A stretch of 47,210 bases of DNA. Origin: Methanobacteriota archaeon. GTDB lineage: Archaea; Thermoplasmatota; Poseidoniia; Poseidoniales; Thalassarchaeaceae. The notes beneath the pieces are model-generated. The model was given only the letters and a program-made list of their open reading frames with translations, was not told the origin of the DNA and searched no databases. The stretch lies in NCBI GenBank assembly GCA_002726275.1, contig PBSO01000018.1, forward strand, positions 1-47,210. The letters run 5' to 3'. Made by a program: the position numbers and the translations under genes. Positions 1 through 47,210 of this stretch are shown here, in pieces (within the stretch, counting starts at the first letter, position 1; every line of letters starts with the position of its first letter).

Positions 1-774
1 CTTCTTGATGTTCTTTCCGAAGGCCTCGCAAATCTCGCTCATCAGCTTCTCCCCTCCGACGTCACGCATCTTGCCGTCGCTGAAATTGACATGCATCCCT
101 GAGCCGTTCCAATCGGTGGCGCCCAATGGCTTGGGGTGCCACTCTATCGCGAGGCCATACTTCTCCGCGTTCCTCTCTGCCAGGTAGCGAGAGACCCAAA
201 TCTGGTCACCTGCATCCTTGGCTCCCTTCGCGAAAATCTGGTACTCCCACTGACCCACAGCCACCTCTGCGTTGATTCCCTCAACGTTGAGGCCTGCCTC
301 GAGGCACATGTCCAAGTGAGCCTCGATGATGTCCCTGCCGAATGTGTTCATCGCGCCCACCGAGCAGTAGAACTGCCCCTGGGGGGTCTGGTCCCGGGGG
401 AATCCGTACGGGAGGTCTGACTCCGGGTCCCAGAGGAAGTACTCCTGCTCGTACCCAAACCAGAAGTCGTCGTCGTCTCCTTCGATGGTGGCCCTTCCGT
501 TTGATGCGTGAGGGGTGCCATCCGCATTCAGGACCTCGCACATTACCAGATACCCGCTAATTCGGTCTGGGTCTGGGTAGATTGCTACCGGCTTGAGGAG
601 GCAATCGGAGTCGCCCCCCTCTGCCTGTTGTGTGGAGGACCCATCGAAGGACCACATTGGGCACTCTGCCACTGTGCCGCCGAAGTCGGATCTAATCATC
701 GTCTTGCTTCTCATGCTCTGTGTCGGCTCGTATCCATCTAGCCAGATGTATTCCAGTTTAGACTTGGTCGTCAT
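1..774 (-). CDS. Glutamine synthetase, GSII (eukaryotic-like) type, partial (runs off window edge)
   Basis: Translated by hand from ATG at 774: MTTKSKLEYIWLDGYEPTQSMRSKTMIRSDF...CPMWSFDGSSTQQAEGGDSDCLLKPVAIYPDP...NAEVAVGQWEYQIF...ATDWNGSGMHVNFSDGKMRD. These are GSII-family motifs. Absent from the ORF track because there is no stop inside the window. Confidence 0.93.
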   Translation of the reverse strand, partial: MTTKSKLEYIWLDGYEPTQSMRSKTMIRSDFGGTVAECPMWSFDGSSTQQAEGGDSDCLLKPVAIYPDPDRISGYLVMCEVLNADGTPHASNGRATIEGDDDDFWFGYEQEYFLWDPESDLPYGFPRDQTPQGQFYCSVGAMNTFGRDIIEAHLDMCLEAGLNVEGINAEVAVGQWEYQIFAKGAKDAGDQIWVSRYLAERNAEKYGLAIEWHPKPLGATDWNGSGMHVNFSDGKMRDVGGEKLMSEICEAFGKNIKK

Positions 775-796
775 AAGGGCAGTCCAATATCACGCG

Positions 797-811
797 GTTT
801 ATTATGTGAAT
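797..811 (-). promoter_or_regulatory. Candidate TATA box for glutamine synthetase (near-leaderless transcript)
   Basis: Minus-strand CACATAATAAACCG lies about 25-30 nt upstream of the region immediately before the ATG at 774, within an AT-rich intergenic region. Confidence 0.3.
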
Positions 812-920
812 GTATGAACAGTCAATGTCTGTTATTCTAATATTAATTACACTATTTTCATAAAATACTGAACATATGAATTATTATTACTAAATTTCTT
901 AATACAAACTAATCACTGAT

Positions 921-989
921 TTGGCAATATTCCCGACTGGGGCTCAAATGTTCAATTTGCAAAGGGCGGACGAGTCCCGATATTGCCAA
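921..989. promoter_or_regulatory. Long-spaced inverted repeat in the divergent GS/MFS intergenic region
   Basis: TTGGCAATAT (921-930) and ATATTGCCAA (980-989) are perfect 10-bp inverted arms. GACT/AGTC lies on the inner side of each arm. Confidence 0.5.
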
Positions 990-1024
990 GGCAGGTTGAT
1001 AGCCGGAGAGCGCCGGATTGATGC

Positions 1025-2272
1025 ATGGGCATGAGAGAGGTCTGGGATCAGCGCGATTTCAGGCGTTTCATAATCGGCAATGGAGTCAACATGCTTGGAG
1101 GCTCGATTTTCATAATCGGCATGGGCTGGACCGTTGCGCAGAGCGGGGGGCCCAAGGCGTACGGTCTGATTTTCACCGCATATTTTCTAGGGCACCTCCC
1201 CCTTCTCCTGTATGGAGGGGCAGTGGTAGACAGACTCCCTCGCAGAACCGTCGCCCTTGTGGCGGACCTATGCCAGTTCGTCCTCGTCACGATTGCAATA
1301 GTAGGCCTGGTAGCAGGGTTGAACGAGTTCGCCACACTCCTGGTCATCACATTCCTAACAGGGGGCGCGGGTGCTTTCTCCATACCGGCAGTAGGGGCCC
1401 TTGTTCCGGACCTTGTGGCCGAAGAAGACCTGCCGCAGGCCAACGCCATGAGGGGGATGGCGATGACTGCGGCTTGGATGCTGGGGCCTTTGATAGGCGG
1501 TGTCATAGTTGGCAATTGGGGAATCGAGCTGTGCCTGTTTGTCGATGCTTTGACCTTCCTAGTCAGTGCTGCGATACTCTGGACCCTGCCTGAGATCCCC
1601 GTGGACAGGGATGACGATGATTCGAGCCTGAGGGATGAGGTTACGGAGGCCTGGGCATTTGTGAAAACGCAGCCATGGCTTTTCGCAGGGATAGTGATGT
1701 TCATGATTTGGCACATAGGCGACTCGGCTATCGAGATAGGAATCCCGTTCATCATCGAGAACAAGGGACTCGGTGCGACTGAATTCGGGTTCTTCGGTGC
1801 CCTAGGGGCCGCGGGAGCGATGGCTGGCTCGGCCATAGGTGGGATTTGGCCGATTCCGAAGGAACACCGTGGAATGGTCTTCTATATCTTCATCGGAGGG
1901 ATAGCTTGGTGCATGCTCATGTGGGCCATGCCGATCCCATTCTGGGCGATACTCGTATTCGTCTTCCTGGAGGGGATTCTGGGCGGGACGCTTGGCGTCA
2001 TCTGGAGGACCACGATGTCAGACAGCGTCGATCAGCACCTGAGGGGCAGGGTGAACTCGCTCGATGCAATTGGCTCCCTGATATTCATCCCCCTCTCTCC
2101 ACTCCTCGGGGGGTGGATGATTGAGACGACCAACGTCCTCACCACTTACTCCCTGGCTGTCGGATTCATGATTCTGACAACCACCTCCGGATTGGTCGTT
2201 CCATCATTCAGGAGGTTCGAGAGGACGGACAGCGAGCTGTTCCCAATCTCACCTGCTACTCAAGATTCGTGA
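1025..2272 (+). CDS. MFS transporter (EntS/MFS_3-like)
   Basis: 415 aa multi-TM protein; N-terminal FRRFIIGNGVNMLGGSIFIIGMGW and YGGAVVDRLPRRTVALVADL motif typical of MFS. Confidence 0.85.
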   Translation: MGMREVWDQRDFRRFIIGNGVNMLGGSIFIIGMGWTVAQSGGPKAYGLIFTAYFLGHLPLLLYGGAVVDRLPRRTVALVADLCQFVLVTIAIVGLVAGLNEFATLLVITFLTGGAGAFSIPAVGALVPDLVAEEDLPQANAMRGMAMTAAWMLGPLIGGVIVGNWGIELCLFVDALTFLVSAAILWTLPEIPVDRDDDDSSLRDEVTEAWAFVKTQPWLFAGIVMFMIWHIGDSAIEIGIPFIIENKGLGATEFGFFGALGAAGAMAGSAIGGIWPIPKEHRGMVFYIFIGGIAWCMLMWAMPIPFWAILVFVFLEGILGGTLGVIWRTTMSDSVDQHLRGRVNSLDAIGSLIFIPLSPLLGGWMIETTNVLTTYSLAVGFMILTTTSGLVVPSFRRFERTDSELFPISPATQDS

Positions 2273-2642
2273 TATCAACAGAGAAGAACCTGTCATAGAG
2301 TGCCATCTGCAGTTTGACCGCTAATGCGAGAACGAGGAAGAATGCCGCCCATGCTGAGGCCGTCCTACCTAGGTACACTATGATCTCCGTGAGGATGAGG
2401 CCATCGAAGAGCATGCACGCAGAGACGTAAACCACCCTGCCGATGGTGATCGCCAGGCTCTCTCCTTCTTGGGCCAGAATCTTCTGGGCCCTGTCATGTC
2501 TCCTCTGGTCGGCAGCCGCCTTGATCCTCTCGAGGGCACGCTGCCTCTGCTCCCCACGGGAAAGGAACGCCTCGTTCTCTGTGAAATCGTGAGCTCCGCC
2601 CTCCGAAGCACTAGGTGCCATGATCGCCTGATGCGGTTTCAT
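2256..2642 (-). CDS. Small membrane protein of unknown function
   Basis: ORF 2256..2687; likely starts at an internal Met (MKPHQAIMAPSASEGG). Two hydrophobic segments near the C-terminus; directly follows the peptide ABC operon on the same strand. Confidence 0.6.
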   Translation of the reverse strand: MKPHQAIMAPSASEGGAHDFTENEAFLSRGEQRQRALERIKAAADQRRHDRAQKILAQEGESLAITIGRVVYVSACMLFDGLILTEIIVYLGRTASAWAAFFLVLALAVKLQMALYDRFFSVDITNLE

Positions 2643-2683
2643 TACATCAGACCTACGCTGGCCCGAGGCAAAGGGGGGCCCTC

Positions 2684-3673
2684 TCAATTGCTAACATTAG
2701 TACAGCATGGACACGGCTGAACCCAATGCCCAGGGGAAATCTCCCTCAGGGACAGATCCATTTCCACACTTAGCTCCCAATTAGGATGCTCAACACGGTG
2801 GCCGAATGCACAGCCCGGTGGAGGGTCGACCGGGGAGGGGACATCGCCCTCGACAGTGGCATTGTTGCTGGGGCCCGTCGGATCCATCCTGGGGATAGCG
2901 GAGATTAGTGCCTTAGTATATGCGTGAACTGGATTCTTGTATATCTCATCGGCATCGGCGAGTTCCACTATCTTACCAAGGTACATCACTGCAACCCTGT
3001 CAGAGATGTGGCGGACGACTGCGAGGTCGTGCGTGATGAAGACGAAGGTCAGGTTTCTCTCCTTCTGCAACTGGGCCAGGAGGTTTAGGACCTGTGCTTG
3101 AACCGATACATCGAGAGCGCTTGTGGGCTCATCAAGGAGTATGAATTCTGGATCCAGGGAAAGGGCCCTTGCGATTGCTATCCTCTGCTTCTGGCCACCA
3201 GAGAACTCATGAGGGTAGCGATTCATGTGCACGCTTTCCAGCCCCACTGACTCTAGGAGATCAGATACACGGGATGTGATTTCAGAATCATCTAATTTCG
3301 TATTAACATGTAGTGGTTCCCCGACGATCGACTTCACGGACATCCGCGGGTTCATCGAGCCACCGGGGTCCTGGAAAACGATCTGCATTTTCTTACGTAT
3401 TTCCTGCCTCTCTATCTCATTAATTGGGGCTCCATCATAGATTATCTCGCCATCGGTAATGGGAATCAGGCCCAGAAGGAGGCGACCAAGGGTTGTCTTG
3501 CCACAGCCGGATTCCCCAACCACGCCAAGTGTCTCCCCCTTTCTGACTTCAAGCGAGACCCCATCTACGGCCCTAACATAACTCTTGACAGTGGAAAGAA
3601 GTCCACCCTTGATTGGGAACCACTTCTTCAGATTACGAATCTCCAACAGGGTGGGATATTGAGCATCTGTCAA
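2684..3673 (-). CDS. Oligopeptide/dipeptide ABC transporter ATP-binding protein (OppF/DppF-like)
   Basis: [12 protein letters not shown] Walker [32 protein letters not shown] signature, [17 protein letters not shown]-terminal PPGCAFGHR oligopeptide motif. Confidence 0.93.
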
Positions 3674-4908
3674 TTAACCACCTCCCCGGGAAGTTCGTGA
3701 TCGGTCACGCATAAGGGGCAGTTCTCGACCCAGTGACCGGGAGAGATTTCCTTTATTTCGGGCTTGACTGAGAGAGTTTCGCCGGTCCTACCCATCCTCT
3801 GGCAGAACCTGCATCCCGGAACATAGTCAGACGGGGCCGCAACTTGTCCTGGAATCGTGGAGAGCTCTGACTTGGGAACAGAGTCGAGCCGTGGGCTACT
3901 ATCCATTAGCCCCTTGGTGTAAGCATGACTGGGATTGGCGAATATATCCTCCACTGATGCCTGCTCGACCACCCTTCCCGCATACATAACGCCGACACGG
4001 TCGCACATTTCGGCAACCAATCCTATGTCGTGAGTGATCAGCAGGATTGCCGTGCCCTTGCTATCCCGGAGTTCTTTCATCAGTTCAACTATCTGAGCTT
4101 GGATTGTTACGTCAAGAGCCGTTGTTGGCTCATCGGCAATTAGTAGGCGTGGCTCACAAGCCATCATCATGGCGATCATTACCCTCTGCCTCATACCTCC
4201 GGAAAGTTCGTGGGGGTACATCTTCGCTACCGCAGATGGATTCGGTATCTTGACATCATTGAGCCTGTCCACTATCACCTCGACGTGTTTTTCATCTAGT
4301 GTATTCATCGAAGAAAGGACCCATGAGAAAACCAAGAATACCATCAGGAATGATGAGAATATTATGCTCGTCTTGATGAGCGTTACCATCAATACTGCAA
4401 ATGATAACGCTAGAATGTCATTTCCCGATAAAGACGCCTTAAAGTGATCAAAACCGCCTGTGAACCTAGAAATAAATCTAGAAAATGTAGACCTCATCCC
4501 CCTATACAGCCTCTCCACCGAGGTGCTTCCCTCGGGAGGAAGTTTACCATGCAGGCTCATGACCTCGTGAATCTGCTTCTCGACTGTGTAAAGAGGGTTC
4601 AGGGCCGTCATTGGCTCTTGGAAAATCATGCTAATTTCGTTGCCCCTTAGCTCCCTCATCCTCTCTTCTGATGCATCAAGTAGCTCCTCGCCCTCAAATC
4701 TCACAGAGCCCGAGTCGATAACCCCCGTAGTGAGGCCGATCACAGTAAGGGATGTGACTGACTTTCCAGAGGCTGATTCGCCGACCAGTCCGAAAATCTC
4801 CCCTCGGTCGATTCCGAATGAGACGGAGTCCAGCGCTCTGACATCCCCATAGTCGGTTGGGAAGTGAAGCTTCAAGTCGGATATAGAAAGGAACTTTTCG
4901 TCACTCAT
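3670..4908 (-). CDS. Oligopeptide/dipeptide ABC transporter ATP-binding protein (OppD/DppD-like) with internal hydrophobic insertion
   Basis: True start MSDEKFLSI at 4908, overlapping the stop of the upstream gene (ATGA). GESASGKSVTSL, FQEPMTALNPLYTV, HELSGGMRQRVMIAMMMA, C-terminal YVPGCRFCQR. About 85 extra residues between Q-loop and signature. Confidence 0.93.
   Translation of the reverse strand: MSDEKFLSISDLKLHFPTDYGDVRALDSVSFGIDRGEIFGLVGESASGKSVTSLTVIGLTTGVIDSGSVRFEGEELLDASEERMRELRGNEISMIFQEPMTALNPLYTVEKQIHEVMSLHGKLPPEGSTSVERLYRGMRSTFSRFISRFTGGFDHFKASLSGNDILALSFAVLMVTLIKTSIIFSSFLMVFLVFSWVLSSMNTLDEKHVEVIVDRLNDVKIPNPSAVAKMYPHELSGGMRQRVMIAMMMACEPRLLIADEPTTALDVTIQAQIVELMKELRDSKGTAILLITHDIGLVAEMCDRVGVMYAGRVVEQASVEDIFANPSHAYTKGLMDSSPRLDSVPKSELSTIPGQVAAPSDYVPGCRFCQRMGRTGETLSVKPEIKEISPGHWVENCPLCVTDHELPGEVVN
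4291..4545 (-). other. Lineage-specific insertion with long hydrophobic segment in the OppD-like ATPase
   Basis: Residues ~122-206: KLPPEGSTSVERLYRGMRSTFSRFISRFTGGFDHFKASLSGNDILALSFAVLMVTLIKTSIIFSSFLMVFLVFSWVLSSMNTLDE, absent from canonical OppD between TVEKQIHEVM and VIVDRL. Confidence 0.8.
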
Positions 4909-7205
4909 GACTTTGACCTCCTTTGCCTTGGATCCATGACGTCCCTCAGACCATCGCCAAGCAAGTTGAATCCGAGAGTGGTGGTTAAGATGGCCAGACC
5001 GGGGAATGTTACCATCCACCAGTGTGTCGGGAAGAAAGACCTGCCATCGGATATCATCTTCCCCCATTCGGCCGAGTTGGCCTCTGCGCCCAAACCAATG
5101 AAGGAAAGCCCGGATGCTGTGAGGATTGTTCCACCCACATCCAGTGAAACTGCGACGATCATTGGGGCCCAAGCATTGGGTAGGACGTGCCTGAATAGAA
5201 CTCTGAAGTCACTAGCACCGACACTCTTGGCGGCTTCAATGTAGGTATGTTCCTTCACTGAGAGGACCTGTCCCCTGATTAGTCTAGAATACCCTGGCCA
5301 GCCAGTGAAAACTAGTGCTATCATAATCTTCTCTAACCTATCCAACTTGACCTCCTCAAATCCGATTGCACCCAGGTCGTTTATGTCATTCATGGCCGTC
5401 ACCACGGCCATTGCCAGAATCAGCCCCGGTACTGCGAAGAAAATATCGGCTATCCTCATAATGATCTCATCGACCCTTCCTCCAAAGTATCCGCTAATGC
5501 CCCCAATGACCAAACCTAGGAAACAGGTGGTGAGTGCGACTGTGAAGCCGACCCTGAGGGACTTCCTTGACCCATAGAGGATCTTACTCATCATGTCGCT
5601 ACCGGTGTGAGTGGTTCCCATCGGGCACAATTGGTATTCCTCGGGAAAGAGCCAGAAGTCATATTTGTAGAAGTCTGGACATCCATTGTCATTGATTCCA
5701 GCATCGGCGAGAACCCCTTCCTCATCATACAGATAGAGATTGTAATCTGAACCGGACTCTACATTGAGGAATGCGCTAAGTGTTGCGTTGGCAGGGATTT
5801 TCACTGAATACCACTCGTCATCCTCGAAGGGCGAGGGGGATGCGGGCAAAGCGGAAAACGATGGTGCCTCTGACATCTCAGATATCGATAGGTCCAGGTT
5901 GAACTCGGTGGATTCAGAATTGGTGACTAGGATGCTTTCGTCCCACGGGCCCGGGTGGGCTTCAGGATATTCGAAGGGGGATGCGAAGACATAGCTCCAT
6001 TGACCGGATTCTTCGTCAATTGAAAACATTCCATGAGATGCAACCAATTCACCATCTATGCATCCTTGGCACCCCCATCCTGACGATTGATCGCCGAACG
6101 GCTTCACCGACTCGATGACCATCACCAGGTTCGACTGGTCCCAACCTGCATCGTGGTGGACCCTCAGGCTGACAGTGGTCCCCGCCCTGTTTGTTAGCCC
6201 GTCCTGTATGCCGTCATTGTCCTGATCATAGATGTCTGTAAGGGGGTTGTTGTCCGAGACTTCATCATAGTCAAGGAGCCCGTCTGAGTCATCATCGAGA
6301 TCGAGGTAGTCTGGACCGCAGAACATTCCAGACGTATTGTCGAACCAGGATTCCTCGTCACATGTTGAGTTCCAGTCATTATCGAAATCCGAGGGAGACT
6401 GGTCGGCGAAGTCGATAATGCCATCATTGTCGTCATCTTGGTCCAGTAGATTTAGGACGAAGTCGCCGTCATTGTCCTGATCGCCATTCGCCGTCTGGAC
6501 GTCGAGTTGTAGTTTCTGATCGGCATCCGAGGGGCTGGAGGTTACAGTGTCCTCCTTGGGACCACTGAATGGGGGGAGTTTCTTGAATGTGTACAGATTC
6601 AATGTCTCCCCTGTCTCTGGATCATCCCTGTAGATGGGCCATACCTCCTGGCCCGTTATGCTGGACTCCTGTTCCTGCTGTGCGATGGAGTCGGCATAGA
6701 GGGAGAAGTCGATCACTAGGACCACCATCAGGAGTCCGATTATGGAGAGTGCGCTCCTCCTGAAGCCCCTCCAGCTGTCCTTGAGTGTCTGGGCCGAGCT
6801 AGAGAACCTAACCGAGAGTTCATCGTACTTGGGGATCGAGGGAGTAAGAACATCCCATACCCTCTCGGCAATCCTTGCCCTCTCCGGGATGATCAGTGAT
6901 AGAATCAGAATAGTTGTCAGGGTTAGCGCCATCCCCTTTCTGAAATGATATAGTGCGATTACAGCGACTAAGGTGACGAGGATCTTCAGTAGGTCTCGGA
7001 GGGTTAATTCCCTTACTGCCTGAACAAATAGGTAGATCAGTCCGAAGATGGCGAATGCAGCTGACGAGAAGGCGAAGAAGTACAGTAGGAGCCACAATAG
7101 TGAGCGCAATGAGAATCCAGGGGATCCCACAAGGATGTCGAGTAAGATGGTTCCAGCAATAAAGGCCAATATGGCCAGAATTATCTTTAGGTCCCTAGAA
7201 GCCAT
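4905..7205 (-). CDS. Oligopeptide ABC transporter permease (OppC/DppC-like) with large extracytoplasmic insertion
   Basis: C-terminal GSDMMSKILYGSRKSLRVGFTVALTT...YIEAAKSVGASDFRVLFRHVLPNAWAPMIV...SFIGLGAEANSAEWGKMISDGR is OppC-like; central region is Asp-rich and TSP3-like. Confidence 0.92.
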   Translation of the reverse strand: MASRDLKIILAILAFIAGTILLDILVGSPGFSLRSLLWLLLYFFAFSSAAFAIFGLIYLFVQAVRELTLRDLLKILVTLVAVIALYHFRKGMALTLTTILILSLIIPERARIAERVWDVLTPSIPKYDELSVRFSSSAQTLKDSWRGFRRSALSIIGLLMVVLVIDFSLYADSIAQQEQESSITGQEVWPIYRDDPETGETLNLYTFKKLPPFSGPKEDTVTSSPSDADQKLQLDVQTANGDQDNDGDFVLNLLDQDDDNDGIIDFADQSPSDFDNDWNSTCDEESWFDNTSGMFCGPDYLDLDDDSDGLLDYDEVSDNNPLTDIYDQDNDGIQDGLTNRAGTTVSLRVHHDAGWDQSNLVMVIESVKPFGDQSSGWGCQGCIDGELVASHGMFSIDEESGQWSYVFASPFEYPEAHPGPWDESILVTNSESTEFNLDLSISEMSEAPSFSALPASPSPFEDDEWYSVKIPANATLSAFLNVESGSDYNLYLYDEEGVLADAGINDNGCPDFYKYDFWLFPEEYQLCPMGTTHTGSDMMSKILYGSRKSLRVGFTVALTTCFLGLVIGGISGYFGGRVDEIIMRIADIFFAVPGLILAMAVVTAMNDINDLGAIGFEEVKLDRLEKIMIALVFTGWPGYSRLIRGQVLSVKEHTYIEAAKSVGASDFRVLFRHVLPNAWAPMIVAVSLDVGGTILTASGLSFIGLGAEANSAEWGKMISDGRSFFPTHWWMVTFPGLAILTTTLGFNLLGDGLRDVMDPRQRRSKS
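6195..6485 (-). other. TSP3-like calcium-binding Asp-rich repeats inside the OppC-like permease
   Basis: DQDNDGDFVLNLLDQDDDNDGIIDFADQSPSDFDNDW...DLDDDSDGLLDYDEVSDNNPLTDIYDQDNDGIQDG. Confidence 0.8.
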
Positions 7206-7208
7206 GGA

Positions 7209-8633
7209 TCATCCCAACCTGACCCTGGGATCGACCCAAGCATAAGCGATATCGACGACGAGATTCGAGAGAAGGAAAATCACTGAGGTGACCATGGTAA
7301 CTCCCATTATCACGGCGAAGTCTGTGAGCAGGATGGCCCTTATCGCAGCCATCCCCATACCGGGTAAGGCGAAAATCGTCTCAGTCAGTACCGCACCCCC
7401 GAGGACCCCTCCAAGCATGAATCCGAGGATTGTCACTATGGGGATCAATGCGTTCCTGCAAGCGTGCTTGATGATGACTGTGCGCTCATTGAGGCCCTTC
7501 GCCCTAGCAGTCCTCACGTAGTCCTCATTGAGGACCTCCAGGAGGCTTGAGCGCATGTACCTCAGTAGGCCACCAGCGGTTCCCAGAGAGAGGCAGACCA
7601 CAGGTAGTGTGAGGTACTTCAGAGACTGCCAGAAAAGAGCCAATCTGGTCTTTCCCTCAGGAAGGTCCCCGGTTTCAGCCAGGAGCGAGTCGATTGTGTA
7701 AAGCCCGGTCGAGTCGTGGGACGCGATTACCACTGGCCCCATGTCCGTTGGATTTAGCAGAAAGAATGCGGAAAGAGTGAGGGATACGCCAATTATGCCC
7801 ACCGTCGCCTTGTCGCGGGTAGTCTCGGGACTCTTCAAGTTTCCAAGCCTGCCGTCTACCTTCATGTCATATGCGGCCACGGACGCCACTATTGCCATGA
7901 GTAACGATAGGCCCAAATTGCCAATGTCGAACACACCCCCCTGATTGGGGAACTCTGACCCGGGAGGTTTCCTCCCGAATAGCGGCAGGCAGCCGCCCTC
8001 CGTCCCAAACAGTGGATCGCAAATGCCGAACTGTGTGGCGAAGAGGTACTGGAACATCAGTGCCAGCCAGAAAATCGGCAGGCTGACGAATGCGATTGCC
8101 ACGAACCTGCTTATGTGGTCGATAGGGCGGTCCTGGTATACAGCACTCAATGCCCCCAGTAAGATGCCCAGGGGGGCCCCGAAGAGTATGGCCCCGAAGG
8201 ACATCTCCAGAGTTACGGGGACGGCCTGTTCGAGAACGGCCGAGACGGGTTTCTTGTACGAGAGAGAGAATCCAAAATTCCAATCGATCACACCTCCGCT
8301 ACTGTACTCGAGCGAGTTGAAGGAGGAGTCCGCGAAGGCAACGTTGTCGTTGACATCCTCATCGAACCATATGCTCCCGTCCCCGTCGGAGTCGTAGAAC
8401 CCCATGTAGTGGAAGTACTGGTCCATGATCGGGATGTCGTTGCCATCCTCGTCCGTGAAGTGCATCTGGTACTTCAGATCCGCCAGGGTGTCGTCCGGGC
8501 ACTTTAGCCCGCAGTAAGCCCTGGCCGGGTCCGATGGGACGAGGTGTGAAATTGTGAATGTTAGAAGGGAGACGCCTATCAGTACGGGAACGAGGAGGAC
8601 CAACCTCCTGACAATGTATTCCCACAGTTCCAT
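7209..8633 (-). CDS. Oligopeptide ABC transporter permease (OppB/DppB-like) with EF-hand-like insertion and extra TM region
   Basis: MELWEYIVRRLVLLVPVLIGVSLLTFTISHLVPSDPARAYCG; LLRYMRSSLLEVLNEDYVRTARAKGLNERTVIIKHACRNALIPIVT typical of OppB/DppB. Confidence 0.93.
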   Translation of the reverse strand: MELWEYIVRRLVLLVPVLIGVSLLTFTISHLVPSDPARAYCGLKCPDDTLADLKYQMHFTDEDGNDIPIMDQYFHYMGFYDSDGDGSIWFDEDVNDNVAFADSSFNSLEYSSGGVIDWNFGFSLSYKKPVSAVLEQAVPVTLEMSFGAILFGAPLGILLGALSAVYQDRPIDHISRFVAIAFVSLPIFWLALMFQYLFATQFGICDPLFGTEGGCLPLFGRKPPGSEFPNQGGVFDIGNLGLSLLMAIVASVAAYDMKVDGRLGNLKSPETTRDKATVGIIGVSLTLSAFFLLNPTDMGPVVIASHDSTGLYTIDSLLAETGDLPEGKTRLALFWQSLKYLTLPVVCLSLGTAGGLLRYMRSSLLEVLNEDYVRTARAKGLNERTVIIKHACRNALIPIVTILGFMLGGVLGGAVLTETIFALPGMGMAAIRAILLTDFAVIMGVTMVTSVIFLLSNLVVDIAYAWVDPRVRLG

Positions 8634-8679
8634 CTAAGCCCCCCTTCTGGGGCTGACTGAACCCCTGTAGTGTTTTGGG

Positions 8680-8712
8680 CGCGACGGCAGCGGTCTGGGA
8701 CCGCCGCCGCCG
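8680..8712 (-). promoter_or_regulatory. GC-rich hairpin between solute-binding protein and permease genes (candidate processing/attenuation element)
   Basis: Minus strand GCGGCGGCGGTC-CCA-GACCGCTGCCGT: about 12-bp stem with two G-U pairs and a 3-nt loop. Confidence 0.5.
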
Positions 8713-8744
8713 GCCTTACGAATCAAGCGATACTATTGCTCGAT

Positions 8745-10793
8745 CTAACTCTTGTCCACGTTGAACCATGGTATGGTTGCTGGTGGAACTTCACTGGGCA
8801 TCGAAACCCTGTCAGAGTGGACGTGGTAGCTCAGGTACTGCGCCATGAAGATGAGCGAAGGCTCCTCCATGAAGAGATCGTGCGCCTCTTCGTAGAGGGC
8901 AGCGCGAGCATCGTAGTCTGTCTCGGTCTTGGCCTCTAGTAGTAGTGCATCGATGTCAGCGTTTGCGTACTGAGTGTTGTACACGTCTCCGTGCTCTGCT
9001 GCGCTAGCAACGAACGGGAACCAGTAGTTGTCTGGGTCATTGTAGTCAGGAGCCCAGCCAAGGAACATGAAGTCCCAGTTGGCGGTTCCGAACATCCTGT
9101 CCAGCATGTTGCCCCATGGCTCGCCAGTAACTGTGTTGGCGATTCCGACGAGGTCAAGGTTCTGTGCCATCAGGTTGGCGTTGGCCTCCCTGTTGACGTT
9201 TCCGTCGTTGTAGAACAGGCGGATCTCGTTTCCACCGAACCTGACGCAGTCGTCAGTGTCCTGGTTTCCGTCAGCGTCTACGCAGGTGTATCCAGCAGCG
9301 TCTAGAATGGATCTAGCCATGTCTAGGTCGTAGCTGAAAGTCGCGTCCTGGGTCTCCACGAATGGCATCCCCAGTGGGACTGGCCCGTGTAGGGGGATCG
9401 CGAATCCGTCGTAGATGTCAGAGATGGCGGTATCGTAGTCATAGATGTACGACAGTGCCTTTCGGACTGCTCCATCGCCCATGAACTCGTTGTGGGCGAC
9501 GTCTCCGTCAGCTCCCTCGATGGTCGGGTTGGTGTTCATGATTCCCAGAGCCACAGTCAGAGAAGCCTCTGGTCCGCAGTCGGTACCCTGGTCAGGGTCT
9601 CCGGTGATTGCGGTTGGGTTCTCTGTGTTCAGGCAGACCTCTGCTAGGTTCCCGCTTGGGACCGAAGCGAAGTCGACCTCTCCGTCCTTTAGGGCAGCTA
9701 CGCGAGTAGCCTCCTCAGCGACCTCGGACCTGGTGATCTTGTTCAGGTTGAATCCGCCGTCTTCCCAGTATAGCCAGTTTGGAGTGAGCACGAGCTCGGT
9801 CTCCTCGACGTAGCTGTTCAGGACGTATGCGTTGGTTCCTAGCGGGTTCGAGTGCAGGAACGCGTTGCAGTGGTCATCGGAACTCTCGTCGACATCAGCG
9901 GTAGCTGGGTCGTCCTCGGTTACGATTCTGTTAGCCTCACAGGTCTCTGCGTCAGTAACGGCTCCAATCCAGAATGCGATGGTCGGGATGAATGCCGAGT
10001 AGGCGACATCCAGAGTCGCGGAGAAGGTACCGTCGTCGTTGACGACTAGTCCGTCGCAGGAAGACATGGTCTCGTACATGATCCATGCAACACCGGAGTC
10101 TGGGCTTCCATACTCTATAACTCGGCACCATGAGTACCGAACGTCCTCAGCGTCGAACGTTGCTCCGTTCGAGAAGAAGACCCCCTCACGTAGGGTGAAG
10201 GTGTATGTCAGACCGTCGTCGCTAATGGTGTAGCCAGTGGCGAGCCTTGGAACTAGGACGGGTGCCCCGTCTGCCCCTGGCTCGTACCTGTACAGAGTGT
10301 CGTAGACGTTCTCAATGACTGCTCCGGACGACGTGTCGTACGCGTCTGCGGGGTCCATCATTGGTGGGTCGACGTCAGAGGTCATTGCAACGATCTCGCA
10401 AGCGGATGCAACGCCGGACAAATCGTCCTCTTTGCACTCGCGGAGATCCTCTAGAGCTGCCATGGCATCGGCCATCGACATGTCGCCGGAGCCGTACTTG
10501 CTCATGTAGTAAGCCTGGTCGTAGGCGCAGGAGCCATCGTCGTCAGTAGCTGACGAGTCGTAGTTTGTAGCTTCCATGTCCATGCAACCAGCTGCCTCAA
10601 GGTGGTCAAATACGCCGTCGCCGTCCGAGTCGGCGAACTCACACGAACCGTCGTCGACGGTCGCATCAGCGTCGAAGTTAGTTGCAATTTCATCCATGCA
10701 ACCCTCCACATCGTCGTCTCCGCCTAGGCAACCGGCGGTGACTGACGCAATCATCAGCGTAACAAGAAGTAAAGCGCTTAGCTTGGACTTCAT
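8745..10793 (-). CDS. Peptide ABC transporter solute-binding lipoprotein (SBP_bac_5 family)
   Basis: Signal with lipobox-like VTAGC; ATGYTISDDGLTYTFTLREGVFFSNGATFDAEDVRYSW; DNYWFPFVAS; C-terminal family features; first gene of the operon. Confidence 0.92.
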   Translation of the reverse strand: MKSKLSALLLVTLMIASVTAGCLGGDDDVEGCMDEIATNFDADATVDDGSCEFADSDGDGVFDHLEAAGCMDMEATNYDSSATDDDGSCAYDQAYYMSKYGSGDMSMADAMAALEDLRECKEDDLSGVASACEIVAMTSDVDPPMMDPADAYDTSSGAVIENVYDTLYRYEPGADGAPVLVPRLATGYTISDDGLTYTFTLREGVFFSNGATFDAEDVRYSWCRVIEYGSPDSGVAWIMYETMSSCDGLVVNDDGTFSATLDVAYSAFIPTIAFWIGAVTDAETCEANRIVTEDDPATADVDESSDDHCNAFLHSNPLGTNAYVLNSYVEETELVLTPNWLYWEDGGFNLNKITRSEVAEEATRVAALKDGEVDFASVPSGNLAEVCLNTENPTAITGDPDQGTDCGPEASLTVALGIMNTNPTIEGADGDVAHNEFMGDGAVRKALSYIYDYDTAISDIYDGFAIPLHGPVPLGMPFVETQDATFSYDLDMARSILDAAGYTCVDADGNQDTDDCVRFGGNEIRLFYNDGNVNREANANLMAQNLDLVGIANTVTGEPWGNMLDRMFGTANWDFMFLGWAPDYNDPDNYWFPFVASAAEHGDVYNTQYANADIDALLLEAKTETDYDARAALYEEAHDLFMEEPSLIFMAQYLSYHVHSDRVSMPSEVPPATIPWFNVDKS
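10521..10703 (-). repeat. GCMDxxAxNYDxxATxDDGSC double repeat with DSDGDG linker
   Basis: GCMDEIATNFDADATVDDGSCEFADSDGDGVFDHLEAAGCMDMEATNYDSSATDDDGSCAY. Confidence 0.75.
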
Positions 10794-10814
10794 ACCTCGT
10801 GCGTGGGCGTGTTG

Positions 10815-10827
10815 AGTATTTAGTATC
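10815..10827 (-). promoter_or_regulatory. Candidate TATA box for the peptide-transporter operon
   Basis: Minus strand GATACTAAATACTC about 25-30 nt upstream of CACGAGGTATG. Confidence 0.3.
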
Positions 10828-10917
10828 TCTCAGATTTTCAAGGAAATAGCCATTTTTGGTTACTATTATGCTTGAAAATGGTTTACTTTCTGCACTTCTT
10901 GGGGCGCTGAAGATGGA

Positions 10918-10994
10918 TGGTGGACGTGCCGAGATTTGAACTCGGGGCCTCTTCCATGCCAAGGAAGCGCGCTTCCAAGCTGCGCCACACGCCC
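10918..10994 (-). tRNA. tRNA-Ala(GGC), CCA encoded
   Basis: Minus strand GGGCGTG-TG-GCGCAGCTTGGAAGCGC-G-CTTCC-TTGGCAT-GGAAG-AGGCC-CCGAG-TTCAAAT-CTCGG-CACGTCC-A-CCA. Full cloverleaf; G3-U70 in the acceptor stem agrees with alanine identity. Confidence 0.93.
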
Positions 10995-11063
10995 AATAGA
11001 AAGCGCGACTATCGAGGCCCATTTAAGGAGAATGGGTGCAGGGGCTAGCAAGAGTGAGTGGTG

Positions 11064-11582
11064 ATGCCAGGGGGACCCGAAATTCCAGACGGCCTGATTG
11101 AGAGGGTCATCCTAGCGCTTGATGGAAGGGATGCCCCCTTCATCAAGAGCCTTGATGGGGGCATCTCCCTCGAATGGCTAGAGTCTGGTGACAGCAGATT
11201 GGGGATTACAAGGTTCGAGTGCGACCACAACGAACTGTATCGGAGGAGGAGGCTTGGATTGCCCCCGGGCCCGATCACAATAGGTATCAACAGTATACTG
11301 GACGGTGACGAGAAGCTGTTCAAGCACACGCTAGCACATGAACTTCTACATGCAGCGGGACTCTTGGAACACGACGGGAACCACGCTGAAATCGTGAAAG
11401 CAGTGGCACCGTCCCCGAAGCTGAGCGAGTCTCCCGTATTGAGGGGGATGCGGGAGGAGGTTCTTTCCAGCCTACCCGAGAGACAGTGGATCTGCGGGAA
11501 CTGCGGCCACTCCTGGGAGCGGATGAGGGTGACGAGACCCGGCAGATGCCCCAAGTGCGCGAGATCGTTCACGGCACCCTAG
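11064..11582 (+). CDS. SprT-like zinc metalloprotease with C-terminal zinc ribbon
   Basis: HTLAHELLHAAGLLEHDGNH (HExxH) followed by WICGNCGHSWERMRVTRPGRCPKCARSF (CxxC...CxxC). ORF can also start at GTG 11058. Confidence 0.75.
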   Translation: MPGGPEIPDGLIERVILALDGRDAPFIKSLDGGISLEWLESGDSRLGITRFECDHNELYRRRRLGLPPGPITIGINSILDGDEKLFKHTLAHELLHAAGLLEHDGNHAEIVKAVAPSPKLSESPVLRGMREEVLSSLPERQWICGNCGHSWERMRVTRPGRCPKCARSFTAP

Positions 11583-11667
11583 GGCGTTTTCCATCATCTT
11601 GGAAACGTCTAGTTAGATAATCCGCAGAGTGTGGGATTCATGAGGGGGGTGCTCGGCGCAGATGTCA

Positions 11668-11744
11668 GGGCGATTAGTGTAGTCTGGATATCATCCCGGC
11701 CTTCTAAGCCGGTGACACGGGTTCGAATCCTGTATCGCCCACCA
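11668..11744 (+). tRNA. tRNA-Arg(UCU), CCA encoded
   Basis: GGGCGAT...CCGGC-CTTCTAA-GCCGG-TGACA-CGGGT-TCGAATC-CTGT-ATCGCCC-A-CCA; anticodon TCT. Confidence 0.9.
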
Positions 11745-11799
11745 CCAAACCCGCTCCCTCGCGAATCGCTCATATAGGGGCAGCAGGTCGGCCGCCCGC

Positions 11800-11907
11800 A
11801 TGAAGAGAGGTTCTCGCGCATGGAAGAAGCGAGGCCAGCAGCGCTGGAAGTGGCGCAAGAAGAAGCTCCGAAGGCGAAAGGCAGCCAGAAAGCGCGCTAA
11901 GCAGTGA
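11800..11907 (+). CDS. eL41-like ribosomal protein (35 aa), below the ORF-track threshold
   Basis: ATG..TGA encodes MKRGSRAWKKRGQQRWKWRKKKLRRRKAARKRAKQ; resembles the archaeal/eukaryotic L41e pattern (MKRRxRKWKKKGRMRWKWxKKRxRRLKR..., from memory). Confidence 0.75.
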   Translation: MKRGSRAWKKRGQQRWKWRKKKLRRRKAARKRAKQ

Positions 11908-11963
11908 TTCCACTGAACCTAGGCAGCGGACACATTGATAGGCTGATTACCAATGCAAGCATA

Positions 11964-14900
11964 ATGACACGTGCGGATGCTACAACATACGTTGCGCTGG
12001 CCCTAGTTTGCCTTATGCTAGGAATGACTGCCTCGATTAGCCAGAATGATATGCAGATGCGGGAACTTGATGACGTCCCTGAAAAGTCGATGACGCATGC
12101 GGCCCCGAATATCCCGGGGTCCACCCCTGGCTCGATCTTCTCGGATACCACGATATCCAACGCTAGGGGTACGGCCTGCATGGTCAGGCACAACGGGACA
12201 CTAGCGTGCTGGGGGGCAAATGATGCCGGTCAGCTCGGAAATGGCCAGATGGAGGATGGAAACTACTCCGAGGTTCCGGTCGAGGTGATTGGAGTGACTG
12301 GGCTCACCTTCAGGGAGGTCGCCGTAGGGCAGTTCGCAGCCTGCGCCATTACCGACACGAACGAGTTGTACTGCTGGGGCGGTGGACAATTTGGTCAGCT
12401 AGGCAGACCCGTGTGCGTATACGTGGGCGACGATTACTACCCATGCAGGTACGCGCAAGGAAAGCTACCAGCCAAGGTCCACTTCCCAGGCAATCCGAAC
12501 GCCGAAGTCAGGACCATCGTGGGATCTGACCTGAGTGCCCACTTCTGCGCGATTATCGACGACGGAGACGTGTCGTGCTGGGGCAACAACGACTTCGGCC
12601 AGGTGGGGAATGGAGATTGGTGCAGCGAGGGCGTGACATACTCGCAGATCCCCGCGGTGGGAGACAACTGCAACATCTACAATGGCATAACTAGGCCTCA
12701 GATGGTCGAGATGCCAGAAAACCGGAGCGCTATCGCCGTATCAGTCGGAATGGGCAACTCGTGCGCGGTTCTCGACAACAACAGCTTGTACTGCTGGGGC
12801 AGAAGCGACACAGGATCAATGGGGCAGGGCGACGACTACCTCTACAAGACCACGCTTGCAGAGGATCTGGTTGATTGGGAGAATCAAGACTGGCTCAACA
12901 TGACCGATGCGACGAATTTCGGGGAAGAGGGCAAGGCCTTCATGTACCCATGCCCGTTTGGAGGCACCCATTGGATTGAGTGGACTGGCAAGGAAAACAA
13001 CACACTAACAGGCGTGACGACGGACGGGTTCACCCATGGTTTCTGGGCTGGATCCGACGTCGACTTCGCGTTACAGCTGGAACCCATACACGTCCCCATG
13101 CCGAACGGCACTGGTGTTTTGGCGATTGATTCGGGATTCTCGGGTCACACGGCGGTTCTCGAGGACGGGAACGTCGCCTACTGGGGGTTTGGCAATGATG
13201 ACGAGCGCTGGAACTCCTCACCCACCCTGAATCCCGATCTTGGGCCGGATGTGAACCGCTCGGTGATCTCCTTCAGCCAGGGGCCCGAGCACGGATGCGC
13301 CATACTCGACAACTTCGAGGCATGGTGCGGCGGGATGAACAACAACGGGCAGCTCGGACTTGGGAACTCGACGTACTACGAGGACATCACGCCAGTAGTC
13401 GGCGCACATGAGTTCGCCGCAATAGCCGCAGGGGGCTCGTGGTATAGCGACAACTCCAGATGGAACTCAACAGGATGGATGGCCGAGGTCCAGTCAACCT
13501 GTGCGATTAACACGACTGGTGGCGTCTTCTGCTGGGGCTCCGACAACTACGGTGGGCTAGGCAACGGCGGCAATGGTTTCGCATCTTTCCCCGTTGAGAT
13601 ATGGGTCGAAGCTGGGACTGACGGAACCGCGATGTTGGGCGACAGGGACCCGGATGGAGATGGCATTCTGGGAATGCTCGACGAACTACCATGGGGATGC
13701 CCTGCGGGATACTACGTAATCGACGGCTCCTGCACGGGAGTCAGTGAGGCGGGGCACTACTCCCCGGAGTTCTCAGAGTCGGACTGGGAGTGCCAACCTG
13801 GCGAGTTCCAGCCACTGGCGGGACAGGGGTTCTGCATTGAGGCGAGTCCGGGTCACTATGTCTCGGGAAGCACCGCGACATCCCAGGAATCATGCGAATC
13901 AGGCCACTACCAGCCCGATTCCGGGCAGACATCGTGCCTTGGGGCGGACATGGGGCACGAGACAAACAATGATGCCACCGCGCAGATGATGTGCGGGACC
14001 GGGTACTACCAGCCGCTTGCAAACCAGTCTGATTGCCTCGCTGCGGATCCCGGAAACTATGTCGGTAGCGTAGGTTCCACCACACAGACCGAGTGCGCAC
14101 CGGGAACATACTCGGCCAACCTAGCCGCTTCATCGTGCTCACTCGCCTTCGCCGGGCACTACGCCCCTGGTAACGGGTCTGTCGCACAGACTCCATGCGA
14201 GCCCGGGACTTACTCGGACGAGCTGGGCCTCGGCGAGTGCAAGGTAACGGAGCCAGGCCACTACACAAGCGGGTCTGGATCGACTTTCCAAACTCCCTGC
14301 TCGATGCCCCAGTTCCAGGCGTCGCAGGGCCAGAGCGAATGCATCGACTCGAACCCCGGCCACTACGTGGACACGGACGGTGCGATTTCAGAGGGGGCCT
14401 GTCCTGCAGGAACCTTCCAGCCCTCCTACGGAGCGACCGAGTGCATGGACACCAATCCAGGACACCACGCACCCTCCGAGGGCACTGGCGACGAAGTACC
14501 GTGCCCCACAGGCCAGTACCAGCCCGATTCCGGAAGCATAGTCTGCCTCACGGCAAACCCTGGGAGCTTCGTGGATTCGGAGGGCTCATCATCCCAGATG
14601 GATTGCGGTGAGGGGCATTACCAGCCAGACTCGGGCTCTGACTCATGCCTCACGGCCGACTCGGGTTACTACGCTGATGGAACAGGATCAGAGGTTCAGA
14701 GAGAGTGTGTTCCGGGGACCTACCAGCCGGACTCTGGACAAGCCTCATGCATCGAAGCAGAAGCTGGCAACTCCGCTGAAGGCCCGGCTGCATCTTCCCA
14801 GGTGATTTGCTCTCCCGGTACTTACCAACCAGAGCCCGGCAGGGCATCGTGCATCGAAGCCACCGCAGGCGCCTTTGTGGCAGATGAGGGGTCCTTGGAC

Positions 14901-15365
14901 TTCGAATACTGCGAGGTCGGGACCTACCAGCCGTCTACCGGGCAGTCGGAATGCCTTGAGGCCGAAGCCGGATACATCGTCTCGCTGATCGGCTCGCTGG
15001 GCCAATACCCGTGCGAGGCCGGGACCTACCAGCCGTCTACCGGGCAGACCGAGTGCATCGACGCCCAGAAGGGACACTACGTTGAGGCAGAGGGATCGCC
15101 CTCCCAGACGCCCTGCGAGGCCGGGACCTACCAGCAACTGGCCAAGGCCACGTACTGCATAGTCGCGGGAGCCAACCATTTCGTTCCCGAGTCGGGCGCA
15201 TTCTTCCAGCAGCCCTGTCCATCTGGCGAAACACAGCCCGAGAAAGGGCAGACCTCCTGCATCGCCGAGCAATCTAGCGACTCGGGCGGTTCCGTACCCG
15301 GATTCGCATTCATCCCGGCCATTGTGGCCATATCGTTGGCTGCCATCGGATCGAGAAGGCGATAG
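11964..15365 (+). CDS. Giant secreted/surface protein: RCC1-like repeats + 16 Cys-rich GCC2/GCC3 (ephrin-receptor-like) repeats + PGF-CTERM-like tail
   Basis: N-terminal hydrophobic signal (TTYVALALVCLMLGMTASISQ); repeated CWGxNxxGQLGNG motifs; repeated C.PGTYQPDSGQ..CI.A..GHYV; C-terminal SVPGFAFIPAIVAISLAAIGSRRR. The supplied ORF start at GTG 11904 is probably too early. Confidence 0.88.
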   Translation: MTRADATTYVALALVCLMLGMTASISQNDMQMRELDDVPEKSMTHAAPNIPGSTPGSIFSDTTISNARGTACMVRHNGTLACWGANDAGQLGNGQMEDGNYSEVPVEVIGVTGLTFREVAVGQFAACAITDTNELYCWGGGQFGQLGRPVCVYVGDDYYPCRYAQGKLPAKVHFPGNPNAEVRTIVGSDLSAHFCAIIDDGDVSCWGNNDFGQVGNGDWCSEGVTYSQIPAVGDNCNIYNGITRPQMVEMPENRSAIAVSVGMGNSCAVLDNNSLYCWGRSDTGSMGQGDDYLYKTTLAEDLVDWENQDWLNMTDATNFGEEGKAFMYPCPFGGTHWIEWTGKENNTLTGVTTDGFTHGFWAGSDVDFALQLEPIHVPMPNGTGVLAIDSGFSGHTAVLEDGNVAYWGFGNDDERWNSSPTLNPDLGPDVNRSVISFSQGPEHGCAILDNFEAWCGGMNNNGQLGLGNSTYYEDITPVVGAHEFAAIAAGGSWYSDNSRWNSTGWMAEVQSTCAINTTGGVFCWGSDNYGGLGNGGNGFASFPVEIWVEAGTDGTAMLGDRDPDGDGILGMLDELPWGCPAGYYVIDGSCTGVSEAGHYSPEFSESDWECQPGEFQPLAGQGFCIEASPGHYVSGSTATSQESCESGHYQPDSGQTSCLGADMGHETNNDATAQMMCGTGYYQPLANQSDCLAADPGNYVGSVGSTTQTECAPGTYSANLAASSCSLAFAGHYAPGNGSVAQTPCEPGTYSDELGLGECKVTEPGHYTSGSGSTFQTPCSMPQFQASQGQSECIDSNPGHYVDTDGAISEGACPAGTFQPSYGATECMDTNPGHHAPSEGTGDEVPCPTGQYQPDSGSIVCLTANPGSFVDSEGSSSQMDCGEGHYQPDSGSDSCLTADSGYYADGTGSEVQRECVPGTYQPDSGQASCIEAEAGNSAEGPAASSQVICSPGTYQPEPGRASCIEATAGAFVADEGSLDFEYCEVGTYQPSTGQSECLEAEAGYIVSLIGSLGQYPCEAGTYQPSTGQTECIDAQKGHYVEAEGSPSQTPCEAGTYQQLAKATYCIVAGANHFVPESGAFFQQPCPSGETQPEKGQTSCIAEQSSDSGGSVPGFAFIPAIVAISLAAIGSRRR
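12170..13590 (+). repeat. RCC1-like beta-propeller repeats
   Basis: LACWGANDAGQLGNGQ, LYCWGGGQFGQLGRP, VSCWGNNDFGQVGNGD, LYCWGRSDTGSMGQGD, AWCGGMNNNGQLGLGN, VFCWGSDNYGGLGNGG. Confidence 0.85.
13698..15270 (+). repeat. 16 tandem Cys-rich repeats of about 33-34 aa
   Basis: E.g. CVPGTYQPDSGQASCIEAEAGNSAEGPAASSQVI / CEVGTYQPSTGQSECLEAEAGYIVSLIGSLGQYP / CEAGTYQPSTGQTECIDAQKGHYVEAEGSPSQTP; DNA repeat units at 14910, 15012 and 15114 have exact 102-nt spacing. Confidence 0.9.
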
Positions 15366-15426
15366 CCCCGAATGGAAACCATCAATCCGTGACAGGCTTG
15401 ATAGTTGGTGCGTTATTGGAACTAAT

Positions 15427-16341
15427 ATGGCCGGCATAAGGGAGTACTCCGAAAGTGACCGCACTGCCGCGACCCTGTCCCTTGTGGCCTTCGTGGCAGG
15501 GATATCCCTCATCTGGGCGGTGATCGGCCCGGGGCATTCGGCAGCCTCCCTTTCTGAGGCCTCAGGATCCCAGGTCATACCCAGCACCGCCCTAGCCATG
15601 TTCAGGACCATTGCAGCAATGGCGTCGGTGTTCACACTCTCGGCAATCGCCTCCAACAAGGAGGGGCTAAACTACAATGTCCTGGACTACGAAACCAAGA
15701 TCTACGGGCCGAGGAGGTTACTCGGCACGAGTCGTCTGGCTGCATACACGATGTGGAGTTTCGGCCTCCTGGGGATATACTTCTCCATAGCGGCATTCGT
15801 GACGTGGTCTCACATTCTTGGGACTAACGTCCCCGACATCCTTCTCGTCGCGTGCCCCGCAGCCCTAGCTGCTTCTTGCGCGTCCGCGCTTCTGGTTTCC
15901 GTGACTGTGACTTTCATACTAATTCCCGAATCCAATGAGAGGGGTGACAACATCAGTCACTACTTCCTATGGGACAATCAGATAATGCACAATGGTAACG
16001 TGATAATTCTCAGTGCAGAGTTGCTCGTTACGGACATAACAATTGGACTATCCCATATTTCCTTCCCAGTCATTTTCGGGGCCATATATGTCACGTTCTC
16101 AGCATTTTTCGCCACTAGGGAAGGAGGATTCTACTTCTATGACTTTCTTGACCCGAGATTGAATGGAGCTCCGATAATCCACATGACACTGCTTACCGTT
16201 ATGGCCGCCCTCTACATCGGCGTGATTCTTTTGACATCCCTAGTTGATTGGAATCGCGGCGTGGCCGCAGTGGCCATCATACTACTTCTCCACTTAGTTA
16301 CCACGTTCAAGGACCCTAAAGAAGCGACACTAGATTCGTGA
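15427..16341 (+). CDS. Multi-pass membrane protein; possibly FAR-17a/AIG1-like (tentative)
   Basis: Likely start MAGIREYSESD at 15427; seven or so hydrophobic segments; HNGNVIILSAELLV and GGFYFYDFLDPRL recall FAR-17a/AIG1 family segments, not confirmed. Confidence 0.6.
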   Translation: MAGIREYSESDRTAATLSLVAFVAGISLIWAVIGPGHSAASLSEASGSQVIPSTALAMFRTIAAMASVFTLSAIASNKEGLNYNVLDYETKIYGPRRLLGTSRLAAYTMWSFGLLGIYFSIAAFVTWSHILGTNVPDILLVACPAALAASCASALLVSVTVTFILIPESNERGDNISHYFLWDNQIMHNGNVIILSAELLVTDITIGLSHISFPVIFGAIYVTFSAFFATREGGFYFYDFLDPRLNGAPIIHMTLLTVMAALYIGVILLTSLVDWNRGVAAVAIILLLHLVTTFKDPKEATLDS

Positions 16342-17032
16342 GAGCCGCGGCCTGGTCGGATGACTTTGTCACCCCACTAGCCAGAAGCACACCTGAGGTT
16401 CCAAGCTCCACGGCCATCGCCACATCTGCTCCGGTCTTCACCCCCGCGCCACATAGAACTCCGACGTCGTCGTTCGTCTCCTTCACTGCTTCTGCCGTGC
16501 TGGAGACTACCCCTGGATCAGCACTTGTGACCGATACATCGCCCCCGATCAATTCGGGCGGCTCCACGGCCACATAAGTGGGCACTAAGGCGGCCAGAGC
16601 CCTCGCTTCATCGGTGTCGGCTGCGCATGCACACACTTGGAATCCCTCGGGAACCTGATCCAGCAGCATAGCGACGTGCTCTAGGCTGACCTTGTGCTCA
16701 GCGTGGTTGATCAGAGTTCCCGAGGCCCCCCACTGTATGGCGGTCTCGGGGTTTATCCAACCGGTATTGGAACCAAATCCGATGGGATCCATGTGTTGGC
16801 ACCAGACTTCCAGATTCGGGGCCGCTTGAACAACCTGTGCGAGATCAAGTGGAGAGACAGCGGCAACCAGTCTGGCATCGGTCTCCAATCCCTCCATGAT
16901 GCGGGCTAGTTCTACGGCGGAGGCGCCATGGGCCTCTTCGTAAGTCTTGAAGTTCACAACCACCAGAGTGTCGCTCACGAACGTGCGAGAGGCAGGGGTG
17001 CTTTGACCGTGCCGACTATTCTGATTCGCCAT
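16316..17032 (-). CDS. tpiA: Triosephosphate isomerase (archaeal type)
   Basis: VVNFKTYEEAHG, WCQHMDPIGFGSNTGWINPETAIQWGASGTLINHAEHK, YVAVEPPELIGG, GVLCGAGVKTGADVAMAVELGTSGVLLASGVTK. Confidence 0.93.
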   Translation of the reverse strand: MANQNSRHGQSTPASRTFVSDTLVVVNFKTYEEAHGASAVELARIMEGLETDARLVAAVSPLDLAQVVQAAPNLEVWCQHMDPIGFGSNTGWINPETAIQWGASGTLINHAEHKVSLEHVAMLLDQVPEGFQVCACAADTDEARALAALVPTYVAVEPPELIGGDVSVTSADPGVVSSTAEAVKETNDDVGVLCGAGVKTGADVAMAVELGTSGVLLASGVTKSSDQAAALTNLVSLL

Positions 17033-17975
17033 GGCCGATTATCCTGCCATCTAACGTGGACTCAGGAGAAACGGATGCTCCCTCTCCCACTAGGCATCGG
17101 TTTAGAATGGCGTCTTTCCCCACCATGGACCCTCCCAATACCACGCAGTCGGTAAGTCTGGCACCACTTGAAATCACTGCTCCGGGACCTATCGAGCATC
17201 CAGATACCTCTCCCTCGCATTTAGAGCCAGAGCCGAACCAAGAGTCTCCTTCTATATGGCCACTTGAGAATCGAACGTTCTGGATGCACACCTGCGCTGC
17301 CTCAATGAATGATTCGGGAGTGCCCGCATCCACAAAGTATCCAGAGAATTCCAGCCCGGCCATTCCACCTGATTCAGCAATTTCTGGGAAAATTTCTCTC
17401 TCCATGCTGTATGACCCGCTTGGCAGGGAATCTAGAGTCTCCCTGCTGATGACTGAGCATCCCGCGTTGATCAAGTTCGAGAACTCGGTACCTGGCTCTG
17501 GCTTTTCCTGGAACCTCCTGATCATTCCGCCCTGATCCAAATCACAAACCCCGAACCTACTGGGGTCCTCAACCTCCCAGAGCGAGAGGGTTGCGGAAGC
17601 GGATTTCATATTGTGATGGTCAATTAGCGACTCGACATCCACACTGGAGACCAGATCACCGTTCAGTACGAGGACGGGGCCACTTCCAGTTAGGTGGTTT
17701 CTTGCGTTTGCTACTGCTCCTCCAGTCCCGAGAGCCTCTTCCTCGACAGAAAGTACAATCTCATATTCCGCCTCCCCTGATGAGGAGAAATCCCTCATTT
17801 CGTCGATTCCGTACCCAGCGGCTACCACCACTCTGTCGACCATTCCCGAGGGGACGCACTCAACAACACGTTCCAGCAGGGTCTTGTCGAGAAGAGGGAG
17901 GAGTGGTTTCGCTCTGCCCGAGGTCCAAGGGCGGAGTCTGGTACCAAAACCACCGGCCAGCACGAGCACGTCCAT
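17016..17975 (-). CDS. Sugar-1-phosphate nucleotidyltransferase (NDP-sugar pyrophosphorylase family)
   Basis: MDVLVLAGGFGTRLRPWTSGRAKPLLPLLDKTLLE; C-terminal left-handed beta-helix-like region (CSIGPGAVISSGARLTDCVVLGGSMVGKDAILNRCLVGEGASV). Confidence 0.9.
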   Translation of the reverse strand: MDVLVLAGGFGTRLRPWTSGRAKPLLPLLDKTLLERVVECVPSGMVDRVVVAAGYGIDEMRDFSSSGEAEYEIVLSVEEEALGTGGAVANARNHLTGSGPVLVLNGDLVSSVDVESLIDHHNMKSASATLSLWEVEDPSRFGVCDLDQGGMIRRFQEKPEPGTEFSNLINAGCSVISRETLDSLPSGSYSMEREIFPEIAESGGMAGLEFSGYFVDAGTPESFIEAAQVCIQNVRFSSGHIEGDSWFGSGSKCEGEVSGCSIGPGAVISSGARLTDCVVLGGSMVGKDAILNRCLVGEGASVSPESTLDGRIIGHGESE

Positions 17976-18079
17976 GGATGGGCGTGACAGTAGGTTGGTT
18001 TGAGCACTTCGCGTCCAAGTTAGGCATGGAGCTCTTGCGCATTCTTCAAAGACGGGTTGCCAGTGGACGGGTCGATATC

Positions 18080-19288
18080 ATGAACATCCACGAGTATCAA
18101 GCAAAGGCAATGTTCCGAGAGTCCGGCATAAAGGTGCAAGACGGAGTGCACTGTACAAGCGTGGATGAGGCGCTATCGGCCTACGACTCACTAGGTTCCA
18201 AGGTGGTCGCCGTGAAGAGCCAGATCCATGCAGGGGGGAGAGGCAAGGGGACCTTGTTCGACCCTTCTTCGGGAGAAGAGGTGATGAAGGGCGGAGTGAA
18301 GATCGCTTTCTCCCGAGAGGATGTTGAAGAGTACGCGAAGAACATCTCTGGAAACCTCCTTGTGACCAAGCAAACAGGGCCTGAGGGGAAGATTGTCAGT
18401 AACATGTACGTCGAATCCGGATGTTCAATAGAACACGAGTACTATCTTGCCATTCTTGTAGACAGGGATACAAAGTCAGTACTATTCATGGCCTCCACTG
18501 AAGGGGGTATGGACATAGAAGAGGTCGCCGAGAAGACCCCAGATGCAATTCACAAGATATGGGCACACCCAATGGATGGCCTGAGAAAGAGAGATGCTGA
18601 ATCGCTCGCTGTCTCATTGGGCCTGTCTGGAGGGTCCTCGGATGAAATGGCGGATATGCTGGGGTCCCTGTATGAACTGTTCATGGAGAAAGACTGTTCG
18701 ATGATTGAGATTAACCCACTTGTCAGAACGGAGGATGGAAGCATGGTAGCATTGGATGCGAAGGTCAGCTTCGATGATAACGCGGACTTCAGACACCCAT
18801 GGAGGGACAGTATGAGGGACCTCTCTGAAGAGGAGGATGTCGAGATCAGGGCTCACGAGCTGGGCCTTTCCTACGTGAAGCTTGATGGGAACATAGGATG
18901 CCTAGTCAATGGGGCCGGTCTGGCCATGGCATCCATGGATGTCATCAAGCTCTATGGGGGCGAGCCGGCAAACTTCCTCGACATCGGAGGAGGAGCCACA
19001 AAGGAGTCGATTACCGCGGCTTTCGAGATCATTCTTGAGGACTCCAGTGTGGAGGGAATCCTAGTGAACATTTTCGGAGGGATCATCAGGTGTGACATGG
19101 TAGCAAGAAGCGTAATCGAAGCTTCCGAAGAAATAGGCCTAGATGTTCCATTGGTAGTGAGGTTCTCTGGAACTAATCACGTGGAAGGGAAGGCAGTACT
19201 GGACGACAGTGGAATGTCTGTTCACACCACCAGCACACTTTCCGAAGGTGCACGAAAGATTGTGGAACTCATAGGGGGTGAGAACTGA
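18080..19288 (+). CDS. sucC: Succinyl-CoA synthetase (ADP-forming) beta subunit
   Basis: [72 protein letters not shown]. Confidence 0.95.
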
Positions 19289-20214
19289 TGGCGATTTGGA
19301 TTAATGACGATAGCAAGATACTGATCCAAGGAATCACGGGCCGACAAGGGACATTTCACGGAATTAGGATGTCCCGCTATAACACCAACGTTGTCGGGGG
19401 AGTCACCCCCGGAAAGGGAGGGCAGACCGTGGATCTGGAAGGCAGGGAAGTCCCTGTTTTCAATTCAATGTCAGAGGCCATTTCTGAGACTGGTGCGAGT
19501 GTTAGCGTGATTTACGTCCCTGCAAGATTCGCTTCTGGAGCGATTGTTGATGCTGCGGAATCTTTCCAGTCGGCAGGAGGGGGCTTGATAGTATGCATCA
19601 CGGAAGGAATCCCGACTCTGGACATGATCAGGGCTGTCGCCATTGTAGACTCGTGTCCAGATGTTAGGCTAATCGGGCCGAATTGCCCTGGAATCATCTC
19701 ACCCGGCGAAGATGGCGGATGCAAGGTTGGAATTATGCCTGCATTCATCCACGAAAAGGGCCGTATTGGAATCGTATCCAAATCAGGCACTCTGACATAT
19801 GAGGCAGTCGCTCAGACGATGAGCGTTGGCGAGGGCCAGACAACCTGTGTTGGAATTGGAGGAGACCCTGTCAACGGCACTGGCTTCATCGATTGCCTGT
19901 CGGCATTCGAGAGTGACCCTGAGACCGTTGCCGTAGTTATGATTGGGGAGATAGGCGGTTCCGCGGAAGAAGAAGCCGCTGAATGGGTGGAGTCCAACAT
20001 GACGAAGCCGGTTGTTGGCTTCGTTGCAGGCTCAACGGCCCCCCCCGGGAAGAGGATGGGTCACGCAGGTGCAATAATTTCTGGCGGGAAAGGTACTGCT
20101 GCAGAGAAGTTCTCTGCATTCGAGGCTGCTGGCATCTACGTAGCGAGAGACCCGTCAGAGATTGGTGAAGTGCTAGTTAGGGCTCTAGTCGATGCTGGAT
20201 TGCGAGAGTCTTAG
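19288..20214 (+). CDS. sucD: Succinyl-CoA synthetase alpha subunit
   Basis: [82 protein letters not shown]. Confidence 0.95.
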
Positions 20215-20252
20215 ATGCATGGTGCCCGGGGAGGCACTTGGAGGGAGTTTGC

Positions 20253-21260
20253 ATGGGAGGACTGGAGCCATCTATTGACAAGTTACTCGAAGAGACGTCA
20301 AGATCGTTCTACCTCACTCTGAATAAGCTTCCATCGGGAGTCAGGAAGCAAATGGGGCTTCTGTATCTGCTAGCGAGGATTGCGGACACTATTGCCGATT
20401 CCAATAGCGGCACTACGGAGGAACTTCTGGAAACTCTGGAATCCTACAACGATAGAGCGCAGGGACTATCGGATTCAATGCCAGATATGTCCAATCTCGC
20501 AAAGTATCAGAAAAACCCAGCAGAAGCCAGGCTTCTTTCCAGAGCTGAGGAACCCATACAGTTACTATTCGAACTACCCGAGAGGGACAGGGAAATCATC
20601 AGAACTTGTTTGGGAATTATTGTAGGGGGACAGAGTCTTGATTTGCAAAGATTTGGGGCAGGGAAAGTGGACGTGATAACGCCTCTGAGAAACTACGATG
20701 AGTTAGATGACTATGCATACAGAGTAGCAGGGAGTGTTGGCGAGTTCTGGACTAGCATGTCTCTTGAGCATCAGTTCAAGGTAAACAGTGAGACTGAGAA
20801 GAAGCTCTTTGAAAAGGGTGTAAGATTCGGAAAGGCGCTTCAACTAATCAACATACTGCGAGACATCCCTGAAGACTTACGCCTAGGCAGATGTTACATC
20901 CCACTCGATCAATTGGAGAGCCATGGACTCGTCCCAGAAGACCTCGAGGAACCGGGCAATATGGAGAAATTCAGAGAGCTATTCGATCAATTACTAGACA
21001 GGGCTGAAGAACATCTTGATTCGGCGATTGAATATATCGAAATGCTGCCATATTCCCAATTCAGGCTAAGGGGGGCGTGCATGCTACCCGTCCTTATTGG
21101 GCAGAGGACCATCTCGCTCCTAAGAGATGACAACGTCCTCGATGGGGAAAACAGAGTAAAAATTTCCAGGGATGAAATAAAGGAGCTGACGAAGAAGACT
21201 GTGCTGTCAATATCTTCGAAGAAAAGGTGCTCCAGACTACTCAACTCTGAGAGGCGGTAA
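20253..21260 (+). CDS. Squalene/phytoene synthase family protein (squalene-synthase-like)
   Basis: SRSFYLTLNKLPSGVRKQMGLLYLLARIADTIADS; ALQLINILRDIPEDLRLGRCYIPLDQL (both Asp-rich motifs). ORF extends upstream to 20238. Confidence 0.87.
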   Translation: MGGLEPSIDKLLEETSRSFYLTLNKLPSGVRKQMGLLYLLARIADTIADSNSGTTEELLETLESYNDRAQGLSDSMPDMSNLAKYQKNPAEARLLSRAEEPIQLLFELPERDREIIRTCLGIIVGGQSLDLQRFGAGKVDVITPLRNYDELDDYAYRVAGSVGEFWTSMSLEHQFKVNSETEKKLFEKGVRFGKALQLINILRDIPEDLRLGRCYIPLDQLESHGLVPEDLEEPGNMEKFRELFDQLLDRAEEHLDSAIEYIEMLPYSQFRLRGACMLPVLIGQRTISLLRDDNVLDGENRVKISRDEIKELTKKTVLSISSKKRCSRLLNSERR

Positions 21261-21344
21261 TCAAGCCCTATGGGCTCGGATGATTTTTCGCCCAAACTTG
21301 AGTGAGGTTCAATAGCAGGCCATTGGCGCTCAAAACGAAGGAGC

Positions 21345-22595
21345 ATGGCTGAAACGCACGAGCCGGACACTGTCCGACCGTTGGGATTAGTTAGCGAGCG
21401 GAGCATTTCGATAGTTGAACCGGATGTTGAATCTAGGAGCATAGAAAGAGTCCGTAGAACCGTGGGCGTTACCAAAGAAGCTGCCAGAGCGATTAGCATT
21501 ACTGCTCTAGAGGCGGTTCGTGAAGGGGCCATTTTCATGGGCGTAATTGGCCCGAGAGGGGAGTTGGTCAACCCATTTGCCCATGTGGATGCTGCCATTT
21601 GGTCTGAGCCGGAGGTTCCGGAAAGCATCATTGAGACCGCCTATGACTACTGCGAGGAGTTGACGAGGAGGGAAGCTGGTAACTTCTACCACTCGTTCAA
21701 GTACCTCCCAGATCTTCAGAGGCGATCCATTTGTGCCTACTACGCATTCTGCCGCAGGGCTGATGACATCGCCGATGGGGACTATGTCGATCACTTTCCT
21801 GGCGGCTCATCTGATGACCCCGAGTCGATGGACTATAGAGAGAGGATAGAGAGGCTGACAAGTGGTGAGCCCGTCGTGGAAAGGTCATCTTACAACGACA
21901 AGATGTCGCAACTTTTCTACTACAGGAAGAAATTGTCCACGGCTTATGAGGATGTAACTTCCACCGACCCGATTTTCATCGCGCTGAAGGACACTGTGCA
22001 GACTTTTGGGATTCATCGCCAATCGTTGGACGATATGATCAGCGGAATGGAAGATGACTTCCACAGAAACCGCTACGAAACCTTCGAAGACCTCTATTCT
22101 TACTGTTATCGCGTTGCTTCAACAGTAGGTTTAGTTTGCATTGAGATATACGGATACGACGACCCCCTAGCTAGGGAGTATGCAGAAGCCTGGGGAATCT
22201 ACATGCAACTGACAAATATCCTAAGAGACGTTGCAGAAGACGCTGCTAGAAACAGGATTTACCTTCCTGTTGATGATCTCGCCAGGTTTGGCATCACTCC
22301 GGAAGACATCCTAAATGGGGGCTCCATTCTCTCCAATCCAGGATGGAAGCCGTTTGTCGAGGACTTCATCGAACAAGCAGATCGTTACAGGGACAGGGCA
22401 TTCAAACTTCTCCCCATGCTAGACAAGGCATCCAGGTACTCTCCTGCTGCAATGGCGAAGTTCTACGAATCCATCATGTCGAAGATAAAGAAGAAGGGGG
22501 GCGATGTTTTCACCGAGAGGGTTCAACTGTCGAAGTCGGAGAAAATCGCCCTAGCTGGATATGTGTATGCCAGGTACCGCTTCTTAGCAATATGA
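21345..22595 (+). CDS. Phytoene/squalene synthase with ~100-aa N-terminal extension
   Basis: NFYHSFKYLPDLQRRSICAYYAFCRRADDIADGDY; YCYRVASTVGLVCIEIYGY; MQLTNILRDVAEDAARNRIYLPVDDLARFG. Confidence 0.9.
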   Translation: MAETHEPDTVRPLGLVSERSISIVEPDVESRSIERVRRTVGVTKEAARAISITALEAVREGAIFMGVIGPRGELVNPFAHVDAAIWSEPEVPESIIETAYDYCEELTRREAGNFYHSFKYLPDLQRRSICAYYAFCRRADDIADGDYVDHFPGGSSDDPESMDYRERIERLTSGEPVVERSSYNDKMSQLFYYRKKLSTAYEDVTSTDPIFIALKDTVQTFGIHRQSLDDMISGMEDDFHRNRYETFEDLYSYCYRVASTVGLVCIEIYGYDDPLAREYAEAWGIYMQLTNILRDVAEDAARNRIYLPVDDLARFGITPEDILNGGSILSNPGWKPFVEDFIEQADRYRDRAFKLLPMLDKASRYSPAAMAKFYESIMSKIKKKGGDVFTERVQLSKSEKIALAGYVYARYRFLAI

Positions 22596-22661
22596 GCACA
22601 AAGGGCCGCCATAGGCGTGAAGGACAGAAGAAGTATTGAGCGAATTGCAAGAGGGAATGTC

Positions 22662-24431
22662 ATGAGGATAGCAGTATTGCTAGAGGAAAGGTGCAAGCCG
22701 AACAGCTCGGCTTTCATGTACCTCGAGAAATATGCTGGCATGTGTGGCGGCGAGTGCATACAGCTCGAGGATGGCAAATTCAAGATCCTTGAGATGGCAT
22801 GCCCGGTGTGTTTCACTAGGGCTAAACTTTGCCCGGGTGACGCGGTCAAGATCATCAATCTGCCTGAGGAGCTAGATCATGATATGACTCACCGTTACAG
22901 CCTCAATGGATTTCGACTATTCCGACTACCGACGCCTGCCAAGGAATCGGTAGTTGGCATTCTGGGGCCGAATGGCATAGGCAAGTCTACAGCAATAAAT
23001 CTCCTATCCGGATCAGTAAGACCGAACCTTGGCGACTGGCAGAATCCACCTCCAGACTGGGATGAGATTGTCACCACTTTCCCCCGGGGAGAGTTGCGGG
23101 ACTATTTGGGACTAGTCTCTGAAGGCGAGGTTAGCATCGCAGTCAAGCCCCAGTACATCGACAAGCTGCCCAAACTCTGGGATGGAAAGGTAAGAGGTCT
23201 TCTTTCACGAGTTGACGATAGGGGAGATCTAGAGGAGTGTGCCAAGAGGATAGCAGTTGACCACCTTCTGGAGAGGGAGTTGACTGGACTCTCCGGAGGG
23301 GAGTTGCAACGTGTCGCCATCTGTGCCACTATACTCAAGGAAGCCGATGTATACTTCTTCGACGAGCCTTCTTCCTACTTGGACATCTACGAGAGGATGC
23401 GGATGGTTGGCATCATCCAAGAATTAGCATCCAAGGGCAAGAGGGTTCTGGTGGTGGAACACGATCTAGCGATTTTAGATGTTCTTTGTGATCTTCTGCA
23501 CATAATTTACGGTGAGCGTGCTGCATATGGGATTTTCACGCCACCTCGTTCAACTCGTACCGCCATTAACGCATATCTCGATGGCTTCCTGCCAGAGGAG
23601 AACGTGAGGATTAGGGACAAACCAATTCGATTCGTCAGGGGGAGAACCAGGGGCGAGGACATTGGAATTCCCATACTGCAATGGGGAGATATGGAGAAGA
23701 AATTAGGAGATTTCCAACTGAAAACCGGTCAGGGCGAGGTTCGCTCTGCCGAGGTGATTGGGGTTGTCGGGCCCAACGCAACAGGAAAGTCGACAATGGT
23801 GCGGATGATAGCTGGGGAAATCGAGCCAGATCAGGGCTGGTGTACCATGGAGGCTAATGTTTCATACAAACCCCAACATGTCAGTACCGACTTTGAAGGA
23901 AGTGTTCAGGACTGGTTGGACACTGAAATAGGAGGAAAGTGGCGCTCAGGCGAGTTTCACACCCAGGTAATCAGGCCACTTCAGGTTGACAAGATGCTTG
24001 ATTTACAGGCTCAGAGGCTTTCAGGGGGGGAATTGCAGGCGGTGAGCATAGCGATTTGCCTAGGCAAAGAGGCTGACTTGTATCTGATGGATGAACCGAG
24101 TGCCCATCTGGATGCTAATGCGAGGATGGAGGCAGCCAAGGCCATCAGGAGAACCATGGAAAGCAACGAAAAGGCTGCTATGGTCATTGATCATGACATT
24201 TACTTCATCGACATTGTCAGTGACTCCCTCCTGGTCTTCGATGGAGAGGGAGGGAAATCTGGCTTCGCCATGGGGCCACTGAGCCTTCGAAAGGGAATGA
24301 ACAGGTTCCTTTCGGGCGTCGGGGTGACCTTCAGGCGTGACCACGAGTCGAAAAGACCTCGAATCAACAAGCCGGACAGTGTTAAGGACAGAGAGCAAAA
24401 GGCTTCTGGCGAGTATTTCTATACTAACTAA
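22662..24431 (+). CDS. ABCE1/Rli1 ribosome-recycling ATPase with degenerate Fe-S cysteine motifs
   Basis: HRYSLNGFRLFRLPTPAKESVVGILGPNGIGKST; LSGGELQRVAICATILKEADVYFFDEPSSYLDIYERM; GVVGPNATGKSTMVRMIAGE; LSGGELQAVSIAICLGKEADLYLMDEPSAHLD; ending EQKASGEYFYTN. Confidence 0.93.
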   Translation: MRIAVLLEERCKPNSSAFMYLEKYAGMCGGECIQLEDGKFKILEMACPVCFTRAKLCPGDAVKIINLPEELDHDMTHRYSLNGFRLFRLPTPAKESVVGILGPNGIGKSTAINLLSGSVRPNLGDWQNPPPDWDEIVTTFPRGELRDYLGLVSEGEVSIAVKPQYIDKLPKLWDGKVRGLLSRVDDRGDLEECAKRIAVDHLLERELTGLSGGELQRVAICATILKEADVYFFDEPSSYLDIYERMRMVGIIQELASKGKRVLVVEHDLAILDVLCDLLHIIYGERAAYGIFTPPRSTRTAINAYLDGFLPEENVRIRDKPIRFVRGRTRGEDIGIPILQWGDMEKKLGDFQLKTGQGEVRSAEVIGVVGPNATGKSTMVRMIAGEIEPDQGWCTMEANVSYKPQHVSTDFEGSVQDWLDTEIGGKWRSGEFHTQVIRPLQVDKMLDLQAQRLSGGELQAVSIAICLGKEADLYLMDEPSAHLDANARMEAAKAIRRTMESNEKAAMVIDHDIYFIDIVSDSLLVFDGEGGKSGFAMGPLSLRKGMNRFLSGVGVTFRRDHESKRPRINKPDSVKDREQKASGEYFYTN

Positions 24432-24469
24432 ACCATTGGATTATTGAATACGAATAGGGGCGTGGGTAC

Positions 24470-24997
24470 GTGAACGACGAGACGAGTGGTGATGTCCCGG
24501 AATCTGAGGATTCACAGAATATCGAGAGCCATGGTGAGAAAATGGAGGCCGAGATTGCTAGGTTGGAGAAGGAGTTGCAATACTCGGCTGCAGAAACTGC
24601 GAATGTTAGACAGCGGGCTGCTAGAGACAAGTCGGAGGCTCTCAAGTTCGATGCATCTAGCCTATCTAGAAAGATGCTACCACTTCTGGGGAGCTTGGAT
24701 AAGGCGATATCCAATTTCGATGAGTCCTCCTCGGAGGCATTTCTTGATGGGGTCAAGATGACCCTGGAGGGGATGAAAACCGCCCTTGGTTCCGAGGGGG
24801 TCGTTCACATCGAGGCAGTGGGGAGTCAGTTTGATCCTACGTGCATGGAGGCCATAGCTACGGTTTCTGCGCCGGAGGGGGTTGAGCCGGGTTCCGTGGT
24901 TGAGGTAGTGGAGGAAGGTTACTTGCTACATGAAAGAGTACTTAGGGCCGCTAGGGTAATAGTGGCCGAGGCGAGTGGGGATGAGTCAACCAATTGA
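24470..24997 (+). CDS. grpE: GrpE nucleotide exchange factor
   Basis: LEKELQYSAAETANVRQRAARDKSEALKFDASSLSRKMLPLLGSLDKAI; GVVHIEAVGSQFDPTCMEAIATV; VVEEGYLLHERVLRAARVIVA. GTG start. Confidence 0.9.
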   Translation: MNDETSGDVPESEDSQNIESHGEKMEAEIARLEKELQYSAAETANVRQRAARDKSEALKFDASSLSRKMLPLLGSLDKAISNFDESSSEAFLDGVKMTLEGMKTALGSEGVVHIEAVGSQFDPTCMEAIATVSAPEGVEPGSVVEVVEEGYLLHERVLRAARVIVAEASGDESTN

Positions 24998-26042
24998 TCC
25001 TGACATCTCCAAATCAATGACCCTTCCATCCAGATTCTACACGGAAAATGAGAGTTTTAGGGAAATAGTTTCGAGTTTCGGTAACTGCTGGCACTTTGCC
25101 GCTCACCGGAGCCAATTGGAAGGGGCTAGCTCGATCCCGCTTAATCACATGGAGGCGATGGTTGGAGAGGCCATGGCGCTAACCATCTCTGAGGAAGTTA
25201 GGTGCTTGTCCAATGTGTGCACCCACAGAGGCATGATCCTTGTGACTGAGAAATGCAACTCTTCGTCCATCAAATGTGGGTACCATGGACGTACATTCGG
25301 TCTTGATGGTTGCTTCAAGAACATGCCCGAATTTGGTGGTGTGAAAGACTTCCCATCTGCTCAGGACAATCTGCCAGAATTTCCAATAATGGAATGGAAA
25401 GGGATGATCTTTACCGGCATCTCACCATCTCGCTATAACTCTGTATTCAATGTCATGGATGAAAGAATAGGGTGGATGCCAATTGACGAGTTCCGGCATG
25501 ACGAGTCGCGACATCGTTCTTACGAAATAGATGCAAACTGGGCACTTTACGTTGACAACTACCTGGAGGGGTTTCACATACCCTTCGTACATGGCGACCT
25601 ACATGATGCTCTAGACTATGACTCGTACTCAACCGAGCTATTCGAAGGTGGCGTTCTTCAGATTGGCATTGCCAAGGGGGATGAGGACACTTTCGATCTT
25701 CCAGATTCATCGCCGGACTTTGGGAAGAGAGTTGCTGCTTACTACTACTGGTTATTTCCAGGAGTGATGCTGAACTTTTATCCATGGGGACTTTCCGTAA
25801 ACCTCGTGATTCCAATTTCTGTTAAGAGGACAAAAATTGTCTATCATGGGTTTGTTTGGGACGAGTCAAAACTGGGGAAAGGCGCCGGTGGAAACTTAGA
25901 CAAGGTCGAAGAAGAGGATCAGGACATCGTTGAAGCCACGCAGAGGGGCGTATCTTCTAGCTCCTATGACAGAGGACGATATTCTACCACAAGAGAGACC
26001 GGCGTTCACCACTTCCACAGAATGCTGTTTGAAGATGGGTGA
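24981..26042 (+). CDS. Rieske-type non-heme iron oxygenase (ring-hydroxylating/choline monooxygenase-like)
   Basis: Rieske CTHRG...CGYHGRTFGLDG; catalytic-domain DNYLEGFHIPFVHGDLHDALD; overlaps the grpE 3' end. Confidence 0.9.
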   Translation: MSQPIDPDISKSMTLPSRFYTENESFREIVSSFGNCWHFAAHRSQLEGASSIPLNHMEAMVGEAMALTISEEVRCLSNVCTHRGMILVTEKCNSSSIKCGYHGRTFGLDGCFKNMPEFGGVKDFPSAQDNLPEFPIMEWKGMIFTGISPSRYNSVFNVMDERIGWMPIDEFRHDESRHRSYEIDANWALYVDNYLEGFHIPFVHGDLHDALDYDSYSTELFEGGVLQIGIAKGDEDTFDLPDSSPDFGKRVAAYYYWLFPGVMLNFYPWGLSVNLVIPISVKRTKIVYHGFVWDESKLGKGAGGNLDKVEEEDQDIVEATQRGVSSSSYDRGRYSTTRETGVHHFHRMLFEDG

Positions 26043-26078
26043 GATGACTATATAGTTGGAATAGTGGTAACGTAATCG

Positions 26079-27329
26079 ATGAAGCGCACTGCCACTCAGG
26101 CAACATCATTCCTCCTAATCGTCAGCATGCTCCTCTCTGGTTGCTCAGGGGACGTCGTGGAAGAAATCAGTGGATGTATGGACGAATTGGCGGAAAATTA
26201 CAATCCGGACGCGACTGCAGAGGGGGAGTGCACTTACCCGGACTCTGATGGAGATGGGGTTTGGGACTTCGACGAGATTCCGGGTTGTATGGATTCCGAC
26301 GCTACGAACTATGACCCAGGGGCAACTGACGACGACCTAAGTTGTGATTACTGGGAGCCCACTTATACTGACCAGTGGGAGAAACACATTCCCGAAAATG
26401 AAGAATGCATGTGTTCTGACGGGTCCGAATACTCATTCTACTCCAGAGAGGGAGACTCGGACGTTGCAGTCCTTTTCCTGAATGGGGGGGGCGCTTGCTG
26501 GGATGAATTCACCTGCACAATTGAGAACTCGTCCTCCACTGGGGCCTATTGGCAGAATCCAACAGGGTGGGGCGGGATACTGGACCTCACCAACAGAGAG
26601 AACCCACTAATTGACGCGTCAATGGTGTTTGTCCCTTACTGCACTGGAGACGTCCACATGGGCAATGCGACTGTAAGGTACGGTGACAATGTGATGCAGC
26701 ACAAGGGGTACCCCAATGCCATGACTGCCTTTGATCACTTCGTGGAGACCTTGGGTAGCGCCACTACCTTCTATGTCCTCGGATCAAGTGGAGGAGCCAT
26801 AGCTGCAGGGTTCTTCGCGGGCAATCTAGCAGAAGCCATACCTGGTGCAAACATCACCGTATTCCACGACAGCACGGGCGGGGTCACTAGCACTGGAACT
26901 GTTGACCTAAACGCCTCTTGGGGACTACAAAACGCCACTCAGAGTTGGCTAGAAGGATTGACCTACAACGGATCCTCTCTCAACTGGAATGACATGACTA
27001 GTGCGCATCTCGACATTTTCCTTTCCATGTATGACCCAACGATTAGGATAGGCAGATTCGACTCAGCGCAGGACAATACAATGAGATACTTCAATGGACT
27101 TCTTGATAATCCGCCCGAAGACTACAACTGGAGGCTCAGGGTTTCAGAAGAACACATAGAGAGTGAGGGGTATGAAATCGCAGGATACATCGCTCCGGGC
27201 GATGGGCACGGGATTCTCTTCTCTAGTTGGTTCTATGAGTTGGAAGTTGAAGGTGTGAAATTTATGGATTGGTTCATTGAATTCATCGAGGGCGGGATGC
27301 CGGAAGATGTTTGGTGCACATCTTGTTGA
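26079..27329 (+). CDS. Secreted pectinacetylesterase/Notum-like alpha/beta hydrolase lipoprotein
   Basis: Lipobox-like MLLSGC; two GCMD repeats; VAVLFLNGGGACWDEFTC; TTFYVLGSSGGAIAAGFFAGNL; HDSTGG. Confidence 0.8.
   Translation: MKRTATQATSFLLIVSMLLSGCSGDVVEEISGCMDELAENYNPDATAEGECTYPDSDGDGVWDFDEIPGCMDSDATNYDPGATDDDLSCDYWEPTYTDQWEKHIPENEECMCSDGSEYSFYSREGDSDVAVLFLNGGGACWDEFTCTIENSSSTGAYWQNPTGWGGILDLTNRENPLIDASMVFVPYCTGDVHMGNATVRYGDNVMQHKGYPNAMTAFDHFVETLGSATTFYVLGSSGGAIAAGFFAGNLAEAIPGANITVFHDSTGGVTSTGTVDLNASWGLQNATQSWLEGLTYNGSSLNWNDMTSAHLDIFLSMYDPTIRIGRFDSAQDNTMRYFNGLLDNPPEDYNWRLRVSEEHIESEGYEIAGYIAPGDGHGILFSSWFYELEVEGVKFMDWFIEFIEGGMPEDVWCTSC
26172..26351 (+). repeat. GCMDxxAxNYDPxAT double repeat with DSDGDG linker
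   Basis: GCMDELAENYNPDATAEGECTYPDSDGDGVWDFDEIPGCMDSDATNYDPGATDDDLSCDY; same layout as in the peptide-binding protein at 10521-10703. Confidence 0.75.
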
Positions 27330-27364
27330 GTTTGTTTGATATCCTGATGCTGGGTCGCGGTTCC

Positions 27365-29407
27365 ATGTCTCGCAGAATGTCATCGTTACTAATAGTTCTA
27401 ATTCTCGTTCTCCCAGGGTGTCTTGGAACGGAAAGAATCACTGATGAGGAGACGCAGAGTCAAGAGCAAGAGGTAATTGATACGATAGAAAATGAAACGG
27501 GAATTGAGGATGAGATTCTGGAAATTGCCAATTCAGAATTTTGTGATGAGACCAACCAATTGCACTGCATGCTCCCATTCCCATCGGGAGCTTTCCTTCG
27601 AGAAGATAGCTCCGAAATCACGGGATACAGTCTGAATATAGATGGAGAGGCGATTCCCGATACCTCCTCTGCCGAGAGTGGCAATATGGTGATCCTTGAC
27701 CGCCTTGATGGATTTAGCCCGTCGACCCAGATCTTCACAGCATTCGAGTCAACACCCGATATTTCTGACATGTCAGATCAATTCGACATCTCCCCCTCAA
27801 TAGAGGAGGGCCATTCTAGCATACTACTCAACATGGACACAGGGGAGAAGGTCCACCATTGGATTGAGCTGGATGCCAGAGCCCAAGAAGGGGAGCCGAC
27901 TATACTATTCCTGAGGACCATTGAGGGACTTGATCACGATGCTGCATACGCAGTGGCTTTCAGAAATCTTGTCGATGAGGAAGGGGTGCCTATTGCACCT
28001 TCAGATGGATTCAGGGCACTCAGGGACTCAATTAATACGAGTTCCGAAGGGATAGAGGAGCAGCGCTCCGACTACGAGGTGTTGTTCGAAAAATTGGGGG
28101 ACTCTGGTTTCATTCGTGACGGTGTTCAGGCGGCGTGGTGGTTCCATACGGCATCCACTGAGTCCATCCTCGAGGATCTCCTAATTATGAGGGACGATGC
28201 AGAAATCCGGCTTGGTGAGTCTGGCATTGGTTGCACTGTTACAGAGGTTCAGGAAGACTATGCCCAGGATGGCACCTCACTGCGCCTGATTAGAGGGACT
28301 GTTACAACCCCCCACTACATGGAGGCGCAGTATGCGAGATCCCCACTAATGAGGGACTCGGCAGGTGATCCGGAGTTTGTTCAGAACAGAGAGATCGAGT
28401 TTACCATGCTCATCCCCAAGTCTCTTGCCGAGAACAATGAATCCGGTCCACTGACTGTGTTTGGACATGGACTATTCGGAGATGGGGACTCCTATGTCAT
28501 CAATGGCAGAGAGTTGGCAAATGAATACAAGACAGTAGTCATAGCCACGGACTTCAAGGGATGGAGCTCAGATGGCGACTATGACGCACTGACATTTGCT
28601 TTGGTTGACATCACTGAGTTCCAATACCAACAAGAGAGGCAGATGCAGGCAGTCATCAATCACATCTCCATGGTCAGAACGATAACAGGAGTCTGTTCAG
28701 ACATCACTGAGTTCACACATAATGGAACCAACATGATTGACAAAGACACTGTGAACTACATAGGAATCTCACTCGGGGGACTTAGGGGCCCTTCCCTACT
28801 CGCCATGGTTCCAGAACTAGAGTGGGGGGTTCTTTGGGTGGGTGGGACGTCTTTCACTCACCAGGTAGAGAGGTCAACACACTATGGCTCTGAAGAAAAC
28901 CCCAGTGAGTTCTACCAACTTCTTTCCAGTGACCTGTCACTGCCTTCCAGAATGGACAGGACGATTGCCATAGCGCTACTTCAATCAATATGGGACTCTA
29001 CCGATGGGGAGACTTTCCTGCCATTCAGAGAAACCGGCTTTGGCGACATGCTAGAGCCTTTCGACATGTTCTACCTGACGTCCATGATGGATGCCCAGGT
29101 GACCACCCTTTCCGCAGATAGGGCCGTCAGGACAGGGAACGTTCCAGTTGTCAATGGATCTGCTTATCACCCATTTGGGGCCGAAATCGTTGATGGTCCC
29201 ATCAATGGTTCTTCCGCCGCCTACTTTGATGGCGACTTCCCCCCACTCCCCACAGGAAATACGAATGGCCCAATGTGGCATCATTCTCTGGCCCACAATC
29301 TGGTCTTGGAAGTTCCAGAAGCCAAGATGATGGCATATGGGTACCTGCTAACGGGGATCCTAGTGGATTATTGTGATCCGAGCTGCACCTTTGAGGGCGA
29401 CTGGTAA
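27365..29407 (+). CDS. Secreted lipoprotein, alpha/beta hydrolase (lipase-like)
   Basis: MSRRMSSLLIVLILVLPGCLG lipoprotein signal; TVFGHGLFGDGDSYV; NYIGISLGGLRGPSLLAMVPE. Confidence 0.72.
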   Translation: MSRRMSSLLIVLILVLPGCLGTERITDEETQSQEQEVIDTIENETGIEDEILEIANSEFCDETNQLHCMLPFPSGAFLREDSSEITGYSLNIDGEAIPDTSSAESGNMVILDRLDGFSPSTQIFTAFESTPDISDMSDQFDISPSIEEGHSSILLNMDTGEKVHHWIELDARAQEGEPTILFLRTIEGLDHDAAYAVAFRNLVDEEGVPIAPSDGFRALRDSINTSSEGIEEQRSDYEVLFEKLGDSGFIRDGVQAAWWFHTASTESILEDLLIMRDDAEIRLGESGIGCTVTEVQEDYAQDGTSLRLIRGTVTTPHYMEAQYARSPLMRDSAGDPEFVQNREIEFTMLIPKSLAENNESGPLTVFGHGLFGDGDSYVINGRELANEYKTVVIATDFKGWSSDGDYDALTFALVDITEFQYQQERQMQAVINHISMVRTITGVCSDITEFTHNGTNMIDKDTVNYIGISLGGLRGPSLLAMVPELEWGVLWVGGTSFTHQVERSTHYGSEENPSEFYQLLSSDLSLPSRMDRTIAIALLQSIWDSTDGETFLPFRETGFGDMLEPFDMFYLTSMMDAQVTTLSADRAVRTGNVPVVNGSAYHPFGAEIVDGPINGSSAAYFDGDFPPLPTGNTNGPMWHHSLAHNLVLEVPEAKMMAYGYLLTGILVDYCDPSCTFEGDW

Positions 29408-30025
29408 TCATCCAACTGGCTCTCCGCCTTCACCTAGGAAGGCGAGTCTCTTGAGACCATCAATTCGCACCAGGTAGTCAATTACTGAGAGAGGCATTGT
29501 GGCACCTAGGACCTCCCTAACTGCACCTATGTCTGCAATTGTGGACATCATCCTAGAGGTTTCCCTGACTCTCCAACCCTCATATTTTCCCCTGTTTTCG
29601 AGTGGGGCGTTCACAACATCCCAACCGCTCTTACTGTAGAGTTCGGCGGTTTCAGAGTCACTCGTGAACAGTGTACCTGGGCCTCCATGATACCTCTCGG
29701 CATGAGAGACCCAGTTGGGTGGGTCGTCAATATCGGGGATAGTCACTATCTGGAAATCTTCTAATTTTTCACCCGATTCTGCCCAAGCCTCGATCATTGC
29801 CCTCCTCTCCTCGGCAGACCATGGGTTCCTAAGGGTCTCAGGACGATTTGAGGACCCTATGGCCAATATTATCTTCGACCCTGGACATTTTTCGTGCCTC
29901 CATTCAATTGCCGCTGTAATGAGCAACTCGTGACCCTTGTGAAACGGCTGAAATCTACCTAATATCACGATACCGGACATCGGTGGATTTTCAGGAGGCT
30001 TGGGCGATAATTGTAATTCTGACAT
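29408..30025 (-). CDS. nadM: Nicotinamide-nucleotide adenylyltransferase (archaeal NadM type)
   Basis: SGIVILGRFQPFHKGHELLITAAIEW; IILAIGSSNRPETLRNPWSAEERRAMIEAW; VREVLGATMPLSVIDYL. Confidence 0.88.
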   Translation of the reverse strand: MSELQLSPKPPENPPMSGIVILGRFQPFHKGHELLITAAIEWRHEKCPGSKIILAIGSSNRPETLRNPWSAEERRAMIEAWAESGEKLEDFQIVTIPDIDDPPNWVSHAERYHGGPGTLFTSDSETAELYSKSGWDVVNAPLENRGKYEGWRVRETSRMMSTIADIGAVREVLGATMPLSVIDYLVRIDGLKRLAFLGEGGEPVG

Positions 30026-30705
30026 TAAAACCCCTCAATGAAATCCAATAAATTTTGATCGCCGAGATACCAAGATAATGGATCCAAGTACTCCCTGCCG
30101 ATCAAAAGGGAGTGGCCCTCCCTTCTTGACTTGTCCATGATATCAAACAGACTACCGGAAGAATCCTGGTGTGACTCCATAGTTGGTAAAATCCGAGGAT
30201 CCATGGCCGGATCCATGGTCTCTCCAAGCCCCTCTCTTCTTGACATCCAGTCGATTACTACAGATTCAACAAAAGAAGATCTATCGGTATTTGCAATTAT
30301 TTCTGAGAAATTTCTCCATATCTCCGGTTTCAGAAACGATTCCGTTCCCGCCACATCAGTCCCAGAGTTTGGTTCAACATACAAGAACAATCTAGCATCC
30401 CAACACCTCCACTCCCCTGTTGAAGACCAGTGAGAAAGGAGTAGGAGGAGCTCTAACTTGTCCTCGATCTTGAGATTCTGATTCGGCAGGGTTGCGTTCT
30501 GATTGATTTCCCCTATCCTATCGGCCCATTCCAAAACTTCTCCTTCCAAGTCTATGTCGAATTGCCGATGCAGTGATTCCACTTGTGCCGGCCTAGTTTC
30601 CCTGATTGACATCCCCTCCATTCCTGAAATGACTTCTCCCAGAGGGATCGATAGCAAATTGGTTAACGAGTCGCGATTGACTAGCGAGATGATAACATCC
30701 ACCAT
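30025..30705 (-). CDS. Conserved-context protein of unknown function
   Basis: 226 aa ORF; stop overlaps the nadM start (TAATG), suggesting translational coupling; no family recognised. Confidence 0.65.
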   Translation of the reverse strand: MVDVIISLVNRDSLTNLLSIPLGEVISGMEGMSIRETRPAQVESLHRQFDIDLEGEVLEWADRIGEINQNATLPNQNLKIEDKLELLLLLSHWSSTGEWRCWDARLFLYVEPNSGTDVAGTESFLKPEIWRNFSEIIANTDRSSFVESVVIDWMSRREGLGETMDPAMDPRILPTMESHQDSSGSLFDIMDKSRREGHSLLIGREYLDPLSWYLGDQNLLDFIEGF

Positions 30706-30838
30706 GGGAGTCTCGTGTCAACCAGACGGCGATATGAGATGAACCCTCGCTTGAGGGGACAATGCCCATTGACGCCACCGAATTCAAGAACTTGGGTGGT
30801 TGCGCTGAATACAACCACGAAACGGGAAGTGTGCAAAC

Positions 30839-31957
30839 TTGGCGACTATCGAAGAGCAAATCAAGTCCCTCGAAGAGGAGATTGGAAAAACTCAGAAAAA
30901 TAAGGCCACGAATGCCCATATTGGAAAACTCAAGGCGAAGATTGCAGCTTTGAAGGCCCGGAAAGAGAAAGCTCAGGCTCATGCGAAGTCTAGCGGAGGA
31001 GGGCATGGTTTCGAAGTCAAAAAGTCGGGGGATGCCTCTGTGTCATTGGTAGGCTTCCCAAGTGTGGGGAAGTCTAGCCTTATTTCCCAATTGACTGAGG
31101 TTGAGTCTGAAGTGGGGAATTTTGCATTTACAACCCTTACTTGCATCCCTGGGCTTATGGAGCACAGGGGTGCGAAAATACAGATTCTCGATTTGCCGGG
31201 GCTAATCAAAGGGGCTGCCGATGGAAAGGGCAGAGGCAGAGAGATTCTGAATGTAATCAGGGGATCTGACATGGTTCTGTATGTTGTTGATCCATTTCAG
31301 GATTCGCACTTCGACATTTTGGACAGAGAACTCTGGATGTCAGGGATGAGGCTCAATCAGGAAATTCCACAAGTGTATGTGACGAGAACCGACAGGGGGG
31401 GAATAGTCGTAAGGTCTACTGTCGAGCAGACTAACCTGACCGATGAGGATATTCAGGGGATAATCAGGAGTTTCGGCATAGTTTCTGCCACAGTTACCCT
31501 TAGGACCGATGTTACTGACGATCACATCGTTGATACTCTTGCAGGAAACAGAATCTACAACAGGGCGGTGGTCGTCGTGAACAAAATTGACTTGGCTACT
31601 GAGGATGACCTTGCTAAAACTCGGGCGATGCTACCTCCCGGATGGCCGGTTCTAGAGGTATCGGCGAAAACAGGAGAGGGGATTAATGAGATGAAGGACT
31701 TCATATTTGATAATCTGCACTTCATGTCGGTTTATCTCAAGCCCCAGGGTCAAGATGCGGACATGGTAGAACCCCTGATTGTGAAGGACACCTCCACTGT
31801 ACGGGATGTCTGCGTGAAGTTGCATCGGGACTTTGTTAGGAAATTCAGATATGCACGAGTCAAGGGACCGAGCGCCAAATTTGACTGGCAGAGGGTCGGC
31901 CTTGATCACCGACTTGGCGATGGGGACGTCCTAACTGTAATTCTCAGAAAGTCGTGA
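30839..31957 (+). CDS. DRG-family (Obg-like) GTPase with TGS domain
   Basis: IEEQIKSLEEEIGKTQKNKATNAHIGKLKAKIAALK; LVGFPSVGKSSLISQLTEVESEVGNFAFTTLTCIPGLMEHRGAKIQILDLPGLIKGAADGKGRGREIL; C-terminal TGS. TTG start. Confidence 0.93.
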   Translation: MATIEEQIKSLEEEIGKTQKNKATNAHIGKLKAKIAALKARKEKAQAHAKSSGGGHGFEVKKSGDASVSLVGFPSVGKSSLISQLTEVESEVGNFAFTTLTCIPGLMEHRGAKIQILDLPGLIKGAADGKGRGREILNVIRGSDMVLYVVDPFQDSHFDILDRELWMSGMRLNQEIPQVYVTRTDRGGIVVRSTVEQTNLTDEDIQGIIRSFGIVSATVTLRTDVTDDHIVDTLAGNRIYNRAVVVVNKIDLATEDDLAKTRAMLPPGWPVLEVSAKTGEGINEMKDFIFDNLHFMSVYLKPQGQDADMVEPLIVKDTSTVRDVCVKLHRDFVRKFRYARVKGPSAKFDWQRVGLDHRLGDGDVLTVILRKS

Positions 31958-31993
31958 GCGATGAATTGACCTTTGGTAGCCTCTCGGAAGACC

Positions 31994-32755
31994 ATGGATG
32001 GCAGCATGGGAGACCTTCTTCCTCGGGCTGAATTGCGCGGCCTTATTGCTCATCTAAGAAGAAGAGCGTACATCCTAGTAGGGGTTTTCTTCTTTGGTTT
32101 TCTAGGTGGATTCCCGGCCTCAGGGGAAGCTATTGAGTGGCTTCTTGACTCTTCCTCGTACCGTCCCGATGGCGTTGAGATTGTTATTCTCCATCCCATG
32201 GAGGCAATTCTTCTGAGGCTCAGGATTGGTGTTAACGTTGGAGTCATTCTTGCTTCACTAATCCTGATGTGCGACATATCGTGGAATGGGAAGAAAATAG
32301 TCGCTGAGTCGAGAAGGACGGGGATGCACGATAATGGGAGCATCAGTGGAGTCTTGTTGGTTATCCTTCTAGCATTCCTACTGGGCGGATTGGGGGCCGC
32401 ATACTCTCATGGCGTTCTTGTCCCCCTCCTACTTGACTACCTGTCTGATGACGCTGCTTCTGCAGGATTGGCGACAACATGGCAATTGCAATCCTGGGTC
32501 GGATTCATCACAGGACTATATTTCGCATCCATACTTGGCTTCCAGGTCCCATTAATTGCTTCAATTCTACTAAGGGGAGACATTATCGATAGGAGTTCGA
32601 TTTCTGACAATAGAGGCAACCTGTGGTTCGCTGGACTGATACTTGGTGCGCTCATCTCCCCCCCTGACCCAGTCTCTATGTTTCTTGTCGCGGGCCCGAT
32701 GCTCCTCCTTCTGGAGGTTTCATTGGTTGTAGACAAGATGACTAGGAATCAATAG
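31994..32755 (+). CDS. Divergent TatC-like Sec-independent translocase protein
   Basis: AHLRRRAYILVGVFFFGFLGGF; HPMEAILLRLRIGVNVGVILASLIL; GFQVPLIASILLRGDII; LILGALISPPDPVSMFLVAGPMLLLLEVSLV matches the TatC layout. Start uncertain (ORF from 31973). Confidence 0.7.
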   Translation: MDGSMGDLLPRAELRGLIAHLRRRAYILVGVFFFGFLGGFPASGEAIEWLLDSSSYRPDGVEIVILHPMEAILLRLRIGVNVGVILASLILMCDISWNGKKIVAESRRTGMHDNGSISGVLLVILLAFLLGGLGAAYSHGVLVPLLLDYLSDDAASAGLATTWQLQSWVGFITGLYFASILGFQVPLIASILLRGDIIDRSSISDNRGNLWFAGLILGALISPPDPVSMFLVAGPMLLLLEVSLVVDKMTRNQ

Positions 32756-34712
32756 ATATCCCCCTATTCTTTGCGTCCTCAGCCCTAGCAGCAGCTCTTC
32801 CGTCTTCCAAATCGACAATTCTCATCATGAAGGCCCCAATTAAGATCAGCAAAGAGATGCTGAAAACTCCGACCCTGCTATCGAACATGACAGTCAATGT
32901 GGCATATAGGAGTGGCCCAATGAATGCAGCCACCTTCCCGAAGAAGCCGAAGAAGCCGAAGAACTCTGCGCTCCTGGTCTCGGGGACCATTTGCCCGAAC
33001 ATGCTTCTTGACAGACCTTGGGAGCCGCCGAGAAGCGTGCCCATGCCGCAGCCCAGAATTAGGAACTGGAGGCCGACGGACAATCCAAGTGGCTCCCAAA
33101 CTATGTCCCTGACCGTCTCTGGAATTACATCTATAGGACCATCTCCGAGACTTGTAGGGTGATCCACCCCAACCGCACTCGATGAATCCAGGGGCCCACC
33201 CGACACGCTAGCGCTGAATCTAGAATCCTCCATCGAGGACAGGAATTCTCCTATCAAAGCCTGATCTTTGACTGAGACCATGTATGGATTGTCTTCAGCA
33301 GCTCCCCACTTCCAATCGTAAATGCCGCTATTCTCACCAATCTGTACAGGCAGTATTTCAGAGAATTGCCCCGCCCATGCCTGCTCGTCAAATTCATCTT
33401 CCGAGAAATCGGTCTTCTGTGCAATACTGTGATCAAAGTTCCAGTTCATGTATGATACGTATGATCCCGCTGTGCTCAGCCGTTCCTGGAGCCATGTCTG
33501 CGGCAGACCCGAGGGGCTGTCCATGTAATCGAGAGGGTCAGTGCCTGCTTCCGCTTCCTCGGCATTGGTGGCCCAGTCTCCATCAATATCGTCGTCATAT
33601 GAGTCGGCGATGCCGTCCCCATCCGAATCCCACTCGAATAGAACATCATGCTGGTCATGAGCGTCTAACGAGAGGGGGGCGAATGCACATGCTGCGAAGC
33701 ATAGTACCACCCATCCAACGAGAGAGGCGTTCAAGGCCTTCTTAGTGCCCCATTTATTTGCAAGATGTGTGAATCCCAAAGCGCTTGGCCATGCTACGAA
33801 TTGAATAGCTAAAATCGTGATCATCAGTTCCGTAGTCGTGACTCCGAGAACGGTGGATCCAAAAACGCCCCCCATTGCAGTTACGGTGTTAATCCCATCA
33901 ATGAAGAAGAAGTAGGCTAGCATGTAGATGAAGAGTGTTCGGAACTTACTGACTTCCTTTAGGGTCTTGATGACCTCTGAATAAGCACCGCCCTTGGAGA
34001 AGAGCATCTTGAGCCAAGTGTCGCTGAATGTTTCTTCTGGGGATTTGTTATCCAGTGGTGGCTCTGGTACGTACTTGAAAGTCAATAGTGCGAAACCGTA
34101 CCACCAAACACCCGCAGAAGCCAGACATAGCCTGATTACGAAATCTCCACCGATTCCAAGAACCAGGATGAAGTGCAAGAGAAGGAGAATGCCCCCTCCG
34201 AGGTAGCCATACGCGAATGCGCGATTGGAAATATCGTCCATCTCATCGTCAGTGCCCATGTGAGGCAGCATGGCATTGTAGAATACGCCAGCACCATTCA
34301 GACCTATGTTGGCGAGAAGGAAGAATACCATCAGCCATATCCACTCTGAACCATCATAAAGGAAGTCGAATCCTATCAGGAAGGTCGAGCCCGCGCCAAC
34401 ATATGTCAGATATTTCAGCCATCTCATTTTGATTGGCTTCCTATCTGCTATGACTCCAAAGGCAGGAGCCAGAACTGCGACCATCAATGTGGCTGCAGCT
34501 ACTGCATACGCCCAAACAGCGTCACCTGTCATATCGATATTTCCAATTGTAGTGGTAAGCCCGTTGGCCTCCAGGAATAAGTATGCATACCAAGCAGGTA
34601 GGATCGCTACAGTGACGCTCGTCTCAAATGCAGACTTTCCCCAATCATAGAAAGCGTACCCTCTTACTGCTTGCGGATCCGAGGCCCGGTCCAATTCTAC
34701 TGTATCTGACAT
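32742..34712 (-). CDS. MFS transporter (Atg22/UMF1-like) with TSP3-like extracytoplasmic insertion
   Basis: GYAFYDWGKSAFETSVTVAILPAWYA; FYNAMLPHMGTDDEMDDISNRAFAYGYLGGG; GGSQGLSRSMFGQMVPETRSAEFFGFFGFFGKVAAFIGP; ~190-aa soluble insert. Confidence 0.87.
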   Translation of the reverse strand: MSDTVELDRASDPQAVRGYAFYDWGKSAFETSVTVAILPAWYAYLFLEANGLTTTIGNIDMTGDAVWAYAVAAATLMVAVLAPAFGVIADRKPIKMRWLKYLTYVGAGSTFLIGFDFLYDGSEWIWLMVFFLLANIGLNGAGVFYNAMLPHMGTDDEMDDISNRAFAYGYLGGGILLLLHFILVLGIGGDFVIRLCLASAGVWWYGFALLTFKYVPEPPLDNKSPEETFSDTWLKMLFSKGGAYSEVIKTLKEVSKFRTLFIYMLAYFFFIDGINTVTAMGGVFGSTVLGVTTTELMITILAIQFVAWPSALGFTHLANKWGTKKALNASLVGWVVLCFAACAFAPLSLDAHDQHDVLFEWDSDGDGIADSYDDDIDGDWATNAEEAEAGTDPLDYMDSPSGLPQTWLQERLSTAGSYVSYMNWNFDHSIAQKTDFSEDEFDEQAWAGQFSEILPVQIGENSGIYDWKWGAAEDNPYMVSVKDQALIGEFLSSMEDSRFSASVSGGPLDSSSAVGVDHPTSLGDGPIDVIPETVRDIVWEPLGLSVGLQFLILGCGMGTLLGGSQGLSRSMFGQMVPETRSAEFFGFFGFFGKVAAFIGPLLYATLTVMFDSRVGVFSISLLILIGAFMMRIVDLEDGRAAARAEDAKNRGISIDS

Positions 34713-35934
34713 GGTTATACCTGAACCTCGTCCATGCAGAGAGGTAATTATCCTTGCCGCTAACACAATTGCTTTGTTAATTCCTTATGGGCCTGCATTC
34801 TCTCGGGAGTTCGTGGTCGACCTAGGCGCTTGGGAGCAGCCGGCGGAAAACTCAGTCCCGGCGTTGGTGCATGGAATCAAATTCTCGGACGGTGTTGAGT
34901 TTGACATCAGGATGGATGGTGATGGCGAACTAGTGGTTTATCACGATGAGTTCGTTCCGGGCGAGGGAGGTATTGCTGAGAGGTGCATCGAAAGTTTGTC
35001 AACCAGTGAGTTGAAATCTAAAGGCGTTGTTACTTTCGATGAGCTCCTTTCCAATTCTAATTTTACTGATGCATGGGGGTCGACTGGGAAAACTGTGGAC
35101 ATAGAAATAAAAATTCCCCATCCAGTCACAAAAATAGATACTGATCAATATTTGGAGTCTGTTTTTGATCTCATTAATGAGGGAGTCGGGCCATTAGATC
35201 TCCCTGACAAAACCACCATAGTTTCCAGTTTCTCCCCTAGAATATCCACTGTTGCAAAATCTTCATCCTTCGAAATTCCAGTTACTAGGCTGATGCCGAG
35301 AATCAGATCATGGGGGAGATACTGGAGGATAAAGAGGATAGTAGCGATGCCGCATTTTGCCATGACATCTGTTCCAACCATGGCCAGTAGTTTCAGGGAA
35401 GAGGGAATGGAGTCAATTGGGATGGCTCTTGATTACATCGTCGGATGGACTAGGTTCGTTGGCCCTGGGAAGACTGTCGGGATTCGGGGAAAGGGGCTTC
35501 GAAGACTCCACAAGTCTCTGAGGGGCATGGGGATATTTGTTTGGCCTGCTCCCCTGGGTATCGAGGACGATCTCATTGATGCCGGGGTCTCACTAGTTTC
35601 TGACAATATGAATCCGGACTTGTTTGTCAAGCCCGATGGCAGTGTCAGATGGCCCAGACCGGCCAGTCAGCCATTGGACGATGAATGGAGGGATGCCTTC
35701 ACTTCATCGGATGTTGATGAGTATGGGGACTTGATCAGAGAGGCTAGTTCCTCCCTGCCCGAGTGGAACGAGTTGTCATCGGAAAGGAAATCAGAGATTG
35801 TGGTACAGAGAGGGAGGAGGTCATTCTGGCAGGGTTCAGAGGAAAAATGGAAGAGTGAATCTGAGCTTGGTTTGCCATGGGGGTGCCCTAGAATCATAGG
35901 TCATAGGGGCTCTGGAAAAACGCACGGTGGTTAG
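34711..35934 (+). CDS. Glycerophosphodiester phosphodiesterase-like protein with HRG motif at the C-terminus (atypical)
   Basis: AENSVPALVHGIKFSDGVEFDIRMDGDGELVVYHDE (GDPD core) near the N-terminus; C-terminus CPRIIGHRGSGKTHGG. Start codon uncertain. Confidence 0.7.
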   Translation: MVIPEPRPCREVIILAANTIALLIPYGPAFSREFVVDLGAWEQPAENSVPALVHGIKFSDGVEFDIRMDGDGELVVYHDEFVPGEGGIAERCIESLSTSELKSKGVVTFDELLSNSNFTDAWGSTGKTVDIEIKIPHPVTKIDTDQYLESVFDLINEGVGPLDLPDKTTIVSSFSPRISTVAKSSSFEIPVTRLMPRIRSWGRYWRIKRIVAMPHFAMTSVPTMASSFREEGMESIGMALDYIVGWTRFVGPGKTVGIRGKGLRRLHKSLRGMGIFVWPAPLGIEDDLIDAGVSLVSDNMNPDLFVKPDGSVRWPRPASQPLDDEWRDAFTSSDVDEYGDLIREASSSLPEWNELSSERKSEIVVQRGRRSFWQGSEEKWKSESELGLPWGCPRIIGHRGSGKTHGG

Positions 35935-35937
35935 TTA

Positions 35938-37116
35938 TCAGAGTCTTCTGTGGGGCTGATTCTTTGGTATGTACTTGGGCCTGTAAATCGGAGTTCCCCT
36001 CCCTTCCCTGGCATTTCTCTCATCAAGAATTTGTGCGCAGATACCAGCTACTCTCGCCCATCCAAAGAATGTGGTATAGTAATCCGGTTTCCTGAATCCC
36101 ACCGAGTGAAGCAGCGTGCCGCTACCCAAATCTACGTTTGGATATGGATTGCTAATCTTTGGTATTCTCTCCTTGAGTATCTCCGGGGTTATTTCCCTTA
36201 GCACCTTGACAGTCTTGTATAATTCGTCATCCGGGCAAATCTCTTCGCCAAGACCGATTAGCAACTTTGCCCGAGGGTCCTCGGCCCTCAGGACTCCGTG
36301 CCCGAAACCGTAGATTGGTCTGCGTGCGTCTATTTCCGCGTTCACAAAGTTGGAAACCTCTGCAGGATCCGCAGTTCCAATTCTCTGTACGAATTCAAGA
36401 ACGGACTGGTTGGCCCTTCCATGCAGGGGGCCAGACAGGGCGTTCATTGCACTTGAGAGGGCTGAATATACCGATGCCCTGCCGGATGCCACTGCCTTGC
36501 CGGTGAATGTTGAGAGGTTTCCGCCACCGTGGTCCATGTGGAGTATGAAGAAGAATCTCAGGACTCGTTCCATCTTCCTTGCCTCGTCCCCTTCGATACC
36601 GAGCATGTGTACGAAGTTCTCAACGAGCCCGAGTTCTGGGTTTCGTGGCTTTAGTTGCTCTTTCTTACCACCCCTAAGAAGGAAGACTCTGGCCATCAAC
36701 TCAGGCATTCTCGCGATGAGGTTCATTGAATCGGCACGGGCATCGCCGGTGGCCTCCGCAGTCCCCAGAGCCATAATTCCGATAGCAAGCCAGTCCATCG
36801 GATGACCACTTCCCGGAGTTAGTGACTCGAGAACTCGGAGGGCCCCGGTGGGAAGGGACTCGGCCCTATGGACAAGCTCGGCACGGAATTTTTCCGATTG
36901 CTCGGGAGTGGGCAATTCCTTGTGTATCATCAGGTAGATTACGTCCTCTTCCTCCAAATCTACGAGGTCGGCAACTGGGTAACCCACATAGTGTACCCCT
37001 TCCAATGGATCAACGTAAGAGGTCTGGCATGTGCCCACTGGAATACCCCTAAGGCCGGTGTCTAGATGGGCCTCTGTTATGTTGAATAAGGAGTCTTCAT
37101 CAGACAATTGTATCAC
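35938..37116 (-). CDS. gltA: Citrate synthase
   Basis: VEGHYVGYPVADL-type N-terminus; FFILHMDHGGGNLSTFTGKAVASGRASVYSALSSAMNALSGPLHGRANQ; YGFGHGVLRAEDPRAKLL; DLGSGTLLHSVGFRKPDYYTTFFGWARVAGICAQILDER. Confidence 0.94.
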   Translation of the reverse strand: MIQLSDEDSLFNITEAHLDTGLRGIPVGTCQTSYVDPLEGVHYVGYPVADLVDLEEEDVIYLMIHKELPTPEQSEKFRAELVHRAESLPTGALRVLESLTPGSGHPMDWLAIGIMALGTAEATGDARADSMNLIARMPELMARVFLLRGGKKEQLKPRNPELGLVENFVHMLGIEGDEARKMERVLRFFFILHMDHGGGNLSTFTGKAVASGRASVYSALSSAMNALSGPLHGRANQSVLEFVQRIGTADPAEVSNFVNAEIDARRPIYGFGHGVLRAEDPRAKLLIGLGEEICPDDELYKTVKVLREITPEILKERIPKISNPYPNVDLGSGTLLHSVGFRKPDYYTTFFGWARVAGICAQILDERNAREGRGTPIYRPKYIPKNQPHRRL

Positions 37117-37271
37117 CCGGGCTCATTGGAAAGGGGTGTGTTTCATAACCCCTCCGTATGACGGGTTTCCATTGTAATGAATGCGATATAATTCCCCATT
37201 ATTGAGAAAATAAGCCGAAAAATCTGGCCTTACAGCTTTTTCTTTGCACCCCAACGGTCATAGTTAGGACA

Positions 37272-37910
37272 TTGGGCGCGGAAGCCGTGACATCTTGGCG
37301 GGAGGAGGTCGAATTGCTCGATTCCGAGCATAGGCACATGCTTGCAGGAGGGACTTTGAGTAATTTCTTCCTTAGAGGCTCCCTTACTGGTGGGCATCCC
37401 GTTTTCGTCGGGGGATTCTATGGAACAATGATTGGAGTGGCGATGATGCTTCCATTCGCATATAATGGCGTGATTAATGGAAGTCACGAAGTTTCGCATG
37501 TTGCCAGAGATTGGGGATTTCAAACTCTGATTGTAATTTCTATGACCTCATTCTTGGGGGGCTTCTCATCAATTATTTCATCCATGGTAAAGAGGCCACC
37601 AACTCGATTGGAGAACAAAAGGAAGTTCATCTTCCCTCTTCCATTTTTGGGTCTCGTTGCAATTTCTGTGAGCATGATCTTTGAGGATTCTGCCCCATTT
37701 CTGCAGTGGCTTGGATGGGGACTATTGATTCTACCCGGACCGCTGTGGATTCACCTCTCCTATGCCCCTAGATGGAGGATTCTTGACAGGATTGACAGGG
37801 GCATGGAGCCATTTGAGGGGATGGGTGTGACAATTTACGGAACCTTGGATGAGAATAGTGAAGAATCGGACTCAGAGCTAGAAGAAGTGGTGGAAGTAGT
37901 TAATCGCTAA
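37272..37910 (+). CDS. Membrane protein of unknown function
   Basis: 212 aa with several hydrophobic segments; TTG start in the track, true start uncertain. Confidence 0.6.
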   Translation: MGAEAVTSWREEVELLDSEHRHMLAGGTLSNFFLRGSLTGGHPVFVGGFYGTMIGVAMMLPFAYNGVINGSHEVSHVARDWGFQTLIVISMTSFLGGFSSIISSMVKRPPTRLENKRKFIFPLPFLGLVAISVSMIFEDSAPFLQWLGWGLLILPGPLWIHLSYAPRWRILDRIDRGMEPFEGMGVTIYGTLDENSEESDSELEEVVEVVNR

Positions 37911-38361
37911 TTTTTCCGCCTTCGAAATCAATGATGGAATTCCTTAGTTCATCGGGAATTGGGATTGGTTTTCCCGTGTTGTAATCAACAAGCACGCCGA
38001 CGACCTTCCCTATGGCTGCAACTTCCCCTTCTTTACCTAGGCTGGATATCTGGTACACCATGTCGAAAGAAGAGTTTCCGATTCGAGAGACAGAAGTCCG
38101 TACCTTGACGACATCAGGGTAGACTATTGGGAATTTGTAGTCAACTTCTATTCTAGCGAGTATGGGGCCAATATTCGAATTCTCGTATATTTCCATCATA
38201 CCTACCTTGGAGAAATACATCATTCTAGCAGTCTCCATCCATGTGGCGAAAACGGAGTGGTTGACGTGACCCAGCGCATCCATGTCACCCCAGTTTACTG
38301 TAATGTCTGTTGAAACAGTAAACTCACTTGGATCAGGAGAATCTATCATATCGGCAGTCAC
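37900..38361 (-). CDS. Acyl-CoA thioesterase (hotdog, 4HBT-like)
   Basis: VNWGDMDALGHVNHSVFATWMETARMMYF; ILARIEVDYKFPIVYPDVVKVRTSV. Confidence 0.88.
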   Translation of the reverse strand: MTADMIDSPDPSEFTVSTDITVNWGDMDALGHVNHSVFATWMETARMMYFSKVGMMEIYENSNIGPILARIEVDYKFPIVYPDVVKVRTSVSRIGNSSFDMVYQISSLGKEGEVAAIGKVVGVLVDYNTGKPIPIPDELRNSIIDFEGGKISD

Positions 38362-38369
38362 AATATCAC

Positions 38370-39548
38370 CTACAACAGGCCCAACTTTCGGCCACTCAAT
38401 TCGAAGGCCGAGAGTACGATGTCGAGGTCTTCTCTCGATAGTCCCGAGGACATCTGTGTCCTAACTCTCGCCTTATCTCTTGAAACCATTGGGAAGACGA
38501 TTGCGCCGACAAGTACTCCCTGTTTCTTCAGGCTGTTGGAAAGTTCCTGGGCGATTCTGCTTTCTCCGCACATCACGGGTATTATCGGAGTCTCGGAGTT
38601 TCCTGTGTCAAAACCCATTGAATTCAGTTGCCCTCTGAAGTAATCGGTGTTTTCCCATAGCCTTGAGACATGCTCTGGCTCTTCCATGAGGACTTCCACG
38701 GCCGCTTTCTGTGCAGCGGCGACACCAGGGGGCTGGCTTCCCGAGAGGAGCCAGGAGCGGCTATGGTTGAGTGCGTGAGTTCTTACTTGCTCGGAGCCGG
38801 CTAGAATCCCCCCCTGTACCCCCATTGCCTTGGAGTATGATCCTATTTCAAAATCCACTCTTCCTTGGAGTCCAAAATGAGCCACTATCCCCTTTCCTCC
38901 GCCCAAGACTCCTTCTCCATGGCAGTCATCTACGAATACCATCGCATCATTCTCCTCGGCTATTTTTGTTATTTCGTCAAGGGGCGCTATATCTCCGTCC
39001 ATGCTGAAGACGCCGTCGGTAATGATGAGTTTCCTATCCGCGTCCTTATTCTCTTGCAGTACTCTCTCCAATGCTCCAACGTCATTGTGCTGGTAAACTG
39101 CTCGTGAGGCCTTGGTGAGGCGCACACCGTCGATTATTGATCCATGATTCAATTCGTCTGAGATAATTAGGTCTTCTTTGCCCCTGACCAATGTTGGTAT
39201 TAGGCCGACATTTGCAGTGTATCCTGCTGAGTAAATTAGTGCTGACTCGACTCCTTTGAATTTAGCTGCTGCCCTCTCGGCCTCTATGTGGATATCCAGA
39301 GTTCCGGCGATCGCCCTTACTGATCCGGATCCGGCCCCATACTTCCGCGTAGCTTCTATAGCGGCCTGAACGACCTTCGGGTGAGTGGTCAGATTGAGGT
39401 AGTTATTGGCCGAGAGCATTATGGTCTCCTTTCCATCGACTATGCACCTCGGCTCACTGGCAGACTCGAGCGTTGGAGGGTTCCAATCGAGGCCTTGTGA
39501 ACGTAGCTCCTCGTACCTCTTCCCCATCCACGACAAGTCGGCTGCCAT
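38370..39548 (-). CDS. PLP-dependent alpha-oxoamine synthase (glycine C-acetyltransferase / AONS family)
   Basis: MLSANNYLNLTTHPKVVQAAIEATRKYGAGSGSVRAIAGTLDIHIEAERAAAKFKGVESALIYSAGYTANVG; FVDDCHGEGVLGGGKGIVAHFGL; GSYSKAMGVQGGILAG. Confidence 0.93.
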   Translation of the reverse strand: MAADLSWMGKRYEELRSQGLDWNPPTLESASEPRCIVDGKETIMLSANNYLNLTTHPKVVQAAIEATRKYGAGSGSVRAIAGTLDIHIEAERAAAKFKGVESALIYSAGYTANVGLIPTLVRGKEDLIISDELNHGSIIDGVRLTKASRAVYQHNDVGALERVLQENKDADRKLIITDGVFSMDGDIAPLDEITKIAEENDAMVFVDDCHGEGVLGGGKGIVAHFGLQGRVDFEIGSYSKAMGVQGGILAGSEQVRTHALNHSRSWLLSGSQPPGVAAAQKAAVEVLMEEPEHVSRLWENTDYFRGQLNSMGFDTGNSETPIIPVMCGESRIAQELSNSLKKQGVLVGAIVFPMVSRDKARVRTQMSSGLSREDLDIVLSAFELSGRKLGLL

Positions 39549-39623
39549 GACTCCCAAGTGGAGGCGGGGTTCATTGCTCCATCGGAGCGAGTGTTTCATG
39601 TCCATGGGGCCACTCGGGGAATT

Positions 39624-40508
39624 ATGGCGGGCACTGGCACCCGGGCAATTATTCTGGGAACGGCACAGGATGGCGGCTTCCCCCAACCGGGTTGCAAACT
39701 ACCTTGCTGCCAGAGAGCTCGATCGGTGGAGGGGATTTCCAGAACCCCAGTGGCCCTTGGGATAGTTGGTTCAGATGGATCTTCGCATATCATCGAGGTT
39801 GGGAGGCACATAGGCGAGCAGTTGGAGATTTGGGATAAGGCGGTTGGTTTCGAGTGGCCGTTGAGTAGTGCTAGCCTCACTCATGCTCACCTTGGACACA
39901 CTGATGGCTTGAGACTACTGGGAAGAGAGGCCATAGGAAGCCATGGAATTATTCTGCATTGTAGTAAGTCGATGTTGTCCCTCATCGATGAGAACCCTAC
40001 TTGGCGGATTTTGGTAGAGCAAGGAGTACTAGTCCCGAAACAGTGGGAGGGAATGGTGCCATTTGAGCCGACTCCTGGTTGTGGTTTCACCATAACCCCC
40101 ATTCCTGTGATTCACAGGGCGGAATTGTCGGACAATCATGCGATTCTTGTCAGTGGAGGTGAGTCAAGGCTCCTTTTCATGCCTGATCAGGACTCATGGG
40201 AGGCTACATTGGAGGGGGCGACAATCAGGGATTGGCTAACTTCTCTGGATGTCGATTATGCTCTGATTGACGGAACATTCTGGGACTCTTCTGAATTATC
40301 AGGCAGGGACATGTCAGAAATTCCACATCCTACGGTCTGTGAGTCCATTGAGTTACTTGGGAAAAAGGAGTCGGGGGATCCTGATATTGCATTTTTTCAC
40401 CTAAACCACACAAACCCACTAAACGACAGGGACAGTGAAGAGTTTCTTACAATTGGAAGAATGGGTTGGAGAGTCGGCGAACCTGGTGAAGTGTACGACC
40501 TTGGATGA
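39624..40508 (+). CDS. PqqB-like metallo-beta-lactamase-fold protein
   Basis: IILGTAQDGGFPQPGCKLPCC; SASLTHAHLGHTDGLRLLGREAIG; no other pqq genes nearby. Confidence 0.8.
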   Translation: MAGTGTRAIILGTAQDGGFPQPGCKLPCCQRARSVEGISRTPVALGIVGSDGSSHIIEVGRHIGEQLEIWDKAVGFEWPLSSASLTHAHLGHTDGLRLLGREAIGSHGIILHCSKSMLSLIDENPTWRILVEQGVLVPKQWEGMVPFEPTPGCGFTITPIPVIHRAELSDNHAILVSGGESRLLFMPDQDSWEATLEGATIRDWLTSLDVDYALIDGTFWDSSELSGRDMSEIPHPTVCESIELLGKKESGDPDIAFFHLNHTNPLNDRDSEEFLTIGRMGWRVGEPGEVYDLG

Positions 40509-40545
40509 TGAGGAACCTTATCAATAAGTCTCATGAGGGCCGGAC

Positions 40546-40989
40546 ATGCTTCTGTCAGGAGTGGTTTCGAGTGGGCTTGGGAGAGCGCATGTTTTCATGG
40601 CACAGCCGCATTACCAAGAGCAATTCAAGATCGTGCTAGGAGCGAGTGCATGGCCCGGAACATTGAATGTGGACTTGGATATGGACAGTATTTCCAGTTA
40701 TAGAAAACTCAGGATTATTTCTGGACTTGAAGATGGTGACAAGGATGCGTCGATTACGGCGACGAGAATAATGGGTTTCGAAAGGGATGGTCGATCCTTT
40801 GGGGGCGCTACTGCATTCGTAGCGGAAATATCATTGAATGGTGAAACATGGGTTGATTGTGCGGTTCTAATCCCGGACCTGACTCGACACACAGAAACCG
40901 CTGAAGTGATATCCAAATCATTCCTCAGAGAGAGCATTCCATGTGGAGACGGGGATTCGGTGAGCATCAGAATAGGCCGTACTGATTGA
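40546..40989 (+). CDS. ribK: CTP-dependent riboflavin kinase (archaeal RibK/DUF120)
   Basis: GVVSSGLGRAHVFM...FKIVLGASAWPGTLNVDLD; GGATAFVAEISLNGETWVDCAVLIPDLTRHTETAEVISKSFLRESIPCGDGDSVSI. Confidence 0.85.
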   Translation: MLLSGVVSSGLGRAHVFMAQPHYQEQFKIVLGASAWPGTLNVDLDMDSISSYRKLRIISGLEDGDKDASITATRIMGFERDGRSFGGATAFVAEISLNGETWVDCAVLIPDLTRHTETAEVISKSFLRESIPCGDGDSVSIRIGRTD

Positions 40990-41848
40990 TCCACTCCGTG
41001 TGTATCATTGATGCCATCTCTAGTTTGCATAGTCCCGTCCATATATCATGCTCTCTGAGTCCTTGTGGGGGATTTGAGAAGTTGCTAGTGTCAGGAGTCG
41101 AATATAGGCCCATTCCATCAAGGAGGTCGTGTTCTATCTCCCAAAGAACCAGACCTTCAGGGGGGTCCATTCCCAGATCAACGGGATTATGCGGATTATT
41201 GAGTGCGCCTTCCAATTCATCCAGCCCTATTTCTCCAGAAATGACCCCTGTAACAGCTGATGACATCCTCCTAACCTGGTTCCACAAGAATGACTGGGCG
41301 CAAACCATTATTCCGATTGGTCTTCCCTCTGAGTTAATCCATGGCTCACACACGTCTACTGTTCTCCCAGTATCCCTTCCTTCCTCCACCCTGCATAGAT
41401 TTGCAAAATCGTGATCCCCCTCCAATACTGAACATGCGCTTTGTAGGGAGTCCAAATCAATCTCAATAGGCCAACGTCTGGAAATCTCTGAGCGATAGTA
41501 GTATTTTCTGGAAACGACGGGCCTACTCGGGGACCACACAGGCACCCTTCTCGCCCCCCATGCAACTACATCTTCCGGGAGATGGTCATTTAGAGCCCTC
41601 AGAATTCTTGTGTCATCGATTGACCTTGAAACTGCTTCGGGGAGGTCGATTCTTGCCAGATTCATCCTAACGCTTACCCCTGCATCTGTCCTACTGGACA
41701 TACGCAAGCAACCTTCTGTCCACCAACCGATTTTCCTGAGTGCATCCGATATGGCCCCCTGTACGGTTCTCACATTGGGTTGTATTTGGGAGCCGTGGAA
41801 GGTGTCTCCCCTATACCCGATAGCGACCAGGAATCGGTCGCTGTCCAA
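40967..41848 (-). CDS. truA: tRNA pseudouridine synthase A
   Basis: FLVAIGYRGDTFHGSQIQPNVRTVQGAISDAL; RMSSRTDAGVSVRMNLARIDL; FLWNQVRRMSSAVTGV. Confidence 0.92.
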   Translation of the reverse strand: MDSDRFLVAIGYRGDTFHGSQIQPNVRTVQGAISDALRKIGWWTEGCLRMSSRTDAGVSVRMNLARIDLPEAVSRSIDDTRILRALNDHLPEDVVAWGARRVPVWSPSRPVVSRKYYYRSEISRRWPIEIDLDSLQSACSVLEGDHDFANLCRVEEGRDTGRTVDVCEPWINSEGRPIGIMVCAQSFLWNQVRRMSSAVTGVISGEIGLDELEGALNNPHNPVDLGMDPPEGLVLWEIEHDLLDGMGLYSTPDTSNFSNPPQGLREHDIWTGLCKLEMASMIHTEWINQYGLF

Positions 41849-41857
41849 ATTATCCCC

Positions 41858-42412
41858 TCACTCCTCGGTAAGGAGGTACTCCAACGCTTCATCCACCGAG
41901 GAGAAACCTAGACCGAGAATTGAGAACTCCAGAGCAACTGGGATGAATTGTCTCGCATTCGGGTTACTTCTGTCGTAATTTGTCTTCATATCGACCAACT
42001 CGATTAGGGTCTTAGCGGCCTCGTATAGGTGGAAAGAAACGTCTACATCCTCCAGTTCGTCCCCAAGGGCCTTGAGTTTCCTAAACTCACGAACGGCCAT
42101 GGGAATTCTATCGAACGTTAGCAATGCTCCCGCGTAAGACGCGAGATAATCCGGATTCTTTGGATCCATTGACGAGGCCTTTCTGAAGTAAGCTGCTATC
42201 TGCCCCTCGTTGATTCTGTCATTTCCCTTATCATCCAGGTTTCCATTCTCTTGGACCTCGAATAGTGCGGCTTCAGCCCATCCATGGAACCCTGCGGGAT
42301 CCGATGGATGGTCCTTGGAGTACGCATCAAAAATGTCCATTGCGCCCATGAAGTCTCCTTTCGTTATCATCTGAGCGGCTTGGGTAATCGTTTCTTCGTC
42401 GGTCATTGACAT
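41858..42412 (-). CDS. TPR-like protein
   Basis: TKGDFMGAMDIFDAYSKDHPSDPAGFHGWAEAAL...AAYFRKASSMDPKNPDYLASYAGALL: TPR-like helical repeats. Confidence 0.6.
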   Translation of the reverse strand: MSMTDEETITQAAQMITKGDFMGAMDIFDAYSKDHPSDPAGFHGWAEAALFEVQENGNLDDKGNDRINEGQIAAYFRKASSMDPKNPDYLASYAGALLTFDRIPMAVREFRKLKALGDELEDVDVSFHLYEAAKTLIELVDMKTNYDRSNPNARQFIPVALEFSILGLGFSSVDEALEYLLTEE

Positions 42413-42464
42413 CCCTCTGGGAGCGTATCGGAAGTAATTGGGTTATGAACGGTGCGGATGGGGC

Positions 42465-43361
42465 CTATCTATCATCCATTAGCTCGTTGATTAGTCTGTA
42501 GACCTCCATAGGGTCGTTGATCGCATAAAGGCATGAGCTTGGGTCGTCGGGGAAATCGCCCCTTGTCCTCTGAGTGAAAATCCACCCAGTCAGAAATCCG
42601 AACAGTCCCGGCCTATCGGGATTTTCCAGGCTAGTGACTTGCATTTGGTCGTCCCTCACCCCTCCATCAGTAATTAGGTGTAAACTGCCAAAACCCAACA
42701 TCTTGCCGATAATCGGAGGATCTACTTTCAGATTCTCTACCTTGTCATATGGAATCCCGACGGAGCTTGTGTCGAAATACAGGAACTTCTTCCTGATGTG
42801 GACCCTCCTATCGGTGATGGCATATTGAAATGAGTTGCGATAATGAGTAGTCATCCCTATGGCGAACGAAGATGAGAGGATTCCCAGCAGTGGATAATAC
42901 CAATCCAGCCACATTGGGGTGTCTGGTACGTTGTCGAGAAAGTTCCCGAGTATCTTGCCTGACCAGTCGAGTAAAACAATAATGAATGGAATGGAGCCAT
43001 TTAGAACTAGCCACGATGTTGTCCAGCCACCGGAAGTTGAAACATTCAGATAGTGATTGATCTTGGCGATAATCATCATCACGATGACGAAACCGAAGAC
43101 TCCCGAAATATCCAGAATGACCTTGGCGAGGCCCACTACGAGATTCAGGTTGCCCTCACCGTCCACGTCCTCGAACTTCGCGGCCCAGAAGAAAACCAGG
43201 TGCACGAGAAGGACCAACACTGCTAGGAGGTATCTGCCTAGCATGGACATGGCAGATGGGCCTCCAGACCATATCGGAGTCTCTGAGTCGGTAATCTCGG
43301 TGAATCTAGAGCGTACTTCCTCAGCATCTACATTTTGTCTGTATTTATTTACGATATCATT
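42465..43361 (-). CDS. Membrane protein with bacterial PH-like domain (YdbS/bPH type)
   Basis: FQYAITDRRVHIRKKFLYFDTSSVGIPYDKVENLKVDPPIIGKMLGFGSLHLITDGG. Start set at MNDIVNKYRQN. Confidence 0.7.
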   Translation of the reverse strand, partial: NDIVNKYRQNVDAEEVRSRFTEITDSETPIWSGGPSAMSMLGRYLLAVLVLLVHLVFFWAAKFEDVDGEGNLNLVVGLAKVILDISGVFGFVIVMMIIAKINHYLNVSTSGGWTTSWLVLNGSIPFIIVLLDWSGKILGNFLDNVPDTPMWLDWYYPLLGILSSSFAIGMTTHYRNSFQYAITDRRVHIRKKFLYFDTSSVGIPYDKVENLKVDPPIIGKMLGFGSLHLITDGGVRDDQMQVTSLENPDRPGLFGFLTGWIFTQRTRGDFPDDPSSCLYAINDPMEVYRLINELMDDR

Positions 43362-43374
43362 CATTATTTCGCCT

Positions 43375-44571
43375 CTAGTGTAGAACTCCCCATGCGTGTT
43401 CGGCATTTCCATGAATCCACTGGTAGTCTTCAATTGATCTGACTTCAGATCCTTCCTCGAAAATTATTGATTCGACCTCCAGAGGATACTCATTGTAAGT
43501 CAGGTGGCTGACCCATGAAGCCCTTGTTGGCTGATCGAAAATCCATTTTGCCCTGCTCACGGCCCTGACTTGTATTGTCGCGCTCGCCCCCTCATTCCAG
43601 ACCCTCACATTGAATCGGGGGAGGACGTTGCCATCATTGTCCCTAAGTGCATCTTCCTCAGTTGGCATCGACAGTTTTACCTCGCAATTGTCGAAGTTGT
43701 GAGTTTTGCCGCCCTTCCTATCATGGAAGACTCCAGTGCCAATGTTTGGCTTCCTGAAGACGTCGCGAAGCCTCCAAGGAGTATCGTCCGTCGCGGTCCA
43801 CATGGGGGAAACGTGAGGCATGAACCAATCCAGGTATGAGCCATCATCGAAGTGTAGCATTCCCCAGAACCATGGAAATGATGGGGCCTGGACTGTGACT
43901 TTCTGAAAGTACCCGGTCCCTTCCATCTCCTTCCCGTCAACCACCAGTTTGCACTTTGTGGCCTGTAGCCTGAGTATGTCATAACCCATACCGAGGAAGT
44001 AAACATTGTTACGATAAGTGAGTTCACTGGGTGGGCCCCACCAAGGGGTCAATTCAGCTTCGAATGTCTTGGGAGCCCCCTTGGAGCGTGCTTCCTGGTC
44101 ACTAGTCAGATTAATCCAGAATGACTCGTTACCTGGGGTCATCCCAAGGGACATGTCCTCGGCAGTGAGTGGGACTACTGCTCCTGCTCCTTTGCCCTCT
44201 CCATTGCCTGGCCACAGGGAATGGGTATCAGGGATGCTCGCCATCCTGCACTCTCGCATTACTAGAGGCTCGTGCATCTCATCTCCATCGTACCACCAAG
44301 CACACACCATTCCCGGCAATACATGTCCCCCTTCCTCATCGACAAGCATCTTCTTTCCTGGTTTCCACCAATGGCCACTGACCCTGATTGCTGGAGTATC
44401 CTTGGTCGACCACAAGACCATCAATTGCTTGGATCTAGATGGGTTATCCGGATCTGGGACTAAAATCAGTACCCACCACCACCACCAAGACAGTCTCCTG
44501 ATAGGGGGCATGACATCCAATCTCCACAGAGATGAGAAGTCTCCCTTGAAATTCTGATTGATCGAATCCAT
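43375..44571 (-). CDS. Protein of unknown function with lipocalin/CrtC-like features (tentative)
   Basis: 398 aa; contains RRLSWWWWWVLIL and GTGYFQKVTVQAPSFPWFWGMLHFDDGSYLDWFMPHV; only weak recall of AttH/CrtC-type domains. Confidence 0.6.
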   Translation of the reverse strand: MDSINQNFKGDFSSLWRLDVMPPIRRLSWWWWWVLILVPDPDNPSRSKQLMVLWSTKDTPAIRVSGHWWKPGKKMLVDEEGGHVLPGMVCAWWYDGDEMHEPLVMRECRMASIPDTHSLWPGNGEGKGAGAVVPLTAEDMSLGMTPGNESFWINLTSDQEARSKGAPKTFEAELTPWWGPPSELTYRNNVYFLGMGYDILRLQATKCKLVVDGKEMEGTGYFQKVTVQAPSFPWFWGMLHFDDGSYLDWFMPHVSPMWTATDDTPWRLRDVFRKPNIGTGVFHDRKGGKTHNFDNCEVKLSMPTEEDALRDNDGNVLPRFNVRVWNEGASATIQVRAVSRAKWIFDQPTRASWVSHLTYNEYPLEVESIIFEEGSEVRSIEDYQWIHGNAEHAWGVLH

Positions 44572-44580
44572 ATCAATACC

Positions 44581-46230
44581 TCACATTATCTCCTTCCTTC
44601 GGAAGATTGCGCTTCCCATAGAAATTAGGACACCTGAGATAATTGACAGGAATGTTATGGAGGTGACAATAGAAATGTATGGATTCCCTGTTCCAAGGGT
44701 GTGTACTGGTGGCTTCCATATCCATTGCAAGCCAGTATCAATGCCGAATGCCTCCGACATCTGAGAGTACTGCAATGTGTCGGGCCATGCAGCTAGAACT
44801 GTTGCGTCTACCATCTGTAGCCCCCAGTGCGAAATGGACAGGAATGTGACGGATGACTCGGGAGCGAAGAGGCTGGTGAACCCCATCGCAAACTCCCAAA
44901 CTCCGATGATGATGCAGAGATACACCCCATACTTCGGCATTATCAGCCCGATTGTATTGAATAGCGATCCGTATGCTGCCAGTACCAGAATCGTCGCTGC
45001 TGCTATCCCCACCCAAACAGGGAAGTCCCCGAACCTGATCAGGTCATCACCTGGACCAATCAGAGAGGTTATCAGTGCCATTAGCAATGCGAGAACGATG
45101 ACGAAAGATGAAACAACGGCCATGTAGCCAAGAACCCTGTAGAATATGAACTCTCCACGGTGTATCGGCTTTGAGAGCAGATAATGCAAGGTACCCCTCT
45201 CAGTCTCGTCCCTGACCAAACCAAGGGCTAGGAATAGTGGCAGGAAGAGGCCCAATAGCAAGACGAATGCTATCTTACCGGATGCAATCACGAATGCCCT
45301 GTGTGATGATTCCCCGGCATACTCCTCATCCACTGGATCCTCATCGACATAGTCATCGGGATCGATGGAAATGACCTCGCCCGTAACTGGATCTACGGCC
45401 CAGACGACATCACAAGGAATACCATTGCGATTCGCATCTGGTTCGTGCTGATATTCCCACCAGTCGTCTCCTGTTATCCATCCTATCCTGAAGCAGTCAC
45501 CGTCGTCATCAAATCCTTGACTTCCGGAGGCTCCTTCTGCCCAATCAATGCCATCCTCGTCTATGTACATCTCTGGAGGATCGGGCTCAACATAGAAGAC
45601 CTCAGTGAAAATTCCCCAGGACAGGTAGCTTCCCTCGGGGACATACAGTTGGCCCGATGCCCTCACTCTACCGTTGAATGCATATGTTCCATCTTCCTGC
45701 AAGCAAGAAGAGGCATAGGGTAGCCACCAGTCTTCGAATGGTGCCCCTTCGTCGCAATCGTTCGATTCGTAAGTTTCCCAATCTATGATGTTGCTCCACG
45801 TCCCACCGGTGTAATCATAGTCTATCCAAGACGCATTCAGAATTGCCTGTCCTTCCCATGTCTTGTTTCCACTTACCGTTCGATCTGGATCATTCCAATC
45901 TATTTGTCCTTGGAAGATGAAATTACCAGAGCCGGGGAATGATTCGCCATCCCAATCGCTAGTTCCGTACTTCCATTCTTGCCCCATTGGATAACCGTCA
46001 TTGTCCATATCAAAACTGTCGCCATCATTATCGATTGACTCGAATCCGTCCCTTACTGAGTCGATGTAGAAAACAAGTAGTAGCACCATTAGGAGCGTCC
46101 CGAGGCCGAGTACGGCCCATGTAGAGACCTTGTTTCTGAGTTGTCGGACAGTTAGTTCGACCACTGCCCCTGCCTTTCTATCGAGGCTCGTCCAGACACT
46201 TTCGCTTAGCCCCCTTCCTTGAGAGTCCAA
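44581..46230 (-). CDS. ABC-2 type transporter permease with Ca-binding-like extracytoplasmic insert
   Basis: ALGLVRDETERGTLHYLLSKPIHRGEFIFYRVLGYMAVVSSFVIVLALLMALI; insert with SIDNDGDSFDMDNDGYPMGQEWKYGTSDWDG and EPDANRNGIPCD between the first and second TM regions. Confidence 0.88.
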   Translation of the reverse strand: MDSQGRGLSESVWTSLDRKAGAVVELTVRQLRNKVSTWAVLGLGTLLMVLLLVFYIDSVRDGFESIDNDGDSFDMDNDGYPMGQEWKYGTSDWDGESFPGSGNFIFQGQIDWNDPDRTVSGNKTWEGQAILNASWIDYDYTGGTWSNIIDWETYESNDCDEGAPFEDWWLPYASSCLQEDGTYAFNGRVRASGQLYVPEGSYLSWGIFTEVFYVEPDPPEMYIDEDGIDWAEGASGSQGFDDDGDCFRIGWITGDDWWEYQHEPDANRNGIPCDVVWAVDPVTGEVISIDPDDYVDEDPVDEEYAGESSHRAFVIASGKIAFVLLLGLFLPLFLALGLVRDETERGTLHYLLSKPIHRGEFIFYRVLGYMAVVSSFVIVLALLMALITSLIGPGDDLIRFGDFPVWVGIAAATILVLAAYGSLFNTIGLIMPKYGVYLCIIIGVWEFAMGFTSLFAPESSVTFLSISHWGLQMVDATVLAAWPDTLQYSQMSEAFGIDTGLQWIWKPPVHTLGTGNPYISIVTSITFLSIISGVLISMGSAIFRRKEIM

Positions 46231-47166
46231 CTAGTCACCCCCTACCAGATAACCGAGCAAGGAGTCCAGATTATCATCGGGATTCTCCACCGAACGTACT
46301 CTTATTCCCGAGTCAACTATGACCTGTGGCAATATTGAGTGGGCTGCAGATAGGTTGCTGGTCTGGATCTCTAGGAATCCGGGATTGGGGAATCTCACAC
46401 CATAAACTGGATCTCGAGAGATGAAAGCCTCTGCTAGCTCCCTTGGCGACTCTGTCTCTATCAGAATCCTGTGAGGGTGCTTGTCGAGGAGCCCTCTGAT
46501 TGCATGGAGGTTGCCCAGAGCCAGCAGCCTCCCATTGTGAAGGATGACAATCTGCTCAGTTATCCTCTCTATCTCCTCCAGTATGTGGCTAGATACGATT
46601 ACGGTTTTTCCTCGATTTCCGAGCTCCCTGATTACGCTCATTATGCTGGTTCTGGCGAGTGGGTCGCACCCATGAAGTGGCTCATCTAGGATAATCAGAT
46701 CGGGGTCATGGACTAGTGCGTGTGCTATTTTCACCCTCTGCCTCATCCCCTTGCTGTACTTGCCGACCTCTTTGTGACGAACATCGGAGAGGCCGACGAA
46801 GTCGAGGACGTGTTCGGCACGATTTGTCGCCTCTTCCCTTGTCATCCCATGTAGTCTAGCCATGGTGGAGACGAAGTCCAGTCCAGTCATCCACTCGTAG
46901 AGTGGCTCGGTTTCACTGACATAGCCGACCCTCCTGAATGGGGCTGTGCTCTCCCATGGATCGGTTCCGAAAAGCCTGACTTCGCCCTGGCTCGGCCTTA
47001 GGCGCCCCAATAAGAGCTTGAACATGGTTGATTTCCCGGCGCCGTTGGGCCCTAGAACCCCTGTGACGCCTCCATCGATAGCCAGAGATACGTCGTTTAC
47101 CCCGATAACTTCGCCGTACCACTTCGATACAGACTCCAATATCACAGCCGGTGTATCCGTACTCAT
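46231..47166 (-). CDS. ABC transporter ATP-binding protein (ABC-2 export partner)
   Basis: GVTGVLGPNGAGKSTMFKLLLGRLRPSQGEVRLFG; GKYSKGMRQRVKIAHALVHDPDLIILDEPLHGCDPLAR. Confidence 0.94.
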   Translation of the reverse strand: MSTDTPAVILESVSKWYGEVIGVNDVSLAIDGGVTGVLGPNGAGKSTMFKLLLGRLRPSQGEVRLFGTDPWESTAPFRRVGYVSETEPLYEWMTGLDFVSTMARLHGMTREEATNRAEHVLDFVGLSDVRHKEVGKYSKGMRQRVKIAHALVHDPDLIILDEPLHGCDPLARTSIMSVIRELGNRGKTVIVSSHILEEIERITEQIVILHNGRLLALGNLHAIRGLLDKHPHRILIETESPRELAEAFISRDPVYGVRFPNPGFLEIQTSNLSAAHSILPQVIVDSGIRVRSVENPDDNLDSLLGYLVGGD

Positions 47167-47210
47167 TCCCTTGTCACCTCCAGGGAGCTAACCCTACTAG
47201 CGAGCAACGC

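Follow-up and report, generated by a model that had tools for sequence, protein, structure and literature searches.

In textbook ABC importers the ATPase is a peripheral cytosolic subunit, and the solved OppD and DppD ATPases contain no membrane segment. In MacB and the half-transporters, the membrane domain lies on the same chain, before or after an uninterrupted ATPase. We analyzed an archaeal oppD gene located in a stretch of 47,210 nucleotides, the whole of which is called the window here. Its product shares the ATPase motifs, the oligo_HPY domain and the type of operon with E. coli DppD (8z1v_C), E. coli OppD (8z21_C) and M. tuberculosis Rv1281c (8j5q_D). It differs from the solved proteins because in the systems described here one or two putative hydrophobic hairpins lie inside the ATPase, and because the C-terminal cysteines of the window protein are altered. 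Like MacB and the half-transporters, this protein combines an ATPase with putative membrane helices on a single chain. However, the predicted helices interrupt the window ATPase, and OppB and OppC remain separate genes, so that the protein is not of the MacB type. Other OppDs of the same phylum have inserts at the two corresponding sites as well. These inserts are soluble and hydrophilic, devoid of membrane segments. The Mycoplasma OppD and OppF (NCBIfam NF043079, 561 aa, and NF043078, 649 aa) are also enlarged, a comparison made on the length of the NCBIfam models only. Membrane hairpins within an ABC ATPase were not found described in the open-access literature searched. The variant is real, and it is probably undescribed.

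The oppD gene, its operon and its catalytic core

The gene oppD (3670 to 4908, minus strand), defined by its reading frame, motifs, Pfam and Foldseek, encodes a peptide ABC-importer ATPase of 412 aa with a putative membrane insert. It belongs to a minus-strand operon oppA-oppB-oppC-oppD-oppF, in which oppC/oppD and oppD/oppF overlap by a few bases; the ATG of oppD, at 4908, is located within the end of oppC. The other members, all on the minus strand, are an oppA-type substrate-binding protein (SBP_bac_5 by Pfam, 8745 to 10793), the permease genes oppB (7209 to 8633, 474 aa) and oppC (4905 to 7205, 766 aa), and oppF (2684 to 3673), the partner ATPase, which has the canonical length and no insert. 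Reading frames and Pfam matches supported the last three assignments.

The five ATPase motifs are all intact and in frame, as the sequence-only reading had stated for those flanking the insert. Walker A (GESASGKS, residues 43-50, 4759 to 4782) contains the residues that are invariant in the homologue alignment. It is followed by the Q-loop (FQEPM, residues 96-100, 4609 to 4623), the signature (LSGGMRQR, residues 235-242, 4183 to 4206), Walker B with the catalytic Glu (LLIADEP, residues 255-261, 4126 to 4146), all on the minus strand, and the H-loop. Pfam matched ABC_tran (E 5.9e-25) and, at residues 314-371, oligo_HPY (PF08352, E 5.4e-14). The top Foldseek matches of the AlphaFold model were E. 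coli DppD and OppD, with TM-scores of 0.86-0.90 normalized by target and E values from 8e-33 to 6e-31. By motif, fold, domain and operon, the window protein is an OppD.

As read from its sequence, the protein departs from the usual OppD twice, in its putative membrane segments and in the spacing of the [4Fe-4S] cysteines. The canonical four-Cys spacing (Cys284, 290, 297 and 315 in E. coli DppD) is replaced at the C-terminus by GCRFC...CPLC, that is C366, C369, C397 and C400 (3709-3813). This form occurs in several relatives, while many others keep the canonical pattern. The altered cysteines may form a zinc site or a variant cluster. The C-terminal end of OppF (gene at 2684-3673) similarly shows GCAF...CPCC in place of the canonical cysteines.

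The window carries several other genes. The product of gene 22617-24431 has tandem ABC domains and is presumably an ABCE1-like protein, pointing to an archaeon. A secreted-looking protein of 1153 aa (11904-15365) has RCC1 repeats, then ephrin-receptor-like cysteine repeats, and finally a hydrophobic C-terminal tail with arginines at its end. A Pectinacetylesterase-like protein (PF03283, E 7.5e-17) is encoded in this archaeal genome at 26079-27329.

The insert between Q-loop and signature

Insertions were found at two sites of the OppD ATPases, between Walker A and the Q-loop (site 1) and between the Q-loop and the signature (site 2). Alignments place the site-2 insert of the window protein at about residues 125-202 (4303 to 4536, minus strand), between the Q-loop helix and the pre-signature helix. 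As a control set, we used 70 bacterial OppDs. FQEP and LSGGM are 139 residues apart in the window OppD versus 59-62 in 68 of them. Between the conserved His that follows the Q-loop helix and the IP motif, the window protein has around 78 residues more than E. coli DppD; the figure of about 85 proposed from the sequence alone was thus slightly high, although the insert itself is real. GC content falls to around 40% across the insert, compared with 52-54% in the surroundings.

The insert begins with a basic helix (residues 131-159, 4432 to 4518, minus strand) containing R133, R136, R139, R144, R148 and K157, which AlphaFold models with a pLDDT of about 62-77 and which probably lies at the membrane surface. 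It is followed by a hydrophobic stretch of 36 residues, I165-S200 (4309 to 4416, minus strand), almost exactly where it had been first noticed (4309-4419). Hydropathy resolves two segments, as expected for the membrane hairpin that had been proposed: a half-helix 165-178, the turn K179-T180-S181 and a half-helix 182-200. These half-helices are short (14 and 19 residues) and K179 lies within the turn, a position occupied by SNLP or SKAP in close relatives. The AlphaFold monomer (mean pLDDT 88), whose alignment held only two insert-bearing relatives, shows instead a single hydrophobic helix at 165-201. The proposed hairpin is therefore supported by the hairpin-like behavior of the inserts of the relatives, but not by the model of the window protein itself. 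We consider a true two-span hairpin in the window OppD probable, mainly on the evidence of these relatives.

The insert as a known domain was tried and rejected: the Pfam search of the site-2 inserts matched no domain, and that of the site-1 inserts gave only one sub-threshold DUF6594 match (E 0.0076), in one insert.

Distribution, topology and origins of the inserts

A hydrophobic site-2 insert is present in all 30 distinct complete OppDs measured in the same archaeal family, so that the insert noticed earlier is a lineage-specific feature, which close relatives keep in the alignment. Three of the 30, including the window protein, are short forms with 139-140 residues from Q-loop to signature. 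The rest are long forms with 194-291 residues and mostly four to six predicted membrane segments; they also carry a site-1 insert of around 60-70 residues with two hydrophobic segments. One genome (G112) encodes one short and one long OppD, showing that these are two systems and not alleles. The genomes of the family measure 0.9-2.1 Mb (1.24 Mb for the draft genome of the window), and about half of them encode a rhodopsin.

Of 16 OppDs from a second order of the class, 14 have a hairpin of two segments at site 2 but no hairpin at site 1; the remaining two lack the site-2 hairpin. Outside the class, the phylum has many OppDs (families f6, f27, f30, f47, f51 and others) with hydrophilic inserts at the same two sites, which indicates that these sites are open to insertion throughout the phylum. 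Within the phylum, and in this sample, the predicted membrane character is peculiar to this class. The soluble site-2 insert of families f30 and f51 shows a zinc-ribbon-like motif, and zinc-ribbon-like CxxC...CxxC inserts within the ATPase were also seen at site 2 of the OppDs of L062, L063, L065, L067 and L076. No site-2 insert was found in the OppF of the systems looked at, and no comparable insert in the window oppF or in the other ATPases checked in its own genome.

The topology of the inserts was evaluated from segment counts made with our own hydropathy script, which is crude and not a trained predictor. With this script, every protein having a site-1 insert shows exactly two segments there, and 38 of the 46 sequences with a site-2 insert have an even number, mostly 2, 4 or 6. 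An even count is what would leave both halves of the ATPase in the cytosol. In the long archaeal forms, Lys and Arg at site 1 amount to 27.4 per 100 residues in the cytosolic flanks versus 2.6 in the outer turn, and the two insert-bearing OppDs of Neomarinimicrobiota follow the same trend. At site 2 the positive-inside bias is moderate in family f3, weak in the long forms (12.6 versus 9.1), and not seen in the short forms, where the turn is very short.

The dN/dS values are mostly 0.1-0.4 for the inserts versus 0.03-0.13 for the core, the pairs nearest to the window protein being near-saturated at silent sites. By this measure the inserts are under purifying selection. Their sequence and length drift quickly, while reading frame and hydrophobicity are preserved over long divergence. 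We regard the inserts of the family as very probably membrane inserts. It is strongly indicated that those of the relatives are membrane hairpins, which exit and re-enter on the cytosolic side and keep the ATPase halves together.

For the window insert, another reading is that it is hydrophobic yet does not span the bilayer, forming an in-plane or re-entrant helix or packing on the permease. Its short half-helices, the lysine in the turn, the single long helix of the model and the preceding basic helix would all suit such an arrangement. We nevertheless hold it to be unlikely, since the relatives carry at the same site longer, clearer and even-numbered pairs of segments, and the charge bias at site 1 is strong.

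Among the 70 bacterial OppDs, membrane inserts were detected in only two, both from Neomarinimicrobiota (L092, 7485-8987; L096, 7485-8984), showing that canonical OppDs do not commonly carry them. These two proteins have two hydrophobic segments at each of the two sites. AlphaFold (mean pLDDT 90) models helical pairs at both sites of one Neomarinimicrobiota OppD, whose best structural match is likewise E. coli DppD/OppD. In the core tree they are placed beside an insert-less Kapaibacterium, apart from the archaea. Forcing them together with the archaeal family was borderline rejected by the AU test (p 0.043), while forcing the two archaeal orders together was not rejected (p 0.17), which is compatible with a single origin for both orders. 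The core tree disfavours horizontal exchange of the inserts between these archaea and Neomarinimicrobiota, the AU test being only borderline. The inserts likely had at least two origins, the bacterial one being independent, although the test is weak.

The permease contact and the proposed role of the hairpin

In the E. coli DppBCDF complex, E114 of DppD is salt-bridged to K243 of DppB, as part of the contact mediated by the coupling helix (PMC12136057). This residue aligns with the invariant E115 of the window OppD, and the insert starts around 10 residues later. From this spacing in the sequence, the insertion point should lie close to where the permease is touched, plausibly on the membrane-facing side.

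The permeases of these systems are enlarged as well. In the long-form systems OppC has 586-678 aa and 9-11 segments; bacterial OppCs have about 6-7, and those of the soluble-insert archaea compared 5-6. In two parts of the window oppC (6216-6542 and 6800-7205) lie a region of acidic DxDxDGD-rich repeats, which follows the first canonical segment and looks thrombospondin type 3-like by eye, and four extra N-terminal hydrophobic segments. The window OppB is longer by around 100 residues in the middle of the permease (7644-7934), a part that contributes two more hydrophobic segments. OppB and OppC of the other order seemingly form one chain, with several extra segments between them (L200, 4373-6649; L201, 4224-6668). 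The enlargement of OppC and OppB and the hairpins of OppD may be linked, a correlation over few lineages; the permeases of Neomarinimicrobiota are not obviously enlarged despite the OppD inserts.

We favour, with some reserve, a membrane-integrated OppD-type ATPase with a hairpin in the helical subdomain, most likely braced on the permease. OppD would remain an active ATPase paired with OppF. The hairpin would enter the bilayer beside OppB and OppC, because the insertion falls a few residues past the helix predicted to touch the coupling helix of OppB. There it would anchor or brace OppD on the permease, and OppD would thereby be built permanently into the membrane instead of being a peripheral subunit. 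We see even chances that bracing is what the hairpin does. The quick drift of the sequence with hydrophobicity maintained favours an anchor or brace over a precise regulator. A further-reaching version is rather doubtful: the ATPase would add transmembrane helices of its own, about two plus six at most, to a membrane domain itself enlarged with OppC and OppB helices, motion would be transmitted also through the bilayer and not by the coupling helices alone, and the arrangement would have arisen on two or more occasions among ocean microbes.

The hairpins might instead be a coupling or regulatory element that alters the coupling of ATP hydrolysis to transport, for instance in response to lipid, membrane potential or a further partner within the membrane. 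Such a role would fit the position of the insert next to the coupling-helix contact, the asymmetry between OppD and OppF and the extra segments in OppC and OppB of the same systems. However, the fast drift in length (194-291 residues in the long forms) and a dN/dS above that of the core suit packing or anchoring better, and we consider this role unlikely. Still less probable is a neutral lineage-specific insertion at an old permissive hot spot, devoid of function. Purifying selection, the long preservation of frame and hydrophobicity and the similar solution in marine bacteria argue against it, even though other members of the phylum have at these sites soluble inserts that vary in length and sequence, and two OppDs of the other order have no membrane insert. 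An assembly error, frameshift or pseudogene, which the dip in GC across the insert might evoke and the last of which the sequence-only reading already doubted, is ruled out for practical purposes by dozens of in-frame homologues from separately assembled genomes, with the same site and character, no stops and conserved motifs.

A membrane-integrated ATPase conserved in these archaea, which probably belong to the abundant and uncultivated Marine Group II (Poseidoniales), would revise the picture of how ABC importers are assembled and coupled. The natural series formed by OppDs with no insert, a soluble insert, or 2, 4 or 6 predicted segments would test how far the helical subdomain near the coupling helix can be rebuilt.
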